This document shows, one piece after another, positions 1-64,000 of a DNA stretch of 64,000 nucleotides. The position numbers and the translations under genes are program-made. Every line of letters starts with the position of its first letter. Within the stretch, counting starts at the first letter, position 1. Origin of the DNA: Coprobacillaceae bacterium UN01-12pH3A (GTDB taxonomy: Bacteria; Bacillota_I; Bacilli_A; Erysipelotrichales; Coprobacillaceae); contig JAQENU010000004.1 in NCBI GenBank assembly GCA_027676805.1, positions 1 through 64,000 of the forward strand, given 5' to 3'. The notes beneath the pieces are model-generated. The model had not been told where the DNA came from, did not search any database, and was given only the letters and a program-made list of their open reading frames with translations.

Positions 1-131
1 CTTTCAATTTCATCTATGTTCTTGCCTACTGTAGACATCCAATTTGTTTCGTAAGCTTCTTTGATATACTCGATTTCTTTTCCGTGCATGGTTGGACTGG
101 ATAGCCAAACCTTTTTTAAAAATTTCTCCAT
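1..131 (-). CDS. DegT/DnrJ/EryC1/StrS family aminotransferase, N-terminal fragment (cut by window edge)
   Basis: Only the first 43 residues are present; the gene runs off the left edge. They read MEKFLKKVWLSSPTMHGKEI and continue through NWMSTVG, the typical opening of PLP-dependent DegT/DnrJ/EryC1/StrS sugar aminotransferases, which aminate nucleotide-linked keto-sugars for surface glycans. The ATG follows a GGGAGG ribosome binding site. It is the first structural gene after the two LoaP-like genes, so a glycan operon probably continues to the left. The family call rests on a short N-terminus. The operon beyond the edge is inference. Confidence 0.7.
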   Translation of the reverse strand, partial: MEKFLKKVWLSSPTMHGKEIEYIKEAYETNWMSTVGKNIDEIE

Positions 132-151
132 TAATTTATCCTCCCTAAAAC

Positions 152-199
152 AAAAAAAGAATACAGTCTCCCCTACCCCAAGTAAGTGATACTATATTC
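152..199 (-). terminator. Leader terminator upstream of the glycan operon, likely antitermination target
   Basis: On the minus strand GAATATAGT (191-199) pairs with ACTGTATTC (159-167), a 9-bp stem with one wobble, followed at once by seven T residues (152-158). The loop is G-rich and about 23 nt. It sits after the antiterminator genes and before the aminotransferase gene, exactly where a LoaP-modified polymerase would need to read through. The stem and T-tract are seen directly. The antitermination role is inference from LoaP biology. Confidence 0.6.
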
Positions 200-207
200 T
201 AATTCTT

Positions 208-235
208 TATATAGGCGGTAAACCGGCTCTATATA
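208..235 (-). promoter_or_regulatory. Leader RNA hairpin next to LoaP-like stop codon, candidate antiterminator recruitment element
   Basis: Minus-strand TATATAG (229-235) pairs with CTATATA (208-214), and an inner CGG/CCG stem closes a TTTA loop. It begins directly after the stop codon of the second LoaP-like gene and just upstream of the leader terminator. LoaP proteins are known to bind a small dual-hairpin RNA near the start of target operons. This hairpin is a positional candidate only, as I cannot match it to a published consensus. Confidence 0.35.
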
Positions 236-733
236 TTAAATTTTGCTTGTAATATTTAAACCGGCTTGGATATGGCGATCCATGAATTTTAGATTTAAAT
301 AAGCCAGTTGGTTGTGTTTATCGATCTTGATAATTTCATTCTCAAAATCTTTTAACGGACCTCTGATAATTTTTGCTTTATGATCTATTAAACAGGCTTG
401 GGACATTTTTAATACACCGGATGAATCTAATAAGCATTCAAACATGCTGATTTCTTCATGACTTAAAGCTGCTGCATCTTTATATTTTAATTGTTTAATA
501 AGTCCGTCTTTATCTTCTTTCATACTTGCCAGTAAAATATCAAACTGAAATTGATTTAATTTTGTTTTTATAAATATATAATTGGGAAATAAGGGTTTCA
601 ATGCATAACCTTTAATATCTCGCCGATAATATTCTATGAGTGGGATAAAGGCGTAAAGTTCCTTTTTATTATTTAATATTTTTAATAGCTTAGGAAGTTT
701 AGTGGATAAAGCAAACAAAATATACCAATTCAT
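236..733 (-). CDS. LoaP/NusG-like transcription antiterminator paralogue (second copy)
   Basis: 165 residues: an N-terminal NGN domain (starts MNWYILFALSTKLPKLLKIL, then LKPLFPNYIFIKT) and a C-terminal KOW segment with RGPLKDFENEIIKIDKHNQ. NusG paralogues of the LoaP class bind paused RNA polymerase and let it read through terminators in long biosynthetic operons. The LoaP signature GPLxGxE...KIDRHKR is eroded here (GPLKDFE, KIDKHNQ), so RNA binding may differ from the upstream copy. Its ATG overlaps the upstream stop by the ATGA arrangement, implying translational coupling. Family call is firm. Whether it activates or modulates is unknown. Confidence 0.75.
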   Translation of the reverse strand: MNWYILFALSTKLPKLLKILNNKKELYAFIPLIEYYRRDIKGYALKPLFPNYIFIKTKLNQFQFDILLASMKEDKDGLIKQLKYKDAAALSHEEISMFECLLDSSGVLKMSQACLIDHKAKIIRGPLKDFENEIIKIDKHNQLAYLNLKFMDRHIQAGLNITSKI

Positions 734-1233
734 GTTTTGCTTATAACTTCTAAAGGAACTTTCATATGTTTGCCTAGCATGCCACAGTCAAGAACTGCAA
801 TTCTTTTATGCCGATCAATCTTTTTTACTTGATATTCCATTCCGACTAACGGACCACTGTCTACTTTTAGAACGGAGTCAGTAATATGGCCAGTGGAATG
901 CTTAATAATATCTTGATTATCAAGTAATTTTTCTAAGAAGTGGGTTTCATTCGGATCTAAAGCGATGACATCTGCATACTCCAATAAAGCGGCAAATCGA
1001 TGGATTGATTTTAACACTTCTGCATACTGATCATTGAATTCCTTTTTAGTCATAGTAGTTTTTAAAAAAATATAATCAGGAAACATACAAGAAATTTGAT
1101 ACTCTCTTAATTTAGAGTTAGAGAACCATTTTTCTATCTTAGGTATAAAGGCATGAATATTATCTTGACGGTTAAAATAATCCACTAGTTCTTGTATTCT
1201 ATCACTTTTAGTATGAATGACGCACCAATACAT
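730..1233 (-). CDS. loaP: LoaP-type transcription antiterminator (NusG paralogue)
   Basis: 167 residues with NGN domain (MYWCVIHTKSDRIQELVDYF, FPDYIFLKT) and a KOW domain containing DSGPLVGMEYQVKKIDRHKR, the hallmark of LoaP. It is expected to travel with RNA polymerase and suppress termination in the downstream glycan operon, as UpxY does in Bacteroides capsule loci. RBS AGAAAGGAG lies at 1239-1247. Only about 25 bp separate the ATG from the recombination site at 1258-1292, leaving no room for a private promoter. Expression must therefore start inside the invertible segment or read through from the recombinase gene. Confidence 0.82.
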   Translation of the reverse strand: MYWCVIHTKSDRIQELVDYFNRQDNIHAFIPKIEKWFSNSKLREYQISCMFPDYIFLKTTMTKKEFNDQYAEVLKSIHRFAALLEYADVIALDPNETHFLEKLLDNQDIIKHSTGHITDSVLKVDSGPLVGMEYQVKKIDRHKRIAVLDCGMLGKHMKVPLEVISKT

Positions 1234-1257
1234 AAGGTCTCCTTTCTGTGAATAATA

Positions 1258-1292
1258 AAAATTTCGTAGAATACACTATTCTACGAAATTTT
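1258..1292. repeat. Left palindromic recombination site of the invertible segment
   Basis: A perfect 16-bp inverted repeat, AAAATTTCGTAGAATA and its complement, flanks the spacer CAC (1274-1276). The inner arm encodes the last codons and TAG stop of the recombinase. A second copy at 2384-2410 has spacer GTG, so the sites are in inverted orientation. Short arms with an asymmetric centre are the architecture expected of tyrosine-recombinase core sites. On the minus strand the hairpin is followed by TTTTTATTATT and may also act as a weak terminator. Confidence 0.82.
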
Positions 1293-2225
1293 AGGCTGCC
1301 TTATTTTATTGATCTGATCCTGCTTAAATTTCAGAGATGAATGCACATAGCGATTTAAAGTAATGGCTATATCAGAATGTCCCAGCATTTCACTTAGTGA
1401 TTTAATCTCTATTCCACTTTCTACACAGTTAGTGGCATAAGTATGTCGGAGTGAATGAAAGTTAATAGAAAATCCATTCTCCATGCAAAGTTTTTTAAAC
1501 CGATACTGAATCGTTCTAGGATCGATAATTCTTTCATTGTTTGAAAGGATATAACCATTTTCATCTTTAGTACCAACAAAACTATAGTACTGATAAATAT
1601 GTCTCAGCATAAAATCCGGCAAGGGGATCTGTCTTTTTGAAGTCTCAGTTTTAGGTTCAAATATCATCAATGACGTTTTAGAGTGAGTTTGATCAGTATT
1701 TTCTAATCTTTGAACCGTTTTTGTGACATTGATAATTCCCTGAGATAAATCAATATCTTTCCATTGCAGTGCACAAATTTCACCAATCCGCAGACCGGCA
1801 TATAGACCTAAAGTAATCGCAATCGATGTCGAGTCGACATGATGAAAACAATAATTATCTAAACATTGAATTTGAAAAGAAGTCAATACTTTGGTTTCTT
1901 CCTTCTTATTAGTCAATTTAATAAACTGAAAATCAATATGGGGAATGCCATATTTATATTCTCCATAGTTTAAGATTGATTTTAAGGTGAATCGTATTGA
2001 AGCCATCATACTAAATGAATAGTGACCTTCCATTTTCTTCTTTAAAAATTGAACAATAGTTTGTTCGTTGAGGTCCTGCGTATGACATTCCTGAAAAAAT
2101 GGATTGAGCTGTAATTCAATTAATCGCTTATATTTGATATAAGTAGAGTATTTGATGTAGACTCGCTTTAATTCGAGCCATTCTTTAGAAATTGTTAGCA
2201 TATCTTTATTGATGTTCACTTGCAT
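1281..2225 (-). CDS. Tyrosine recombinase (phage integrase family), likely invertase of the surrounding segment
   Basis: 314 residues. An N-terminal SAM-like core-binding domain (about 10-105) precedes a catalytic domain (about 112-300). The full catalytic set is visible: R146 in AGLRIGEICAL, K192 in PKTETSKRQ, H257 and R260 in HSLRHTYAT, H283 in LGHSDIAITL and nucleophile Y293. It should cleave and rejoin DNA by a 3'-phosphotyrosine intermediate. Start supported by AAGGAGG at 2235-2241. No excisionase, attachment-site cargo or phage genes are nearby. The gene sits between two inverted palindromes, arguing for a resident DNA invertase. Its own promoter is not clear-cut. Confidence 0.88.
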   Translation of the reverse strand: MQVNINKDMLTISKEWLELKRVYIKYSTYIKYKRLIELQLNPFFQECHTQDLNEQTIVQFLKKKMEGHYSFSMMASIRFTLKSILNYGEYKYGIPHIDFQFIKLTNKKEETKVLTSFQIQCLDNYCFHHVDSTSIAITLGLYAGLRIGEICALQWKDIDLSQGIINVTKTVQRLENTDQTHSKTSLMIFEPKTETSKRQIPLPDFMLRHIYQYYSFVGTKDENGYILSNNERIIDPRTIQYRFKKLCMENGFSINFHSLRHTYATNCVESGIEIKSLSEMLGHSDIAITLNRYVHSSLKFKQDQINKIRQPKIS

Positions 2226-2351
2226 CTTGTTATTCCTCCTTATAAAATACCATTGTCAATCTATCATTTTTTAATGGAGAAACACCAGTTAGACTAAAAA
2301 TAAGAAAATACGATCAATTTCCGCAAAATCTTTCTAAATACGTATTTTATA

Positions 2352-2380
2352 TTTTATTTTAAGTCGCTTTATGCTATAAT
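2352..2380 (+). promoter_or_regulatory. Outward-facing extended -10 promoter inside the invertible segment
   Basis: TATAAT at 2375-2380 is preceded by TG one base upstream, making TGnTATAAT. The -35 region (TTTTAT at 2352) is weak. Transcription would start near 2387, inside the right recombination site, and run rightwards. In the present orientation it meets only the terminator at 2434-2460. The same extended -10 form occurs at several other promoters in this window, supporting it as a real element. Confidence 0.65.
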
Positions 2381-2383
2381 TCG

Positions 2384-2411
2384 TTTCGTAGAATAGTGTA
2401 TTCTATGTAAA
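2384..2411. repeat. Right palindromic recombination site of the invertible segment
   Basis: TTTCGTAGAATA, spacer GTG (2396-2398), then TATTCTATGTAAA. It matches the reverse complement of the left site over 22 consecutive bases and diverges only in its outer arm. The inner arms of the two sites are identical. Together with the spacer orientation, this places the two sites as inverted repeats about 1.1 kb apart. Confidence 0.82.
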
Positions 2412-2433
2412 AATATAAATTTAAAGACCTATG

Positions 2434-2460
2434 ACCTGCAGAACAGCCTGTAGGTTTTTT
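2434..2460 (+). terminator. Terminator facing the invertible promoter
   Basis: ACCTGCAG (2434-2441) pairs with CTGTAGGT (2448-2455), one G-U pair, followed by six T residues. There is no plus-strand gene between the invertible promoter and this hairpin. Its apparent job is to absorb transcription in the OFF orientation. Confidence 0.75.
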
Positions 2461-2465
2461 AATAC

Positions 2466-2487
2466 AAAAAAAGAGACCGTAGTCTCT
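2466..2487 (-). terminator. Terminator of the minus-strand 2.5-4.7 kb operon
   Basis: On the minus strand AGAGAC, a CGTA-derived tetraloop and GTCTCT precede a run of T residues (A-run 2466-2472 on the plus strand). It begins immediately after the stop codon of the small gene at 2488. Confidence 0.75.
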
Positions 2488-2724
2488 CTAACAATAAGCA
2501 GGCAAATACATCTGCGGATTGTCTTTATACTTTTTAGCTTCTTCCTGAGATAAGAAGACCGTTAAATGAAGCTGTTTTGAAGAAATAACATGAGGTCCCG
2601 CACATCCGGCATAGCCTTCGATACTAAAATTATATTCTTCCGCATTACCTTCTATATCCATAATTTTTCCACTCATGACATAACCATTCATTAAGTAATA
2701 AACAAGAGTGCCTTCTTTAAGCAT
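2488..2724 (-). CDS. Small conserved-looking protein of unknown function
   Basis: 78 residues starting MLKEGTLVYYLMNGYVMSGK. An upstream in-frame ATG at 2760 is less likely because it overlaps the preceding gene, whereas the ATG at 2722-2724 has AGAAGG a suitable distance upstream. The protein is mixed beta-rich, with a CAGPH segment in the middle and PAYC at the C-terminus. There is no signal peptide or membrane segment. It closes an operon with the serine-hydrolase-like/DUF302 protein and Rrf2 regulator, four bases downstream of the former. I do not recognise a family. Confidence 0.6.
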   Translation of the reverse strand: MLKEGTLVYYLMNGYVMSGKIMDIEGNAEEYNFSIEGYAGCAGPHVISSKQLHLTVFLSQEEAKKYKDNPQMYLPAYC

Positions 2725-2728
2725 AGTA

Positions 2729-4234
2729 TTACCTTCTTTCATAAACACTGGCACCAACATGGGCGATTTCTTCTAATAGCTTTTGCATTTTTATAATAAT
2801 AGGATGAACAGATAAACCATAATGATCCGCCATCTTGCTTGTTTTTTCAAAAGCGATCCAAGTGCTTCCGGATTCATCTTCCCATACGGCAATTTTTAAT
2901 GGCAGCTGTAAGGCAATGCTTTGATCTTCCAGCATTAAATTAGTGCCAACCTTTGGTGCACCAAAGACTAAGACAGTAGTTTCTCTTAACTCCATGCCAA
3001 CCTCTTTTGCATTTTTAGCGTGATCAAATTTTGCGAAGAGAGGAATTTCTCTTCTTTTCAATTCATTTTCTAATTTTGTAATGGTTTCTTGTACGGGTAA
3101 TTGTCCCTCAAGCAGATACAACTGATTATCATCATATTGAGTAGATAATAAATCACCAAATGCACCGGCAATCTTTCTGCCTAAGTTCGTAAAATCAACA
3201 TTTTCTTTATTTGCTAATAGGGTGACACATACCAGTTCATCAGGATCTGTAAAACGACTTAAAAATGAGGAATAACCGGGGATTGTCCCTTTAATATCCA
3301 TTAATCCACGATGCTTGTAGAATTGCCATCCGGCTGACGCAGGTATTTCAAGTCCGTCAGGTAAGTTCCAGGGTTGATAAAGTTTGTTTCGATTTTCTAA
3401 ACCATGAATCAATACGCCACCGGCTAACCCAATATCCCAGTATGAAATATCCTGAGCACTGGCCCATATATCATTATATCCTCGCATAGCGGTGCTTTTT
3501 TGTGGATCAATCTCTGCGCCTTCATCATTATAGCTTCGTGAAAACTCGGTTGGATCGATATATTCACCATTGGTTTTAAACAGCTGATGAATATAGTCAC
3601 TTGCAGATAAATCTTCATGTTTAAATTTATCGAGATCTTCATAAAAACCGGTATGTTTAAGATTCAGAAAACGAATTTGCCTTTCAGCAATGAAATCATG
3701 ATAGCTTTGCTGACTGATTCTTTCTACGATCTCACTCAATAACAGGAAGTTAATCGCATTTTTTTCGATGTCATGTCCGGGTTCAAAGTGAAGTGGGCTG
3801 TCTTTTAAAGCATTTAAGACATCTTTTAGCTGTGTTTCCTGAGTTTTTGGCAGTCCGCTTGCATGATGCAGGAGATCAATCACTTTAATTGAATGCCAAG
3901 TCTTAGGCACTTCCGGTAGATAGTGATCAATCGTGCTTTCTAACTCCAGCTTTCCATCCTCGTATAACTGCATAATAGCGACAGCACAGAAAGCCTGAGA
4001 AATTGCCCCGACAGGCCACATGGTATTAACACTGGCAAGTCTTTTTTCTTTGACATCAGAATAGCCATAACCGACTACTCTGGGGATGTAGGGTGCTTGA
4101 ACGATCGCTAAAGTTAAACCGGGAATGTTTTCTTCTTTCATGAAATCAATAATCATTTGATCGATACTATGATCTAAATAACTGACATTATAATCTCCAC
4201 GTACTTTCATTTCTTTATGCTCTTTTGTATTCAT
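2729..4234 (-). CDS. Beta-lactamase-fold (class C/EstB-like) protein fused to DUF302, catalytic residues missing
   Basis: 501 residues. Residues about 20-355 follow the class C beta-lactamase/serine hydrolase pattern (IPGLTLAIV, MQLYEDGKLEL, LLHHASGLP). Residues about 370-495 match DUF302 (FAKFDHAKNAKEVGMEL, TTVLVFGAPKVGT, LPLKIAVWED). The SxxK nucleophile motif is replaced by AISQ at 77-80, and the YxN position by KNA at 158-160. Hydrolysis is therefore doubtful, and a binding or sensory role is more likely. No signal peptide, so cytoplasmic. Its ATG lies two bases after the Rrf2 stop. The fold assignment is firm. The loss of activity is inferred from the alignment in my head. Confidence 0.75.
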   Translation of the reverse strand: MNTKEHKEMKVRGDYNVSYLDHSIDQMIIDFMKEENIPGLTLAIVQAPYIPRVVGYGYSDVKEKRLASVNTMWPVGAISQAFCAVAIMQLYEDGKLELESTIDHYLPEVPKTWHSIKVIDLLHHASGLPKTQETQLKDVLNALKDSPLHFEPGHDIEKNAINFLLLSEIVERISQQSYHDFIAERQIRFLNLKHTGFYEDLDKFKHEDLSASDYIHQLFKTNGEYIDPTEFSRSYNDEGAEIDPQKSTAMRGYNDIWASAQDISYWDIGLAGGVLIHGLENRNKLYQPWNLPDGLEIPASAGWQFYKHRGLMDIKGTIPGYSSFLSRFTDPDELVCVTLLANKENVDFTNLGRKIAGAFGDLLSTQYDDNQLYLLEGQLPVQETITKLENELKRREIPLFAKFDHAKNAKEVGMELRETTVLVFGAPKVGTNLMLEDQSIALQLPLKIAVWEDESGSTWIAFEKTSKMADHYGLSVHPIIIKMQKLLEEIAHVGASVYERR

Positions 4235-4235
4235 C

Positions 4236-4661
4236 TTATTTTCCTCTTTTCTTGTTTTCCAGCTTTAATAAAACATCGCAAATCGTTATCGTTGAAAGAT
4301 AGTCCTGACAGACACTTTCTAAATCATTGCATAACTCATCGATGACATAGGGCATTCCACTGCTGACTAAACAATCGTTGTGAATATCACCGCTTCGCCA
4401 GGAAGTATGACAGATTGTCACAGTTAAAGCATCATAAACCTGTTTCAAAGTCACTTTTTCACTGCCAATCTTAAAACAGTAACCGCCGTTGATGCCTTCC
4501 TTGGTTTCTACGATTCCGGCTTTTTTTAATTTCCCCAGTACTTTTCTTATTCGTACCGGATTCACACATACATTTTTAGCGAGTTCTTCACTAGAGAGCT
4601 GCTGATCCATCTTTCTTAAATAAACTAAGACATGGATCGCTATTATAAATTCGCTTGGCAT
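4236..4661 (-). CDS. Rrf2 family transcriptional regulator
   Basis: 141 residues with an N-terminal winged helix (FIIAIHVLVYLRKM, SSEELAKNVCVNPVRIRKVLGKLKKAGIVETKEG, then NGGYCF), the classic Rrf2 layout. Cysteines in the middle (TICHTSW and HNDCLV) could be redox or Fe-S ligands, as in IscR and NsrR, but the canonical three-Cys spacing is not evident. RBS AGAAAGGAG precedes the ATG. It heads the operon with the hydrolase-like/DUF302 gene, and an inverted repeat lies just upstream, suggesting autoregulation. Confidence 0.88.
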   Translation of the reverse strand: MPSEFIIAIHVLVYLRKMDQQLSSEELAKNVCVNPVRIRKVLGKLKKAGIVETKEGINGGYCFKIGSEKVTLKQVYDALTVTICHTSWRSGDIHNDCLVSSGMPYVIDELCNDLESVCQDYLSTITICDVLLKLENKKRGK

Positions 4662-4674
4662 AACTTCTCCTTTC

Positions 4675-4693
4675 TGTAACTTTTTTTATTACA
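4675..4693. promoter_or_regulatory. Inverted repeat upstream of the Rrf2 gene, candidate operator
   Basis: TGTAA and TTACA arms are separated by nine bases and lie 14-32 bp upstream of the Rrf2 start codon. Symmetric A+T-rich sites of this size are normal for Rrf2 family operators. A promoter-like AATATAAAT lies beside it. Assignment is positional. Confidence 0.4.
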
Positions 4694-4742
4694 TTTATAT
4701 TATTGACCTTTAACAAAAGAAAAACAAGGAATATGCTTGAAT

Positions 4743-4770
4743 AAAAAAAAGCACACTTTATTAAAAGTGC
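4743..4770 (-). terminator. Terminator of the GH1 gene
   Basis: On the minus strand GCACTTT, a short loop and AAAGTGTGC precede eight T residues (plus-strand A-run 4743-4750). It lies about 15 bp beyond the GH1 stop codon. Confidence 0.8.
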
Positions 4771-4782
4771 ACTCTCTTATTA

Positions 4783-6308
<1,526 letters not shown>

Positions 6309-6684
6309 TAAAAATGTGCAAATATATAAACATATTTTTTTACTTATCATAAGTAACATAAATATTGTTTAAAATGGGAAGGAAAGATAAGGTATTATAA
6401 ATTTAAAGCGATTTTATCTATATATATTGAAAATACCAATAACTATTCAAATTTTGAAAATATTTGTCAAATAATAGTTTTAGTTGTATAATCGCAATAG
6501 ATTATTCAATGTATATATCAAATAATATGGACTATAATAACCGTGTAGAGGAAGTTAATATAAAATTCACACTAAAGAAGTATGATTTTGTCGAATATAA
6601 AAATAGCTTTAGGCAAAATGAATAACCACGAGTACAGACTGAATAATATAATAAGGAGAATACCTTTAGAAAGGAGTGCTGGAA
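6309..6684. other. Intergenic stretch with remnant-like 32-codon reading frame
   Basis: A very A+T-rich gap. On the plus strand ATG at 6527 opens a 32-codon frame to the stop at 6623-6625 that ends FVEYKNSFRQNE. This resembles the start of AlbA_2/Schlafen domains (E-F/Y-K-x-S), the very part missing from the next gene. It has no ribosome binding site, so it may be a decayed first part. A TATAAT at 6647-6652 precedes the next gene. Nothing else is recognised. Confidence 0.35.
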
Positions 6685-7059
6685 ATGGATAAGAAAATTA
6701 AATATACAACCAATCCCTCACTTCTTTTGGTAGCGGATATATTGGAACTGCTGACAAATGACGGCGGTACGATCTATATAGGCATGGAAAAAGACGGTAG
6801 TGTTGTAGGATTAGAAAATGCCAACTTGGTCATGAGAGAAGTGAATATGATGATTATTAATGCATATCCGGAATTAATCCTTTCTACACATACCCGCATT
6901 GAAATTACCGGTGGAAAAGAAATTGTACGCATCGATGTTTTATTAGATGGATATATAGAAGAGTATGTGTATTATGATCAGTTTTATCAGGAAACAAAGA
7001 ATATGTTTGTTCCTATCGATCAGTTTGAAAAAGCAAAATACAAGACGAGAGCCAACTAG
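6685..7059 (+). CDS. Short AlbA_2/Schlafen-like domain protein
   Basis: 124 residues from the ATG at 6685, chosen over an upstream GTG because AAAGGAG lies 8 nt before it. The core DGGTIYIGMEKDGSVVGLENA is the nucleotide/DNA-binding motif of AlbA_2 domains. The usual N-terminal strand with ExK is absent, and the protein ends soon after the domain, without the ATPase or HTH regions that follow in full-length relatives. Cytoplasmic, with a terminator overlapping its stop. It is either a stand-alone small domain or the surviving part of a larger gene. Function unknown. Confidence 0.6.
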   Translation: MDKKIKYTTNPSLLLVADILELLTNDGGTIYIGMEKDGSVVGLENANLVMREVNMMIINAYPELILSTHTRIEITGGKEIVRIDVLLDGYIEEYVYYDQFYQETKNMFVPIDQFEKAKYKTRAN

Positions 7060-7074
7060 GCTCTTTTTCTTTTT
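7048..7074 (+). terminator. Terminator overlapping the stop of the AlbA_2 gene
   Basis: AGAGCC (7048-7053), loop AACTA, GGCTCT (7059-7064), then a T-rich run. The stop codon lies within the hairpin. Confidence 0.8.
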
Positions 7075-7204
7075 ACCCAAAGTTAACAAAAACGCAATAA
7101 ATCACCCATAATTTAAAGAAAGTATTAATAAGGTGAGTAAAATCAGCTAGGTTAATATAGAGGCAGAGAATTGTTAAAAAAGGGAAGAGAAAACAACATC
7201 TGAA

Positions 7205-7259
7205 TTTAACATAAATTTAACTTAATTCAAACTTGTATTAAATAATGACTTGTTATAAT
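7205..7259 (+). promoter_or_regulatory. Pho box and promoter of pstS
   Basis: Four 7-mers spaced exactly 11 bp apart: TTTAACA (7205), TTTAACT (7216), TCAAACT (7227), TTAAATA (7238). Nine bases later comes TATAAT (7254-7259) with no recognisable -35. Phased TTAACA repeats replacing the -35 are the known binding arrangement of PhoP/PhoB response regulators, so phosphate starvation should activate this promoter. Confidence 0.82.
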
Positions 7260-7329
7260 GGTGGCGTGGTGAGAGGAAGTCACCTAAAAATTGAATATGA
7301 ACATGTGTGTAAAAACAAGGAGAAAGAAA

Positions 7330-8145
7330 ATGAAAAAATTACTTAAATCGTTAATGGTAGTCGCAGTTGCCTTCGCCATTACTGGATGTGGCGGTTCAGG
7401 AGATAGTAAAGCAAATAAGCCAGTGACAATGTCAGGATCAACGTCAATGGAAAAAATGATGACCGCAATGAACGAAGCTTATTACAATGAAACAAATAAT
7501 GAAGCTACAGCAGAATATACCGGATCAGGTGCAGGAATCGAAGCGGTTTTAGCTGGATCAGTTAACATCGGGAATGCTTCAAGAGCTTTAAAGGATGAAG
7601 AAAAATCAAAAGGTGCCGTTGAAAATATTGTCGCAATTGATGGAATTGCAATCGTAGTAGATAAAGCAAACGGTGTGGAAAATTTAACAAAAGAACAGTT
7701 AGCTAAAATTTATACGGGAGAAATCACAAACTGGTCAGAAGTTGGCGGAGAGAATCAAAGTATCGTTGTTATCGGACGTGAAGCCGGATCAGGAACAAGA
7801 GGAGCTTTCGAGGAAATCTTAAAAGTAGAAAATAACTGTAAATATGCTCAGGAAATTGATTCTACAGGAGCAGTAATGGCAAAAGTAGCATCTATTCCGG
7901 GAGCAATCGGATATGTTTCATTAGATGTTGTAGACGATACTGTAAAAGCATTAAAAATTGAAGGCGTAGTAGGAAATGAAGAAAATATCAAAGCCGGAAC
8001 TTATGCATTGCAAAGACCATTCGTTATGGTAACTAAAGGGGAAATCAGTGAACAAGATCAGTCAGTTCAAGATTACTTTAAATTTGTACAATCAGATAAA
8101 GGACAGGAAATCATTAAATCAGTTGGACTTATCACAGTTGACTAA
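7330..8145 (+). CDS. pstS: Phosphate ABC transporter, substrate-binding lipoprotein PstS
   Basis: 271 residues from the ATG at 7330 (AAGGAG at 7319-7324); an earlier in-frame ATG at 7291 would spoil the signal peptide. MKKLLKSLMVVAVAFAITGC is a lipoprotein signal with lipobox ITGC. The mature protein has the PstS phosphate-binding motifs SGSTSMEKMM, TGSGAGIEAV and REAGSGTRGAFEEI. It captures phosphate outside the membrane and hands it to PstCA. First gene of pstSCAB-phoU, directly downstream of a Pho box. Confidence 0.93.
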   Translation: MKKLLKSLMVVAVAFAITGCGGSGDSKANKPVTMSGSTSMEKMMTAMNEAYYNETNNEATAEYTGSGAGIEAVLAGSVNIGNASRALKDEEKSKGAVENIVAIDGIAIVVDKANGVENLTKEQLAKIYTGEITNWSEVGGENQSIVVIGREAGSGTRGAFEEILKVENNCKYAQEIDSTGAVMAKVASIPGAIGYVSLDVVDDTVKALKIEGVVGNEENIKAGTYALQRPFVMVTKGEISEQDQSVQDYFKFVQSDKGQEIIKSVGLITVD

Positions 8146-8164
8146 TCATTAGGAGGAATAAATC

Positions 8165-9097
8165 ATGAATAAGGTATTATCAATCATGATCAATAGTAAG
8201 ACTAAATCTCGAGTAGAAAAAACAGCGGAATGGATCTTTAAGATCTGTGCTCTGTTTGCTCTTATTGCTGTCGTAATGATGACTGGCTACATGATTTATT
8301 CTGGAACACCAGCTCTGTTGAAAGTGGGGATCAAGGAGATCCTCTTTTCAAATGTATGGAATCCAAGTGCAGCCGATCCTCAGTATGGGATATTAAATAT
8401 TATTTTTACTTCGATTGTTGGGAGTGCCGGTGCCATTCTTGTCGGAGTTCCTATTGGCGTACTGACAGCTGTCTATCTTTCGGAAGTGGCAAGTTCAAGA
8501 ATGGCAAAGATCGTTAAGCCGGCAGTAGAACTATTAGCGGGAATTCCGTCTGTTGTTTATGGTCTAATTGGAATTTTATTAATCAATCCGGTGATGTATA
8601 AACTTGAATTATTCTTTTTCAAGAATGATCCTACCCATCAGTTTACCGGTGGATGTAATTTATTATCTGCCATTATTATATTAGCTATCATGATTTTACC
8701 CACTGTTATCAATATCAGTGAATCTGCTATTCGAGCAGTACCTAAGCATTTAAAATCAGGGTCCTTAGCATTGGGCGGCAGTCAGATGCAGACAATCTTT
8801 AAAGTAATTCTGCCAGCAGCCAAAACAGGAATATTAAGTGCCATCGTATTAGGAGTGGGACGTGCGATCGGGGAAGCCATGGCAATCGTTCTAGTATCCG
8901 GAAACTCTGTTAATTTACCGCTGCCGTTTAATTCAGTGCGTTTTTTAACCACCGCAATTGTTTCGGAAATGTCTTATGCTTCAGGGACACATCGTCAGGT
9001 GTTATTTACGATAGGACTGGTGTTATTTATCTTTATTATGATCATAAACATCATTCTTACTAAAATCATTAAGTCAGGAGATGATCAGCATGCATAA
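8165..9097 (+). CDS. pstC: Phosphate ABC transporter permease PstC
   Basis: 310 residues with six predicted membrane segments and the permease EAA-type loop LALGGSQMQTIFKVILPAA, plus GVGRAIGEAMA. Forms the membrane channel with PstA. GGAGG precedes the ATG. It ends inside the start of pstA with an 8-nt overlap, so the two are translationally coupled. Length is normal for the family. Confidence 0.93.
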   Translation: MNKVLSIMINSKTKSRVEKTAEWIFKICALFALIAVVMMTGYMIYSGTPALLKVGIKEILFSNVWNPSAADPQYGILNIIFTSIVGSAGAILVGVPIGVLTAVYLSEVASSRMAKIVKPAVELLAGIPSVVYGLIGILLINPVMYKLELFFFKNDPTHQFTGGCNLLSAIIILAIMILPTVINISESAIRAVPKHLKSGSLALGGSQMQTIFKVILPAAKTGILSAIVLGVGRAIGEAMAIVLVSGNSVNLPLPFNSVRFLTTAIVSEMSYASGTHRQVLFTIGLVLFIFIMIINIILTKIIKSGDDQHA

Positions 9098-9950
9098 CAG
9101 TATTTATGATAAACGAGTGAGAATCAGTGACAATATCATTCGCGTCCTCATTTATTTAAGTGCCTTCGTATCCGTTGCTGTGCTAGTGGGAATCATCGGC
9201 TTAGTCATCGTAAAAGGAGCGCCGCATTTATCTTGGCAGCTGATTTCAACTGTTACCAGCGGTATCAATAATACCTTTGGGATATTGGGGAATATCGTAA
9301 ATACCCTTTATATCATTGTGATTACATTATTGATCGTCACACCTTTAGGCGTAGGCGGAGCTGTCTATTTGAATGAATATGCAAAAGGCGGAAAATTAGT
9401 AAGAGCCATTGAATTTACGATTGAGACACTCTCAGGAATCCCTTCTATTATCTTTGGGTTATTCGGGATGGTTTTCTTTGGAACGGCATTAAAACTGGGG
9501 TTTTCCATTTTGACCGGAGCACTAACTTTAGCCCTGATGGTGTTACCTATCATTACCAGTTCAACGCAGGTGGCACTAAAAAGCGTGCCGGAATCATATC
9601 GTGCCGGTGCAACCGGAATGGGAGCAACAAAATGGTATATGATTCGTACAATAATTTTGCCTAGTGCAATGCCGGGAATTATTACCGGGATTATCTTAGG
9701 TATCGGAAGAATCATCGGGGAATCAGCTGCCTTATTGTTTACAGCCGGAAGCAGTTATTATTTAGTCAATGATTTCTTTGGACATATTTTTAAATCCGGA
9801 GGAACCTTAACCATTCAATTATATTTAAGTATGACAAAAGCCAGATACGATCAGGCATTTGCAGTCGCTTTGGTTTTAATTATATTAGTTTTCGTTTTAA
9901 ATCGTCTTACACATATTATTGCTAATAGAATGAATAGAGAAAAAGGGTAG
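9090..9950 (+). CDS. pstA: Phosphate ABC transporter permease PstA
   Basis: 286 residues from the second ATG (9090), which lies 9 nt after AGGAG; the ATG at 9081 abuts that site. Six membrane segments and the loop ATGMGATKWYMIRTIILPSA followed by GIGRIIGESAALLFTAG identify PstA, partner of PstC. It overlaps pstC by 8 nt and is followed by pstB after 6 nt. Confidence 0.92.
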   Translation: MHNSIYDKRVRISDNIIRVLIYLSAFVSVAVLVGIIGLVIVKGAPHLSWQLISTVTSGINNTFGILGNIVNTLYIIVITLLIVTPLGVGGAVYLNEYAKGGKLVRAIEFTIETLSGIPSIIFGLFGMVFFGTALKLGFSILTGALTLALMVLPIITSSTQVALKSVPESYRAGATGMGATKWYMIRTIILPSAMPGIITGIILGIGRIIGESAALLFTAGSSYYLVNDFFGHIFKSGGTLTIQLYLSMTKARYDQAFAVALVLIILVFVLNRLTHIIANRMNREKG

Positions 9951-9956
9951 ATCAGC

Positions 9957-10715
9957 ATGGAAAATACAAAAATAAAAGTTGAAAATTTAAACTTGTACTA
10001 TGGGCAAAATCACGCTTTAAAAAATGTGACAATGGATATTTATGAAAATATGGTAACAGCCTTTATCGGACCTAGTGGATGCGGTAAATCTACTTTCTTA
10101 AAAACACTCAATCGTATGAATGATTTGATCGAAAATGTTAAGATTGATGGGTTGGTCGAATTAGATGAAGAAAATATTTATGATAAAAAAGTAGATACAA
10201 CTTTATTAAGAAAGAAAGTAGGCATGGTATTTCAGCAGCCTAATCCTTTTCCGATGAGTATCTATGATAATGTTGCCTATGGTCCCAGACTGCATGGGAT
10301 TAAGGATAAAAAGCGTTTAGATGAAATTGTTGCCAACAGCTTAAAGGGAGCAGCATTATATGATGAAGTAAAAGATGATCTAAAGAAGTCTGCCTTAAGC
10401 CTTTCAGGAGGACAGCAGCAGCGTCTTTGCATTGCCAGAGCATTAGCGGTTGAACCGGAAGTAATCCTGATGGATGAACCCACCAGTGCGTTAGATCCCA
10501 TCTCGACGTTAAAAATTGAAGATTTAATGGAAGATTTAAAGAAAAAATATACGGTGATTATAGTGACGCACAACATGCAGCAGGCAACACGTATCGCAGA
10601 TTATACAGCCTTCTTTTTAGTCGGAGAAATGGTAGAGTACGGTAAAACTCGTGATTTATTCGCAACGCCGCAGGATAAACGTACAGAAGACTATATTACG
10701 GGCAGATTCGGTTAG
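9957..10715 (+). CDS. pstB: Phosphate ABC transporter ATPase PstB
   Basis: 252 residues with Walker [11 protein letters not shown]-loop [10 protein letters not shown], signature LSGGQQQR, Walker [14 protein letters not shown] and the switch histidine in [10 protein letters not shown]. The [13 protein letters not shown] segment is characteristic of PstB. It energises phosphate import by PstSCA at the cytoplasmic face. Confidence 0.95.
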
Positions 10716-10724
10716 GAGACAATT

Positions 10725-11387
10725 ATGGTAACTAGAAAAAAATTTGATTATGAAATTAACCACTTAAAAAAAGATATTGGAGAAATGGCAGAGGCTGTCA
10801 ACGAAACTGTGCATACGATGGAAGCATTGATCAAGCATCCGGATGTTGCTCAATCTAAAGAGTTAGTTGAACATGATAAATATATCAATGAACTGCAAAA
10901 AAATATTGAAACCCGCTGCCTGTCATTATTATTGAAGCAGCAGCCGGTGGCACGTGATTTGCGTTTAGTATCGACCGGGTTAAAAGTAGTGACCGACTTA
11001 GAACGTATCGGCGATCAGTGTGCCGATATTGCAGAGATCACCGTGCTTACCAAAATGGATGATCTTTATACGAAGCTGCCGCATATTGCTTCTATGCTGG
11101 ATCATATTGTGGAGATGATGGAACAATTAACTGCAGCGGTTAAAAATGAAGATGTGGAGCTGGCAAAAGAAACTCGCCAGAAAGATCAAAAAATCAATGC
11201 TTTATTTGATAAGTGTAAAAAAGATGTGGTAATGTTAATTAAACAAGATGAAGAAAATATCGATTATTATTTAGACTTCCTCATGATCTCAAAATATTTA
11301 GAAAAAATTGGAGATCATATTAAAAATGTTTGTGAATGGATCGAATTTAACGAGACCGGAATGATAGATAATTTTAAATTAGTATAA
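10725..11387 (+). CDS. phoU: Phosphate signalling protein PhoU
   Basis: 220 residues, all-helical, with the two PhoU repeats marked by DLRLVSTGLKVVTDLERIGD and YLDFLMISKYLEKIGDHIKN (the E/D-R-I-G-D metal-binding signatures). It restrains PhoR-PhoP signalling and Pst activity when phosphate is ample. RBS TTAGGAG; last gene of the pst operon, followed by a strong terminator. Confidence 0.93.
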   Translation: MVTRKKFDYEINHLKKDIGEMAEAVNETVHTMEALIKHPDVAQSKELVEHDKYINELQKNIETRCLSLLLKQQPVARDLRLVSTGLKVVTDLERIGDQCADIAEITVLTKMDDLYTKLPHIASMLDHIVEMMEQLTAAVKNEDVELAKETRQKDQKINALFDKCKKDVVMLIKQDEENIDYYLDFLMISKYLEKIGDHIKNVCEWIEFNETGMIDNFKLV

Positions 11388-11394
11388 TGCGATT

Positions 11395-11420
11395 AAAGAG
11401 CGTTTCGGCGCTCTTTTTTC
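11395..11420 (+). terminator. Terminator of the pst operon
   Basis: AGAGCG (11397-11402), loop TTTCGG, CGCTCT (11409-11414), flanked by an A/T extension and a run of six T residues. Confidence 0.88.
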
Positions 11421-11435
11421 TTTGTATGTAAAATC

Positions 11436-11464
11436 TTTTTTTGTTTGGATAATGATGTTATAAT
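11436..11464 (+). promoter_or_regulatory. Extended -10 promoter of the HAD-asparaginase pair
   Basis: TGTTATAAT gives a TGnTATAAT element with -10 at 11459-11464. The -35 position is only a T-run. It lies 20 bp upstream of the ATG at 11485 and downstream of the pst terminator. Confidence 0.5.
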
Positions 11465-11484
11465 GCTTCAATGGAGGACATAAT

Positions 11485-12783
11485 ATGCATAAACCAAAAT
11501 TAGTAATCTTTGATATGGATGGCCTGATGTTTGATACAGAAAAAATGGGAAGCCGCTGTCATATTCAGGCTGCCAAAGAATTTGGCTATACTATCTCAGA
11601 AGAGTTAAGTATGAGTTTAATTGGCGGAAACATGATCCGCAACACCAATCTATTAAAAGAAGCCTTGGGTGAAGACTGCCCACTAGATAAAATACGTGAA
11701 CGTTCCGGAGAATATCGCGAAATTCATTTTCAGGAGCATGGCTTAGGGGTAAAGCCGGGATTAGTTGAACTGCTGGATTATTTAAAAAGGGAAGACATTA
11801 AAATGGCGATTGCTTCTTCTTCAGGCAGAGCGGTCATTGATCGTTATTTAAAGATGAGTGACTTGGAAGGAAGATTTGATTATATTATCAGCGGTGATAT
11901 GATACATAACAGCAAACCGCATCCGGAAATCTTTCTGCATGTCTGTGAACATTTTAGTGTAGACATTAAGGATGCTTTAGTATTGGAAGATTCTAAAAAC
12001 GGCATTATGGCTGCACATGCCGGGAATATCCCGGTGATCTGTGTACCGGATCTGATTTTCCATGAACGAGAAATCTTTGAGATGACCGCCGCAACCGTAT
12101 CTAGTTTATTTAAAGTCAAAGAACTTCTTCAGGGAATTAAACCGAAGGTTGCTGTCTTTGATATGGACGGCTTGATGTTTAATACAGAGTGGCTGTGCAT
12201 TGAACCATTAATCAAAGCTCATCATGACTATGGCTATCCGATGACAAAAGAAATCTGTTATAAGCTGATTGGGACATCAGGCAAGATTGCAAAAGAAATA
12301 TTAGTAAGCGAGTTTGGCCCAGATTATCCTTATGAGATTGTAGATCGCCATGCTTTTGCATTACTGCGTGAAGAAATAGATACCAATGGTCTGCCAATGA
12401 AAAAAGGCTTGATTCAATTGCTGGAACGTTTAAAAGCATTGGATATTGCTTGTGTGATTGCCTCTTCATCAAGCTCTAAAACGATTGAGCATTATTTGGA
12501 AATATCAAACACACGTCAGTATTTTAAGGGCATTGTAGGGGGCGATATGGTGAAAGCCAGCAAACCGGAACCGGATGTTTTTATTAAGGCATGTGAGTTG
12601 TTTGGGGTGGAACCTAGTCAGGCGATTGTATTAGAAGATTCTAAAAACGGCATCATTGCATCGAATCGTGCCGGAATACCTGTCGTATGTGTACCGGATT
12701 TATTGATGCATGATCAAGGCTTGCTGGAACAGTCTGAAATGTTTGTTTCGGATCTTGGAAAGCTTGCCGCTATCCTTGGCTAA
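11485..12783 (+). CDS. Tandem double-domain HAD hydrolase (beta-phosphoglucomutase-like)
   Basis: 432 residues made of two complete HAD subfamily IA units in one chain. Domain 1 (about 1-213) has VIFDMDGLMFDTE, ASSSGRAV and LEDSKNGIMAA. Domain 2 (about 217-432) repeats them as AVFDMDGLMFNTE, ASSSSSKT and LEDSKNGIIAS. Both keep the DxD nucleophile/acid pair and the lysine-containing SKPxP motif, so both sites look active. Such enzymes dephosphorylate sugar phosphates or interconvert hexose phosphates. The normal family length is about 215-220, so this is an in-frame gene duplication and fusion. Followed 12 nt later by asparaginase. Confidence 0.85.
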   Translation: MHKPKLVIFDMDGLMFDTEKMGSRCHIQAAKEFGYTISEELSMSLIGGNMIRNTNLLKEALGEDCPLDKIRERSGEYREIHFQEHGLGVKPGLVELLDYLKREDIKMAIASSSGRAVIDRYLKMSDLEGRFDYIISGDMIHNSKPHPEIFLHVCEHFSVDIKDALVLEDSKNGIMAAHAGNIPVICVPDLIFHEREIFEMTAATVSSLFKVKELLQGIKPKVAVFDMDGLMFNTEWLCIEPLIKAHHDYGYPMTKEICYKLIGTSGKIAKEILVSEFGPDYPYEIVDRHAFALLREEIDTNGLPMKKGLIQLLERLKALDIACVIASSSSSKTIEHYLEISNTRQYFKGIVGGDMVKASKPEPDVFIKACELFGVEPSQAIVLEDSKNGIIASNRAGIPVVCVPDLLMHDQGLLEQSEMFVSDLGKLAAILG

Positions 12784-12795
12784 GGAAATACAGAT

Positions 12796-13776
12796 ATGAA
12801 GAATATTATGATCGTAGCCACCGGCGGAACAATAGCCGGTGTGGGAGAAATTGGCAAAAGTGCCAGCTATCAGGCAGGAGAAATCAATATTGATGAGATT
12901 ATTCAGTCCCTTCCTGCCATTAATCATATTGCCCATTTGTCGGCAGTCCAATATATGAATGTTGACAGCAATGAAATGTCACCGGACAGATGGGTGCAGT
13001 TAGCTAATTATTTAAATGAATTATTATTAAGAGAAGATGTGGACGGAATTGTAGTGACGCATGGCACCGATACACTAGATGAGACAGCTTATTTTCTAAA
13101 TTTGACTTTGCGTACATATAAACCTGTCATTATTACCGGGGCAATGCGTCCGGCAACAGCTGCAAGTGCTGATGGTCCGATGAATCTTTATCAGGCGGTG
13201 GCCTTAGCGTGTCATGAAGAAGCGATGGGACATGGCGTCATGGCAGTCTTTAGCGATACGATTTATTCAGGACGCGATATTCAAAAGGTGAATAATTTTA
13301 AAACCGATGCGTTTGATAAAAAGGATTTTGGCTGTTTAGGGTATATGCGGGATGATCAGGCATATTTCTTTGCCAGAGCCTTTAAAAAACATACCCTGCA
13401 GTCACAGTTTAGCCAACAGGTGCTGACGACTTTACCTAAGGTAGGAATTGCCTACTATTATGCCGGTGCAGGAATCGAAGTGCTGGAAGCATTAGAAAAA
13501 GACTGTGAAGGGATTGTCATTGCCGGCAGCGGCAGCGGAAACTATTCGAAAGAATGGATTGAAAAAGTCAATGATTTAAGTCACAAAGGCATCATCATTG
13601 TTCGTTCCAGCCGTGTCGGACATGGGATTGTCTTTGAAAGTCCGGTCTTTGATAAAGAAAATTATACAGTGCCAAGCAATACCTTATCACCGCAAAAAGC
13701 GAGGGTTTTACTGATGCTGGCGCTCAGCGCAACAAAAGAGGCAGAAAAAATCAGGCAAATCTTTAATGTTTATTAG
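12796..13776 (+). CDS. L-asparaginase
   Basis: 326 residues with both threonine active-site motifs: ATGGTIAG (T12) near the N-terminus and VVTHGTDTLDETAYFL (T91-D92) in the middle, plus VIITGAMRPA. Hydrolyses asparagine to aspartate and ammonia. No signal peptide is seen, so probably cytoplasmic although the motif style is close to type II enzymes. Twelve bases after the double HAD gene, so likely co-transcribed. No functional link with the phosphate genes on either side is evident. Confidence 0.92.
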   Translation: MKNIMIVATGGTIAGVGEIGKSASYQAGEINIDEIIQSLPAINHIAHLSAVQYMNVDSNEMSPDRWVQLANYLNELLLREDVDGIVVTHGTDTLDETAYFLNLTLRTYKPVIITGAMRPATAASADGPMNLYQAVALACHEEAMGHGVMAVFSDTIYSGRDIQKVNNFKTDAFDKKDFGCLGYMRDDQAYFFARAFKKHTLQSQFSQQVLTTLPKVGIAYYYAGAGIEVLEALEKDCEGIVIAGSGSGNYSKEWIEKVNDLSHKGIIIVRSSRVGHGIVFESPVFDKENYTVPSNTLSPQKARVLLMLALSATKEAEKIRQIFNVY

Positions 13777-13834
13777 AAATAATGCTTTTTACAGGCTTTT
13801 AAGTTTGTTATAATGAAAGAGTATTATGTGGGAT

Positions 13835-13888
13835 CTTAACAAAAACTTAACATAATATTAACTTTAAATAACTTTAATGTCGTAGTCT
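13835..13888 (+). promoter_or_regulatory. Pho box of the PhoP-PhoR genes (autoregulation)
   Basis: Four 11-bp-phased repeats: CTTAACA (13835), CTTAACA (13846), ATTAACT (13857), AATAACT (13868). A weak -10 (TAGTCT at 13883) lies at the same 9-bp spacing as in the pstS promoter. A separate TGTTATAAT (TATAAT 13809-13814) further upstream could give basal expression. The same pattern before pstS indicates one regulator. Confidence 0.78.
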
Positions 13889-13922
13889 TTTTTGGTTTAA
13901 TGAGGGCAAAGAGGGATGGACT

Positions 13923-14630
13923 ATGGAAAAATTAATTTATATTATTGAAGATGACAACAATATTCGTGATCTAATTAAAATTGCTTTAAATAGCTATGAT
14001 TTTATCGTTAAAGATTTTGACAATGCTGAAGATGCCTTGAAATCGATTCAGGACGATCTTCCTACAGTGGCTGTATTTGATGTCATGCTGCCGGGAATGG
14101 ACGGCATCACAGCTTTAAAAAAGGTACGTACCATGTCAAAAGTCAAAGATCTGCCAGTGCTTGTCTTGACGGCTAAAGACAGCGAAGTCGATAAAATTCA
14201 AGGGTTAGAAGGCGGCGCTGATGATTATATGACGAAACCATTTTCGGTACTGGAATTGTGTGCCCGTGTGCGTGCGCTGATCAGACGCAGCAAAATGAAA
14301 ACCGATCAGTCTAAAGTGATTGAAATGAGCAGTATCATGATCAATCAGGAAACACGTGATGTTTACCGTGATAAACAGCTGATCGAATTAACGTATAAGG
14401 AATATGAACTGCTTTTACTGCTGATGCAGAATCATAATCAGGTTTTAGAAAGAGAAGAACTATTGAATAAGATCTGGGGATATGGCGGAAGTGCGGATAC
14501 ACGTACCATTGATGTACACATTCGTCATTTGCGTGAAAAATTAGGAGATCAAGGAGAATGCATAAAAACGATTCGCGGTGTAGGCTATCGTTTTATGGAT
14601 ACGTCAAACAATGAAAAAGACGATATTTAG
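13923..14630 (+). CDS. phoP: PhoP/PhoB-type response regulator
   Basis: 235 residues: receiver domain (1-120) with phospho-acceptor D53 in VFDVMLPGMDG, conserved T in LTAKD and K in MTKPF, then an OmpR-type winged helix (about 135-230, LTYKEYELLLLLMQN, TIDVHIRHLREKLG, TIRGVGYRF). Activates phosphate-starvation genes with PhoR. The phosphate assignment rests on its place between pst and the Na/Pi transporter and on the Pho boxes. Overlaps the kinase gene by 20 nt. Confidence 0.88.
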   Translation: MEKLIYIIEDDNNIRDLIKIALNSYDFIVKDFDNAEDALKSIQDDLPTVAVFDVMLPGMDGITALKKVRTMSKVKDLPVLVLTAKDSEVDKIQGLEGGADDYMTKPFSVLELCARVRALIRRSKMKTDQSKVIEMSSIMINQETRDVYRDKQLIELTYKEYELLLLLMQNHNQVLEREELLNKIWGYGGSADTRTIDVHIRHLREKLGDQGECIKTIRGVGYRFMDTSNNEKDDI

Positions 14631-16320
14631 AAATATCAATGTATTGATTGTTACGGCTTTATTGATTTGCAGTGTGATATCGACTTACATTTTTTCACGT
14701 CTCACTTTCAACAACAATGTCAACAATATGCTTTACAGTTTGCAGTTAGTCGATTATTCTATTGACTACGAGCAGGATTTACGTGCGCAAATTGATTTAG
14801 TGAATGAAAAAACATTGGAATCCGATAGTCGTATGACCGTTATTTCATTGGATGGTCAGGTGATTGCGGATTCTTCTGTTGATGATTTGCAGGAGAATCA
14901 CTTGGATCGTAAAGAAGTGCGTGACGCTATTCATGAAGGTGTGGGAAAAGAAGTTCGCTATTCGAGTACAATTCATAAAAATATGCTTTATGTGGCTTAT
15001 CTGAGTGAACATAACGTGATTATTCGTTTATCCGTACCTTATTCCGGACTAACCGATTATCTTAAAATGGCAATTCCGGGAATTGGCATCAGTATCATCA
15101 TTTCACTGGGATTATCGGTTCTTTTTGCCCGTTATATCGCTAAAAAGGTATCAGAACCTTTAGAGGAAATCTCTCAGCAGCTCCTGTCTATTGAAGAAAA
15201 TGATCCGGTATTCAAGAAACATACTTATGAATATACCGAATTAAACAATATCGCCAGCGTAACCGATCGTTTGGCCAATAAGATCAATCAGACAATCGCT
15301 TCTTTAAAAAGAGAAAAGAATAAGGTGCATTATATCCTGGATAACATGCAGGAAGGGATGATCGTTGTGGATGAGGATAACTCCGTTATCTTGATCAACC
15401 ATGCCGCAAATCTCATGTTTAACTGCGAAGGGGTAGATAAAGGATTGCCTATTGAAAGCTATATTCAGGAACGTAAAATATTAAAACGCATCAAAAGTCA
15501 TAATGTCTATGAAACATTTCATTTAGGAGACAAATATTTTTCAATTCATAAAGCTAAGATTGACAGCGGTGTATTTAAAAACAGTACGATCGTATTATTT
15601 TTAGATGTAACGCCGGAAGAAATGGCGATGAAAATGAAACAGCTGTTCTTTTCAAATGCTTCACATGAATTGAAAACACCGCTGACCTCTATTCAAGGTT
15701 ATGCGGAATTACTGAATCAGCATTTGATTAATGATGAAGTGCAAAAAGATGAATTTGTCCATCGTATTCTTAAAGAAACAAAGAATATGACACGTTTGAT
15801 TAATGATATTCTAGTTATTTCTAAGCTTGAAAATCATCAGACGATACCGGATATTCAATTGCTGCATTTAAACTTAATTATTGAAGATATATTCCATACT
15901 CTATCACCGATGGCAAATGATCGTGGCATCCACTTGATTTGTCATAGTGAAAATGTTGATTTCTACGGTGATTTGGAACAAATCAACCAACTCTTTACCA
16001 ACCTATTATCCAATTCGATCAAATATGGTCGTGATGGCGGATGGGTATCCGTAAAATTCAATCTGGAAACAGATAGTTTGAAAATTATTGTTGAGGATAA
16101 TGGGATTGGTATTCCTAAGGAAGATATTCCCCATTTAACAGAACGATTCTATCGTGTAGATAAAGGACGTACAAAAGCAATCGAAGGTACCGGATTAGGT
16201 CTGGCGATTGTAAAGCATATTGTACAGCTTTATGAAGGAGACTTAAAAATAGAGAGTGTCTTAGGAATTGGGACTAAAACAACCATCTATTTAAAAAATA
16301 TGAAAAAGGACGTGTTGTAA
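14611..16320 (+). CDS. phoR: PhoR-type sensor histidine kinase
   Basis: 569 residues: membrane helix at 10-30, an extracytoplasmic sensor region to about 150, a second helix at 152-174, HAMP linker, PAS domain (about 240-340), HisKA with H352 in SNASHELKTPLTS, and HATPase_c with NLLSNSIKYG and GTGLGLAIVKHIV. TM-PAS-HisKA architecture and context match PhoR. Stop is one base before the GTG start of the next gene. Confidence 0.88.
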   Translation: MKKTIFRNINVLIVTALLICSVISTYIFSRLTFNNNVNNMLYSLQLVDYSIDYEQDLRAQIDLVNEKTLESDSRMTVISLDGQVIADSSVDDLQENHLDRKEVRDAIHEGVGKEVRYSSTIHKNMLYVAYLSEHNVIIRLSVPYSGLTDYLKMAIPGIGISIIISLGLSVLFARYIAKKVSEPLEEISQQLLSIEENDPVFKKHTYEYTELNNIASVTDRLANKINQTIASLKREKNKVHYILDNMQEGMIVVDEDNSVILINHAANLMFNCEGVDKGLPIESYIQERKILKRIKSHNVYETFHLGDKYFSIHKAKIDSGVFKNSTIVLFLDVTPEEMAMKMKQLFFSNASHELKTPLTSIQGYAELLNQHLINDEVQKDEFVHRILKETKNMTRLINDILVISKLENHQTIPDIQLLHLNLIIEDIFHTLSPMANDRGIHLICHSENVDFYGDLEQINQLFTNLLSNSIKYGRDGGWVSVKFNLETDSLKIIVEDNGIGIPKEDIPHLTERFYRVDKGRTKAIEGTGLGLAIVKHIVQLYEGDLKIESVLGIGTKTTIYLKNMKKDVL

Positions 16321-16321
16321 G

Positions 16322-17962
16322 GTGACAATAACAAATTTATTTACTATGCTGGGAGGATTGGGCTTATTCCTGTATGGGATGCACATGATGTCCAATGGAC
16401 TGGAAAACGTAGCTGGAAACAGCTTAAAAAAGATTTTGGAGAAAATAACCTCTAATCGTATTGTTGGCGTACTGATCGGAGCCGGAATTACAGCGGTGAT
16501 TCAGAGTTCATCCGCTACGACGGTCATGGTTGTCGGATTCGTTAACAGCGGGTTAATGAAATTATCCCAAGCGGTTTGGATTATTATGGGAGCCAATGTC
16601 GGAACGACTATTACCGGGCAGCTAATTGCCTTGAATGTAAAAGACTTTGCGCCGATCCTGATCTTTGCCGGTGTTTTTCTAATCCAGTTTATCCGCAATA
16701 AAAAGGTTGGCTATGTCGGTGAAATCGTTGCCGGACTGGGAATCTTATTTGTGGGAATGCAATTCATGTCAGATGCCATGGTGCCATTACGTGACTACAA
16801 GCCCTTTGTTGATCTGATGACAACTTTTGAAAATCCATTCTTAGGGATTGCTGCCGGAGCTGTATTTACAGCGGTCATTCAAAGCTCGAGTGCCTCTATT
16901 GGGATCTTACAGGCTTTGGCAATGAGTGGAGCAATTCAATTACATAGTGCTATCTTTGTTTTATTTGGGCAAAACATCGGAACATGTATCACTTCGATCA
17001 TTGCATCGATCGGAACTAACCGAAATGCAAAGCGAACGACCATGATCCATCTCTTGTTCAATGTCATTGGAACATTGGTCTTTGTGACAGTGTGCTTATT
17101 CGTTCCATTTACTGATTATATTGTAGCGTTAACACCGGGCTCTGTGCAAAATCAGATTGCCAATGTGCATACAGTCTTTAATATTGCTACAACGATGCTA
17201 CTGCTTCCTTTTGGAAATCAGTTAGTTCAATTAGTAGAGAAGATCCTGCCATTAAAAGAAGATGAGGAACAGGATTTGCAGACACTTTATATTTCCGCTA
17301 CCGAACCGGCAGCTTCATTTATGGCAACAACACAGCTAAGTAAAGAAATTGCCCGTATGTTTGATTTTGCGAAAGAAAACATTGTCTTAACAATGAAGGG
17401 TCTAACGAAAGTGACCGATAAATATAATGAAAAAATAAGCAACAATGAAAAATATATTGATTATTTAAATACAGAAATTACCCGCTTTAGTGCTCAAGTC
17501 ACTTTAGTGGATACGAATGAAAATGATTCTTTGCTGACCAATGCTTTATTTAAAATTACCGGAAACATTGAGCGTATTGGGGATCATGCTATTAATCTTG
17601 CACAATATATTGATGAAACAAAAGCAAATGGACTTAAATACAGTGCGCAAGCGGAAACGGAATTAACCATTCTTCAGCAGACATTAGACAGCAGTATCAG
17701 CTGTTTTGAGGAATCTAAAACACAGTTAACCCCATTAAATATGGATAAGATTATTGAAAATGAAGAATTGGTAGATGAATTGATTGCCAGCTATCGAGAA
17801 AATCAAATCAAGCGTCTTAAAAAAGGGGAGATTTCAGCGGAAGCCTGCGTCGTTTACAGTGAAATTCTAACCGATATTGAACGAATTGCCGATCATTTAT
17901 ATTCGATTGCTAAACTATGCCGTCAGTTTAATATCACATTGTATGAAACAATCAGCGAGTAA
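16322..17962 (+). CDS. Na+/phosphate cotransporter with C-terminal PhoU-like domain (NptA family)
   Basis: 546 residues starting at GTG. Membrane domain (1-310) has two Na/Pi repeats marked by AVIQSSSATTVMV and AVIQSSSASIGIL, each followed by GxNxGT motifs (MGANVGTTIT, FGQNIGTCIT). Residues 340-540 are helical and PhoU-like (NIERIGDHAINLA, DIERIADHLYSIA). Imports phosphate with sodium. Immediately downstream of phoR, so controlled by the Pho box at 13835. Confidence 0.92.
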   Translation: MTITNLFTMLGGLGLFLYGMHMMSNGLENVAGNSLKKILEKITSNRIVGVLIGAGITAVIQSSSATTVMVVGFVNSGLMKLSQAVWIIMGANVGTTITGQLIALNVKDFAPILIFAGVFLIQFIRNKKVGYVGEIVAGLGILFVGMQFMSDAMVPLRDYKPFVDLMTTFENPFLGIAAGAVFTAVIQSSSASIGILQALAMSGAIQLHSAIFVLFGQNIGTCITSIIASIGTNRNAKRTTMIHLLFNVIGTLVFVTVCLFVPFTDYIVALTPGSVQNQIANVHTVFNIATTMLLLPFGNQLVQLVEKILPLKEDEEQDLQTLYISATEPAASFMATTQLSKEIARMFDFAKENIVLTMKGLTKVTDKYNEKISNNEKYIDYLNTEITRFSAQVTLVDTNENDSLLTNALFKITGNIERIGDHAINLAQYIDETKANGLKYSAQAETELTILQQTLDSSISCFEESKTQLTPLNMDKIIENEELVDELIASYRENQIKRLKKGEISAEACVVYSEILTDIERIADHLYSIAKLCRQFNITLYETISE

Positions 17963-17987
17963 AGGGTGTAATATAAACACCCTTTTT
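17961..17987 (+). terminator. Terminator of the phoPR-NptA operon
   Basis: AAAGGGTG (17961-17968) pairs with CACCCTTT (17978-17985), followed by T residues. The stop codon is within its left edge. Confidence 0.85.
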
Positions 17988-18025
17988 ATTATTTATGCTA
18001 GAATAGAGGCGGTAGGAGGAAGACT

Positions 18026-19006
18026 ATGAAAAAAAATCTGATTTTGCTTTTATCTGTTATTATATTAAATGCCTTAGCGACAATAGAAGTCTTTGCTACA
18101 CTATATGCCCGCTATATCTCACCGTTATTTGTGCAAACAATAGGAAGATTCGTTGGTTTATTCCCTATTTCCTTATTTGAATGGGTTGTCTTATTCTTAG
18201 GTATAGGCTTGCTGTTTATCATTATTAAATATCGTTCATGGGTTCTATTTTTTCGTTACCTCCTTGTGATCTGTTTAGTATTTACATTGACGACAGGAAT
18301 TAATTATCATCGTCAGCCAATCGAAAAAGACCTTCAATTTACAAAGATTGATTATACAACAGAAGAACTAAAGCAGCTGTGTCAGTATGTGACTAATCAG
18401 TTGTATATCTTAGATACAACGGCAATGGATCAAGCAGCAATGGCAAAGCAAAGCCGTATCGCTATGAATCAGGTTATTTCCGGTTACTATCCCACTCCTA
18501 AGCCGATGTTGTTTTCTAAACTGATGACTGCTTGTGGATTAAGCGGTATTTTTTCACCGTTTACCATTGAAGCTAACTATAATAAAGATATGACAGCTTT
18601 TAATACTCCTTTTACAATGTGTCATGAACTATCCCACTTGCAAGGCTATATGTCAGAGGATGAGGCAAACTTTTTAGCTTATCTTGCTTGTACCCAGTCC
18701 GATCAGGAGTATTTTCGCTACAGTGCTTATCTAACAGCGTTTATTTACATAACGAATGAGCTTTATGATTTGGGCGTGGATATTAATCCTTATTATGCGC
18801 AGCTTTCAGTACCTATTTTAACGGATTTGAAAGAAGATCATGCTTTTTGGAATCAATATGGGGATACGATGAGCAATATTACCAATACCGTTAATGATAC
18901 CTATTTGAAAATGAATTCGGTAGAAGAGGGTGTTGTAAGCTATCAGCGTTTTGTGGGACTGATTTTTTCCTATTACAAACAAAATAATGCCAGCATTTTT
19001 TCATAG
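18026..19006 (+). CDS. DUF3810 family membrane protein with HExxH motif
   Basis: 326 residues. Two or three N-terminal membrane segments (about 5-25, 48-70, 75-95), then a large domain with MCHELSHLQGYMSEDEANFL, a zinc-metallopeptidase-type HExxH with a downstream glutamate/aspartate helix. This layout matches DUF3810, a family of predicted membrane-anchored metallopeptidases of unknown substrate. GGAGG precedes the start. It is monocistronic between two terminators. Confidence 0.78.
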   Translation: MKKNLILLLSVIILNALATIEVFATLYARYISPLFVQTIGRFVGLFPISLFEWVVLFLGIGLLFIIIKYRSWVLFFRYLLVICLVFTLTTGINYHRQPIEKDLQFTKIDYTTEELKQLCQYVTNQLYILDTTAMDQAAMAKQSRIAMNQVISGYYPTPKPMLFSKLMTACGLSGIFSPFTIEANYNKDMTAFNTPFTMCHELSHLQGYMSEDEANFLAYLACTQSDQEYFRYSAYLTAFIYITNELYDLGVDINPYYAQLSVPILTDLKEDHAFWNQYGDTMSNITNTVNDTYLKMNSVEEGVVSYQRFVGLIFSYYKQNNASIFS

Positions 19007-19018
19007 TTATTAGTTGAG

Positions 19019-19060
19019 GACATGATTAAGAAGAGATGATCTTATCATCATGTCTTTTTT
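19019..19060 (+). terminator. Terminator of the DUF3810 gene
   Basis: GACATGAT (19019-19026) pairs with ATCATGTC (19047-19054), followed by six T residues. Confidence 0.85.
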
Positions 19061-19186
19061 ATACCGTTTTATAGAACCTTTTACCTATAAACATAAGAAA
19101 ATCTTAATGATCTCTTATAAGAATATTTATAAATACAAAAGAACATTATGATAAAATAGGGTACTTGATTAGAAGGGATGGAAGAT

Positions 19187-19882
19187 ATGACAGACAGAAT
19201 ACTGATTGTAGATGATGAACAGGAGATTGCCGATCTTGTGACACTTTATCTTGAAAATGAAGGCTTTAAAATCTTTAAGTTTTATAATGCCTTAGATGCT
19301 TTGCAATGCATAGAAAATGAATCTTTGGATCTCGCTGTTATAGATGTCATGATGCCGCATCTTAATGGTTTTCAGTTATGCAAGAAGATTCGTGAACAGC
19401 ATCACTACCCGGTGATCATGCTGACGGCAAAGGGAGAAGAAATTGATAAAATTACCGGGCTGACATTAGGTGCAGATGATTATATCACCAAGCCATTTTT
19501 GCCGTTAGAGCTGGTAGCACGGGTAAAAGCACAGCTGCGAAGATATAAGAGATACAATGGCAGCAGTGAGACAGATGAAAATATTATCGTTCATTCGGGA
19601 CTGGTCTTAAACATCAAAACCCATGAGTGTATCTTAAACGAAAAGCCGCTTTCATTAACGCCTACAGAATTTTCCATTTTAAGCATCTTATGTCAGCAAA
19701 AAGGAAATGTAGTAAGTTCTGAAGAATTGTTTCATCAGATCTGGGGCGATGAATATTTTAGTAAAAGCAATAATACGATTACTGTTCATATTCGGCATTT
19801 GAGGGAAAAAATGGGAGATTCCTTTGAAAATCCTAAGTATATTAAAACCGTTTGGGGGTGTGGTTATAAAATTGAAAAATAA
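19187..19882 (+). CDS. vanR: VanR-like response regulator
   Basis: 231 residues from the ATG at 19187 (GAAGGG 9 nt upstream; an ATG at 19178 abuts that site). Receiver with D53 in VIDVMMPHLNG, then an OmpR-type effector. Long stretches read like VanR of glycopeptide resistance operons: MTDRILIVDDEQEIADLV, IWGDEYFSKSNNTITVHIRH and YIKTVWGCGYKIEK. VanR activates resistance genes when VanS detects vancomycin or wall stress. Here the ligase and dehydrogenase are absent and only a carboxypeptidase follows. Its start is followed by the VanS-type overlap. Confidence 0.85.
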   Translation: MTDRILIVDDEQEIADLVTLYLENEGFKIFKFYNALDALQCIENESLDLAVIDVMMPHLNGFQLCKKIREQHHYPVIMLTAKGEEIDKITGLTLGADDYITKPFLPLELVARVKAQLRRYKRYNGSSETDENIIVHSGLVLNIKTHECILNEKPLSLTPTEFSILSILCQQKGNVVSSEELFHQIWGDEYFSKSNNTITVHIRHLREKMGDSFENPKYIKTVWGCGYKIEK

Positions 19883-21020
19883 GCATTCTCAACTAATCCG
19901 AATGATTCGCATTGCTTTTATTGTCATGATTATTTGCTATGGGCTTTATTATTTAATTGATCGGGTACTTAATGGTACTTTTGCAGATTGGTTTACAAGC
20001 AACTTTATCAATACGTATTATGAACCTTATGAAACAGTTGACGGTATAATGAAGACCGCAGTAAACAGTGAACTGATTTGGTATAAACTTAAAATCTTAT
20101 TATTAAGTCTATCGGTGATAGGGGTTATTTTGGTATCTGTCGTAATCCTTGCGACCTCTCATTTTTATGCGAACAAGAAGGTGAGAGAAACAGTGACAAA
20201 TATCAGTCAGATGATGCAGGACTATATGGCAGGAGATAAAGAAGCCACAAAAGTATTTCCCAAGGAATATGCCGAAATCTCTTCGCAAATGCTGGAAATT
20301 AAGTCTACCATGCAGCATCATGAGCAGACTTTAAGAGATGAGGCGAACCGAAAAAACGATTTAATCGTATATCTGACTCATGACTTAAAAACACCGCTAA
20401 CATCTGTGATTGGCTATTTAAGCTTGCTGGATGAAGCAACAGATATGCCAAGTGAACAAAAAAACAAATATATAGGAATCGCTTTAGATAAATCGCATCG
20501 CTTAGAAAAGCTGATTAATGAGCTTTTTGAGATAACCCGCTATAATCTCCAGCAAATCGAATTGGAAAAAGAATCTATCGATCTTTACTACATGCTGGTG
20601 CAGATGACCGATGAGTTTTATCCTTTGCTGCAAACGCACGGTAATACGATCGATCTTGAGGTGAAAGAGGACACCGTTCTATATGGAGATCCGATTAAGC
20701 TGGCAAGAGTTTTCAACAATATTTTAAAGAATGCGATTGCCTACAGCTATCCGGATACCGAAATAAAAATATGGACTGAAAAAACGGACATGGACCTTGT
20801 TCTCTATTTCCGTAATAAAGGGAGAACGATTCCGCCACGTAAATTAAATGCCATTTTTGAAAAGTTCTTTCGATTAGACGAAGCCAGGACAACTAATACC
20901 GGCGGTGCCGGCTTAGGTCTTGCGATCGCTAAAGAAATTGTGACCTTGCATCAAGGAACGATTACTGCCGAGAGTCAGAATGAATGGACAACATTTTGCA
21001 TTACGCTTCCCTTAAACTAA
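19860..21020 (+). CDS. vanS: VanS-like sensor histidine kinase
   Basis: 386 residues from GTG at 19860, chosen because MVIKLKNK is the known VanS opening and this overlap with vanR is typical. Two membrane helices (about 15-36 and 80-100) flank a short outer loop. HisKA H174 lies in LTHDLKTPLTSVIGYLSLLD, and ATP-binding motifs are LARVFNNILKNA and GGAGLGLAIAKE. The central FEITRYNLQ and DLYYMLVQMTDEFYP segments match VanS. Phosphorylates VanR. Ligand unknown. Confidence 0.85.
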   Translation: MVIKLKNKHSQLIRMIRIAFIVMIICYGLYYLIDRVLNGTFADWFTSNFINTYYEPYETVDGIMKTAVNSELIWYKLKILLLSLSVIGVILVSVVILATSHFYANKKVRETVTNISQMMQDYMAGDKEATKVFPKEYAEISSQMLEIKSTMQHHEQTLRDEANRKNDLIVYLTHDLKTPLTSVIGYLSLLDEATDMPSEQKNKYIGIALDKSHRLEKLINELFEITRYNLQQIELEKESIDLYYMLVQMTDEFYPLLQTHGNTIDLEVKEDTVLYGDPIKLARVFNNILKNAIAYSYPDTEIKIWTEKTDMDLVLYFRNKGRTIPPRKLNAIFEKFFRLDEARTTNTGGAGLGLAIAKEIVTLHQGTITAESQNEWTTFCITLPLN

Positions 21021-21078
21021 CTATTATTTACTTTCTTAATCTTTTCTTAGGAATTAAACAATTAAATATTAAACTATG

Positions 21079-21128
21079 AATAGCTTTTGTTGGGTAGAAT
21101 AATGACTGTACAAAAGCTATTTTTGTTT
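21079..21128 (+). terminator. Long hairpin terminator between vanS and the carboxypeptidase gene
   Basis: ATAGCTTTTGT (21080-21090) pairs with ACAAAAGCTAT (21110-21120) over 11 bp, followed by TTTTTG and more T. Only 20 bp remain before the carboxypeptidase ATG. Its promoter therefore has to lie upstream of, or inside, this hairpin, or transcription reads through. Confidence 0.75.
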
Positions 21129-21147
21129 AGGAAAGGCAGGTCTGTTT

Positions 21148-22164
21148 ATGAATAAGAAAACATCACGCACTAAGTTGGAAAATAAAAAAAGAAAGGTTCT
21201 TTTATATATTTTTATTTTAACCACTCTCACCGCTTTAATATTGATTGCTAAAGAACTGCGCACTGTAATTAATCATCAAAAAGATTCTTTTTTCTCTGTA
21301 TTTGAAAAAATAAATACCAAAGAATCTGTACCCCCACAATCAACGGATTCCATTGATCTGACACATCTATATAGTCCTTACTCCGTTTTAGTGGATTTAG
21401 GTACTAATCAAACATTGGCACAAAATAAAAGCCAAAGCAAAATTTATCCGGCATCATTAACCAAGATCATGACAGCCATCATTGCGATTGAAAATATAGA
21501 GAATTTAAATGAGACAATGCTTCTGACAGAAACACATTTTGAGACTTTATATGAAAGAGAGGCGTCCATGGCAGGCTTCCTTTTGGGAGAGAAAGTCACC
21601 TTGAAAGATCTGCTGTATGGAACACTGCTTCCCTCAGGGGCAGAATGCTGTTTGGCTTTGGCAGATCGAATCGCCGGCTCAGAAAGCAAGTTTGTAAATT
21701 TGATGAACAGCAAGGCAAAAGAATTAGGGATGAACAACACCCTTTTCTGCAACTCAACAGGGTTGCATAACGCTAATCATTATTCTACGGTTGAAGATAT
21801 GGCAAAATTATTAAAGTATGCCTTAAAAAATAAAGAGTTCAGAACGATCTATACCAGCAGACAGTACAGTATTTCCGCAACGAATCTGCATCCTGATGGG
21901 CTAACCTTTTACAGCACGATGTTCAGTTCCATAAATGATACTGAGGTTGTCGGAGGAAATATCATTGGCGGAAAGACCGGTTATACCGATGAAGCCGGAC
22001 TATGCTTAGCTAGTCTTGCACAAATCGATGGAAAAGAATATATTTTTGTAAGTGCCAAAGCAAAGGGGGATCATCAAACACAGCCTTATCATATTTTAGA
22101 TGCAAGTAATGTATATAATCAGGTTGGAAGCTTAAATGTTTTAAATGATTCTAATTTAAAATAA
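21148..22164 (+). CDS. Serine-type D-Ala-D-Ala carboxypeptidase (VanY-D-like, S11/DacA family)
   Basis: 338 residues. One N-terminal membrane anchor (about 17-34), then the penicillin-binding transpeptidase fold with SxxK at S103-K106 (PASLTKIMTA), SGA at 163-165 (LPSGAECC, in place of SxN) and KTG at 276-278 (GGKTGYTDEAG). It trims the terminal D-Ala of peptidoglycan stem peptides outside the membrane. VanY of the VanD-type operons is also a serine carboxypeptidase placed after vanRS, and this order matches. No C-terminal amphipathic anchor typical of DacA is seen. Confidence 0.85.
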   Translation: MNKKTSRTKLENKKRKVLLYIFILTTLTALILIAKELRTVINHQKDSFFSVFEKINTKESVPPQSTDSIDLTHLYSPYSVLVDLGTNQTLAQNKSQSKIYPASLTKIMTAIIAIENIENLNETMLLTETHFETLYEREASMAGFLLGEKVTLKDLLYGTLLPSGAECCLALADRIAGSESKFVNLMNSKAKELGMNNTLFCNSTGLHNANHYSTVEDMAKLLKYALKNKEFRTIYTSRQYSISATNLHPDGLTFYSTMFSSINDTEVVGGNIIGGKTGYTDEAGLCLASLAQIDGKEYIFVSAKAKGDHQTQPYHILDASNVYNQVGSLNVLNDSNLK

Positions 22165-22183
22165 AGTGGTGCTGTGCTATAAT
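22155..22183 (+). promoter_or_regulatory. manA promoter
   Basis: TTTAAA (22155-22160), 17-bp spacer, TATAAT (22178-22183) preceded by TGC, giving an extended -10. AAGGAG follows and the ATG is at 22209. Confidence 0.6.
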
Positions 22184-22208
22184 GGGAAAATGAAAAGGAG
22201 ATAACTAT

Positions 22209-23144
22209 ATGGGACATATTTTATTTATGGAACCGGTTTTTAAGGAAATGATCTGGGGCGGACATCGCTTAAAAGACGTGTATAATTATCCTATTCCGAG
22301 TGATTCTACAGGGGAATGCTGGGCTATTTCCGCACATAAAAACGGTGACTGCACCATTCTAAACGGTGAATATAAAGGGATGAAGCTTTCAGTGCTGTAT
22401 CAGCAGCATCGTGAGCTGTTTGGCAATATTCAAGATCCTGCATTTCCTTTGCTGGTTAAAATCATCGATGCTTCCAGCGATCTTAGTGTGCAGGTTCATC
22501 CTGACGATCATTATGCTGCAGAGCATGAACATTCTTTAGGAAAAACGGAGTGCTGGTATGTACTTGATGCAGATCCGCACACGCAAATGGTAATGGGACA
22601 TCATGCTAAAACTAGAGAAGAATTAATAAAATGTATCGAAAATGACGAGTATGATCGTCTGCTTAATAAGTTTGAAATAAAGCCGGGAGACTTCTATTAT
22701 ATTCCTTCCGGAACGATTCATGCGATCTGCAGCGGTTCACTCATCTATGAAGCACAGCAGTCGTCAGATATTACCTATCGTGTCTATGACTATCATCGCA
22801 AAGATAAAGAAGGCCGCGAACGTCAGCTTCATGTTCAGCAGTCCATCGATGTAACAACAGTTCCTTATCAGCCTGCTTTACAGAATGAAATGTCAAAAGA
22901 GATCACGGATACATGTATCCGCACACGTCTGATTGAAGCCCCTTATTTTTCTGTATCCAAGATTGAGGTTTTAAAAAAGACTAGTCTTGTGCATTGTCAG
23001 CCGTTTAGTCTGTTCAGTGTCATTGAAGGAGAAGGCTCTGTCAATGGCAGTCCAATAAAAAAAGGACAGCACTTTATAGTCTGTCATGATGTTCAGGAGA
23101 TAGAGTTTGATGGGCAGCTTACTTTAATGATGACAACATTATAA
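22209..23144 (+). CDS. manA: Mannose-6-phosphate isomerase, class I
   Basis: 311 residues of the short Gram-positive type I form. Zinc-site motifs are visible: VQVHPDDHYA, KTECWYVLDA and PSGTIHAI, with YEAQQSSDITYRVYDY as the substrate-side signature. Interconverts mannose-6-phosphate and fructose-6-phosphate, linking glycolysis to mannosylated glycans. Own promoter and terminator. Confidence 0.92.
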   Translation: MGHILFMEPVFKEMIWGGHRLKDVYNYPIPSDSTGECWAISAHKNGDCTILNGEYKGMKLSVLYQQHRELFGNIQDPAFPLLVKIIDASSDLSVQVHPDDHYAAEHEHSLGKTECWYVLDADPHTQMVMGHHAKTREELIKCIENDEYDRLLNKFEIKPGDFYYIPSGTIHAICSGSLIYEAQQSSDITYRVYDYHRKDKEGRERQLHVQQSIDVTTVPYQPALQNEMSKEITDTCIRTRLIEAPYFSVSKIEVLKKTSLVHCQPFSLFSVIEGEGSVNGSPIKKGQHFIVCHDVQEIEFDGQLTLMMTTL

Positions 23145-23175
23145 AAGGGTTCTTTCATCAATAGCAGTTAAATTG

Positions 23176-23200
23176 GATCGGTGCAAATCGATCTTTTTTT
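23176..23200 (+). terminator. Terminator of manA
   Basis: GATCG (23176-23180), 8-nt loop, CGATC (23189-23193), then seven T residues. The stem is short, but the T-tract is strong. Confidence 0.65.
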
Positions 23201-23387
23201 CTTAGGAAACTTTATAAAGTCTATTCTTTTCATATTGTATGCTAAAATAGTTCATTAACTCAATATCATCCTTAAATATAGGTATATTAACAAGATTTTG
23301 GATTTAACTCTTTACTGCTTATGGAATAGTTCTGATATGATAGCCAATCCCATTTAATTTATTTGCGAGGTATGGATTATGAAAATT

Positions 23388-24020
23388 TTATTTTTCTATT
23401 TCATATTGACCTATTTTTTTACTGTATAACATGCAAATAATAGGAACTTTATTACCCCTAATATCAAGTTCTATACTTTTTTCTCCAACCCTTTCAAAGT
23501 TTCTATGGTCGTAAAATTGATAGGTACAAGCGTCATCAGTATATAAATAAATTTGTTTTCCTTTTTCTCTTTTTTCAAATTCCTCTAGTAACTTTGTTCC
23601 TATTCCTTTTACTTTGCTCTGTGGGTTTGCTGCTAAAAAGACTATTTCTCCATCTGTTTTTACTTTTTTATTGTATTCTTCCAACATCCTTTTGTTTGCC
23701 ATATCATAGTTATCTACTTCACTACCTGCAAAAATTTTTTGTAATATATTAAATACTTTCACATACAAGCTTTTCCAAAATAGCTTATAAACTACTTTTT
23801 CGCCTTCTATTCTTGCTAATAATATTCCTACAAATTCATTATCATAATATGCAGAAATAACTTGTGTCGCTTTTAATAATTCTAAATTCCAAAAGTATTT
23901 TCCATATAAATTTAATAAAACTCCTTCATGTAAATATCTATTAAGGTGCATTCCTTTTATTGCCCATTTTATTGCTTTTTTATGGTCTTGTTTTCTCAAC
24001 TCTTTAATTTCTATTTCCAA
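23388..24020 (-). CDS. GNAT family N-acetyltransferase, A+T-rich, possibly acquired
   Basis: 210 residues, MEIEIKELRKQDHKKAIKWA at the start. The acetyl-CoA region lies at about 125-150 (EIVFLAANPQSKVKGIGTKL, matching the Q/RxxGxG/A loop), and YQFYDHRNFERVG is typical of motif B. It transfers an acetyl group to an unknown amine. The codon composition is visibly richer in A and T than the flanking manA and GH1 genes, and it is the only minus-strand gene between 6.7 and 27 kb. This suggests insertion by transfer. RBS GGAGG upstream. No clear terminator. Confidence 0.75.
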   Translation of the reverse strand: MEIEIKELRKQDHKKAIKWAIKGMHLNRYLHEGVLLNLYGKYFWNLELLKATQVISAYYDNEFVGILLARIEGEKVVYKLFWKSLYVKVFNILQKIFAGSEVDNYDMANKRMLEEYNKKVKTDGEIVFLAANPQSKVKGIGTKLLEEFEKREKGKQIYLYTDDACTYQFYDHRNFERVGEKSIELDIRGNKVPIICMLYSKKIGQYEIEK

Positions 24021-24183
24021 GTTATACCTCCTTCAAAAATTGCCATTTACTACTAAGTACATTATACTACATTTTAGGGAAACTGCCTGCTACATTATAT
24101 GGGGAATACTATATCTTATAGTGAAAGATAATTAAAAATCGTATATAGTTTTTTATCTAAAATAATAACATGATGAAATCTAA

Positions 24184-24233
24184 TTTCAATAACTTGAAAA
24201 AGGCTAGGGGTTTTAAATAGGGATGTATATAAT
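24184..24233 (+). promoter_or_regulatory. Palindrome and -10 upstream of the second GH1 gene
   Basis: TTTCAATAACTTGAAA (24184-24199) is a 6-4-6 perfect inverted repeat. TATAAT at 24228-24233 lies about 30 bp upstream of the ATG. The palindrome is a candidate operator, perhaps for the HTH-TPR regulator encoded just downstream of the GH1 gene. No cre box is seen here, unlike the first GH1 gene. Confidence 0.45.
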
Positions 24234-24243
24234 AAACACATAA

Positions 24244-25632
<1,389 letters not shown>

Positions 25633-25638
25633 TGTTTT

Positions 25639-25667
25639 ACTGCCTGATAATTTGGGCAGTTTTTTTA
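25639..25667 (+). terminator. Terminator of the second GH1 gene
   Basis: ACTGCC (25639-25644) pairs with GGGCAGT (25654-25660), followed by seven T residues. Confidence 0.82.
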
Positions 25668-25956
25668 TTTCGGGGGAATGCATCATTTTTATCTTAAAAG
25701 TAAAGATTAACCGCTTAAATAGATAGTATTTTATATTTAAATTTGATATTATTATAAAGTCAGGTATAAAAATGAGGGATTTTGTCGATGTTTTTTTATA
25801 ATTTAATATTAAATTAAAGAGGTCGAACATAAAGTCCTAATAAGAGTGAAAGTCACATATATAATCATGTTTCAGCTATTACAGCATGGATGTTCTTACG
25901 ATGGGATGAGTCTGCCGGTTTGACCGATTTATGGGAAAGTGGGGCTTTAATTAAAA
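25668..25956. other. Intergenic region upstream of the HTH-TPR regulator, no recognised element
   Basis: About 290 bp. The first half is very A+T-rich. The last 130 bp is more balanced and contains short tandem motifs (CATGGATG, GATGGGATGAG, GCCGGTTTGACCG) and an 18-codon frame beginning ATGTTTCAGCTA at 25868. That frame lacks a good ribosome binding site. The regulator start at 25957 also has only a weak one. An RNA leader or a tiny peptide gene is possible, but I recognise neither. Confidence 0.3.
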
Positions 25957-27189
25957 ATGTTGGAAACGCAAGTTGGAGCGATCATTAGGCTCAATCGGAT
26001 TCATCAAAATATCTCTGTACGTGGATTGGCTGAGATTGTAGGAATTGAATATAGTCAGCTCAGTAAGATAGAAAGAGGAATGGAATCTTCCAATCCGGTA
26101 ACGATGGAATCTATTTTTGAAGCACTGGATTTAAACTATCATCAAACAATAGACTATTTACCTGTTTGCATTGATAAGGTGCATAAGCTGTATCATGATA
26201 TTTTATATCGTAAATCAAGAGAAGAACTGCTTATGCAGTTAGAAGAATTAAATGAAGACAGCCATAAAATGGGATTAACGACATCTCTTTTATTGGTCAA
26301 TCTAGTCTTTGACCTTCTTTGGCAGCAGCCCTGTGAATATGACACCTTGATCGCTGCTTTAAGTAAAGTAGAGGATACAATGAGTTTGATGCAAAGGCAG
26401 ATTTTTAAACAGTATCAAGGGTTCTATCAGTTTATTAAGGGGAATTTTAACGATGCCATTAAAATGCTTGAAGAAGCCGAGACTTTCTATATGGATATTG
26501 GAAATTTAGCAATGATCTCCTATCAAAAGGGGGTTATTTACGCTAAACATGGTGATTTTCTGGAAGCCTTTGAAAGCTTAGGAGAAGCGAAACGTCTTTT
26601 TGAACAGCATCATAACTATGTCCGCAGTGCCTTTTGCAGTGTATGTATCGCTAATATTCATCTGATGACAGGGAAATACCGTAAGTCACGTACTTTATAT
26701 GAAGAAATGTTGGAAGTTTATCATAATTTTGGCTTAGGTCCGGAGGATAAACTGATTATCTGCAATAATCTATTATATTTGTGCATACTGATGGAAGAAT
26801 ATGATAATTTTTTGCCTACCTTTGAAAGCTTTGATGAGGATGTCAGACAATTGATGGAAAAATACCCTCAGTATTTTTATTACCAAATGATGGTTGCATA
26901 TCATAAAGATGACATGGAATTATGTAAAAAAGCAATTGAGCGGTTTGAAGCATTGAATCAAGATCCGGTGGATAAATATATGGCAAGATATTACCGCTTG
27001 AAAATAGACGGAGCAGAGAGTAAAGAACTGATTAAAGTATTGGATCATAACCTTAAAGCGATAGAGAAAACGTCGTTTCCAGCCTCAAATCGTATTGTAT
27101 TAAAACTCATGCTGAAAGAACATCAGCATTCTAAAGATTATAAAACCCTATATAAATATGCTTTAAAATTATGTGAAATAAAAATGTAA
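25957..27189 (+). CDS. HTH (XRE)-TPR cytoplasmic regulator, paralogue 1
   Basis: 410 residues. N-terminal XRE helix-turn-helix (about 1-65: VGAIIRLNRIHQN, VRGLAEIVGIEYSQLSKIERG) followed by an all-helical TPR-like domain to the C-terminus (IKMLEEAETFYMDIGNLAMI, EAFESLGEAKRLFEQHHNY). This two-part plan is shared with Rgg, PlcR and related regulators that often bind peptides. No obvious peptide gene is present. A close paralogue lies at 38827. Downstream of the second GH1 gene, which it may control. Confidence 0.78.
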   Translation: MLETQVGAIIRLNRIHQNISVRGLAEIVGIEYSQLSKIERGMESSNPVTMESIFEALDLNYHQTIDYLPVCIDKVHKLYHDILYRKSREELLMQLEELNEDSHKMGLTTSLLLVNLVFDLLWQQPCEYDTLIAALSKVEDTMSLMQRQIFKQYQGFYQFIKGNFNDAIKMLEEAETFYMDIGNLAMISYQKGVIYAKHGDFLEAFESLGEAKRLFEQHHNYVRSAFCSVCIANIHLMTGKYRKSRTLYEEMLEVYHNFGLGPEDKLIICNNLLYLCILMEEYDNFLPTFESFDEDVRQLMEKYPQYFYYQMMVAYHKDDMELCKKAIERFEALNQDPVDKYMARYYRLKIDGAESKELIKVLDHNLKAIEKTSFPASNRIVLKLMLKEHQHSKDYKTLYKYALKLCEIKM

Positions 27190-27197
27190 AACAAAAT

Positions 27198-27222
27198 GCA
27201 GCTATATTTAGCTGCACTTTTT
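27198..27222 (+). terminator. Convergent terminator between HTH-TPR and HAD genes
   Basis: TGCAGCT (27198-27204) pairs with AGCTGCA (27210-27216), then five T residues on the plus strand. The minus-strand HAD gene ends inside it. Confidence 0.75.
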
Positions 27223-27816
27223 AATTGCTTCATCAATCATTTGAGCATTATCATAATTACCATTAAAACAAATTCCCTGCATTCCGATTGACTTGGCACT
27301 GCTGATATTATCTTGACTGTCATCAATGAAAAAACATTCAGTAGGATCTAAATGGTGCTTTTCACAAAAATCCTTAAAAATAGCCGGATCCGGCTTCATT
27401 AATAAATGCTTAGCGGATATGTAGAAATCTTTAAAGTAAGCGAAAGCTTCAACATTTTCATAATATTCATAAAAGCTAAGGGAAGTGTTTGATAGTAAAT
27501 AAAGTGTATATCCTTCCTCTTTTAATTTTTTAACTAACTGTATAATGTCTTTAAACGGTGTCAGATACAAATACCATTCATTCATAATCTTGTCAACCAA
27601 TGGCTGTAATTGCAGCTCCACGCGAGCCTTCATAATGGTGCAGGCTTCTGCTTTAGATAATGTCCCTTCATCTAAAGCAAGCCACTCCGGACTTTTGAAA
27701 ATGGCTTCAACCAATAATCTTTGCTGATCCTTTTCCTTGGTAAAATGCTCAATAATGTAGTTTGGATCATAAGATAAAACGACATTGCCCATATCAAAAA
27801 CAATATTTCTGATCAT
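27208..27816 (-). CDS. HAD family hydrolase (subfamily IA, YihX-like)
   Basis: 202 residues with VFDMGNVVLSYD (DxG variant: D8 nucleophile, second Asp replaced by G, as in many YihX-type members), LLSNTS motif II, KPDPAIF motif III lysine and ECFFIDDSQDNI motif IV. The second residue of the DxD pair being Gly is a known feature of this subgroup and does not prove inactivity. Probably a small sugar-phosphate phosphatase. Own ribosome binding site AGGAGG-like sequence; stands alone. Confidence 0.82.
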   Translation of the reverse strand: MIRNIVFDMGNVVLSYDPNYIIEHFTKEKDQQRLLVEAIFKSPEWLALDEGTLSKAEACTIMKARVELQLQPLVDKIMNEWYLYLTPFKDIIQLVKKLKEEGYTLYLLSNTSLSFYEYYENVEAFAYFKDFYISAKHLLMKPDPAIFKDFCEKHHLDPTECFFIDDSQDNISSAKSIGMQGICFNGNYDNAQMIDEAIKKCS

Positions 27817-27882
27817 TCTATTTTCCTCCCGTATTATAGCTTTATTATATAATGGGATAATCTCTTTGTCTAATTATGTAAT

Positions 27883-27905
27883 AAAAAACGGAGACATGCT
27901 CCGTT
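27883..27905 (-). terminator. Terminator of the ychF-srtB operon
   Basis: On the minus strand AACGGAG, loop CATGT, CTCCGTT and six T residues (plus-strand A-run 27883-27888). Adjoins the sortase stop codon. Confidence 0.85.
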
Positions 27906-28640
27906 TTAATAATCACTGGTTTCAATTAATTTTGCGTTCACAACAAAGCGATACTGATCATCTAAAGAATCTACACATGTCGATAGAGTAAGCACCTGAT
28001 CATCAGGAGACACTTCAACCCCGGTTGAATAAAGAGCAGTTGAAAACCATTCATCGATCATTTCTTGCTTTAATCCGCTTTGTCCGTAAACATTATAGTA
28101 GGTCTTTGTAGAGGCTACATCTACATCTCGCGCGGAGAAGACCTGATAACGTCGTTTTTGTCCTTCAATATACAAATCAATATAAGGATGTTCATTATAA
28201 TAGTTTACATCTTTATATTTTTTCAGTTTACCAAACATACTGCCGTTTTTCATATTGTGACCATAGATAATGGTATTAAAATCACTGAAATCGGAACTGT
28301 TTTGATAATCGGCAAATAATGTTCCGGCAAATGAATCTTCTTTCTGCAAATTGCGGTGAAGATAATAATCATTGTCAGCAGCTTGAACAACGGCATAAGA
28401 GATATCCGTATCTTCAATATTTAGCCAAGCTACAGCATCGCTGTTCATTTCTTTTAATTTAGCGAAATCTACTGTAAAAGGAACATCCTCCTTTTTTTCC
28501 GGAATTACCGTATTACGAATTTGAGCATTATTATCATCAACGGTTTTATATTGCATAAAGATAGTAAATAACTGATAGGCAGAAAAACAGAATACGATGA
28601 CACAAACAACAAGGAGTATGCGTCTAATGTATTTTTTCAC
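27906..28640 (-). CDS. srtB: Class B sortase
   Basis: 244 residues beginning at GTG. One N-terminal membrane helix (about 7-28), then the sortase barrel with H128 (YGHNM), C222 (LSTCVD) and R231 (DQYRFVV), the complete catalytic triad, and the SrtB helix insertion between. It links proteins with an NPQTN-like signal to peptidoglycan or polymerises pilins. No substrate with a sorting signal is in this window. The start overlaps the ychF stop by one base (TAGTG), implying translational coupling. Confidence 0.9.
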   Translation of the reverse strand: MKKYIRRILLVVCVIVFCFSAYQLFTIFMQYKTVDDNNAQIRNTVIPEKKEDVPFTVDFAKLKEMNSDAVAWLNIEDTDISYAVVQAADNDYYLHRNLQKEDSFAGTLFADYQNSSDFSDFNTIIYGHNMKNGSMFGKLKKYKDVNYYNEHPYIDLYIEGQKRRYQVFSARDVDVASTKTYYNVYGQSGLKQEMIDEWFSTALYSTGVEVSPDDQVLTLSTCVDSLDDQYRFVVNAKLIETSDY

Positions 28641-29740
28641 TAGACATTGAATTTAAACAACATGATGTCGCCATCTTGACCTACATATTGTTTCCCTTCC
28701 TGACGTACCTTGCCGGCATCTTTTAAAGCCTGTTCACTTCCGTATTGGATAAAGTCATCATAACTATAAGTTTCTGCTTTAATAAATCCTCTTTGGAAAT
28801 CCGTGTGGATCACGCCTGCCATTTCCGGTGCCAGCATTCCCTTTTTAAAGGTCCATGCACGTACTTCCTGCACGCCTACTGTAAAGAAAGTACATAATCC
28901 CAAAAGGGCATAGGCTTCCTTAATTAAACGATCCAACCCACTTTCTTTAATACCTAATTCTTCTAAAAACAATTTCTTTTCTTCCGGTTCTAATCCCGCT
29001 AATTCAGCTTCGATCTTTGCACAGATCGGTACCACTTTGCTGCCTTCTTGATTGGCATATTCCACAAGTGTATTGTAATAAGGATTGGCAGTCGGTTCTT
29101 CTAAATCTTCTTCACCTAAGTTGGCGACATAGATGAGCGGCTTCATCGTCAGCAATGACCATTGTTTTACAAATAGAATTTCTTCCTTTGCAAAGTCAAT
29201 AGAACGAGCCGGCTTTTCTGCTTCCAAAGCTGCTTTTAGCTTATCTAAAATAATAACTTCTTCTTTCGCTTCTTTATCTCCCGACTGAGCCTTCTTTCCG
29301 ATTCTGGCAAGACGATTTTCAACAGTCGCTAAATCGGCAAAGATGAGTTCCAGGTTGATTGTTTCAATGTCACGGATAGGATCTACGTCCCCGTCGACAT
29401 GGGTAACATCGGGATCTCGAAAGCAGCGGACAACTTCACAGATCGCATCTGTTTCACGAATATTGGCTAAGAACTTGTTTCCCAGTCCTTCACCTTTTGA
29501 TGCGCCTCTTACAAGACCGGCAATATCTGTAAACTCAAATGTAGTAGGAACAGTTTTTTTAGGCTGAACTAATCTTGTCAGTTCATCTAAACGATGATCC
29601 GGTACTTCGACAACTCCGACATTAGGGTCGATAGTAGCAAATGGATAATTGGCAGCTTCCACTTGCGCATTGGTAATTGCATTAAATAAAGTGGACTTTC
29701 CAACGTTTGGCAATCCCACGATTCCTGCTGTTAATGGCAT
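28640..29740 (-). CDS. ychF: YchF/Obg-like ATPase
   Basis: 366 residues. G1 loop GLPNVGKSTLFNAIT, switch region NYPFATIDPNVG, G3 DIAGLVRGASKGEGLG, the NxxE (YVANLGEE) motif in place of NKxD that shifts specificity to ATP, and C-terminal TGS domain ending in GDIMLFKFNV. A universally conserved translation/redox-stress-linked ATPase. GAGGTG precedes the ATG. Followed by the coupled sortase gene. Confidence 0.95.
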   Translation of the reverse strand: MPLTAGIVGLPNVGKSTLFNAITNAQVEAANYPFATIDPNVGVVEVPDHRLDELTRLVQPKKTVPTTFEFTDIAGLVRGASKGEGLGNKFLANIRETDAICEVVRCFRDPDVTHVDGDVDPIRDIETINLELIFADLATVENRLARIGKKAQSGDKEAKEEVIILDKLKAALEAEKPARSIDFAKEEILFVKQWSLLTMKPLIYVANLGEEDLEEPTANPYYNTLVEYANQEGSKVVPICAKIEAELAGLEPEEKKLFLEELGIKESGLDRLIKEAYALLGLCTFFTVGVQEVRAWTFKKGMLAPEMAGVIHTDFQRGFIKAETYSYDDFIQYGSEQALKDAGKVRQEGKQYVGQDGDIMLFKFNV

Positions 29741-29847
29741 GATAACACCTCTTTCTACTCCTATTAGTTTAGCGAATTAGTGTCTAAAATGCAACTAAAA
29801 CTATGCCGATTTATTGAATCCATAAAGACGTTTTCTCCAATATCTCC

Positions 29848-32262
29848 TTATTTTTTAGTGTATTTTAAATAAAGTCTGCCAATCCGACTGTTTGGCTTTG
29901 TTAATTTATAACGAGAAAGAGAAGTGACATAGCAGAACAGCACTAACAGACTATAGCCAATAACAGAGAAGCAGACGAGGAGACCTTGTCCGTTTTTTAT
30001 TAAGGTGCTGCTGCAAAGTAACGGATATAGACTAAAGGCATCTAAAAATGTAATGCCCATCCCATGCAATAGGAGTGGTACTGCCATCATCATCAAAAGC
30101 AGAAAAATGACCTGTGATTGCTGGCGCAGCCATTTCGATAAAAGGAAGAGAACAAAAACTGTACATTCAATAGCTGCCAGCTTTAAAAGAAAGTTTAAGA
30201 TAAGATACGTCATAATACTCATGGCTGAGGGGAATGTTGCAAACACGGATAATGAAGTAATAGAGGCATGAATCCCCAATGTACCATATTTATTAAAGGT
30301 ATGCACAACGCTGGGCAGGTAAGCTAGCAAGGTCATAAGAAATCCGCACATTAAGGCAATTCGCAGCTTACAATGAAGCAGGTCTTTGTCCCCTTTTTGA
30401 CAGGCTGACAACAGCCGATCAGCTCTGTTTGTATACTCCGTACATAATAGATTAGAAAACAATAGAGTAATGCAGATAATGGATAGAATTGCTGGAAGAA
30501 TACTGACTTCGGTATTGAAAAATAAACGTTCATAACCAAAAGGAACGACCATTTCTCTTTGCGGATCTTCTTTTACATATTCGTACTGTTGGACAGCTTT
30601 TTGAAACAGAGGTTCATTAAATAGCTGTGTTTCTAAAGCATTCTGCATAGAGTCATACTGCGTTTTGTTTATTTGACCTTCATTAAAGGACTGCTCGTTT
30701 TTCTCATACTGCATATGCAAATCGGCATAATGCTGCTGTTGTGAAGAAATGAATTGATCGGTAGTGTCGCTAGGCTTTCCTTGCATCATCTCAACGTAGT
30801 GCATATAACGGTTTTCTTCCATCGAAACATAAATGGAATTATGCTGCAGTGAGTACCCTTGTATGCTCATGAAAATCAGGATAATGATTAACCCTTTTTG
30901 TACCCAGAAAACTTTATAAAATTCTTGTGCCCATAGATAAGGAAGAAATCTTTGTTTTTTCTTTCTTGATAGAAAATCGGTATGCTGGCTGTATAAATTC
31001 TGTTTTTTAGTATAGGTTATACAGATTGCGGCAAGCAAAAGAATAAATAAAGCAATCATGATGATTTGGGCAAGCTTTTGCAGGGAATAGGCATTCTGGA
31101 ATAGATTCAGATTATAATACATTTCATAAAAAACATCGGTTCTTAAAAAACTGATGAAATTAATATAACGCAGAACAGAAACAGCCTGATGATTGGGAAG
31201 ATATTGATAAAGCAGAAATTCAGTGCCAATGATAAGCAGCATAGCTCCAAAACAGAAGATGCGCTGTTTACTAAATAAAGTGATCAGCATCATCAAAGCG
31301 CCAATAATGCAGGCAGCAATCCATTTAGTCGCAGTAAAGAGTACTAAATAACCACCGATACTTAGATGCAGAGTGCTTTGTGTATATTGCCCAAGGGACT
31401 GAAGGCTGGCTTGCAAACTGCCTAAGCCACAGTTGATCTGCATATAAATGAGGTTGCCGGCATAAAGGAGGAGGATCACAACGGCAACGGATATTCCCAT
31501 GACTAAACATTTTATCGTAATTGTTTTTATTCCTCCATTGACGCAAGGTCTGACAAAACAAAATAATCGTTTTTCTTTTTCTTCAAGAATAAGAGCAGTA
31601 GCAATGACACCGATCATCAATATCACCAGAACATCTGTGAAAGGAAAATGCAGTGCTTCTTTGATTCCCTTGTCAAGCTGATAAGTGATGACGACATCTT
31701 GCATATTTTTAAAATCTTCAGCTGTTTTTTTAATGTTTTTAGAGGAAAATGAAGATGGATCAGAAAAGATAGAAATCGAAGATATATGATCTGCTTCATC
31801 TTGTATCTGCATTAGCCGATCCTGATAGCCATGCAGATGTTCCATCTCTTTACGAATAGTCTGCATAAACTGTGCTTCCTGTTCAAGATTTTTTGTATAG
31901 TAGATGGCTGTTTCTAAGAAATCATGGGAAGTTCTTTTTTCAATATCCGGATACTGTGAGCGCAGCATTTCCAGTCTGTTTTGACTATCGTTGTCTTGGT
32001 GTCCTTCTAAATAAAGTATTTGCTGTAAGATAAAATGATCTTGGATCATATCATCATAATCACAAATATAAAGATAACGTTCTTCATTGGGAAGGGACAG
32101 AAGCTTAGCTTGAAGCGCTTCATAAGCGGTAAGCGGAATTTCATTTTGCTGCGAAGTGTAGGCAAATAACGAAAGGTTAAGGATAAACATTAAGCTTATT
32201 AGGATGAGAAAGCCTTTTTTAGACCATAGCTTATACATTTCCATACTAAAAAGAGATTTCAT
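29848..32262 (-). CDS. ABC-2-type membrane permease, two halves in one chain
   Basis: 804 residues. Two similar halves: each starts with a cytoplasmic stretch and a membrane helix (KLWSKKGFLILISLMFILNL at about 11 and a second near 445-465 after FLPYLWAQEFYKVFWVQKG), then a long helical outside loop, then a cluster of membrane helices. This looks like two ABC-2 permease units fused. Its ATG overlaps the ATPase gene by four bases, so it is the membrane part of that exporter. Substrate unknown. It ends the TCS-linked operon. Confidence 0.72.
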   Translation of the reverse strand: MKSLFSMEMYKLWSKKGFLILISLMFILNLSLFAYTSQQNEIPLTAYEALQAKLLSLPNEERYLYICDYDDMIQDHFILQQILYLEGHQDNDSQNRLEMLRSQYPDIEKRTSHDFLETAIYYTKNLEQEAQFMQTIRKEMEHLHGYQDRLMQIQDEADHISSISIFSDPSSFSSKNIKKTAEDFKNMQDVVITYQLDKGIKEALHFPFTDVLVILMIGVIATALILEEKEKRLFCFVRPCVNGGIKTITIKCLVMGISVAVVILLLYAGNLIYMQINCGLGSLQASLQSLGQYTQSTLHLSIGGYLVLFTATKWIAACIIGALMMLITLFSKQRIFCFGAMLLIIGTEFLLYQYLPNHQAVSVLRYINFISFLRTDVFYEMYYNLNLFQNAYSLQKLAQIIMIALFILLLAAICITYTKKQNLYSQHTDFLSRKKKQRFLPYLWAQEFYKVFWVQKGLIIILIFMSIQGYSLQHNSIYVSMEENRYMHYVEMMQGKPSDTTDQFISSQQQHYADLHMQYEKNEQSFNEGQINKTQYDSMQNALETQLFNEPLFQKAVQQYEYVKEDPQREMVVPFGYERLFFNTEVSILPAILSIICITLLFSNLLCTEYTNRADRLLSACQKGDKDLLHCKLRIALMCGFLMTLLAYLPSVVHTFNKYGTLGIHASITSLSVFATFPSAMSIMTYLILNFLLKLAAIECTVFVLFLLSKWLRQQSQVIFLLLMMMAVPLLLHGMGITFLDAFSLYPLLCSSTLIKNGQGLLVCFSVIGYSLLVLFCYVTSLSRYKLTKPNSRIGRLYLKYTKK

Positions 32263-32978
32263 AGATGGGTGTCCTTTTGGAATAAATTCAGATACACAGC
32301 TTCAAGCGAAAGAGCAGTTCCTTGGCAGATTGTTTCTACACTTCCCTGTGCTATGATCTCTCCTTGCTTAAGGAAGATAATCTCTTTAGCAATGGTTTCT
32401 ACATCACTTACTACATGAGTAGCGATCAACAGGATATGATCTTTTGCCAGGCTACTGAAGATATCTCTTAGAGAAACACGTTCCTTAGGGTCTAAGCCGG
32501 CAGTAGGTTCATCAAATAATAGTAATTTAGGCTGCTTCAGCAGGGCTTGGGCAACGAGCATTCGCTGTTTCATTCCACCTGAATACATGCGGCATTTCTT
32601 TTCTAACTGATGCTGCATATTGACCATGGAAGCAACACGTTCAACTTCCTGATCAATGTCTTCTTTATCCACGTTTTTAAGTAATGCCATATAGGTTAGA
32701 AATCTTCGCCCGGTAAATTCATCGTAGAGCCCCTGCTGCTGGGGGGCGTAACCTATAAAATCATAATATTCTTCGTTCCATGCTTGGATATTTTTTCCTT
32801 CCCAAAGCACTTGTCCGCTTTCAAATTTGAGCTGCTTGCTTAGAATACTCATTAAAGTTGATTTTCCGGCACCGTTAGGACCAAGCAATGCATAAATGCC
32901 TTCCTTGAGAGTCAGTGTCACATCATTAAGTACTACTTGATCTTTATATGCTTTAGTGACATGTTGTATTTCTAGCAT
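32259..32978 (-). CDS. ABC transporter ATP-binding protein
   Basis: 239 residues from the ATG at 32978, chosen because TAGGAGG lies directly upstream; a longer frame would overlap the lipoprotein gene. Walker A LGPNGAGKSTLM, signature YSGGMKQRM, Walker B KLLLFDEPTAGLDPKE and switch H in IATHVVSDVE. The sequence type matches ATPases of ABC-2 exporters for drugs, bacteriocins or lipids. Overlaps the permease start. Confidence 0.9.
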   Translation of the reverse strand: MLEIQHVTKAYKDQVVLNDVTLTLKEGIYALLGPNGAGKSTLMSILSKQLKFESGQVLWEGKNIQAWNEEYYDFIGYAPQQQGLYDEFTGRRFLTYMALLKNVDKEDIDQEVERVASMVNMQHQLEKKCRMYSGGMKQRMLVAQALLKQPKLLLFDEPTAGLDPKERVSLRDIFSSLAKDHILLIATHVVSDVETIAKEIIFLKQGEIIAQGSVETICQGTALSLEAVYLNLFQKDTHL

Positions 32979-32982
32979 TTTC

Positions 32983-34284
32983 CTACCTCCTAATCGCATT
33001 CCCTTGGGATATAGATTCAAACGGCTGATAATTCGCAGCATTGTTCCAGTAATCTTCTTTGTTGATCAAACCAACATAAATCGTATCCATCGTGTACTGA
33101 TCTGTTCCCGCCCATGTCTTTTCCAAATGCTGTTCATGATCATAGTAAACAAAGAAGTATTGACCGTATTCACTGTAGATTGTAATATCCTGAATGGGGG
33201 CAGAGGTTTTCAGCGTGAGTTCTTTCATTTGCTGATCCTTGAAATTCCACGCATAGGAAGTGGCATAGCTATCTTCTCCTTTATTCCAGCCGGAAATAAT
33301 CAGATGCCCATCAAGAACGTCACTGATGCTGTACAATAGATTGGCAGGTAATTTTGCGATAATATCATCCTGTTGAGTCTCTACCGATACCGCATGAAGA
33401 TTATGACTTTCAATATAATAAAGTTTATTTTGATAATAAGTAGAGATTTCAGAGACAGGAGTAGTGCTTTCCCAAAGAATCTCCTGTTTATCCAGATCAT
33501 AGGCATAATAGCTTAAATTTACACTTTTCATAACCGCTTCATATTCATCAAATCGCTTTTCATTTAATAGCTTTTCCGGATCTTGGCTGTAGTGATACTG
33601 GCTAAAGATGATGTGTCGGTTGTCTGCCGCAATAATATTGCGATCTTTATTGTCTAATAAGTGATTGGTTTTCCCATTTTGTAAATCGATGGTAAAGATA
33701 GCCGAATCGGTTACATGCTGCATGTAGCTGTTTTCTTCTAACTGAATATCCTCGGTTTTCTGCAAGGGAATATAAAGATAACGATCATCAAAAGTCAGAC
33801 GGTTATCTGAATAACTGTATCCAGCAGGAAGCGAGCATAGCTTTTCTCTATTTTTACCATCCAAGTTCATACGGTAAATGGTAGAAGCAGAAGAACTTTG
33901 GGGATCTCCCATAGACATCGCTGTTTCTGAATTCAGCAAATATACATAATCACCATGGACAAATAAAGTAGAGGAAAAGCCCATAGTACCTAAGTAAGAT
34001 GTACAAGTTTCGTCATGGTGCTGACACTGCGGCTTATCACATAAATAGATTTCTTTTTTTGCGGCATAGTCATAATAAAGAATATTGCTTCCTTCACCAT
34101 CTCCGGTTTCATTAAAAACGATATGATAGAAGCCCTTATCGTTTCCGCTGCCATGATATAACTTCTGATGAACCAGAGATCCCTTCGTTTCTTGTACAGG
34201 GGGTTCATCGGATGGCTTTTTTGACTGTGATGAACATCCGCTGATGAAAAAACAGCATAATAAAATTATTAATTTCTTAAACAT
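32983..34284 (-). CDS. Predicted lipoprotein with beta-propeller-like repeats
   Basis: 433 residues from the ATG at 34284 (GAGGTG six bases upstream). MFKKLIILLCCFFISGCSSQ is a lipoprotein signal with lipobox ISGC. The rest is a string of beta-rich units with recurring bulky motifs (YLYIPLQ, HIIFSQY, NKLYYIES, HLIISGWN, YFFVYYD) and C-x5-C cysteines near residue 80, resembling DUF5050-like or TolB-like propellers. It is outside the membrane, so it could sense or bind the ABC substrate. First gene of the lipoprotein-ABC transcription unit. Confidence 0.7.
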   Translation of the reverse strand: MFKKLIILLCCFFISGCSSQSKKPSDEPPVQETKGSLVHQKLYHGSGNDKGFYHIVFNETGDGEGSNILYYDYAAKKEIYLCDKPQCQHHDETCTSYLGTMGFSSTLFVHGDYVYLLNSETAMSMGDPQSSSASTIYRMNLDGKNREKLCSLPAGYSYSDNRLTFDDRYLYIPLQKTEDIQLEENSYMQHVTDSAIFTIDLQNGKTNHLLDNKDRNIIAADNRHIIFSQYHYSQDPEKLLNEKRFDEYEAVMKSVNLSYYAYDLDKQEILWESTTPVSEISTYYQNKLYYIESHNLHAVSVETQQDDIIAKLPANLLYSISDVLDGHLIISGWNKGEDSYATSYAWNFKDQQMKELTLKTSAPIQDITIYSEYGQYFFVYYDHEQHLEKTWAGTDQYTMDTIYVGLINKEDYWNNAANYQPFESISQGNAIRR

Positions 34285-34317
34285 ATTGATCACCTCATCT
34301 AAAGGATAAACAATGTA

Positions 34318-34334
34318 TGTATCTGATTTGTATC
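34318..34334 (-). promoter_or_regulatory. Response-regulator direct repeat upstream of the lipoprotein gene
   Basis: On the minus strand GATACA-N5-GATACA, an 11-bp-phased direct repeat. The identical arrangement occurs at 37206-37222 before the response regulator gene. OmpR-family regulators bind such tandem 11-bp repeats. Confidence 0.6.
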
Positions 34335-34336
34335 AT

Positions 34337-34360
34337 AAAAAAGATCCCAAACTAGGGATC
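34337..34360 (-). terminator. Terminator between the TCS genes and the lipoprotein-ABC genes
   Basis: GATCCC (34343-34348) pairs with GGGATC (34355-34360), and on the minus strand six T residues follow. It divides the cluster into two transcription units that share the same operator motif. Confidence 0.8.
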
Positions 34361-35114
34361 ATCCGGCTGATTTAATTTTAACGTTATATGAGCTATGCTG
34401 TCCTAACGGGATAACGCCTATTTCTAAAGTAGGGTAGCCATTTCCATAATGACGTATTTCACAGTATACCTGAAGTTTCGCTATGTAGGATTCATAGCCA
34501 TTATCTGTATAGGACCAATCTTCAATTTCCTCTAATCCGAGATACTGAATCATCGAACGCATTATTTCTTTGCCGTCATCTTTGGTTAAAAGTGCGACAG
34601 CTTCATTGCTGATATCAAGAGCGATAATCTTTTTGCTTTCTTTCAGCAGATCAAAGCTGGTACTGACCACTTTATTTCCTTCCATCGAAAAGATCTGTGA
34701 TAAGTTATATAGATGACGGTTTCTTAACGTTAATATGCCAAAATCAATGATATACGCATTTCCATCATTGTTTACAAGCGGATTGGTTATAATCGATTTA
34801 TCAATTAACTTACTGATTTCTTGTTCATATAAGGATTTTATATCTGCATAGGTTTCTTGATCTTCAAGTGGTGCAGAAGAATAATCAATTAGATATTGAT
34901 TGTCTGACTCTGCGTTTTCTCCCTGTGTATAAAATGAAGCATAAATCTCAGAAATGACCGGATACTTTTTGGCGATATCGGAGGAGATATAGATCTGATC
35001 AAAGTGATAGTCTTTTTGAATATCATGCCAATCCTGTAAGGTGAAGACAAGCATGGGCAGCAAGAATGACAGAATGAACAGGATTGGCAGTAAGATATAT
35101 GTTTTACGCTTCAT
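34359..35114 (-). CDS. Membrane-anchored protein of unknown function in the TCS operon
   Basis: 251 residues. One N-terminal membrane helix (about 6-26, LLPILFILSFLLPMLVFTL), then a soluble extracytoplasmic domain with alternating strands and helices. I recognise no family. The start overlaps the kinase gene by 11 bases, and the gene is in the kinase-regulator transcription unit, so an accessory sensor or regulator of the kinase is plausible but unproven. Confidence 0.65.
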   Translation of the reverse strand: MKRKTYILLPILFILSFLLPMLVFTLQDWHDIQKDYHFDQIYISSDIAKKYPVISEIYASFYTQGENAESDNQYLIDYSSAPLEDQETYADIKSLYEQEISKLIDKSIITNPLVNNDGNAYIIDFGILTLRNRHLYNLSQIFSMEGNKVVSTSFDLLKESKKIIALDISNEAVALLTKDDGKEIMRSMIQYLGLEEIEDWSYTDNGYESYIAKLQVYCEIRHYGNGYPTLEIGVIPLGQHSSYNVKIKSAG

Positions 35115-36522
35115 CCTTGATCACCTCCAGTGTAAAGGAAATAGTAGTGCCTTCATTTTCTTTAGATTGGATCGTTAACGGTGTTTGATGGAGATCACAG
35201 ATCTTTTTCACGATGCTTAATCCAAGCCCGGCACCGCCTTTGCTTCGAGAGCGCGATTTATCCGCCATATAGAAAGGCAGCGTCGCTTTTTCTATATTTT
35301 CCAAAGACATGCCAATGCCATGATCCACTACCATAAACTGATACGTATTGTCAAGATGAATGCCTTTAATGAGTACCTCGGTTCCTTCTGATACTTGTAC
35401 GGCATTATCAATCAGATTGCGCAGTAATGTAAAAAGAAGTTCTTCATTTGAAAGAACAATACCCGCATCATAGCAGAATGTCAGATTAGCGTGATTCGTG
35501 CTGTTTTCATAATACTGTTTTAATGTCATCATCACTTGCTCAACTAGAATAGCTGTCAGTTTTGGTGTCTGCTGATTCAAGGCAAAAAGATCCATCATTG
35601 TATGTGAAAGGGCATTTAAACGATTGCCTTCTCTGAATATATAGGAAGCGGCAATTTGTCTGGTCGCTTCATCGCAGTCATAGGTTCTCAGCATATCGGC
35701 ATATCCGATAATCGATGTCATTGGTGTTTTGATTTCGTGGGAAAAACTGCTCATAAATTCTTCTTTTTCCTCTGCTTCTGTTTTTAGCTTCTGAAAGGTT
35801 TGCTGTGTGGCAGCCGCCATTTCATCAAAGCTTTTGCTTAATTCCCCAATCTCATCATCACTGTTGATTTGGGTTCGTTCTTCATAGTGTCCCTTGGCAA
35901 TTCGTTTGCTTGCTTCATTAAGTAAGCCAATATAGCGGGTAAGATAGCGAATCGAAACATTCAGTAATAAAAAAGCAATAATGAGCATACCGGCATTGAC
36001 GATCAAAAACTGCTGTAACTGACGGTTTCTTTCTTGATAAACGGAAGTAATATCCGTATAAGTGGTAAGATAATATGTTAGACTCCCAGCTTTTAGTTCT
36101 GTTGTAAGGTAAGCATAGTAATGTTTTTTATCTTTCATTAAACGGACACTGGCATCATTTTTAATCTGACTGTTTGCTTCTAAGGAAGGCTGAGTATTCA
36201 TGTAGACTGTCTGGTCATCTCGCTTTAATAAATAATAGCGCTCTTTATCTGTATAGATGGAAGCATACTGAAGCATGTAGTATTGAGCACGAACATCCAT
36301 CGCTGAAACATCACTGCCATACTGTGTGTTTTCCTCAAGGGTATCTTGAAGCAGCTTAGATTCCAAAGAAAAGCTTTCGATCGATTGTGATCCGGCTGCC
36401 TGTTCGATTACTGATTTCAATAAATGAGCATGATTCTGATATATTACCAGGGTAGAACCTAAAGAAAAGATCACCGCGATCGTGATGAGACATGTCACTA
36501 TTATTTTATAGGTAAACTTCAT
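35104..36522 (-). CDS. Sensor histidine kinase
   Basis: 472 residues: membrane helices at about 7-28 and 170-192 flank a 140-residue outer sensor domain. HAMP (about 193-245), HisKA with H262 in SSFSHEIKTPMTSIIGYADM, HATPase_c with LLRNLIDNAV, DHGIGM and GGAGLGLSIVKKI. Its ATG overlaps the regulator stop by four bases. Large outer domain suggests direct ligand sensing, unlike the loop-less kinases that rely on their ABC partner. Confidence 0.88.
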   Translation of the reverse strand: MKFTYKIIVTCLITIAVIFSLGSTLVIYQNHAHLLKSVIEQAAGSQSIESFSLESKLLQDTLEENTQYGSDVSAMDVRAQYYMLQYASIYTDKERYYLLKRDDQTVYMNTQPSLEANSQIKNDASVRLMKDKKHYYAYLTTELKAGSLTYYLTTYTDITSVYQERNRQLQQFLIVNAGMLIIAFLLLNVSIRYLTRYIGLLNEASKRIAKGHYEERTQINSDDEIGELSKSFDEMAAATQQTFQKLKTEAEEKEEFMSSFSHEIKTPMTSIIGYADMLRTYDCDEATRQIAASYIFREGNRLNALSHTMMDLFALNQQTPKLTAILVEQVMMTLKQYYENSTNHANLTFCYDAGIVLSNEELLFTLLRNLIDNAVQVSEGTEVLIKGIHLDNTYQFMVVDHGIGMSLENIEKATLPFYMADKSRSRSKGGAGLGLSIVKKICDLHQTPLTIQSKENEGTTISFTLEVIKDEA

Positions 36523-37175
36523 TTTGACACCTCTAGCATATAGCCGATTCGAAAAACAGTTTTAATATGATTTGCCCAGTTTAATTTTTTTCTGAGGCGC
36601 TGAATATGTAAGTCCAGTGTGCGTGTGTTTCCTTCCAGTTCGTCATGCCACACTTTTTCATAGAGAGTATCACGATATAAAGCAATATTTTTATTCTGTA
36701 CAAGATATATGAGCAAATCATATTCTTTTCTGGTCAGCGGGATGGTCTGATCGTTTTTAGTGACTGTGCGTAAATGGGTATGGATCACAATATCTAAGAT
36801 GTGCATATCTTCCATTCCTTTATGATAACGACGCAGCACACTCTCTACTCTTGCCAGCAGTTCATCAATCGCAAAGGGTTTGACCAAATAATCATCTGCC
36901 CCCATATGCAGACCCTTTACCCGATCCCTTATACTTCCTTTTGCTGTAATAAAAATGACCGGAATATGCATCGGTTCAATGTACTCCATCAATTCATAGC
37001 CATTGACTTTGGGCAGCATGATGTCAAGCAGAACCAAATCATAGGATTCTTGCTCCAGCATATTGGCAGCTTTGTCTCCGTCACTGGCGTAATCACACTG
37101 ATAGCCTACCCGCAGCAGATTCATCATAATCAGATCAGCAATCGCTTTTTCATCTTCAACAATTAATAATTTCAT
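36519..37175 (-). CDS. OmpR-family response regulator
   Basis: 218 residues: receiver with D51 in LLDIMLPKVNGY, T in FITAKGS, K in LVKPFA; C-terminal winged helix (PLTRKEYDLLIYLVQN, TRTLDLHIQRLRKKLNW, RIGYMLEV). Expected to bind the GATACA repeats found upstream of its own gene and of the lipoprotein-ABC unit. First gene of the operon. Confidence 0.9.
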   Translation of the reverse strand: MKLLIVEDEKAIADLIMMNLLRVGYQCDYASDGDKAANMLEQESYDLVLLDIMLPKVNGYELMEYIEPMHIPVIFITAKGSIRDRVKGLHMGADDYLVKPFAIDELLARVESVLRRYHKGMEDMHILDIVIHTHLRTVTKNDQTIPLTRKEYDLLIYLVQNKNIALYRDTLYEKVWHDELEGNTRTLDLHIQRLRKKLNWANHIKTVFRIGYMLEVSK

Positions 37176-37205
37176 AGTATCACCTGCATTATTGTAACGT
37201 TATTT

Positions 37206-37222
37206 TGTATCTGAATTGTATC
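37206..37222 (-). promoter_or_regulatory. Response-regulator direct repeat upstream of its own gene
   Basis: On the minus strand TGATACAATTCAGATACA; the other copy reads TGATACAAATCAGATACA. GATACA units are 11 bp apart in both. The match between two otherwise unrelated upstream regions supports a shared, autoregulated operator. Confidence 0.6.
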
Positions 37223-37226
37223 ATAA

Positions 37227-37670
37227 CTAGAGCAGCTTGATTTTAAAATCATCCTCTTCTTTATAATAGTAAAATTCACTGAACTCATGCTCAAACATTC
37301 CCAGCATCATTTCAAAATCTTTTGCTAACGGATAGTTTTTGAGATCTTCTTTTTTTACCCAAAAAACTTCCCCTTCTATTGAAGAAGTTAGTTCTCCTTT
37401 GAAGCAATTTGTTTTATAAAGAATGACAACATAGCGTTCGCCCTCATCCGTAGGCCATTGTTTTAACCCGCATAATTCTAAATTTGAAATATCAAGACCG
37501 GTCTCTTCTTTGACTTCTCGAATTGTGGATTCAATAAAAGATTCCTGATCCTCGACATGTCCGCCCGGGAAAGTAACGCCGGGCCAATGTCTGCTTGTTC
37601 GATTTTGAACTAAAACTTGTCCTTGATCATCGTAGATCATACAAAGATTTGTGAAAATAGCTTTTTCCAT
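37227..37670 (-). CDS. NUDIX hydrolase (MutT-like)
   Basis: 147 residues with a complete NUDIX box at 37-59 (GHVEDQESFIES, then REVKEETGL), preceded by the HWPGVTFPGG strand common to 8-oxo-dGTPase-like members. Hydrolyses a nucleoside diphosphate linked to another moiety. Substrate not predictable from sequence. Stands alone, with GGAGGTTAATC upstream of the ATG. Confidence 0.88.
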   Translation of the reverse strand: MEKAIFTNLCMIYDDQGQVLVQNRTSRHWPGVTFPGGHVEDQESFIESTIREVKEETGLDISNLELCGLKQWPTDEGERYVVILYKTNCFKGELTSSIEGEVFWVKKEDLKNYPLAKDFEMMLGMFEHEFSEFYYYKEEDDFKIKLL

Positions 37671-37765
37671 GATTAACCTCCAATATTCTTTATTTTAACA
37701 TATTCCATAATCTTTCTATACTCTTATCTTAAAAGTGATAAAATATAGGAAAAGGAGGAATGTTT

Positions 37766-38269
37766 ATGTTAGAAGAAATCAGAGTAAGACAAAGTATTCG
37801 CCGTTATACAAACCAGCCAATCGAGGAAGAAAAAATCACTGCTTTGCTGAAGGCGGCTATGCGTGCACCAACTGCACAAAATCGTCAGGAATGGCGTTTC
37901 TTGGTGGTACAGGATCGAGAAGCTTTAGATAATATGGCTCACTTTTCTCCCTATACAGGGATGATGAAGCAGGCACAGGCAGCGATCATTGTTTTAGGAG
38001 ATCGTGAGGTAACACCAATCGATGCTTATATTTATGTGGACTGTGCTGCCGCAATACAGAATATTTTATTAGAAGGAGTCCACCTTGGATTAGGAACCTG
38101 CTGGTGTGCAATCGGGCCAAATGAAGAACGAATCGAAGCATATCAAAATTATTTTAAGTTTCCGGATACTTATCTGCCGATAGCGGTCATCGCTATAGGT
38201 TATCCCGATGAGACAAAGCCGCTTATCGATCGTTATGATGAAAATAAAATTATTTATTGGAAAAAATAA
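37766..38269 (+). CDS. Nitroreductase family FMN oxidoreductase
   Basis: 167 residues from the ATG at 37766, which has GGAGG 7 nt upstream (the ATG at 37760 is too close). Motifs VRQSIRRYTNQPI and MRAPTAQNRQEWRFLVV contact FMN, and GVHLGLGTCWCAIGP is the conserved centre. A dimeric NAD(P)H-dependent flavoenzyme of broad range. Shorter than classical nitroreductases (about 200), as is common for this subgroup. Confidence 0.88.
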   Translation: MLEEIRVRQSIRRYTNQPIEEEKITALLKAAMRAPTAQNRQEWRFLVVQDREALDNMAHFSPYTGMMKQAQAAIIVLGDREVTPIDAYIYVDCAAAIQNILLEGVHLGLGTCWCAIGPNEERIEAYQNYFKFPDTYLPIAVIAIGYPDETKPLIDRYDENKIIYWKK

Positions 38270-38329
38270 AAACCGTCTCATTGAATCTTTAGCAGAAAAA
38301 GGGTATGTTGTTTGTAGGAGGTGAGCAGC

Positions 38330-38806
38330 ATGGCAAATGAAGATAAGAAGGATTTCAATGCGATGCTTCAAAAAGACAACGGAATGCCTAAAATTCAAAT
38401 CGTAAGCGATGAAGCAACGATCAAAAAATACGGCGGTGAAAAAATGTATTTTGCCCCGCCTAAGGATTATGATCATATCATGAAACAGATTCCGATAGGA
38501 AAAGTGATTACCGTTAAGGCAATACGTGAATATTTTGCGAAAAAGAATAATGCCGATTTTACCGATCCGATTACGGCAGGGATCTTTGTTTCGATTGTGG
38601 CATGGGCAAGTTTTCAAAGAAAAGAGGAGCTTACACCATATTGGCGCACATTAAAAGTAAACGGGGAGCTTAATCCTAAATATCCCGGCGGTGTTGAAGT
38701 GCAGAAAAAGAAGTTAGAAGAAGAGGGACATACGATCATTCAAAAGGGGAGAACCCATATTCGTTATTATGTAAAGGACTATGAATGCAGTATGTTTCCA
38801 CTATAA
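38330..38806 (+). CDS. MGMT-family alkyltransferase-like protein without the reactive cysteine
   Basis: 158 residues from the ATG at 38330 (GGAGGTGAGCAGC upstream). The segment IPIGKVITVKAIREYFA through WRTLKVNGELNPKYPGG corresponds to the DNA-binding part of O6-alkylguanine transferases, but the PCHR active site reads PYWR (103-106), so no alkyl transfer is expected. Alkyltransferase-like proteins of this kind flag damaged bases for excision repair. The 45-residue N-terminal and the C-terminal extension are not typical of small ATLs, so the role is uncertain. Confidence 0.65.
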   Translation: MANEDKKDFNAMLQKDNGMPKIQIVSDEATIKKYGGEKMYFAPPKDYDHIMKQIPIGKVITVKAIREYFAKKNNADFTDPITAGIFVSIVAWASFQRKEELTPYWRTLKVNGELNPKYPGGVEVQKKKLEEEGHTIIQKGRTHIRYYVKDYECSMFPL

Positions 38807-38829
38807 AAGAGCCGTTTGTCGGCTCTTTA
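38805..38829. terminator. Bidirectional terminator between convergent genes
   Basis: AAAGAGCCG (38806-38814) pairs with CGGCTCTTT (38820-38828), with T runs on both strands. It serves the alkyltransferase-like gene on the plus strand and the HTH-TPR gene on the minus strand. Confidence 0.85.
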
Positions 38830-40062
38830 CCATTTTAATTGAGAGAGTTTCATTGCATATTGATAGAGTGTTTCGTAATCCTTTGATGCTTCATACTCTT
38901 TAATAATCAGCTTTAATACCAGTTTTACGAAATTATAATCATGGCGTTTATCCAGACTTTTAAGATTCAGCTTTAAAGTTCCGTATAGTCGTTTCTGTGA
39001 AGCCGCATTAATCTTTAATTTATAATACTCGATCAAATGATTGCGCGGCAGATTCAGGTTAAACGCTTCAAAACGTTCAATATAAAGCAAGCATTCTTTA
39101 TATTGTTTCGTTTGGTACAAGGCAATAATGCGATAGAATATGTAATTAATATTATGATTTAAATAGTCGATGACTTCTTTATCAAATTTTTTTTCCACTT
39201 TAAAAAATTGATTAAAGTCGTTTACCATCAAAGCCCCTAACAGCATGCTGGAACAAATCATCGCCACGTCTTCGATGTCCATTAATAATCCGTCATAAAT
39301 GTTTAATAGCTCTTGGTACATTTCCATGGCTTTATCAAATCTTTCGACTAATAAAAAAACATTAGCCAAAGATACACTGCAAATAATAGAACGAATGTAG
39401 TTATGATGCTGTTCAAATATGTATTTGGCTTTATTAAGGTGTTCATAGGCTTCAAAGGTTTCTCCGCGGTAGCTATAGATAATGCCTTTTTGATAAGCGA
39501 TCATAGCAGTGCTGCTATCGTTGATATAAAGAGTTTCAGCTATTTCCAGATAGTTTAATGCCTGTTCAATGTCTCGCTTAAGATAATGATAGAAGCCGCT
39601 GTACTGATAAAATAACTGTTTTTGAAATGAGGTCATGGAATCTTCCACTTTTTTTAATATTGATAACAGACTTTCATAAGGAAAATCAGTCTCTGTATAT
39701 AAAACAGCATAGATCAGATTAATCATCAGCACCGGTGTAGAAATCCCATTTGTATGAGTTGCTGAGTTAATGTCATCTAATTGATCAGTAATCGTCTTTT
39801 TTTGTTTTCGATAAAGCATGTCGTGATAAAGCCGTTCGACTTTATGAGCGCATATAGGAATGTAATCAATTGTAACTTGGTAATCAATATCTAGAGCATC
39901 AAATATGGATTCAATAGTTAGTTTATTAGAAAACTCCAACCCTCTCTCGATTTTACTGAGCTGACTATACTCAATCCCAACGGCTTCGGCTAAGGCCCGA
40001 ATGGACATATTCTGCTGAATCCGATTGAGTCGAATAATAGCCCCTATTTGATTTTCAAACAT
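38827..40062 (-). CDS. HTH (XRE)-TPR cytoplasmic regulator, paralogue 2
   Basis: 411 residues, same plan and length as the protein at 25957. The HTH regions are nearly identical (QIGAIIRLNRIQQN, AEAVGIEYSQLSKIERGLE) while the TPR part diverges. GGAGG upstream of the ATG. A good promoter and two palindromes lie upstream. The shared DNA-binding helix suggests overlapping operators, and the diverged C-terminus suggests different ligands. No adjacent target gene is obvious. Confidence 0.78.
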   Translation of the reverse strand: MFENQIGAIIRLNRIQQNMSIRALAEAVGIEYSQLSKIERGLEFSNKLTIESIFDALDIDYQVTIDYIPICAHKVERLYHDMLYRKQKKTITDQLDDINSATHTNGISTPVLMINLIYAVLYTETDFPYESLLSILKKVEDSMTSFQKQLFYQYSGFYHYLKRDIEQALNYLEIAETLYINDSSTAMIAYQKGIIYSYRGETFEAYEHLNKAKYIFEQHHNYIRSIICSVSLANVFLLVERFDKAMEMYQELLNIYDGLLMDIEDVAMICSSMLLGALMVNDFNQFFKVEKKFDKEVIDYLNHNINYIFYRIIALYQTKQYKECLLYIERFEAFNLNLPRNHLIEYYKLKINAASQKRLYGTLKLNLKSLDKRHDYNFVKLVLKLIIKEYEASKDYETLYQYAMKLSQLKW

Positions 40063-40109
40063 TTATTTTCCTCCAAAATATATTTGCAAGCCACAATCCT
40101 AACATCAAA

Positions 40110-40137
40110 ATTATAGCCTTTTAAGCAATAAAATCAA
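40110..40137 (-). promoter_or_regulatory. Promoter of the second HTH-TPR gene
   Basis: On the minus strand TTGATT (40132-40137), 16-bp spacer, TATAAT (40110-40115). Transcription would start about 45 bp upstream of the ATG. Confidence 0.7.
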
Positions 40138-40140
40138 TGA

Positions 40141-40191
40141 AAACCCAAGGGTTTAAGCCCAAATGCAACTAATTCAATAAAAGGTATTGAA
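40141..40191. promoter_or_regulatory. Two palindromes upstream of the HTH-TPR promoter
   Basis: AAACCC-AA-GGGTTT (40141-40154), just upstream of the -35, and TTCAATA-N5-TATTGAA (40173-40191). The second shares TTCAA/TTGAA half-sites with the palindrome at 24184-24199 before the other regulator's neighbour gene. Operator role is inferred. Confidence 0.45.
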
Positions 40192-40245
40192 TAAATGGAA
40201 GGAATCTATTCTTTCTAGGAATTCTGCCCAGTAATTAAGGAAAAA

Positions 40246-40269
40246 AGAAAAGATGATACATTCATCATC
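40246..40269 (-). terminator. Terminator of the metallophosphoesterase gene
   Basis: GATGAT (40252-40257) and ATCATC (40264-40269) form a stem followed on the minus strand by TTTTCTTTTTT. The stop codon is inside the stem. Confidence 0.75.
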
Positions 40270-41062
40270 TTGATATATGTTGATCCGGCATGGCTTCATT
40301 GTTTGGATTAGCGGTAAAATGGAATACCTTTTCTAAGAACGCTTTATCATGTGCCGAAATCCCTTCGGCAAGCTTGAGATGTGTTCTGAAATACTCCGGC
40401 TCAATTTGCACTTCCAAGTAACTGCCGGTATCAATCGCTGCTCCTAACTGAAGGTAAGTCCAATTCTCTTTTGTGACAACGCTGTTGTAATGCACATGTC
40501 CGCAGATAAAGAGATTGTTTTTTTGATGAAGAGAAAGAATATCAGTGACTGTCTGACTGTTTTCAATACTTGCCATAGGCTGATCACTGTTAAAGGTTGT
40601 GTTAGTGATAGGATGATGTGCCAGTACGATTAGATTTTTATCAGACAGACGAGTCACCTCTTTTTTTAACCAAGCTAGCTGCTCCTCATCAATGATTCCA
40701 CCCCAATTATCTAAGACAAATTCTTTTGTGGAATCCAAGGCGATAATCGCAAAGTCTTCAAATTCCTTTGTGAAATATCTTTCAGCGCCAAAGCAATGTT
40801 GAATATCTTTCTTTGAGACATAGGTTGTATCATGGTTGCCTAAAACATTAATAAAGTTTTTATGCTGGTTTATGATAGGTTCAATCGTTTGATAATGACG
40901 GATATTTCCTTCTGTTGCCAGATCCCCCAAAGAAAAGATATAGTCTGCTGAATCGTTGGCAGCACTGTTTAAAAAAGTAAAGTAGTAATCCTGAGCTTGC
41001 TTTAATACGTTTGCTTCTGCAAATTCGCAATAATGAAAATCACTGAATATATTTAATTTCAT
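40265..41062 (-). CDS. Metallophosphoesterase (CpdA/Icc-like)
   Basis: 265 residues with the five calcineurin-type metal motifs in order: D8-x-H10 (SDFH), GDLA (D47), GNHD (N76-H77), AHHP (H149) and GHVH (H189, H191). Dinuclear-metal hydrolase, class III cyclic nucleotide phosphodiesterase-like. Actual substrate unknown. Cytoplasmic, monocistronic, AAGGAGG before the ATG. Confidence 0.88.
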   Translation of the reverse strand: MKLNIFSDFHYCEFAEANVLKQAQDYYFTFLNSAANDSADYIFSLGDLATEGNIRHYQTIEPIINQHKNFINVLGNHDTTYVSKKDIQHCFGAERYFTKEFEDFAIIALDSTKEFVLDNWGGIIDEEQLAWLKKEVTRLSDKNLIVLAHHPITNTTFNSDQPMASIENSQTVTDILSLHQKNNLFICGHVHYNSVVTKENWTYLQLGAAIDTGSYLEVQIEPEYFRTHLKLAEGISAHDKAFLEKVFHFTANPNNEAMPDQHISR

Positions 41063-41187
41063 AATAGCCTCCTTTATATAGAAGCATTATACATAATCAA
41101 GACTAAATTCTCGTTTAAATTATGTTAAATGTGGGTGAATTGTTTCTGCCTGTCTGTATAGTTTTGGTGGAAATCAATAAATAACTG

Positions 41188-41196
41188 TGCTAAGAT
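41188..41196 (+). promoter_or_regulatory. Probable extended -10 promoter of the LCP gene
   Basis: TGCTAAGAT gives TG one base before TAAGAT (41191-41196). No good -35 is seen. It lies 40 bp upstream of the GTG start at 41236. Confidence 0.45.
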
Positions 41197-41235
41197 ATAC
41201 ATGTTTAAAAACTTAAATGATAGGAGGTTGGTGGC

Positions 41236-42681
41236 GTGAGCAGAAGGAAACAAAACCAGACCAATAAGAAAAAAACATTACATATTTTTGATATTGCTTT
41301 AATCAGTATACAATTCGTATTATCTATATTCTTAGCATATTTAGCTAAAAAAGTACTGCCAATGAAATATTGGCTGATTGTCGTAGCTATCTTTTTAGTT
41401 TTATGGCTTCTTGTATTCTTTGTTTTAAGAAATAAGAAAAATTCAGCGAAACAGATGTGGCTGCGTTTGGTCAGCTTAGTCTTATCGATTTTGATCGGTG
41501 TGGGAAGTGTCTTTGCTTATAAAGGCGTTTCGGTATTAAACAACATCACAGGCGGAAAATATCAGACACAGGTTATTTCGGTTGTGGTATTAAAAGACAG
41601 CAGCTATCAGAAAATTAAGGACTTGGAAAATAAAAGCTTAGGTTATGTATCTGCGATTGATACAGATAACATTAATAAAGCAATAGACAACATTGGAACA
41701 AAGGATAAAACAACTTTGACAAAAACCAATTATTCAGACCTTAGTCAGCTTCAGCAGGCTTTAGTGAATAAAGACTGTGATGCTATTATCTTCAATGAAG
41801 CATATCGTGGAATCATTGAAGAATTCAACAGTGATTTCTCTAATCAGACAAGAGTGATTTATCAATACGAGATTAAAGAAACATTAAATAAAAATACATC
41901 AACTGTTAATGTTACAAAAGATGCGTTTAATGTGTATATTTCCGGTATTGATACTTATGGTCCGGTTTCAACCGTATCAAGATCCGATGTCAATATGATT
42001 ATGACTGTTAATCCTAAAACAAAACAAATCTTACTGACAAGTATCCCTCGTGATTACCATGTGACACTGGCTTCATTCAATGCCCGTGATAAACTGACGC
42101 ATTCAGGAATTTATGGAATCGAAGAAACAATGTCAACAGTAGAGAATCTACTGGATATTGACTTGAACTATTACATGCGTGTTAACTTCACCTCACTGAT
42201 TACGATGGTAGATGCAGTGGGCGGAATTAATGTTAATGTGGATCAGGCTGTTACTTTGAACGGTCGTTCATTGAGTGTTGGAAGCAACTATATGGATGGA
42301 GAAACAGCTTTGGCATTCTCGAGAGAACGTTATTCTTATGCTGACGGCGATCGTCACAGAGTAAGAAATCAGCAGGCAGTATTAACCGGTTTATTAAATA
42401 AGCTGATGTCAGCTTCTATGATTACGAACTATAACTCTATATTGAATTCTGTTTCAGGGGCATTCGAAACCAACATGGAATCTGGTGATCTGCAAAAATT
42501 AATTCAAATGCAGATCGATGATATGTCAAGCTGGGATATCGAACAAATCTCGTTGGACGGAAGCGGATCAACAAGCACAAATTGCTATTCTATGCCTGGA
42601 TATGAACTCTATGTCATGGAACCGGATCAAAGCACGGTGACAGCTGCAAAACAGAAAATTGACGCTGTTGAAGGAAAATAA
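41236..42681 (+). CDS. LytR-CpsA-Psr (LCP) family cell-wall polymer ligase
   Basis: 481 residues from GTG (AGGAGG 8 nt upstream). Three N-terminal membrane helices (about 15-33, 41-60, 70-90), an accessory domain (about 110-220) and the LCP catalytic domain (about 230-440) with SRSDVNMIMTVNPKTKQIL, SIPRDYHV and the arginine-rich DRHRVRNQQAVL. LCP enzymes transfer lipid-linked teichoic acid or capsule chains to peptidoglycan. Lies just upstream of a CapD-like gene but has its own terminator. Confidence 0.9.
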   Translation: MSRRKQNQTNKKKTLHIFDIALISIQFVLSIFLAYLAKKVLPMKYWLIVVAIFLVLWLLVFFVLRNKKNSAKQMWLRLVSLVLSILIGVGSVFAYKGVSVLNNITGGKYQTQVISVVVLKDSSYQKIKDLENKSLGYVSAIDTDNINKAIDNIGTKDKTTLTKTNYSDLSQLQQALVNKDCDAIIFNEAYRGIIEEFNSDFSNQTRVIYQYEIKETLNKNTSTVNVTKDAFNVYISGIDTYGPVSTVSRSDVNMIMTVNPKTKQILLTSIPRDYHVTLASFNARDKLTHSGIYGIEETMSTVENLLDIDLNYYMRVNFTSLITMVDAVGGINVNVDQAVTLNGRSLSVGSNYMDGETALAFSRERYSYADGDRHRVRNQQAVLTGLLNKLMSASMITNYNSILNSVSGAFETNMESGDLQKLIQMQIDDMSSWDIEQISLDGSGSTSTNCYSMPGYELYVMEPDQSTVTAAKQKIDAVEGK

Positions 42682-42687
42682 TATGAA

Positions 42688-42715
42688 CGCCTCACTAAAT
42701 TGTGAGGTGTTTTTA
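42688..42715 (+). terminator. Terminator of the LCP gene
   Basis: CGCCTCAC (42688-42695) pairs with GTGAGGTG (42702-42709), one wobble, then a T run. Confidence 0.85.
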
Positions 42716-42735
42716 TTTGGTTAGGTCAACTCAAC

Positions 42736-42764
42736 TTGAATAATAGTGTCGAATCTTGTATAAT
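42736..42764 (+). promoter_or_regulatory. Promoter of the CapD-like gene
   Basis: TTGAAT (42736-42741), 17-bp spacer, TATAAT (42759-42764). Near-consensus, 50 bp upstream of the ATG. Confidence 0.72.
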
Positions 42765-42812
42765 CAGTGTGATGTAATAACAATGTAGTGTTTTGAGTGC
42801 AGGGGGAAGAAA

Positions 42813-44705
42813 ATGAAATTAAGTTTAAGAAGACTGTTTTTAATAGTCTGGGATATTTTTTCGATTGGTTTTGCTGCAATGATTAGCTTATGGGTGTTAT
42901 ATGATGGACAGTTCATGAACTATGTTCGGGCAATTCCCAGTTATGTATTTTTATTAGTGTTAGGAACATCCTTGTTTGTGTTTCTGATGATGAATCTTTA
43001 TAAAAGTGTTTGGCACTTTGCCAGTGTCATTGAATTAAAAAATGTGGTCATCGCCACTTTTTCTGCGACGATCGTTGACTTAGTGATTTTTACTTTATTA
43101 GATGTGCCAATCGCTAAATCATGGTATTTGATTAACTGGCTGGTTTTAATGACGATGACCGGTGCCAGCCGATTCTTCTATCGTATTACACGAATCGTGG
43201 TTCAGGATCGTCATTTATTCGGACGTACACGAGAAAATGAGTCTCGTGTCATGATTATTGGTGCCGGTGAATCCGGAGATAAAATCGCCAGAGAAATTGC
43301 TCAGGTCGGGAAATTGAATAAACAAGTCGTTTGTTTTATTGATGATATGCCCACAAAAAAGGGAATGCGTCTGCAGGGAAAACCGATCTACGGAGATCGT
43401 ACGAAGATCAAGGAAGCGGCTGAAAAATTGGCGATTGATGAGATTATTATTGCTTTGCCGATGATTGATGCGGAAAATAAAAAAGAATTGATTGATCTGT
43501 GTAAGGATACGGAATGTAAATTGAAGATCCTGCCGGGCATCTATCAATTAGTTAACGGTCAAGTAACGGTCAGCAGTTTAAGAAATGTTGAGATCGAAGA
43601 TTTATTAGGTCGTGAACCTATTAAAGTAGATCTTAAAGAAATCATGAATTATGTAAACAATAAAGTAGTTATGGTAACCGGGGGCGGAGGATCAATCGGA
43701 AGTGAATTATGCCGTCAGATTGCAGCGAATGGACCTAAACAGCTGATTATTGTCGATATCTATGAAAACAATGCTTATGATATACAATTAGAATTAAGAA
43801 GAAAATATCCTTCTTTGAACTTAGAAGTCATGATTGCTTCTGTCAGAGATGTGAAAAAAGTAAATGACTTATTTGAAGAATTTCAGCCGGATATCATCTA
43901 TCATGCTGCCGCCCATAAACATGTGCCATTGATGGAGGATTCTCCGAATGAAGCAGTTAAGAATAATGTTTTTGGAACCTTGAACGTAGTAAAAGCAGCA
44001 GATCGCTATGGTGCCAGTAGATTCATTTTGATTTCAACCGATAAAGCTGTAAACCCTACAAATATTATGGGGGCAACAAAAAGAATTTGTGAAATGATTG
44101 TCCAAACATATAATAAACATTCTAATACCGATTTTGTAGCGGTTCGTTTTGGTAATGTATTAGGATCTAACGGTTCTGTTATTCCGCTGTTTAAAAAGCA
44201 GATTCAGGCAGGCGGACCGGTTACGGTTACGCATCCTGATATTACACGTTACTTTATGACAATCCCGGAGGCTGTTTCTTTGGTGCTTGAAGCCGGCGCC
44301 CGAGCTAAAGGAGGAGAAATCTTCGTTCTTGATATGGGAGAACCGGTTAAGATTGCGGATCTTGCTTATAACTTAATTAAATTTTCAGGCTATGAACCTA
44401 ATGTCGATATTAAAATTGAATACACCGGACTTCGTCCCGGAGAAAAGCTTTATGAAGAATTGCTGATGGATGAAGAAGGACTGCAAACTACAGAAAACGC
44501 CTTGATTAAAATTGGAAAACCAATCGATATTGATGAAAATGTTTTATTCAGTCATTTAGATGAACTTTATGAAGCGGCGCATGATGAAAGTGAGAATATT
44601 AAATATCTTGTTCACGACTTAGTAGACACATATAAAGTGGATGCCCGCAGAGATCCCAGCAAAATAAAAAAGAAAATCGTTCGTGAGGCTGTGGAAGTTT
44701 CCTAA
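42813..44705 (+). CDS. CapD/WbpM-type membrane UDP-sugar 4,6-dehydratase
   Basis: 630 residues. Four N-terminal membrane helices (about 10-120), a CoA-binding-like Rossmann domain (about 145-260, IGAGESGDKIARE), then a full SDR domain (about 285-580) with NAD motif TGGGGSIGSELCRQ, catalytic STDKAVNPTNIMGATKR and RFGNVLGSNGSVIPLF. The SDR catalytic site has MGATKR in place of YxxxK, the known signature of large inverting 4,6-dehydratases. Makes 4-keto-6-deoxy UDP-sugars for capsule or wall glycans. Fits the DegT aminotransferase at the left edge functionally, though 42 kb away. Confidence 0.88.
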   Translation: MKLSLRRLFLIVWDIFSIGFAAMISLWVLYDGQFMNYVRAIPSYVFLLVLGTSLFVFLMMNLYKSVWHFASVIELKNVVIATFSATIVDLVIFTLLDVPIAKSWYLINWLVLMTMTGASRFFYRITRIVVQDRHLFGRTRENESRVMIIGAGESGDKIAREIAQVGKLNKQVVCFIDDMPTKKGMRLQGKPIYGDRTKIKEAAEKLAIDEIIIALPMIDAENKKELIDLCKDTECKLKILPGIYQLVNGQVTVSSLRNVEIEDLLGREPIKVDLKEIMNYVNNKVVMVTGGGGSIGSELCRQIAANGPKQLIIVDIYENNAYDIQLELRRKYPSLNLEVMIASVRDVKKVNDLFEEFQPDIIYHAAAHKHVPLMEDSPNEAVKNNVFGTLNVVKAADRYGASRFILISTDKAVNPTNIMGATKRICEMIVQTYNKHSNTDFVAVRFGNVLGSNGSVIPLFKKQIQAGGPVTVTHPDITRYFMTIPEAVSLVLEAGARAKGGEIFVLDMGEPVKIADLAYNLIKFSGYEPNVDIKIEYTGLRPGEKLYEELLMDEEGLQTTENALIKIGKPIDIDENVLFSHLDELYEAAHDESENIKYLVHDLVDTYKVDARRDPSKIKKKIVREAVEVS

Positions 44706-44719
44706 TGGGAGGAATGAAT

Positions 44720-45535
44720 ATGAAGGACCGATTTATTCATCAGGCTTCTTCAGATCAATTGATCGAAAAGCTAAACAAATATAATATTTCATTAAATAAA
44801 TCGTTGTTAATCAAACAGTATGCCAATAGCTTCAATCTTCATCAGCTGTTAGATAGTCTAAAGGTTCTTTACAGTAAAGAACTGCAGGCATTGGATAAAC
44901 AGAATAAATCTGTCACCTCAGATTATCTCGAATATATTTTAGATAAGATAGTAAGAGAAAATTATGATGTTGAGGATTCCATTGATCCTTATTACTTGTT
45001 TCAGGAATTAAAAATAGACGGCAAGTCAAAAGAAAAGATTAAACAGATGATTGAACGTTTGTTAAGACTGAATAATCTCTATCATCTCAATCGTGTCGAA
45101 GGCTACTTTGGTGTGTTTGAAGAAGAATGTGAACCGATTATATATCGTTTATTTGAAGATTATCAGGCATTTGCTTTAACCAAAGAGGAAACCAAAGAAT
45201 TTATTGGTTTAGTGGAACGTTTCATGGAAAGCTATGATCGAAATGAAGAGTTAAAGATGAATCTTTCCCTATTAAGATTAGAACGAATTGCTTCTCTTGG
45301 AGAGGAACAGGACATTGACACCGCCATTCAAGAGATAAAACAAACTTATGGACTGTCAATCTTTGTGATCTATACGCGTGTTTTATTAGGAACATTAGAT
45401 CTTCCAAACAATGAAATGTTTGAACAATACTATCAAAAAGTTAAACAGTACATGGTATTAAGTGATGAAGATAAAGAAGAACGCGCATTTATCGATAATC
45501 TATATCAAAATGTGATGATGGATGAAGGAAAATAA
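44720..45535 (+). CDS. Unknown protein co-transcribed with the CapD-like gene
   Basis: 271 residues from the ATG at 44720 (GGGAGG 7 nt upstream; nearer ATGs are too close). Entirely helical, charged, no membrane segment. A LINKER-like run NKYNISLNKSLLIKQYANSF opens it and LRLNNLYHLNRVEGYFGVFE is in the middle. I recognise no family. Only 14 bases follow the dehydratase stop, so co-expression is likely, with a role in regulating or scaffolding glycan synthesis being speculation. Confidence 0.6.
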   Translation: MKDRFIHQASSDQLIEKLNKYNISLNKSLLIKQYANSFNLHQLLDSLKVLYSKELQALDKQNKSVTSDYLEYILDKIVRENYDVEDSIDPYYLFQELKIDGKSKEKIKQMIERLLRLNNLYHLNRVEGYFGVFEEECEPIIYRLFEDYQAFALTKEETKEFIGLVERFMESYDRNEELKMNLSLLRLERIASLGEEQDIDTAIQEIKQTYGLSIFVIYTRVLLGTLDLPNNEMFEQYYQKVKQYMVLSDEDKEERAFIDNLYQNVMMDEGK

Positions 45536-45565
45536 AAGCAATGAAACGAATTCATTGCTTTTTTG
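45535..45565. terminator. Bidirectional terminator between convergent genes
   Basis: AAGCAATGAA (45536-45545), 5-nt loop, TTCATTGCTT (45551-45560), with runs of T or A on either side. Serves the plus-strand unknown gene and probably the minus-strand astacin gene. Confidence 0.88.
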
Positions 45566-45566
45566 T

Positions 45567-46334
45567 TTATTTATAAAGTTCTCTAACGCCATCCATATCT
45601 GTAGCAGTCATGGCATTTCTTTGCCCCATATTTGGCTGTGGATCATATTTAGGCAGGGGTTCAATCGTTTTTGTACCTGTTTTTGCAAAAGAAGTTGCAC
45701 GGTAGTGCATGATAGATTCAAAATCGTATTTTCCGTAAGTCTCACCACTGGATATCTTAAAATTATGCTCATAACCGGGTTTGATATTATCCGAATTAAT
45801 TTTAATATATGCGTCTCTGTCACTGCGACAATGTTCATGTTCGATACTACATGTATGCAGCATTTCGTGCAGAATGTTTCCAACTTTGGCTTTATCTGAC
45901 AGAGTAATCTCTTGTTTACCGCCAACCTTACCAATATAAGAAGAACATCCATCCCCCTTTACGAACTCAACATAATCTTTATCTTCACTTTTCTTCTCTC
46001 TAAAGCTGACATTTAACTTTGCTGAATTAAATGTCGTGATTGCAGTATTAATCTCCGCTGTTTTTTTGTGCCCAGCTGCAATACAGTAGGGAATTTCTTT
46101 GGTATCCCATAGATTTTTTTTAATTAGACAGGCATTTTTCTGCTGTGATCCTAATTCCTCGTAGGCTGTCAAAAACTCTGAGAATTGCAGAACATCTTTT
46201 GTCTTTCCTAACTTAATATCTCCTTGTACAATGGCAATGCCATCGTGATCAATAAAGCTTCCTTCGTAAATTTCTCCATTTAAAACATATTTTTTGTTTT
46301 CAATTAATTTTCCTTCACAAATTTCCTGATTCAT
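45567..46334 (-). CDS. Astacin-like (M12A) zinc metalloprotease without signal peptide
   Basis: 255 residues. Residues 80-255 match the astacin domain: IPYCI, YVEFVKGDGCSSYIGKVGGK, zinc motif H156-E157-x2-H160 and H166 (HEMLHTCSIEHEHCRSDRD), and Met-turn SIMHYR (M209, Y211). The usual Gly of HExxHxxG is Ser163. Residues 1-75 are a non-catalytic N-terminal domain that may act as prodomain. No signal peptide, unusual for astacins, so either cytoplasmic or exported another way. Stands back to back with the LytTR/DUF2589 cluster. Confidence 0.85.
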   Translation of the reverse strand: MNQEICEGKLIENKKYVLNGEIYEGSFIDHDGIAIVQGDIKLGKTKDVLQFSEFLTAYEELGSQQKNACLIKKNLWDTKEIPYCIAAGHKKTAEINTAITTFNSAKLNVSFREKKSEDKDYVEFVKGDGCSSYIGKVGGKQEITLSDKAKVGNILHEMLHTCSIEHEHCRSDRDAYIKINSDNIKPGYEHNFKISSGETYGKYDFESIMHYRATSFAKTGTKTIEPLPKYDPQPNMGQRNAMTATDMDGVRELYK

Positions 46335-46451
46335 ATTTTTTCCTCTCTTTCATTGTGCACATTTCTTGGAATTCCTAATTTCACTATAAGTCAGTTTTTA
46401 TTTGTTGAATAGAAAACCGTTAAATAATACGAAACATCAAGTCAGAATACT

Positions 46452-46478
46452 AAAAAAGAAATAGGTTCACTATTTCTT
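46452..46478 (-). terminator. Terminator of the LytTR gene
   Basis: On the minus strand AAGAAATAG (46470-46478) pairs with CTATTTCTT (46456-46464), then T residues. Lies between the LytTR stop and the astacin promoter region. Confidence 0.78.
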
Positions 46479-46497
46479 GTGAAGATGAAAGGAAAGG

Positions 46498-47007
46498 CTA
46501 AATAATAATGTCATCTTTATATTTTCTGTTTACTATAATATTTTCACCGTTTTCTAAAGTGAGTTCACGATGACATTGCGGCAATGTTTTAATAGCGTAA
46601 ATATGCTCGGTATTGATAATTGTATTGCGGCTGACCTGTATAAAAGAGAAATTCTTTAAAAGCTGATAAATGGATCTAAACTTACCTTTATACTCGTAAC
46701 TGTTTGTACGATCATAAACAAATACTTTTGTATCGACAACCTCTACATAATAAATGTCATTTACGGCAATATGAAGAATACTTTGACGCTGATCGAAAAC
46801 CTTTATTTTAAGAACTCGCTGATTAAGCTGCTGAACAAGGTTTAAAACATAGGCATGATCTGCCTGATTACATGTCAGAATAATACATCCGGGTTCTACA
46901 TCAGCAGATCTTTTAAGTTTTATTTTCACCGGTTTTCCTTTCCAAGTCTTGCTATCGGCACCCCTATTATACCTTTTCTCTTTTTTATTGTGTAAATTGT
47001 TTTTCAT
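46498..47007 (-). CDS. LytTR-domain DNA-binding regulator without receiver domain
   Basis: 169 residues. A basic N-terminal tail, a short region at 40-65 (CIILTCNQADHAYVLNLVQQ), then a LytTR domain (about 70-165) with ILHIAVNDIYYVEVVDTKVF, YKGKFRSIYQLLKNFSFIQV, SRNTIINTEHI and VNRKYKDDI. LytTR regulators bind direct repeats to activate surface, competence or bacteriocin genes. With no receiver or membrane part, its signal input is unclear. Divergent from the DUF2589 genes, with which it shares a 270-bp regulatory gap. Confidence 0.82.
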   Translation of the reverse strand: MKNNLHNKKEKRYNRGADSKTWKGKPVKIKLKRSADVEPGCIILTCNQADHAYVLNLVQQLNQRVLKIKVFDQRQSILHIAVNDIYYVEVVDTKVFVYDRTNSYEYKGKFRSIYQLLKNFSFIQVSRNTIINTEHIYAIKTLPQCHRELTLENGENIIVNRKYKDDIII

Positions 47008-47281
47008 GGTCCCACTCCTTTACTGGTTAATTTCATTATTTAAGGAGAATAACCATAATTGTATTTAATATAAATAAAATGCGAAAAAACGAAACCTATT
47101 TACAATTTTTTGTTTCTAAATGTATTTTATATGGTATATTTGTATTATAAAGTAGATTTGTGTTTTTTTCACTTCCTGCTTCTTATACTGATAGTAGAAG
47201 CAAGGGGGCATGATAGCTATGAAAACATATCGTCGGTAACGTTATTTAAAAGCATAAATAAAAATAGAGAGGTGAGAAATG
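47008..47281. promoter_or_regulatory. Divergent regulatory gap between LytTR and DUF2589 genes, with leader hairpin
   Basis: On the plus strand A+T-rich promoter-like sequence lies around 47110-47150 (TTTGTATTATAA). It is followed by a hairpin with TGCTTCT and AGAAGCA arms (about 47177-47202) and a 6-codon frame MKTYRR at 47219-47239. On the minus strand TACAAT stands upstream of the LytTR gene, which has AAAGGAG before its ATG. Promoter positions are approximate. The hairpin plus mini-frame could be an attenuator or chance. Confidence 0.4.
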
Positions 47282-48409
47282 ATGTCAATTAGTGGACAAT
47301 TTACAGGATTAGATATGAAAAACTTAATTGGTGCTCCGCTTAATGCGGCAGCAGAAGCCAATTTACAGATGGCGGAAACAACCGCACAGTTTATTCAAAA
47401 AGTTGGTTTTGATGAACTTGGAAAAATCAGAACTGCAAGTTTTGGGTATATTCAAAAAGAAAATAATCCGGATGGTACCGTAACTGATAAAGAAATGAAC
47501 ATTAATATTCCTTTATTGGCAATTACGGAAGCACCTAACTTACAGGTAGATGAAGTGAACGTATTATTTGATATGGAAGTCAAAGAAACTGAGAAAACAG
47601 AATCTTCATTAGATGGGGGCGGAAGCTTTACCGGCAGTGTCAACTTTGGAATATTTAAAGCGACAGTAAGTGGTAGTGTATCAAGTCATAGTTCCAATAC
47701 GCGTTCTAGTGATAATTCCGCAAAGTATCATGTTGATGTACGTGCTACAAATCATGGGACACCGGAGGGGCTGTCAAGAGTATTGGATATTATAGCGGCA
47801 AACTTAGCCCCAATGACGGCTTCAAGTACCGTTGTTGATGAAAATGGGAAAGCACTGCAAGGTGCCGCTAAAGAAAGATCGGAAAAAATAAAAGCCTTAT
47901 CAGCAGAAGGTAGTCGTTTGGAATCGGCAGTCAGGGCTTCAGGAGAGAATTTAAGCAATAGTATTGATCGTATACGCAAAGCGACAGTTTCTTTAAAAAA
48001 TAAATATGTTGTTACGATGACAAATTTAATTGATCAGGCAGAAGCTGAATCAGAAGAAAAACAAAAGCTAATTACTAATGCTTCAACGATTCAAGGATCA
48101 TTCGATGATTTTGTGGCGTCGATTGCAGATAATATTGTTTTAGCGACAACCGCAGAAGGACAGGGACAAACTATAGAGGTTACATTCGATAGTGTAGCCA
48201 ATCTTAAAGGATGCAGTGATACCGGAGAAATTATCAGTTTAACCGGAAGTAAAAAAACCGGAGACGGTGAAACCGATACGATCCTAGTGGCATTTAAAGA
48301 TGGAGTCGCTAAACAGAATGCACAGTACGATGCGATCGAAAAAAGAGATGCTAATAAAGAAGAATACAATAAGCTTCTGTATGGCGGAACAACTCCATCA
48401 GGAGAATAA
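47282..48409 (+). CDS. DUF2589-like protein A
   Basis: 375 residues from the second of two adjacent ATGs (GAGGTG better spaced). Residues 5-160 match the DUF2589 pattern: LIGAPLNAAAEANLQMAETT, FIQKVGF, then NINIPLLAITEAPNLQVDEV and NVLFDMEVKETEK. A serine/glycine-rich strand region follows, then a long helical stretch (about 190-265) and a C-terminal beta domain (TIEVTFDSVANLKGCSDTGE). No signal peptide. First gene of a tight three-gene operon. DUF2589 has no known function. Confidence 0.68.
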   Translation: MSISGQFTGLDMKNLIGAPLNAAAEANLQMAETTAQFIQKVGFDELGKIRTASFGYIQKENNPDGTVTDKEMNINIPLLAITEAPNLQVDEVNVLFDMEVKETEKTESSLDGGGSFTGSVNFGIFKATVSGSVSSHSSNTRSSDNSAKYHVDVRATNHGTPEGLSRVLDIIAANLAPMTASSTVVDENGKALQGAAKERSEKIKALSAEGSRLESAVRASGENLSNSIDRIRKATVSLKNKYVVTMTNLIDQAEAESEEKQKLITNASTIQGSFDDFVASIADNIVLATTAEGQGQTIEVTFDSVANLKGCSDTGEIISLTGSKKTGDGETDTILVAFKDGVAKQNAQYDAIEKRDANKEEYNKLLYGGTTPSGE

Positions 48410-48412
48410 TGA

Positions 48413-49330
48413 ATGTTTAAAAAGAATGCGACAGAACGTCAGATTCAAGTAGAAAGTGAATTTGCAGATCTGGCTTCGTTAGTTTGGGCACCGATCGATG
48501 CGGTTGCGCAATCTAATCTAAATATTAATCGTAAGATTATTGAAGCCATCGAAGCCACAGGGACTAAAAAGCCTATTATTGGCGATAAGATTACCATCCT
48601 TGATTATATGGGATTACAGTATAAACACGTAAAGAGCAGTGGAGATGAGGAAGCCATTGAAGATATGCTGCTTCAGGTACCATTGTTATCGATCATCCCT
48701 TTAACAAGTATGAAAGTAAAAACGGCGGTTATCGATTTTAATGCCGAAGTTCGTTCATTTAAAAAAGAAGATCAGACGATTGGTTTTGAAGCACGTATCT
48801 GTGCACCGGAAGTGAGAGAAAGTGATAATATCTCAAAAGTTCATTTTAAGATACGTTTAGAGAATGAACCCATCACAGAAGGGTTGGCTAGGGTACAAGA
48901 TATTATGGATCTTCAGCAAATTACCCGAAGTCTTGGGGCAAAACCGATAGGGGATGATGGACAAGTGGTGACCGGACAAGAGGAAATCAACTTGCTTGAA
49001 AAAAGAAGATTAAAAAAATTCTATGATAAGACAGTTACACTGGGAAAAAGAATAGATGAGCTGATACATCATCAGATTTTATATTTTAATGCTCTGCTTT
49101 TAGAAGATGAGCAATTGGAAATAAAAGATTATGAAGAGTTTAAAGCCATGAAAATGAAGGAGTCAATAAGTCAGTATGCACAAAATAATGAAATCTGGAC
49201 AACATTATTAGAACTGGATCAAAAAATCAGACAAGAAACAGAATCGAGACATATGTGCAGTCAGAAGGAAACTCAATTGCTTGAACAGCTATTAGCTTTA
49301 GATAAGGCTTCTTTGTTACAGGAGGAATGA
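48413..49330 (+). CDS. DUF2589-like protein B
   Basis: 305 residues, AGGAG upstream, three bases after gene A. It shares the same N-terminal plan as protein A: SLVWAPIDAVAQSNLNINRK, LQYKHVKSS, LLQVPLLSIIPLTSMKVKTA and VIDFNAEVRSF. The C-terminal half is a helical, charged stretch (about 185-300) without the beta domain of protein A. The two look like paralogues that could form a hetero-oligomer. Cytoplasmic. Function unknown. Confidence 0.65.
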   Translation: MFKKNATERQIQVESEFADLASLVWAPIDAVAQSNLNINRKIIEAIEATGTKKPIIGDKITILDYMGLQYKHVKSSGDEEAIEDMLLQVPLLSIIPLTSMKVKTAVIDFNAEVRSFKKEDQTIGFEARICAPEVRESDNISKVHFKIRLENEPITEGLARVQDIMDLQQITRSLGAKPIGDDGQVVTGQEEINLLEKRRLKKFYDKTVTLGKRIDELIHHQILYFNALLLEDEQLEIKDYEEFKAMKMKESISQYAQNNEIWTTLLELDQKIRQETESRHMCSQKETQLLEQLLALDKASLLQEE

Positions 49331-49331
49331 T

Positions 49332-49619
49332 ATGGCAGGGATGTTGGATCGAAAACATAAAGATGAGCCTATTTGCTATATTAAAATAGTCAATATTGGC
49401 AGTGTTAACCCTAATCATTTATTATCAGAGACATCTAAACAAAAACAAGTTGAATTGCTGAATCGCTGTCTCAATGATTTCCCTCATGGAAAGATTATCG
49501 GAAAAGATGTAACGGTCGGTGTTTACAAGCTGGGAGATCATCAATTCACTATGGAGATGACCTCTTATCATATTGGATTTCATCGTAAACCACAGTGGCT
49601 TGATGAAGGATACTGGTGA
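49332..49619 (+). CDS. Small unknown protein, third gene of the DUF2589 operon
   Basis: 95 residues beginning MAGMLDRKHKDEPICYIKIV, with AGGAGG upstream and only one base after gene B. A compact alpha/beta protein with GKIIGKDVTVGVYKLGDHQF and an aromatic C-terminus (FHRKPQWLDEGYW). I recognise no family. Tight coupling to the DUF2589 pair suggests it works with them. A terminator follows. Confidence 0.65.
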   Translation: MAGMLDRKHKDEPICYIKIVNIGSVNPNHLLSETSKQKQVELLNRCLNDFPHGKIIGKDVTVGVYKLGDHQFTMEMTSYHIGFHRKPQWLDEGYW

Positions 49620-49655
49620 GTTAAACAGGTTAAGATAAAAAGTAATCATAAAAAT

Positions 49656-49689
49656 GACGTACGAGTAAAATCGTACGTCTTGTGTTTTT
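49656..49689 (+). terminator. Terminator of the DUF2589 operon
   Basis: GACGTACGA (49656-49664), loop GTAAAA, TCGTACGTC (49671-49679), then a T-rich run. Confidence 0.85.
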
Positions 49690-49734
49690 GACAAACTTAA
49701 ATAATTAGAGTAATGTATAAGTGAGGTGAGGCTT

Positions 49735-49926
49735 ATGAAAAAAATCATTTTAGATACGATAGGCATTCTTTTGATTTTAGGAACTCTCTATTTGGTATAT
49801 CGATTGTTTGGTATTTTTTGGGGTATCCTCATTCTTCTCTTTTTAGCAGTAAGCAGTTTTTTTAATGAAAAGCATAACCCTATAGTGTTATATTATAAGA
49901 ATTATGGTCGTAAGAAAGACGAATAA
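49735..49926 (+). CDS. Small membrane protein of unknown function
   Basis: 63 residues from the ATG at 49735 (GAGGTGAGGCTT upstream; a GTG at 49726 is inside that site). One long hydrophobic stretch at about 5-37 (IGILLILGTLYLVYRLFGIF, then WGILILLFL), which may form one or two helices, and a basic tail KNYGRKKDE that should stay in the cytoplasm. No family recognised. Confidence 0.6.
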   Translation: MKKIILDTIGILLILGTLYLVYRLFGIFWGILILLFLAVSSFFNEKHNPIVLYYKNYGRKKDE

Positions 49927-49927
49927 A

Positions 49928-49987
49928 AAAGAACCTGAAATATAGACCACATCATGTTGGTGTAAATCTATATTAGGGTTCTTTTTC
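49928..49987. terminator. Long bidirectional terminator hairpin
   Basis: AAAGAACC with further pairing over TGAAATATAGA, against TCTATATTAGGGTTCTTT, with T or A runs outside. Convergent genes end on both sides. Confidence 0.8.
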
Positions 49988-49988
49988 T

Positions 49989-51191
49989 TTATTTGTCAGT
50001 TGTCGTAATCTTAAAGCCCAACATGTGATCAAAGTGTTTCGTTTTAATGACCCAAAGAATGGCTAAACAGGCAATAATGGCACCGATACGATAAATGGTA
50101 AAACTACCGAATTTTTCATATACAATCCCAAAGCCATAGCTGTACACTGCCCTGCCTAAAGAAACACAGGCATTGAGTAAAGTAACAGCGGTTGCAAAGA
50201 CGGCCGGTGAAAGCGAGCTGCGGATAAACTGCAGATTTCCTACTGTTGCGCAGGCTGTAGATACACAGTGCAGGATAGAAACAAACAAGAACGCATAGAC
50301 GTTTGGAACAAAGGCATAAACTAAGAAACGAATAAAAATACATGAGGCAGAAATGAGATACATCATCTTAAATCCGAACTTTTCGTAATATTTAATCGCT
50401 ACAGCTAAAAAGATAACTTCCGGCAAGGCGGTGGCAACAGTATACATACTTAACAGCTGATTGCTTCCGTGTAATGTCGTAACGATATGGTTTCCGTTAT
50501 AGGCGGCACAGCTGTCGATTAAAATCGTTGTCATTAAAGAAAGTCCTAATATAAATAAGAAATTTGAATTCTTTAATACATCAAAGAAACCCACTTTTTC
50601 TTTAGGTGCATCAGGAACTTCAACGGCTTGTTTTTTAGGATCAGCCTTGGCTGTTGGAAAACCGAAAGCAATCGTGAAACTGATAATCAATAATCCCCCA
50701 TAAGTACCAAATAAGGCTCCATCTAATCCAAAACGGTCAGCCAAGAATCCGATTAAAACACTTCCGATAACCCACCCAAGAGATCCCATCGAACGAATAG
50801 ATCCATAGTTCTTATGGTTTTTATTACAGTAATTCATACTTAACACATCTGCCATTGGCATTGCTCCTGAACGGCATAGGTCTAAGATGATAGCACAAAC
50901 AATCAATCCGATATAAACGGTTTGCTGTGCATAGAAATACAAAGCAACTAATGTAGCACTTAAAGAAATCAACAGCAGCATCTTATATTTCTTGGTTTTG
51001 TCGGCTATGATCCCCCAAAGCGGTACAAAGAATACGCTGATCATTAATCCGGCAGCGGTAATCTGTCCAAATTGTGAACCGACCAATCCTTTACTTTCCA
51101 AATAAACATTGATATAGGTAGTAAAACCGCTCAACGCTGCAAAGAATAGAAAGTAAAAGATATAAAATAATAACCCTTCAAATTTTTTCAT
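49989..51191 (-). CDS. MFS transporter (HcaT/nucleoside-H+ symporter-like)
   Basis: 400 residues, twelve predicted membrane helices. The motif-A loop GIIADKTKKYK after helix 2, RSMGSLGWVIGSVLIGFLAD in helix 4-5 and a C-terminal half starting FFDVLKNSNFLFILGLSLM fit the MFS_1-like/HcaT group of proton symporters. Substrate, probably a sugar or small carboxylate, is not readable. A cre-like palindrome upstream suggests carbon control. Confidence 0.82.
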   Translation of the reverse strand: MKKFEGLLFYIFYFLFFAALSGFTTYINVYLESKGLVGSQFGQITAAGLMISVFFVPLWGIIADKTKKYKMLLLISLSATLVALYFYAQQTVYIGLIVCAIILDLCRSGAMPMADVLSMNYCNKNHKNYGSIRSMGSLGWVIGSVLIGFLADRFGLDGALFGTYGGLLIISFTIAFGFPTAKADPKKQAVEVPDAPKEKVGFFDVLKNSNFLFILGLSLMTTILIDSCAAYNGNHIVTTLHGSNQLLSMYTVATALPEVIFLAVAIKYYEKFGFKMMYLISASCIFIRFLVYAFVPNVYAFLFVSILHCVSTACATVGNLQFIRSSLSPAVFATAVTLLNACVSLGRAVYSYGFGIVYEKFGSFTIYRIGAIIACLAILWVIKTKHFDHMLGFKITTTDK

Positions 51192-51212
51192 AAATCCAAC
51201 CCCTTTGTATTA

Positions 51213-51239
51213 ACTATATCACTTACAAAAGCGCTTTCA
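51213..51239 (-). promoter_or_regulatory. MFS gene -10 and cre-like palindrome
   Basis: On the minus strand TGAAAGCGCTTTTG (51226-51239) keeps the cre core AAAGCGCTTT but departs from consensus in the last two bases. It covers the -35 position of a promoter with TATAGT at 51213-51218. LacI/CcpA-type control is inferred. Confidence 0.5.
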
Positions 51240-51331
51240 TATTATTTTCTGCGAAAGAAAAAATGAAAATTCTGGAATAACCGGATCATAATTTTACCTG
51301 TTTTAGCCGTGAGTAAAAATAAAGTGGAAAT

Positions 51332-51360
51332 AAAAAACTATGATGCAAAACACCATAGTT
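51332..51360 (-). terminator. Terminator of the alpha/beta hydrolase gene
   Basis: On the minus strand AACTATG, 11-nt loop, CATAGTT, then T residues (plus-strand A-run 51332-51337). Confidence 0.8.
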
Positions 51361-52171
51361 AATTCCCTTCAATAAATTTCATTAAGGCATGGTTAAAGGC
51401 ACTTAATTCATCATAGAAGATGCCATGACCGCTTTTTTCAAACGGATAAAGCAATGAACCGGGAATTTGCTGATTCATGATTGTCGCAAATCCATAAGGA
51501 CAAATCTTATCTAGCTTTCCGTGCATAATCGCTGTAGGTACCTTAATTCTGCCAAGATCGCTGAAGACGTTTTCATCACGCAGAGATTCTGCACAATTGA
51601 TTGTACCTAAGCCACTGGCTTTATTGCACAGCCCTTGGAACCATGTTTTAAAGGCCGGACTTGGATTTGATGCAAAGACATTATTGCCAAATTCTTGAAT
51701 AGTATTTGGTCGGTCGTTATACAGACTGATGATTAGCTTATTAACTTCATCTAAGCTGTGACCATATGGATTATCACTGGTTACGCAATAAGATGGGGCA
51801 GCTGCTCCGGCTAAAATCAGTTTAGATACTTTATGGTTGTCATACATGCCCATATAGTGAACACAAACAGCCCCACCCATAGAGAAGCCCAGTAAAATAA
51901 TATTGTTAATGCCGGTGCTTTCAATTATCATGTATAGATCTGTTGCCAATTGATCGTAGTGATAGCCGCTGCCTGATATATCTGAATCTCCAAAGCCGCG
52001 AATATCAAACGTTATAATGCGATATCCCCATTGAGTAAACATATTCTTTTGATACTCAAACATTTCTTTGCTCATTGGCCAGCCATGAACCATGACAACA
52101 ACTTTTTGATAGGTGGGATTAATATCTTCAACACTTATTTTTGTTCCATCGTTGGATCTTATATAATACAT
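51359..52171 (-). CDS. Alpha/beta hydrolase
   Basis: 270 residues. Oxyanion motif HGWPMS, nucleophile elbow GFSMGG with S97, acid D221 (HGKLDKICP) and H249 (KSGHGIF), so the triad is complete. Cap region at about 125-200. Resembles non-heme chloroperoxidase/arylesterase-type hydrolases. Substrate unknown. No signal peptide, monocistronic. Confidence 0.87.
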   Translation of the reverse strand: MYYIRSNDGTKISVEDINPTYQKVVVMVHGWPMSKEMFEYQKNMFTQWGYRIITFDIRGFGDSDISGSGYHYDQLATDLYMIIESTGINNIILLGFSMGGAVCVHYMGMYDNHKVSKLILAGAAAPSYCVTSDNPYGHSLDEVNKLIISLYNDRPNTIQEFGNNVFASNPSPAFKTWFQGLCNKASGLGTINCAESLRDENVFSDLGRIKVPTAIMHGKLDKICPYGFATIMNQQIPGSLLYPFEKSGHGIFYDELSAFNHALMKFIEGN

Positions 52172-52308
52172 TCATCTACCTCCTCTTTTTATCATATGCA
52201 CCATAGGAGCAAATTTTTACAGAGAATCTCATAGTTTGAAAAGATTGTAAAGACATACTCCATTTTTAAAAGAATTATGATAGAATAAGAACCAATAGAG
52301 GTGATAGT

Positions 52309-53181
52309 ATGGCAAAATATTGTGAACGCTGCGGAAGCCGGCTAAAAAGAGGGAAGTGTCCCATCTGTGATGAGGGAATCTACACAAGCTCGGATGAGCG
52401 TCGTTTCAGTTTTAAAAAACGAGATATATTGTGGTTTATTGTTTTAGCTCTTATTTTAGGAACTTCCATTATATGCAGTGAGAGTTCGCCTTTTCATGAC
52501 GATATTCAGATTTTCGTATGGTCAAACTTTAATTCAAAGCAGAAGGTGATGACGAAAATTGATCGTGCTGTTTATAAGGAAGCTACCTATTCATTACAAA
52601 AAACGGGGGATTCTGTTGAACTGATTTTACCTGCCGGAAATTATACAGTCGGTAAAGATATTCCTGAGGGTGTTTATAAAGTGACAAATTTATCCGGGTT
52701 TGGACCACTTTCAATCAGGGATGATGTTAATCTGATTACTATCTTTACAAGTATGATTATGGAAGGGGAGACAAGTGATTATTTTTCTTCCTATTTAGAA
52801 GATGTTCGTTTATATCAAGGCGCTCATGTTACAGTGAGTACGGATAAGATGAAATTTGAAAGTGAAAATGCTCGAAACGATCTGATGGAAAAACGTCAGA
52901 AAAATACATTGACTCAAGAGTATACGGTTTCTTCACCGGTAATGATCGGTGAGACGATTCCGGAAGGAACATACGATATTATTGCGATTGATGGGGAAGG
53001 GCGTGTATCATCTGAAAACTATGATTATGGAATTCAGGAGGATTTATCTTTCACAGAGGATTATTATTCATTGCAGGAATTTAAAAATGTACAGCTGAAT
53101 AAATACAATAAGCTTACAGTTGATGAAGGCCTTACTATTAAGCTGATTCCAAGTGAATATAGGATTGGGGAGGAAGAATAA
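52309..53181 (+). CDS. Zinc-ribbon membrane protein with two IPEGxY-type repeats
   Basis: 290 residues. N-terminal zinc ribbon (CERCGSRLKRGKCPICDEG, four Cys), one membrane helix at about 40-57, then an outer part with two similar beta units: AGNYTVGKDIPEGVYKVTNL (about 107-180) and SPVMIGETIPEGTYDIIAID (about 210-275). The IPEG/AGxY unit recurs in Gram-positive surface proteins of unknown role. Overlaps nothing and is followed directly by a small membrane protein gene. GAGGTGATAGT precedes the ATG. Confidence 0.72.
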   Translation: MAKYCERCGSRLKRGKCPICDEGIYTSSDERRFSFKKRDILWFIVLALILGTSIICSESSPFHDDIQIFVWSNFNSKQKVMTKIDRAVYKEATYSLQKTGDSVELILPAGNYTVGKDIPEGVYKVTNLSGFGPLSIRDDVNLITIFTSMIMEGETSDYFSSYLEDVRLYQGAHVTVSTDKMKFESENARNDLMEKRQKNTLTQEYTVSSPVMIGETIPEGTYDIIAIDGEGRVSSENYDYGIQEDLSFTEDYYSLQEFKNVQLNKYNKLTVDEGLTIKLIPSEYRIGEEE

Positions 53182-53469
53182 ATGATAAAATTAAAAGGCT
53201 ATTTGTATATTTTATTTGTCTTTCTCAGCTGGAAGATTACAGAACCGATCAGCACCCTTTGGCAATCTCCAAATTTTCGATTTGAAACAGGTCTTCATTT
53301 TGCTTTAACGATGATTACCACAGCGGTCATCACTAAAGTGTTTACGATCGTTTTCCCGGCTAAAGAAGGAACCATAGACCGTTTTCTCTTTATTCCGTTG
53401 AAATTATGTGTGTATATTTCAATGATGTTAGGATGTCTATTTGTGATTATATGGTTTTTTATACATTAA
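53182..53469 (+). CDS. Small three-helix membrane protein
   Basis: 95 residues whose ATG directly follows the upstream stop, with GGGGAGGAAG as ribosome binding site. Hydrophobic stretches at about 5-20, 37-55 and 68-92 predict three helices. No family recognised. Probably a partner of the zinc-ribbon protein. Confidence 0.65.
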   Translation: MIKLKGYLYILFVFLSWKITEPISTLWQSPNFRFETGLHFALTMITTAVITKVFTIVFPAKEGTIDRFLFIPLKLCVYISMMLGCLFVIIWFFIH

Positions 53470-53471
53470 TT

Positions 53472-53501
53472 AGATTAGAAACGGTTTTCTAATCTTTTTT
53501 T
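53472..53501 (+). terminator. Terminator of the zinc-ribbon operon
   Basis: AGATTAGAAA (53472-53481), loop CGG, TTTTCTAATCT (53485-53495), then T residues. Confidence 0.87.
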
Positions 53502-53593
53502 GTAAGTTCATAGATACCACAGCAAAAGCACTTCTCTTTTACTTTATTAGAGACTTGAAGGATAGGGATATTTTCATTGTATGAGAATGTTTT

Positions 53594-53611
53594 GCTTTTA
53601 CTTGTAAAAGC
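53594..53611. promoter_or_regulatory. Perfect palindrome upstream of the DUF4127 gene
   Basis: GCTTTTACTTGTAAAAGC, 8-bp arms around TT, 37 bp upstream of the ATG and next to a GATAAT-like -10. Same 8-TT-8 geometry as the palindrome at 57661-57678. Candidate repressor operator. Confidence 0.5.
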
Positions 53612-53647
53612 CGATAGGATAATGATGATAAAGCAAAGGAGCAGATT

Positions 53648-55165
53648 ATGAAAAAAGTTATTTATATTCCTTTAGATGAGCGACCATGCAATCGCCTTTT
53701 TCCGATGATGATGGCAGAAAGTCAGCATATCATCGAAATAGTAAGTCCTCCTATAAAATTATTATCACAGAAAAAGAGGACAGCCGATATAGAAGGTCTT
53801 TGGGATTATGTATTCCGTCAGATTGAAACCAGCGAAGCTTTGATTATGCCCTTGGAAATGATGGGCTATGGCGGGCTGCTGCCATCACGTCTGCATCATC
53901 GCGACAATCAGCAGCGTAAAATTTTGATTGAACGCATAAAGCGATTAAAGATCATCGCACCGCATTTAAAAATTTATATGTCCGCTTTAATTATGCGTAC
54001 GCCGCAATACAATAGTTCAGATGAAGAACCCGATTATTATGAGGAGTATGGGTACAGTCTATTTAGAAATGCCTATTTATCAGATAAAAAGAATCGTGTC
54101 GGGCTGAGCGAAAAAGAGGATGAGGAATGGAGCGCCATAGAGATCCCCGAAGTTTACCAGAGAGATTATGAAGAAAGACGTCAGTATAATCGTGAGACAC
54201 TCCTGGAAATATTGGAGCTGATAGAAAGTCAGGTCATTGATTTTATGGTGATTCCCCAAGATGATTCTTCTGAGTACGGCTATACGGCAATGGATCAGCA
54301 GCAGATCAGTGAAAAGATCAGGGAACTGCGTCTGCAGACAAAAGTCATGATGTATCCCGGTGCCGATGAATCAGGAGCGACTTTATTAGGGCGCTGTTTT
54401 AATGAACTTATGGGACAATGTCCTAAAATATACCCCTATTTTTCGAGTATACATGGACCTGCAATCATTCCTAAGTATGAAGACCGACCGATGTATGAAA
54501 GCTTACAATCTCATATATATGCTGCCGGATGTCAAGAAGCAGAATCTGTCAGAGAGGCTGATTTCATTTTAGCAATCAATTGTCCGGGAAAAATAATGGA
54601 AGAAGCACCGATGCAGGGAGATAAAGATATCAGTTATACCAGTCATCGTCATTTATTGAGCTTTGCCTATCACATCAAGCAATGGCTGGATATGAATAAA
54701 CCGGTTGCCTTGGCAGATTGTGCCTTTATTAATGGAGGAGAAGTGGAGTTGGTGACACTGCTTGACGATTTAGGAATTTTGGATCGCTTGATTTCTTATA
54801 AAGGCTGGAATACTTATTGCAATACTTTAGGTACTTCCATTGCACAAGGAATATTTGCCTATCAACAGCCGGAAGTACATTCCGTTACTCATCATCTGAT
54901 TTACCATCTGCTTGATGACTTATTTTATCAAGCGATTATTCGCCCGCAGATTACCGCAACTTTAAAAGATAAGGATCTCAGCTATTTTGATCTAAAAACA
55001 CAAGGAGCGCTTATTTCCAAGGAAATAGAAAGGCAGATGCAGCGTTATTATCAACATTTTATCAAGCATAGCTTTAAAAATGTAAAGATTACAGAATTAA
55101 AAGCCTATTCTCCTTGGAATCGTATGTTTGAAGTGGGACTGGAGTTAAAAATAGAGGTGGAATAA
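53648..55165 (+). CDS. DUF4127 family protein
   Basis: 505 residues. The N-terminal VIYIPLDERPCNRLFPMMMA is the DUF4127 signature (LDxRPCN). Further conserved segments are LEMMGYGGLLPSR, IPQDDSSEYG, YPGADESGATLLGR and ADCAFINGGEVELV. Full-length for the family. Function unestablished, though the family often sits with sugar or amino-sugar genes. Own GGAG site, palindrome upstream, and GNAT gene one base downstream, so both form an operon. Confidence 0.82.
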   Translation: MKKVIYIPLDERPCNRLFPMMMAESQHIIEIVSPPIKLLSQKKRTADIEGLWDYVFRQIETSEALIMPLEMMGYGGLLPSRLHHRDNQQRKILIERIKRLKIIAPHLKIYMSALIMRTPQYNSSDEEPDYYEEYGYSLFRNAYLSDKKNRVGLSEKEDEEWSAIEIPEVYQRDYEERRQYNRETLLEILELIESQVIDFMVIPQDDSSEYGYTAMDQQQISEKIRELRLQTKVMMYPGADESGATLLGRCFNELMGQCPKIYPYFSSIHGPAIIPKYEDRPMYESLQSHIYAAGCQEAESVREADFILAINCPGKIMEEAPMQGDKDISYTSHRHLLSFAYHIKQWLDMNKPVALADCAFINGGEVELVTLLDDLGILDRLISYKGWNTYCNTLGTSIAQGIFAYQQPEVHSVTHHLIYHLLDDLFYQAIIRPQITATLKDKDLSYFDLKTQGALISKEIERQMQRYYQHFIKHSFKNVKITELKAYSPWNRMFEVGLELKIEVE

Positions 55166-55166
55166 A

Positions 55167-55634
55167 ATGGAAATAAGAGAAGTACAGCGACAGGATGATC
55201 TCCAAATAGAAGCTTTGATCAGAAGCTGTTTAAAAGAATATGATGCCGATAAACCGGGATGTGCATGGAGTGATCCTGATCTTGGGCGTTTTTCAGAAAT
55301 CTATCAGGGAGAAAATAAGAAATATTGGGTAGCGGTCGATAACGATAGAGTGGTTGCCGGCTGTGGGATTGGTCCGCTGCCAATAGAGGGCATTTGTGAA
55401 CTGCAAAAAATGTATGCCTATCCACAATATCGCGGTAAAGGAATTAGCCAGCAGCTCATGGATAAAGCACTGCGTTTTGCCAAACAACATTATCAGAAAT
55501 GTTATTTAGAGACGTTTGCTAATATGGTGCCCGCTATTCGTTTCTATCAGAAATATGGGTTTATTGCCTTAACACAACCCCTGTTTGAAAGTGATCATTA
55601 TGCCTGTGACCGTTGGTTTATTTTAACTTTATAA
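55167..55634 (+). CDS. GNAT family N-acetyltransferase
   Basis: 155 residues with acetyl-CoA-binding motif LQKMYAYPQYRGKGISQQLM (QYRGKG loop), and motif B CYLETFANMVPAIRFYQKYGF. Small cytoplasmic acetyltransferase in operon with the DUF4127 gene. Substrate unknown. Confidence 0.88.
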   Translation: MEIREVQRQDDLQIEALIRSCLKEYDADKPGCAWSDPDLGRFSEIYQGENKKYWVAVDNDRVVAGCGIGPLPIEGICELQKMYAYPQYRGKGISQQLMDKALRFAKQHYQKCYLETFANMVPAIRFYQKYGFIALTQPLFESDHYACDRWFILTL

Positions 55635-55639
55635 TGATT

Positions 55640-55676
55640 AATGCCATCTAAACAATGTGTTTGCATGGCATTTTTT
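55640..55676 (+). terminator. Terminator of the DUF4127-GNAT operon
   Basis: AATGCCAT (55640-55647) pairs with ATGGCATT (55665-55672), then T residues. Confidence 0.85.
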
Positions 55677-55892
55677 AAAAAAATAAAGATTATATGCTAT
55701 GCGTGTGATAAATTTTTAGCTAATAAAAATCTCCGATGCTAATGGCAGCTAAATACATATAATCATTGAAGCTAAGTCTAATGAATATACCCGTATAAAT
55801 ATTATCATGTGATTAATTGAATAGCATTGAAATCCGGCATAAGAGAATGTGTTTTTAAACAAGAATATGTTTATTACAGTTGTAGAATAAAG

Positions 55893-55927
55893 AAAAATAA
55901 TCATGGGAGAATGTCCACATGATTATT
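55893..55927 (-). terminator. Terminator of the ECF-kinase operon
   Basis: On the minus strand AATAATCATG (55918-55927) pairs with CATGATTATT (55896-55905), then T residues. The kinase stop codon is in the stem. Confidence 0.75.
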
Positions 55928-56950
55928 TTTTGTGCTGCAGCGAAGATCTGCTTTAGAGAAGATCTTCAACTGTTTAAAATAGTTATTTTCTAATGGAATC
56001 CAGATTTCTTTAAACTTTTCAGCAAGATCAGGACCATTTCTTTTTAATATACGTTCCATCTGTGTTTCATCATCAATCGTTGTGACGATCTTTAAATCAT
56101 AATAGCCGATAAGATCAGGATGCAGGCTGTAGGTTCCCTCAATAAAACTGATCGGATGGAAAGGAATTGTTTCTTTGTGATCAGATAACTGCATTATGCT
56201 GCAGTCAAAAGGCTGATAGATAATATCGTGTTGTTGGGTTAAGGGCTTCAGCACTTCTTCAAGAAAACGTTCATGGTCTACATTTTCTCCCGGCATTTCC
56301 AGACGCTTAGAAGAACGCTGATGCGGCTGCAAGAAAAAATCATCCATGTGGAAAACATTTCCCTGATAGACCTCATTTAATAAGCCGGCTAAGGTCGTTT
56401 TCCCGGAACCGCATTTACCGTCAATCGCAATTAAAAGGGTTTCTTTTTCAGTGCGCAGCTGATTAATCTTTAAAAAAAGCGGGAAACAAAAAGCTAAGTC
56501 AGATCGTATAACACGGTAATGCGGATCATATTCTTCATGGTAATGCTGAGAATGACTCACAGCGTGTATGCCGTTTTTTAAATATTGATCTATCTCTTGA
56601 TCAAGCGCTTCATCGTTGAGCCATTTCTGACATTCTTTTAATTTATGAATGAATGTATCGGTATTGCCTTGATATGTACGAGCCGTATATACAAATAGCT
56701 GGTGAAGCGTGTAGGCTTCCGCAGCAGACAGCTGTCCAAAATATAAACGGGCAAGACCGTTGCCAATAAGTTCCACTCTTATTTCCTGTTTTGATAGTGA
56801 CTGACTTTCATCAATCATACGCTGTAAGCTTTTTTGCGGATCATGCAGCATATGCTCGCAGCCAAATTCATTTTGAAAGCACAGCTTGATGATATCTTGT
56901 CCCTGCATTTGGGGATAGCACTGCAGATGTTTTTTTAAAGTATCGATCAT
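55901..56950 (-). CDS. Uridine-kinase-like P-loop kinase with extra N-terminal domain
   Basis: 349 residues. The C-terminal half is a uridine/panthothenate-kinase-like NTPase with P-loop GKCGSGKTTLAGL (178-190), HMDDFFLQ and ISFIEGTYSLHP. The N-terminal 165 residues form a helical domain (KLCFQNEFGCEHMLHDPQKS, ELIGNGLARLYFGQ) seen fused to such kinases in some Firmicutes. Overlap of four bases with the ECF-S gene means it probably phosphorylates the imported compound, trapping it in the cell. The compound is unidentified. Confidence 0.75.
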   Translation of the reverse strand: MIDTLKKHLQCYPQMQGQDIIKLCFQNEFGCEHMLHDPQKSLQRMIDESQSLSKQEIRVELIGNGLARLYFGQLSAAEAYTLHQLFVYTARTYQGNTDTFIHKLKECQKWLNDEALDQEIDQYLKNGIHAVSHSQHYHEEYDPHYRVIRSDLAFCFPLFLKINQLRTEKETLLIAIDGKCGSGKTTLAGLLNEVYQGNVFHMDDFFLQPHQRSSKRLEMPGENVDHERFLEEVLKPLTQQHDIIYQPFDCSIMQLSDHKETIPFHPISFIEGTYSLHPDLIGYYDLKIVTTIDDETQMERILKRNGPDLAEKFKEIWIPLENNYFKQLKIFSKADLRCSTKNNHVDILP

Positions 56951-57477
56951 CGTTTAATCAAGTGTGACTTTTCTAAAGTCAGGATAAGGATCGGAACGAT
57001 AATGATTTGTAAGATAATTCCCGGAACTGCATTCGTAAAAGCACCTGCCATAAATACAGCTAAACCAAAGGCTTTTCCGGACGCACCATATAGGACAGCC
57101 GATACCAATCCCCAAACAATACGACCGCCAAGCATTGCACCGATCAGTGAAATATAAGTGTTTAATGGCTTTTTAGAAAGAAGCTGATAAAGCAGTCCGG
57201 TTAATGCTCCGTATGCAGCTAATTCAAATGCCATTGCAATAGCGGTAGGAAACATTGGCGGCATTCCAAAAATCGCACTTCTTAAAAGCGGCAGAATCGC
57301 ACCGACAATCAGTCCTAATGGACACCCACAGACAAATCCGCAGATCAATACAGGTAAATGCATTGGTAAAAGCATGCTTCCGATACTGGGAATCTGTGCA
57401 GTAAAAAATGGTAATACAAAGCCTAAAGCTAAAAAGAATGCAGCTAAGACAATGTTGCGTGTAGTTAATGTTTTCAA
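56947..57477 (-). CDS. ECF transporter S component (substrate-binding membrane protein)
   Basis: 176 residues from a TTG at 57477, chosen because GGGAGG lies 7 nt upstream and the membrane domain begins at once (KTLTTRNIVLAAFFLALGFV). Six membrane segments, with MLLPMHLPVLICGFVCG and LLRSAIFGMPPMFPTAIAMA typical of vitamin-type ECF S subunits that recruit a shared EcfAAT module. Longer frames upstream would run through the attenuator hairpins. Substrate unknown, possibly a nucleoside-like vitamin given the kinase partner. Confidence 0.78.
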   Translation of the reverse strand: MKTLTTRNIVLAAFFLALGFVLPFFTAQIPSIGSMLLPMHLPVLICGFVCGCPLGLIVGAILPLLRSAIFGMPPMFPTAIAMAFELAAYGALTGLLYQLLSKKPLNTYISLIGAMLGGRIVWGLVSAVLYGASGKAFGLAVFMAGAFTNAVPGIILQIIIVPILILTLEKSHLIKR

Positions 57478-57500
57478 AATAATACCTCCCATTCTCATGA

Positions 57501-57592
57501 AAAAATACCATGAAAATATCCCACATTTTATAAGCGGAATACCTTCATGGTATTGTATGTCATCTTCTGATGACGTTTCGTTCATGTACTTA
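57501..57592 (-). promoter_or_regulatory. Leader RNA with mutually exclusive hairpins (riboswitch or attenuator candidate)
   Basis: On the minus strand AATACCATGAA (57544-57554) can pair with TTCATGGTATT (57504-57514) over 11 bp followed by T residues, an intrinsic terminator. The same left arm can instead form the small hairpin AATACC-ATGAA-GGTATT (57538-57554). The two are incompatible. Upstream a third hairpin has GTCATC and GATGAC arms. This is the layout of a transcription-attenuating riboswitch. I cannot match the aptamer part to a known class. Confidence 0.62.
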
Positions 57593-57594
57593 AA

Positions 57595-57623
57595 ATTCTA
57601 GCGGAAAAGATCGATATTGTCAA
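57595..57623 (-). promoter_or_regulatory. Promoter of the ECF-kinase operon
   Basis: On the minus strand TTGACA (57618-57623), 17-bp spacer, TAGAAT (57595-57600). One of the best sigma-A promoters in the window. It gives a leader of about 110 nt before the TTG start. Confidence 0.8.
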
Positions 57624-57660
57624 TCTTTAAAAAAATTATGATAATTTGAAAAAAGCTACG

Positions 57661-57678
57661 CCTAATTCTTGAATTAGG
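57661..57678. promoter_or_regulatory. Perfect palindrome upstream of the Gfo/Idh/MocA operon
   Basis: CCTAATTCTTGAATTAGG, 8-bp arms around TT, directly upstream of TATGAT (57679-57684), a likely -10. A repressor bound here would block the promoter. Confidence 0.55.
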
Positions 57679-57703
57679 TATGATAGTATCAGGAGGCGAT
57701 ATG

Positions 57704-58720
57704 ATGTTAACTATTGGATACGTAGGAAATGGAAAGAGTACAAATCGCTATCATCTTCCATTTGTAAGAAAAAGAGATACAATCAAAGTTAAAACGATCT
57801 ATGACTTAGATGTTGAGCACGTTAAATGGAAAAAGATCGATGGCATTAAGTACACCGATCGAATCGAAGATTTGATGGAGGATCCTGACATTCAGCTGAT
57901 CGTTGTCTGTACGACACAGCTTTATCATTATCAGTACGCTAAAATGGCATTGGATCACGGTAAGAATGTGTTAGTCGAAAAACCTTTTATGATGACCTTA
58001 AAAGAAGCACAAGATATATTTGCTTACGCTAAAGAAAAGGGTTTAATTGTACAATGTTATCAAAACAGACGTTATGATTCAGATTTCTTAACAGTTCAAA
58101 GGGTTATTGAAAGCGGAAAGCTTGGAGATCTATTAGAAGTGGAAATGCATTTTGATTATTACCGTCCGGAAATTCCCGAAGCAGTGCATGACTATACCTT
58201 TTACAACAGCTATTTATATGGGCATGGCTGTCATACATTGGATCAGGTGATTTCTTATTTTGGAAAGCCGGATACGATTCATTATGATGTCAGACAGCTG
58301 TTAGGCAAAGGCAGAATGAATGATTATTTTGATTTAGATCTCTATTATGATCAATTAAAAGTATCCGTAAAATCGAGCTACTTTAGAATTAAAAGCAGAC
58401 CAAGCTTTGTCGTGTACGGAAAGAAGGGGATGTTCGTTAAAGAGACAAAGGACCGCATGGAAGAACACTTAAAGTTGTTTTATATGCCCGATCAGGAGGG
58501 CTTTGGCGTTGATCTGCCTGAACATTACGGAACGTTAACGTATTACGATGAAAAAGGTAGTTACCATGAAGAAAAGGTAGTCAGTGAGGTTGGGGATTAC
58601 GGCCGAGTTTATGACGGACTTTATGAAGTGATTATTCATGGAAAAGAAAAGATCGTTAAAGATGAAGAAACATTATTGCAAATGGAAATCTTAGAGAAGG
58701 GAGCAAAAATGTGTGAATAA
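57704..58720 (+). CDS. Gfo/Idh/MocA family oxidoreductase 1
   Basis: 338 residues from the ATG at 57704 (AGGAGG 7 nt upstream). N-terminal Rossmann fold begins MLTIGYVGNGKSTNRYHLPF; catalytic-type motif VLVEKPF (EKP lysine) near residue 100, then the C-terminal beta-sheet domain. Closest in style to small YvaA/YrbE-like sugar dehydrogenases of Firmicutes. Oxidises or reduces a sugar-like substrate with NAD(P). First of three tandem paralogues, overlapping the next by 8 bases. Confidence 0.87.
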   Translation: MLTIGYVGNGKSTNRYHLPFVRKRDTIKVKTIYDLDVEHVKWKKIDGIKYTDRIEDLMEDPDIQLIVVCTTQLYHYQYAKMALDHGKNVLVEKPFMMTLKEAQDIFAYAKEKGLIVQCYQNRRYDSDFLTVQRVIESGKLGDLLEVEMHFDYYRPEIPEAVHDYTFYNSYLYGHGCHTLDQVISYFGKPDTIHYDVRQLLGKGRMNDYFDLDLYYDQLKVSVKSSYFRIKSRPSFVVYGKKGMFVKETKDRMEEHLKLFYMPDQEGFGVDLPEHYGTLTYYDEKGSYHEEKVVSEVGDYGRVYDGLYEVIIHGKEKIVKDEETLLQMEILEKGAKMCE

Positions 58721-59723
58721 AATTAAAGTAGGAATTATCGGTTCGGGAATGATTGTTCATGACTTATTCCGTTTTATAGAGGAGATTCCGGAATATGAGT
58801 TTTATGCGATTGCCGGAACACCGCGCAGCATGGATCAGCTGAATGAATTAAGCAATGAACATCATATTCGCTATGTCTATATTGACTACAAAGAACTGCT
58901 TAAAAACGAAGAAGTAAATACCGTTTATATCGCAACGCCCAATCACTTGCATTATCAGATGTGCAAAGAGGCTTTGTTGATGGAGAAAAATGTCATCTGT
59001 GAAAAACCGTTTACATCAAATGGTAAAGAGTTAAAAGAATTAATAGAGATCGCAAAAGAAAAGCATCTCATTATGCTGGAAGCAATATCGAATCAGTATA
59101 ACCGCAACTATCTTTCTATAAAGGAACATATCAAGGAATTAGGCAAGATCAAGATTGTTCAATGCAACTATTCTCAATATTCATCGCGTTATAATGCCTT
59201 TAAACAAGGGACGATTTTACCCGCTTTTGATTATCAGAAATCAGGCGGAGCATTGATGGATCTAAATATCTATAATATCCATTTTGTAGTGGGACTCTTT
59301 GGTAAACCTGAAAGGGTAGCATATCTTGCGAATATTGAAAATAAAATTGATACATCGGGAATTTTAACGATGGATTATGGGTCTTTCAAATGTGTCTGCA
59401 TTGGCGCAAAAGACTGTTCTTCTCCTGTGACAACCAATGTACAGGGAGATGAAGGCTGCATTCATTTAGATGTCCCGTTAAATGTGTGTTCTGCCTATAC
59501 CCTTTATAAAAATGACCGCAGCAGTCAGGAATTCAACTATACCAATGGAAAACACCGCATGTATGATGAGTTTGTGGCTTTTGCGAAAATTATTCAAGAA
59601 AATGATATGGAAACCAGTCATAAGATGTTAACACACAGTCAGATCGTCATGGATGTTGTCGATCAGGCAAAAGCATCTGCAAACCTCATGTTTGCAGCCG
59701 ATAGCGGGGAGGAGAACAAATGA
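58713..59723 (+). CDS. Gfo/Idh/MocA family oxidoreductase 2
   Basis: 336 residues from GTG at 58713 (GGGAG upstream, inside the previous gene). Rossmann motif KVGIIGSGMIVHDL, EKPF in VICEKPFTSNG, and GGALMDLNIYNIHFVVGLFG, which matches the catalytic His/Asp region of the family. Translationally coupled to both neighbours. Confidence 0.88.
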   Translation: MNKIKVGIIGSGMIVHDLFRFIEEIPEYEFYAIAGTPRSMDQLNELSNEHHIRYVYIDYKELLKNEEVNTVYIATPNHLHYQMCKEALLMEKNVICEKPFTSNGKELKELIEIAKEKHLIMLEAISNQYNRNYLSIKEHIKELGKIKIVQCNYSQYSSRYNAFKQGTILPAFDYQKSGGALMDLNIYNIHFVVGLFGKPERVAYLANIENKIDTSGILTMDYGSFKCVCIGAKDCSSPVTTNVQGDEGCIHLDVPLNVCSAYTLYKNDRSSQEFNYTNGKHRMYDEFVAFAKIIQENDMETSHKMLTHSQIVMDVVDQAKASANLMFAADSGEENK

Positions 59724-60679
59724 TACGTTGGGGAATTATTGGATTTGGGCGAATTGCTCATAAATTTGCAGGCAGCATTGAAAATTTGCCGGATGGCAGG
59801 GTCTATGCAGTGGCAACACGCAGCGGTGGAAAAGACGATCCTTATTTAAAGGCACATCCTGAGGTGGTCGTGTATAAGGATTATGAAAGCTTATTGAATG
59901 ATCCTAAGGTCGATGCCGTTTATTTGGCATTGCCGCATAAATTCCATAAGGAATGGGCCATTAAAAGCTTAGAAAAAAAGAAGGCTATCCTATGTGAAAA
60001 GCCAGCAGTTTTGAATAGTGAGGATATGAAGGAAATCAAGGCTGTGGCATTAAAAGAAAAGACGTGCTTTTTAGAAGCCTTGAAAACAAAAATTAATGAT
60101 GGGATGGATCATTTAATTCAGGATCTGCCTTTGATCGGCAAAGTGGAAAGTATTGAAGCAAACTTCTGTTCGAATGGACTGGCTTTAAAAGGTACTAACA
60201 GCTTTTTATTCGATAAGGAACAAGGCGGAGCATTGAATGATGTCGGACCTTATTTGCTGGGGTTTGTCTTGGACTTATTGAAAGATGAGGTTGTCGAACT
60301 GACTTCTGCGTTAAAGATCGTGGATGATATTGATGAACATTTCCACGCTGTTTTGACATTTAAACAGGGTACAAAAGCGACTATTGAGGGTGCGATCGAT
60401 GAAGCAAAAGAACGCTATGCTTTCATTGTTGGGGATCATGGGAAGATTAGGGTGCCGATGTTTAATCGTATTATCGATTATACAATTGAGCTTAATGATG
60501 GAACAACCTTAGAACGCCACTATCCTTTAGCCGGTGATGACATGACGAAGGAAATTGCTGAACTGCAGCATTGTCTGACACAGCATTTAAATGAAAGTCC
60601 TCGTCATACAATGGATGATACAATCGAGATTATCGAACTGATGGAAAAGATCAGAAATAACAAATTAACAGTTGTGTAA
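59720..60679 (+). CDS. Gfo/Idh/MocA family oxidoreductase 3
   Basis: 319 residues. WGIIGFGRIAHKFAGSIENL Rossmann motif, ILCEKPAVLN, and GGALNDVGPYLLGFVLDLL with the conserved D-x2-x-Y pattern. ATGA overlap with the preceding gene. Resembles dimeric dihydrodiol dehydrogenase-like members. Three different paralogues in series suggests consecutive or alternative redox steps on related sugars. Confidence 0.88.
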   Translation: MIRWGIIGFGRIAHKFAGSIENLPDGRVYAVATRSGGKDDPYLKAHPEVVVYKDYESLLNDPKVDAVYLALPHKFHKEWAIKSLEKKKAILCEKPAVLNSEDMKEIKAVALKEKTCFLEALKTKINDGMDHLIQDLPLIGKVESIEANFCSNGLALKGTNSFLFDKEQGGALNDVGPYLLGFVLDLLKDEVVELTSALKIVDDIDEHFHAVLTFKQGTKATIEGAIDEAKERYAFIVGDHGKIRVPMFNRIIDYTIELNDGTTLERHYPLAGDDMTKEIAELQHCLTQHLNESPRHTMDDTIEIIELMEKIRNNKLTVV

Positions 60680-60700
60680 GCGCTTTGTTAAAGGTATAAT
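60672..60700 (+). promoter_or_regulatory. Internal promoter with cre-like site before the PTS IIB gene
   Basis: TTGTGT (60672-60677), 17-bp spacer, TATAAT (60695-60700). TGTAAGCGCTTTGT (60675-60688) in the spacer keeps the cre core but misses the last two consensus bases. Overlaps the end of the third oxidoreductase gene. Confidence 0.6.
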
Positions 60701-60743
60701 AGACTTAGATAAAAATTTAACATGGGAAAGGAAGTATTTATAT

Positions 60744-61046
60744 ATGGTAAAAATGGTTATATGTTGTGCAAGTTCAATAACAACAAACGTCTTAGTTTCA
60801 AAGGTGATCAAAGCATGTGATGAGCAAAAATTCAATGCTCAGGTATTAGCTTTGCCTGAAACAATGATTACAAAGGATATCGATGCAGACATTATTTTAT
60901 TAGCTCCACAGATTCGTTATACTAAAGAAGAAGTAGAAAAAATCGTTAAAAATAAAATTCCTGTTGTAGTTATCAACAATATTGACTTTGCGACAATCAA
61001 TGGAAATGCTGTTGTTGATTCAGTAAGAAAAATATTAAATAAATAA
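60744..61046 (+). CDS. PTS lactose/cellobiose-type EIIB protein, orphan
   Basis: 100 residues from the ATG at 60744 (AAAGGAAG upstream; longer frames would run through the promoter). MVKMVICCASSITTNVLVSK matches the phosphocysteine loop (C7 or C8, usually single Cys) of lactose/chitobiose IIB domains, and IILLAPQIRYTKEEVEKIV is the family centre. Passes phosphate from IIA to incoming sugar. No IIA or IIC gene is adjacent. Confidence 0.85.
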   Translation: MVKMVICCASSITTNVLVSKVIKACDEQKFNAQVLALPETMITKDIDADIILLAPQIRYTKEEVEKIVKNKIPVVVINNIDFATINGNAVVDSVRKILNK

Positions 61047-61053
61047 TAAGGAG

Positions 61054-61078
61054 GATATGGTTCGCCATATCTTTTTTT
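61054..61078 (+). terminator. Terminator of the IIB gene
   Basis: GATATGG, TTCG tetraloop, CCATATC, seven T residues (61072-61078). Very strong. Confidence 0.92.
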
Positions 61079-61146
61079 ATTGATCATTTTCATTTCTGGG
61101 AACAGTTTTCCTAATATTAAAAATTAACCCTGCGTTTAAAGAAACT

Positions 61147-61155
61147 TGCTATAAT
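61147..61155 (+). promoter_or_regulatory. Extended -10 promoter of the AEC transporter gene
   Basis: TGCTATAAT, -10 at 61150-61155, no clear -35. 26 bp upstream of the chosen ATG. Confidence 0.55.
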
Positions 61156-61180
61156 GTATGAGTTAATGAGGGGGATTATC

Positions 61181-62095
61181 ATGTTAGAGGTATTAATTAA
61201 ATCATCAGGATTTGTTTTTATCATTATTTTAGGGTTTATATTAAAAAAAGTGGGGTTCTTTAAAAAGGAAGATGGTCTGTTCTTTTCCAAGGTGGTGATG
61301 AATATTACACTGCCGGCTGCCTTGATTGCCAATTCAAGCGGAATGGAGATCAATTTGATTACAATCAGTATTATTCTAATAGGATTATGCTGCGGCTTTT
61401 TCAATATCTTTTTGGCGAAATATGTTAATCGCAAACAATCACCGACAACACGGGCATTAAGCATGATTAACTGTTCAGGCTATAATATCGGCAATTTTGC
61501 CATTCCCTTTGCTGCCAGCTTCTTTGATGCAACCGGAATGATTTATATGTGTATGTTTGACATCGGTAATGCTTTTATGGGGTTAGGAGGAACTTATGCA
61601 CTGGCGCGTAACGAAGTCGATGGACGCGGACGTTTGGATATTAAAAATCTTTGTTCAGTGTTAGTAAGATCGATTCCTTTTGATGTTTACTTGCTTTTAT
61701 TTATCTTATCTTTATTTAATTTAACGATACCGGCACCTGTGACCACCATTGCTTCTATGATTGGCGGAGCAAACAGCTTTTTAGCGATGCTGATGATCGG
61801 GATTATTCTTGAAATAAAGATCACGCGTTCTCAGGCAAAATCGGTTATCAAAATATTAGGAGTTCGCTATGTTGGCAATATCCTGTTAAGTATTGGGGTA
61901 TTCTTTATCCTGCCGCTTCCATTGCTGGCAAAACAGATGGTTACACTGATTCTTTTCTGTCCTATCTCAACTGTGTCAGCGGTTTACAGTAAGATGATTG
62001 ACAATGATGATCCGGCTCCGGCTTTAGCCAATTCCATCAGTATTTTAGTCAGTATTGCCACGATGACGGCTTTGCTTTTAATCTTTGTTAGTTAA
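61181..62095 (+). CDS. AEC family transporter (auxin efflux carrier/malate permease type)
   Basis: 304 residues from the ATG at 61181 (GAGGGGG upstream; an ATG at 61154 would sit on the -10). Ten predicted membrane helices in two five-helix halves. Conserved features VVMNITLPAALIANSSG in the first half and NCSGYNIGNFAIPFAASFF in the middle are typical. Exports or exchanges small organic acids. Substrate unknown. Confidence 0.85.
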   Translation: MLEVLIKSSGFVFIIILGFILKKVGFFKKEDGLFFSKVVMNITLPAALIANSSGMEINLITISIILIGLCCGFFNIFLAKYVNRKQSPTTRALSMINCSGYNIGNFAIPFAASFFDATGMIYMCMFDIGNAFMGLGGTYALARNEVDGRGRLDIKNLCSVLVRSIPFDVYLLLFILSLFNLTIPAPVTTIASMIGGANSFLAMLMIGIILEIKITRSQAKSVIKILGVRYVGNILLSIGVFFILPLPLLAKQMVTLILFCPISTVSAVYSKMIDNDDPAPALANSISILVSIATMTALLLIFVS

Positions 62096-62143
62096 ATTTG
62101 TCGAAAAAACAGGTGCGAAATATGCATGAAAGCAATCCATCTA

Positions 62144-62152
62144 TGATATAAT
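62144..62152 (+). promoter_or_regulatory. Extended -10 promoter of the HAD gene
   Basis: TGATATAAT, -10 at 62147-62152, weak -35. 27 bp upstream of the ATG. Confidence 0.5.
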
Positions 62153-62179
62153 TTACTAGTGTTAAACGAGGTGAAATAG

Positions 62180-62890
62180 ATGAAGAAGTATATACTATGG
62201 GATTTTGATTGCACTCTTGCTTATCGTGATGGGAAATGGTCGAAAACGATGAATGATATTTTAGTGAGCCATCGTATCAATATTGCTTATGATTCATTAA
62301 GAGCGTTCATGGGCCGCGGACTTCCTTGGCATGAGTTTGAAAGACCGCATACGGAATTATTAGGGAATAAAACATGGTGGGAACATGTTGAAAGCTATTT
62401 AGAAAGTGTGTTTGTGATCTTAGGTGTAAGAGAAGTCCATGCTAAAGCGTATGCAAAAGAGTTTAAAGATCGTTATCTCGATTTAAGTCAATGGCATGTC
62501 TATGAAGATACTGTTGAAACATTAGAGAAACTTTCAGAGGAAGGATATACGCATATCATAGCCTCAAATCATGTGCCGGAATTAAAGCAGCTCTGTGAAC
62601 AATTAAATTTAGATCAATATTTTGAAAAAATATACAGCTCTGCGTTGATGGAATATGATAAACCGAATGTGAAGTTCTATCAAGAAATCTTGAACGATCT
62701 GGATAATCCTGAAGATATTGTTATGATTGGTGATAACTACAATGCAGATATTCGCGGTGCCAAGCATGCAGGAATCACGGCTATCTTAGTAAGAAGTGAG
62801 AATACTCTGCACTATGAACATTATTCCAAAGATCTAAAGGGAGTAGCAGATTTACTGGAAAAAATAAAAAACGCTAAGATCAGTGCTTAG
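62180..62890 (+). CDS. HAD family hydrolase
   Basis: 236 residues. Motif I LWDFDCTLAYR (D8 and D10), motif II IIASNH, motif III KPNVKFYQ, motif IV MIGDNYNADIRGA, with a helical cap between. Subfamily IA phosphatase with intact active site. Substrate unknown. Ribosome binding site GAGGTG. Confidence 0.85.
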   Translation: MKKYILWDFDCTLAYRDGKWSKTMNDILVSHRINIAYDSLRAFMGRGLPWHEFERPHTELLGNKTWWEHVESYLESVFVILGVREVHAKAYAKEFKDRYLDLSQWHVYEDTVETLEKLSEEGYTHIIASNHVPELKQLCEQLNLDQYFEKIYSSALMEYDKPNVKFYQEILNDLDNPEDIVMIGDNYNADIRGAKHAGITAILVRSENTLHYEHYSKDLKGVADLLEKIKNAKISA

Positions 62891-62900
62891 CTTAACATCG

Positions 62901-62928
62901 AACTTACTTAGACAGTAAGTTTTTTTTA
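62901..62928 (+). terminator. Terminator of the HAD gene
   Basis: AACTTAC (62901-62907), loop, GTAAGTT (62915-62921), then T residues. Runs against the end of the minus-strand lrgB gene. Confidence 0.8.
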
Positions 62929-63621
62929 TTTAAATAAAGGGGCAATCAATGGAACAATGATCACAGTTAAGATACCGGTAACGACAATCGCTAAAGAACT
63001 CATAGCGGCTTGTATTTCTCCTAATTCCAAGGCTTTGCTGGTACCGATCGCATGTCCCGAAGCTCCCAGTGCCAATCCTTGGGCAATCGGATCATCAATA
63101 TGGAACCATTTAAAAATAGACGGAGCAATGACCGAGGCAAAGATTCCCGTAATAATGACCGCTGCAACTGTAATGCCACTGATACCGCCGATTTCTTCAG
63201 TTAATCCAATAGCGATTGCGGTAGTAATTGATTTTGGTAATAGGGAGATGCCTATTGTGCGATCTATCTGCCACAGCAGTGTCATACTGCCAATAACCAC
63301 AAAACAAGTCATACATCCTGCTGCTAAAGCAATAAAAATAATAAACAGATGATCCTTTAAAATTTTGAATTCACGATACAGCGGTAAAGCCAAACATACC
63401 GTTGCCGGTGTCAGCAAATAGGTGAAGTATTGTGCTCCTAGATTAAATACCGAGTAATCGATATCTAAAAGCAGCAGGAATACAATAATTAAAACCGTGG
63501 CTATCAAGAGCGGATTGCAGAAAGCTAACTTCGTTTTATTTTTAAGCTTGGTGCCTAGATAATAAGCCAGTAAACTTAAAACAAGACCAAAATAAGCAGA
63601 GTTCATCATTACATTATTCAT
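62926..63621 (-). CDS. lrgB: LrgB family membrane protein
   Basis: 231 residues, about seven membrane helices. GTEEIGGISGITVAAVIITG-like core (reads LTEEIGGISGITVAAVIITG) and QGLALGASGHAIGTSKALEL are LrgB/CidB signatures. Works with LrgA in controlling murein hydrolase activity or in pyruvate uptake under oxygen limitation. Overlaps lrgA by 8 bases. Confidence 0.92.
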   Translation of the reverse strand: MNNVMMNSAYFGLVLSLLAYYLGTKLKNKTKLAFCNPLLIATVLIIVFLLLLDIDYSVFNLGAQYFTYLLTPATVCLALPLYREFKILKDHLFIIFIALAAGCMTCFVVIGSMTLLWQIDRTIGISLLPKSITTAIAIGLTEEIGGISGITVAAVIITGIFASVIAPSIFKWFHIDDPIAQGLALGASGHAIGTSKALELGEIQAAMSSLAIVVTGILTVIIVPLIAPLFK

Positions 63622-63973
63622 GGGGTCTCTCCTTATGTGTCATCATCAGCTGGGCAGTCATTCCGGTCACGATCATAATAAAGCACGTTGAAACTAAAAC
63701 AATTACAATAAACGGAAGCAGCGAACTCGATAACAGATTGAAATTTTCCATAACCCCGACACTCGGACCTACAAACATGATCGGCATGATCAGTAAAAGA
63801 AAATCAGCGGTTTCTTTAATATCCTCTTCTTTAATAATTCCTGTCAATAAGCAAACAAAAAGAATGATCATTCCATACACGCTCGAAGGAATCGGAAGCG
63901 GTAAAAAATAATGCAGCAGTTCCCCTATCAAGGTGATGCCGCCAATGATCATAAATTGAAATAAATATCCCAT
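63614..63973 (-). CDS. lrgA: LrgA/CidA family membrane protein
   Basis: 119 residues from the ATG at 63973; a GTG at 63985 is an alternative. Four membrane helices, PLPIPSSVYGMIILFVCLLT and LLLIMPIMFVGPSVGVMENF being the CidA/LrgA holin-like signature. The window ends 15 bases beyond, so its promoter and any LytSR regulator are not visible. Confidence 0.9.
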   Translation of the reverse strand: MGYLFQFMIIGGITLIGELLHYFLPLPIPSSVYGMIILFVCLLTGIIKEEDIKETADFLLLIMPIMFVGPSVGVMENFNLLSSSLLPFIVIVLVSTCFIMIVTGMTAQLMMTHKERPHE

Positions 63974-64000
63974 AATATCCCACACTTTCCTTACCTTGGT

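Follow-up and report, generated by a model that had tools for sequence, protein, structure and literature searches.

We consider it probable that a 1.1-kb segment at positions 1262-2410 of the window, the whole 64,000-nucleotide stretch of DNA that was analysed, is an invertible switch for a pair of loaP genes and for the capsule-type genes that follow them. Enclosed by two near-palindromic sites in inverted orientation, the segment holds a predicted promoter together with a tyrosine recombinase gene, which probably encodes its own flipping enzyme (Table 1). A first-pass annotation had proposed a self-contained inversion switch placed before antiterminator genes. This proposal is supported by the same locus of Beduini massiliensis GM1 (L001), where the segment is inverted, and the promoter faces the LoaP genes only in that inverted state. 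If the proposal is true, a group of Gram-positive gut commensals phase-vary their capsule with parts unlike those of Bacteroides, and an RNA element not described before links DNA inversion to the processive antitermination exerted by LoaP, with the consequence that LoaP targets become searchable. Long reads or metagenomes show the orientation of the segment directly, which makes the idea open to immediate testing.

Table 1. Features of the proposed switch and its surroundings, in window coordinates
Feature	Position	Strand	Basis
DegT-type aminotransferase gene start; opens the polysaccharide cluster and is truncated at the window edge	3..131	-	likeness to L212
RNA leader element, model R1 (hairpin ~208-235, terminator stem ~158-200 with U-tract)	148..234	-	folding, covariance model
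loaP2, LoaP-type NusG paralogue	236..733	-	NCBIfam: LoaP 90.9 bits, UpxY 44.8, NusG 21.1
loaP1, LoaP-type NusG paralogue	730..1233	-	NCBIfam: LoaP 112.3 bits, UpxY 36.8, NusG 24.3
Putative left inversion site, near-palindrome, centre CAC	1262..1288	+	repeat search and alignment
Tyrosine recombinase gene inside the segment, 314 aa	1281..2225	-	Pfam PF00589; conserved active-site residues
Outward extended -10 promoter motif TATGCTATAAT	2370..2380	+	motif; 16/16 LoaP-linked self-contained loci
Putative right inversion site, repeats the left one in inverted orientation around a GTG centre	2384..2410	-	repeat search and alignment
Intrinsic terminator just outside the right site	2433..2456	+	terminator scan, folding

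Inverted sites flank an intact tyrosine recombinase gene

The two arms of the inverted repeat are 27 nt each and 93% complementary. Twenty-two bases are identical between them (1267-1288 versus 2384-2405), and two mismatches fall in the outer part of the right site. Each arm is itself nearly palindromic around an asymmetric centre, CAC in one and GTG in the other, and because these centres differ between otherwise near-palindromic sites, it is the centre that sets the orientation. Repeat search and alignment thus bore out the earlier description of two palindromic sites that share 22 bases in inverted orientation and are told apart by a CAC/GTG centre. The full hairpin of the left site extends over 1258-1292 and also resembles an intrinsic terminator for minus-strand transcription. 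A search of the window with the site pattern CGTAGAATANNNTATTCTA (19 positions, 16 of them fixed, at most 3 mismatches allowed) returned four matches, namely the two sites on both strands, and nothing elsewhere. Shuffled windows gave a mean of 1.17 matches and reached four in 6 of 100 cases; the exact agreement from arm to arm is a far stricter criterion than this pattern.

We compared the sites of related loci in 88 rows, in which some loci are present twice (L161-L195 overlap L001-L006 and L196 onward). Half-sites are common to different loci, and the two arms of one locus differ in 7-17 rows at most of the half-site positions (6-12 from the centre) and in 37 rows at the outermost one. The central bases vary most between loci (up to 1.96 bits), and at positions -3 to +5 the arms of one locus differ in merely 0-6 of the 88 rows. 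The sites in this respect resemble strand-exchange sites, as the pattern is the one expected from homology-dependent strand exchange; we regard this as support and not as proof, because the arms were picked for likeness, a choice that favours matching centres in the comparison. The exact 22-base site has no match in the viral contigs.

The gene between the sites encodes a protein that matches the Pfam Phage_integrase family at E 8.3e-28, with 97.7 bits against a cut-off of 27.1. An alignment of 37 sequences, with that of the window among them, shows no variation at five residues that we take to be the catalytic R..H-x-x-R..H..Y set (R146, H257, R260, H283 and Y293). Together with the undamaged reading frame, the Pfam match and the invariant residues agree with the first-pass view of a catalytically intact tyrosine recombinase lying between the sites. 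An identity as XerC, XerD or XerA was rejected, the best NCBIfam equivalog score being 99.7 bits against 220 and that for XerC 73.6 against 335.

Relatives of this recombinase are numerous. When genome contigs were scanned with the alignment of recombinases, at least 582 stretches proved to encode a relative; the best 80 were kept, 73 of them with enough flank for a repeat test. Among these best-scoring loci, an inverted repeat (score of at least 16) surrounds the recombinase gene in 55 of 73, and the corresponding figures are 6 of 365 for mismatched flank pairs and 5 of 73 for a direct-repeat control. The closest among the matches listed is the recombinase of Beduini massiliensis GM1, a member of the Erysipelotrichia, at 85% protein identity, and 21 of the 43 genomes of the B. 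massiliensis family contain a relative at E 1e-50 or better. Some relatives sit in viral contigs, where 7 of 46 related recombinase genes with enough flank (6 loci) reach a repeat score of at least 16. Recombinases with flanking inverted repeats were seen at L083, L084, L086, L093, L099 and L121, all of them loci in viral-collection contigs.

The segment is inverted in Beduini massiliensis

Alignment of the window with L001 gives three blocks of 80-91% DNA identity: window 140-1288 pairs with L001 6692-7841 on the plus strand, window 1265-2405 with L001 8961-7820 on the minus strand, and window 2384-2745 with L001 8938-9301 on the plus strand. The flanks are collinear, the segment is inverted, and both breakpoints lie inside the sites, which are exactly where the blocks overlap. 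The level of identity makes it probable that the window and L001 belong to separate species, so that what is seen is an inversion between relatives and not within one clone. As in an inverton, two inverted sites flank a promoter, here a motif, and both orientations occur at the same locus, between species. In L001 the promoter faces loaP1 and loaP2 and then sugar-transferase and glycosyltransferase genes, with epimerase- and flippase-like genes, recognized by eye only, further behind. In the window it faces an intrinsic terminator, and we infer that the window is in the OFF orientation and L001 in the ON orientation.

The inverted locus bears on two other readings of the segment. It is extremely improbable that the palindromes are merely terminators, alike by coincidence or homogenisation: the left site does score as an intrinsic terminator on the minus strand, but an inverted locus with its breakpoints in the sites, and the recurrence of inverted repeats at 55 of 73 loci versus 6 of 365 controls, are not what this reading predicts. 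On the same two grounds, we discarded chance palindromes and plain terminators as candidates. A minimal integrative element, inserted in opposite directions in the window and in B. massiliensis with no flipping in place, is very unlikely. Such an element would suit a recombinase of the phage integrase family with some relatives in viral contigs, and near-palindromic sites could take either orientation. Integration leaves direct repeats, whereas the two sites are inverted as judged by their centres, and the promoter motif and the outer terminator are kept in all 16 of the LoaP-linked loci described below, which also argues against integration and for an inversion switch. No empty site was noticed in the course of these comparisons.

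Likeness between the window and L001 ends right after the leader terminator (window 1-140; L001 below 6692). The first sugar gene differs, being of DegT type in the window and a sugar transferase in L001, and it looks as if capsule clusters had been swapped behind a constant switch. Beside the switch, window 2745-4768 holds a beta-lactamase-fold/DUF302 fusion gene and an Rrf2 regulator gene, with no counterpart there in B. massiliensis.

Promoter motif, outer terminator and orientation across LoaP-linked loci

LoaP-linked self-contained invertons occur at least once in 11 of the 43 family genomes (15 loci), giving 16 loci with the window. A locus was placed in this set, for which larger stretches were fetched, if inverted sites enclose a small recombinase and a tandem LoaP pair adjoins them. 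Excluded before orientations were counted were L215, which has one site; L308 and L291, whose contigs begin within the locus; L295 and L003, where a single site was seen; and L205, with a weak single LoaP match and a short repeat. Orientation is as in the window, with the recombinase pointing at loaP1 and the switch presumably OFF, in 14 of the 16, a count that takes in close species (L002, L210, L212); L001 and L223 are reversed and presumably ON.

The promoter motif TATGCTATAAT ends 3 bp short of the right site and points out of the segment, in the window away from the LoaP genes. A generic -35/-10 scan did not list it. An outward extended -10 at the inner edge of the far site is present in 16 of 16 loci, where shuffles had a mean of 0.73 and a maximum of 4; the pattern was drawn up after inspection of the sequences, and the shuffles keep base composition only. 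The outward promoter between the sites that the annotation had reported is thereby retained as a motif, here and throughout the LoaP-linked set. Beyond the site away from LoaP, a terminator-like hairpin is likewise found in 16 of 16 loci against 1.6 expected (20 shuffles per locus with base composition kept, at a self-chosen threshold of -7 kcal/mol), the best hairpin lying at least 70 nt from the site in L198, L223 and L228. At L002, L209 and L213, among others, a U-tract is missing from the LoaP-proximal site. Transcription of the recombinase gene might there run on into loaP even when the switch is OFF, a point that we count against the switch.

Sixteen of the 17 loci with a small LoaP-linked recombinase (the window, L001, L002, L004, L005, L198, L209-L213, L215, L221, L222, L223, L226 and L228) retain both sites, although L228 does so weakly (score 13). 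At L215, which is LoaP-linked and lies outside the 16-locus set, no far site was found. A quick tree was built from 110 recombinases. In it, 16 small LoaP-linked ones (L215 counted in, the interrupted L223 left out) share a supported clade of 28 rows with 12 that have no LoaP gene beside them, and 9 of these 12 have no called repeat, which counts against the switch reading. Loss of the sites where the recombinase is kept had been named in the annotation as evidence that would speak against a switch; on this point the LoaP-linked loci are favourable to it and the clade relatives outside LoaP loci are not. Among the non-LoaP relatives, L003 keeps one site beside an assembly gap, and L218 has diverged sites, recognized by eye.

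The same loci allow us to weigh whether the switch inverted in the past and is now locked, or nearly so, in the window's strain, which we think unlikely. The two mismatches in the outer part of the right site, the 14 of 16 loci in one orientation, the loss of one site at L215 and an interrupted recombinase at L223 are all compatible with locking; the window's recombinase is intact, however, and the 22 central bases of its sites are identical. L223 itself (G037:C13) has a stop codon in the recombinase frame and its segment in the presumed ON orientation; it may be locked ON, or the sequence may contain an assembly error.

A covarying RNA leader follows the LoaP-type genes

The two LoaP-type genes overlap, and LoaP is by far the best family for both. 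Both stay under the curated LoaP cut-off of 125 bits (NF033641) and are hence labelled LoaP-type. UpxY was rejected as an identity, at 36.8 and 44.8 bits against the NCBIfam NF033644 cut-off of 100. At the window edge, the product of the truncated first gene of the cluster is too short for a Pfam match and has 46% identity over 41 residues to the DegT protein of L212. Polysaccharide-type genes (sugar transferase, glycosyltransferase, DegT or hexapeptide) lie behind LoaP in 7 of 8 loci tested, the exception being L209, where the tested downstream gene encodes an acetyltransferase, and in 3 of 3 recombinase-less LoaP loci tested. Several genomes carry many LoaP-type genes.

Directly 3' of the loaP2 stop codon, the RNA forms a 28-nt hairpin and then a second hairpin with a U-tract. 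This leader would be a second control layer, one that the first-pass annotation did not include. As an unfitted check, 14 loci were aligned without structure and folded by RNAalifold, which recovered the first hairpin, with both partners changed in 5 pairs, but not the terminator stem from this joint alignment. In a test that specified both helices, none of 500 shuffles came up to the values for standard pairing, for cells in which both sides had changed and for covariation. For both helices together, the value for pairs changed on both sides was reached by 21 of 500 shuffles and that for further pair types by 444 of 500, and neither is remarkable.

A covariance model of the leader, R1, matched 19 of the 43 family genomes. 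It gave 34 strong matches (E below 1e-5), and 31 of these were analysed further together with the window. Across the resulting 32 distinct rows, in an alignment that was fitted to the structure and holds 13 rows from the training set of R1, both partners have changed in 8 of 10 pairs. All but one of the 32 elements (31/32) begin within 15 nt of a LoaP stop codon. The covarying hairpin often has an intrinsic terminator behind it. The leader terminator has another layout in L004, L209, L215 and L226, and the leader is more diverged in L198, L222 and L228. The element without an adjoining LoaP gene lies at 8851-8934 of L302, and it might be served in trans by a LoaP gene elsewhere on the same contig.

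Rfam 15 gave no match over the leader within window 1-5000, up to E 1, and the leaders of six related loci had none at gathering score. A known Rfam leader was accordingly set aside; the four weak matches in the window (E 0.18-0.54), which cover the left palindrome, 1257-1333 and 2460-2607, were taken as chance.

An RNA hairpin and a terminator before the target operon, the arrangement that marks LoaP targets, are found here, and by analogy LoaP probably binds the leader hairpin and antiterminates into the sugar genes. It is distinctly unlikely that the segment flips and LoaP nonetheless acts elsewhere in the genome, or that the leader is not its target. The solitary element of L302 and the abundance of LoaP-type genes in several genomes would accord with action elsewhere, whereas the abutment of 31 of 32 R1 elements on a LoaP stop codon, and the single R1 match of B. 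massiliensis at E 0.01 or better, favour the adjoining leader as the target.

A proposed switch with two locks

We propose that the recombinase exchanges the two sites and that the segment flips as a result. In the window's orientation, transcription from the predicted promoter would end at the terminator outside the right site (OFF), and transcripts of the recombinase gene would be stopped by the left site. After a flip, the start of transcription would fall roughly at the site's edge, with just a short hairpin able to form and the site terminator disarmed. The loaP1-loaP2 pair would then be transcribed, and polymerase would reach the hairpin and terminator behind loaP2, where LoaP would bind the hairpin and RNA polymerase would pass into the sugar genes. 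The switch would in this way have two locks, the first being orientation and the second antitermination.

A broader reading is that this is a two-lock capsule switch of the Erysipelotrichia, independent of the Bacteroides Mpi/UpxY system, in which LoaP opens an RNA attenuator of a new class that is joined to the loaP2 stop codon. Under this reading, where a genome has several capsule loci, the recombinase would also flip recombinase-less cassettes in trans, the locus-specific site centres isolating the loci from one another. We hold the chances of this broader reading to be evenly balanced, having lowered them because 9 of the 12 clade-mates outside LoaP loci have no called repeat.

Comparison with known switches and antiterminators

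Several known systems share parts with the proposed switch. Switches of the RecV and fim types differ from it in having the recombinase gene beside the switch or elsewhere; in the fim type, as is proposed here, a tyrosine recombinase inverts a promoter segment. The RecV type is likewise similar in that a tyrosine recombinase inverts a promoter or control segment, according to excerpts of PMC5903667, which also note that recombinases occasionally lie within their own segment and name Hin. Serine invertases of the Hin/Gin type resemble the present switch in placing the recombinase gene within the inverted segment but belong to another recombinase family with another mechanism and have no antiterminator. 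PsrA of the pneumococcal cod/hsdS locus is a tyrosine recombinase whose gene lies within the locus that is rearranged, but it shuffles the coding sequence of specificity subunits and not a promoter (PMC7096588, excerpts). The invertible capsule promoters of Bacteroides precede a NusG-paralogue antiterminator, UpxY, and a capsule locus (PMC11892184, excerpts), and Mpi, one of the invertases responsible, is a serine recombinase that acts on at least 13 regions (PMC5903667, excerpts). The present segment differs from the Mpi/UpxY system in that it encloses the gene of a tyrosine recombinase and is accompanied by a LoaP-type pair and an RNA leader.

Among Clostridia, the short invertons of group 139 have been linked to tyrosine recombinase group 35 (PMC11892184, excerpts). 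The comparison is by description only, as recombinases were counted there if they intersected an inverton or lay within 5 kb of it and are not stated in the excerpts to lie inside; the excerpts make no mention of LoaP alongside group 139. In Eggerthella lenta, DNA inversion alters capsule expression relative to a LoaP gene, but mostly through megabase inversions at a 16-bp repeat with no adjoining recombinase gene (PMC13174815, excerpts of a preprint). The LoaP of Bacillus velezensis needs an RNA hairpin and counteracts a NusA-stimulated terminator, and its dfn leader resembles ours in combining LoaP, an RNA hairpin and an intrinsic terminator before a long operon; the operons are antibiotic operons, the hairpin has a UNCG loop, and no inversion is described in the excerpts (PMC12691694). 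Here, unlike in B. velezensis, there is a LoaP pair, the loop is not UNCG, and the hairpin abuts the loaP2 stop codon.

An invertible promoter is thus already known. What is new, as far as our literature searches show, is a tyrosine recombinase in its own inverton together with a LoaP-type pair and a covarying leader. The annotation had called a tyrosine recombinase inside its own inverton that feeds LoaP-type antiterminators an arrangement not known to be described. A recombinase inside its inverton is, however, a layout widespread in Clostridia, and the LoaP-plus-leader combination is therefore the more distinctive part. Within the literature on LoaP and inversion, only PMC13174815 concerns this protein, by its title, in a search that left most subscription papers and all bioRxiv preprints uncovered.

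Recombinase-less cassettes and other cargo

At six LoaP loci, a short cassette of ~180-380 bp shows the matching sites and the promoter motif but contains no recombinase. Their orientation was read from sequence: L289, L293, L297 and L304, all of genome G035, and L306 face away from LoaP, and L307 faces it. Since at E 1e-50 the recombinases of this family in G035 number two, a small one (L215) and a larger one, the small recombinase may act in trans on the recombinase-less cassettes. The centres of the four G035 cassettes differ from one another, and such differences should hinder exchange between the loci. Five larger LoaP-linked recombinases (L204, L205, L292, L296 and L298; 374-379 aa) form a separate clade and probably represent a second, independent recruitment; a clean repeat containing the recombinase is found in L296 only.

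Outside the LoaP set, recombinases inside their own inverton are common, with other cargo, and are widespread in Clostridia. The first gene faces the segment in 52 of 64 repeat-flanked loci. From 67 facing genes, 25 were scanned; they encode pilin-like, LPXTG-anchored, leucine-rich, MucBP, Wzz, CpsB/CapC and sugar-transferase proteins. Others encode helicases, a TetR regulator, a kinase and a protein with a condensation domain, and for three products there is no Pfam match. Recombinase, promoter and two sites would thus make up a portable module, which relatives appear to place before pilin-like, adhesin-like, polysaccharide and other genes. In L006 and L197, self-contained invertons precede very large surface-type genes; the large gene of L006 has 13 FctA-type pilin repeats, and the segment there has a facing gene on both sides. 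Elsewhere in the window, a predicted protein encoded at 45567-46334 contains a stretch resembling a metallopeptidase motif, presumably of the astacin type.
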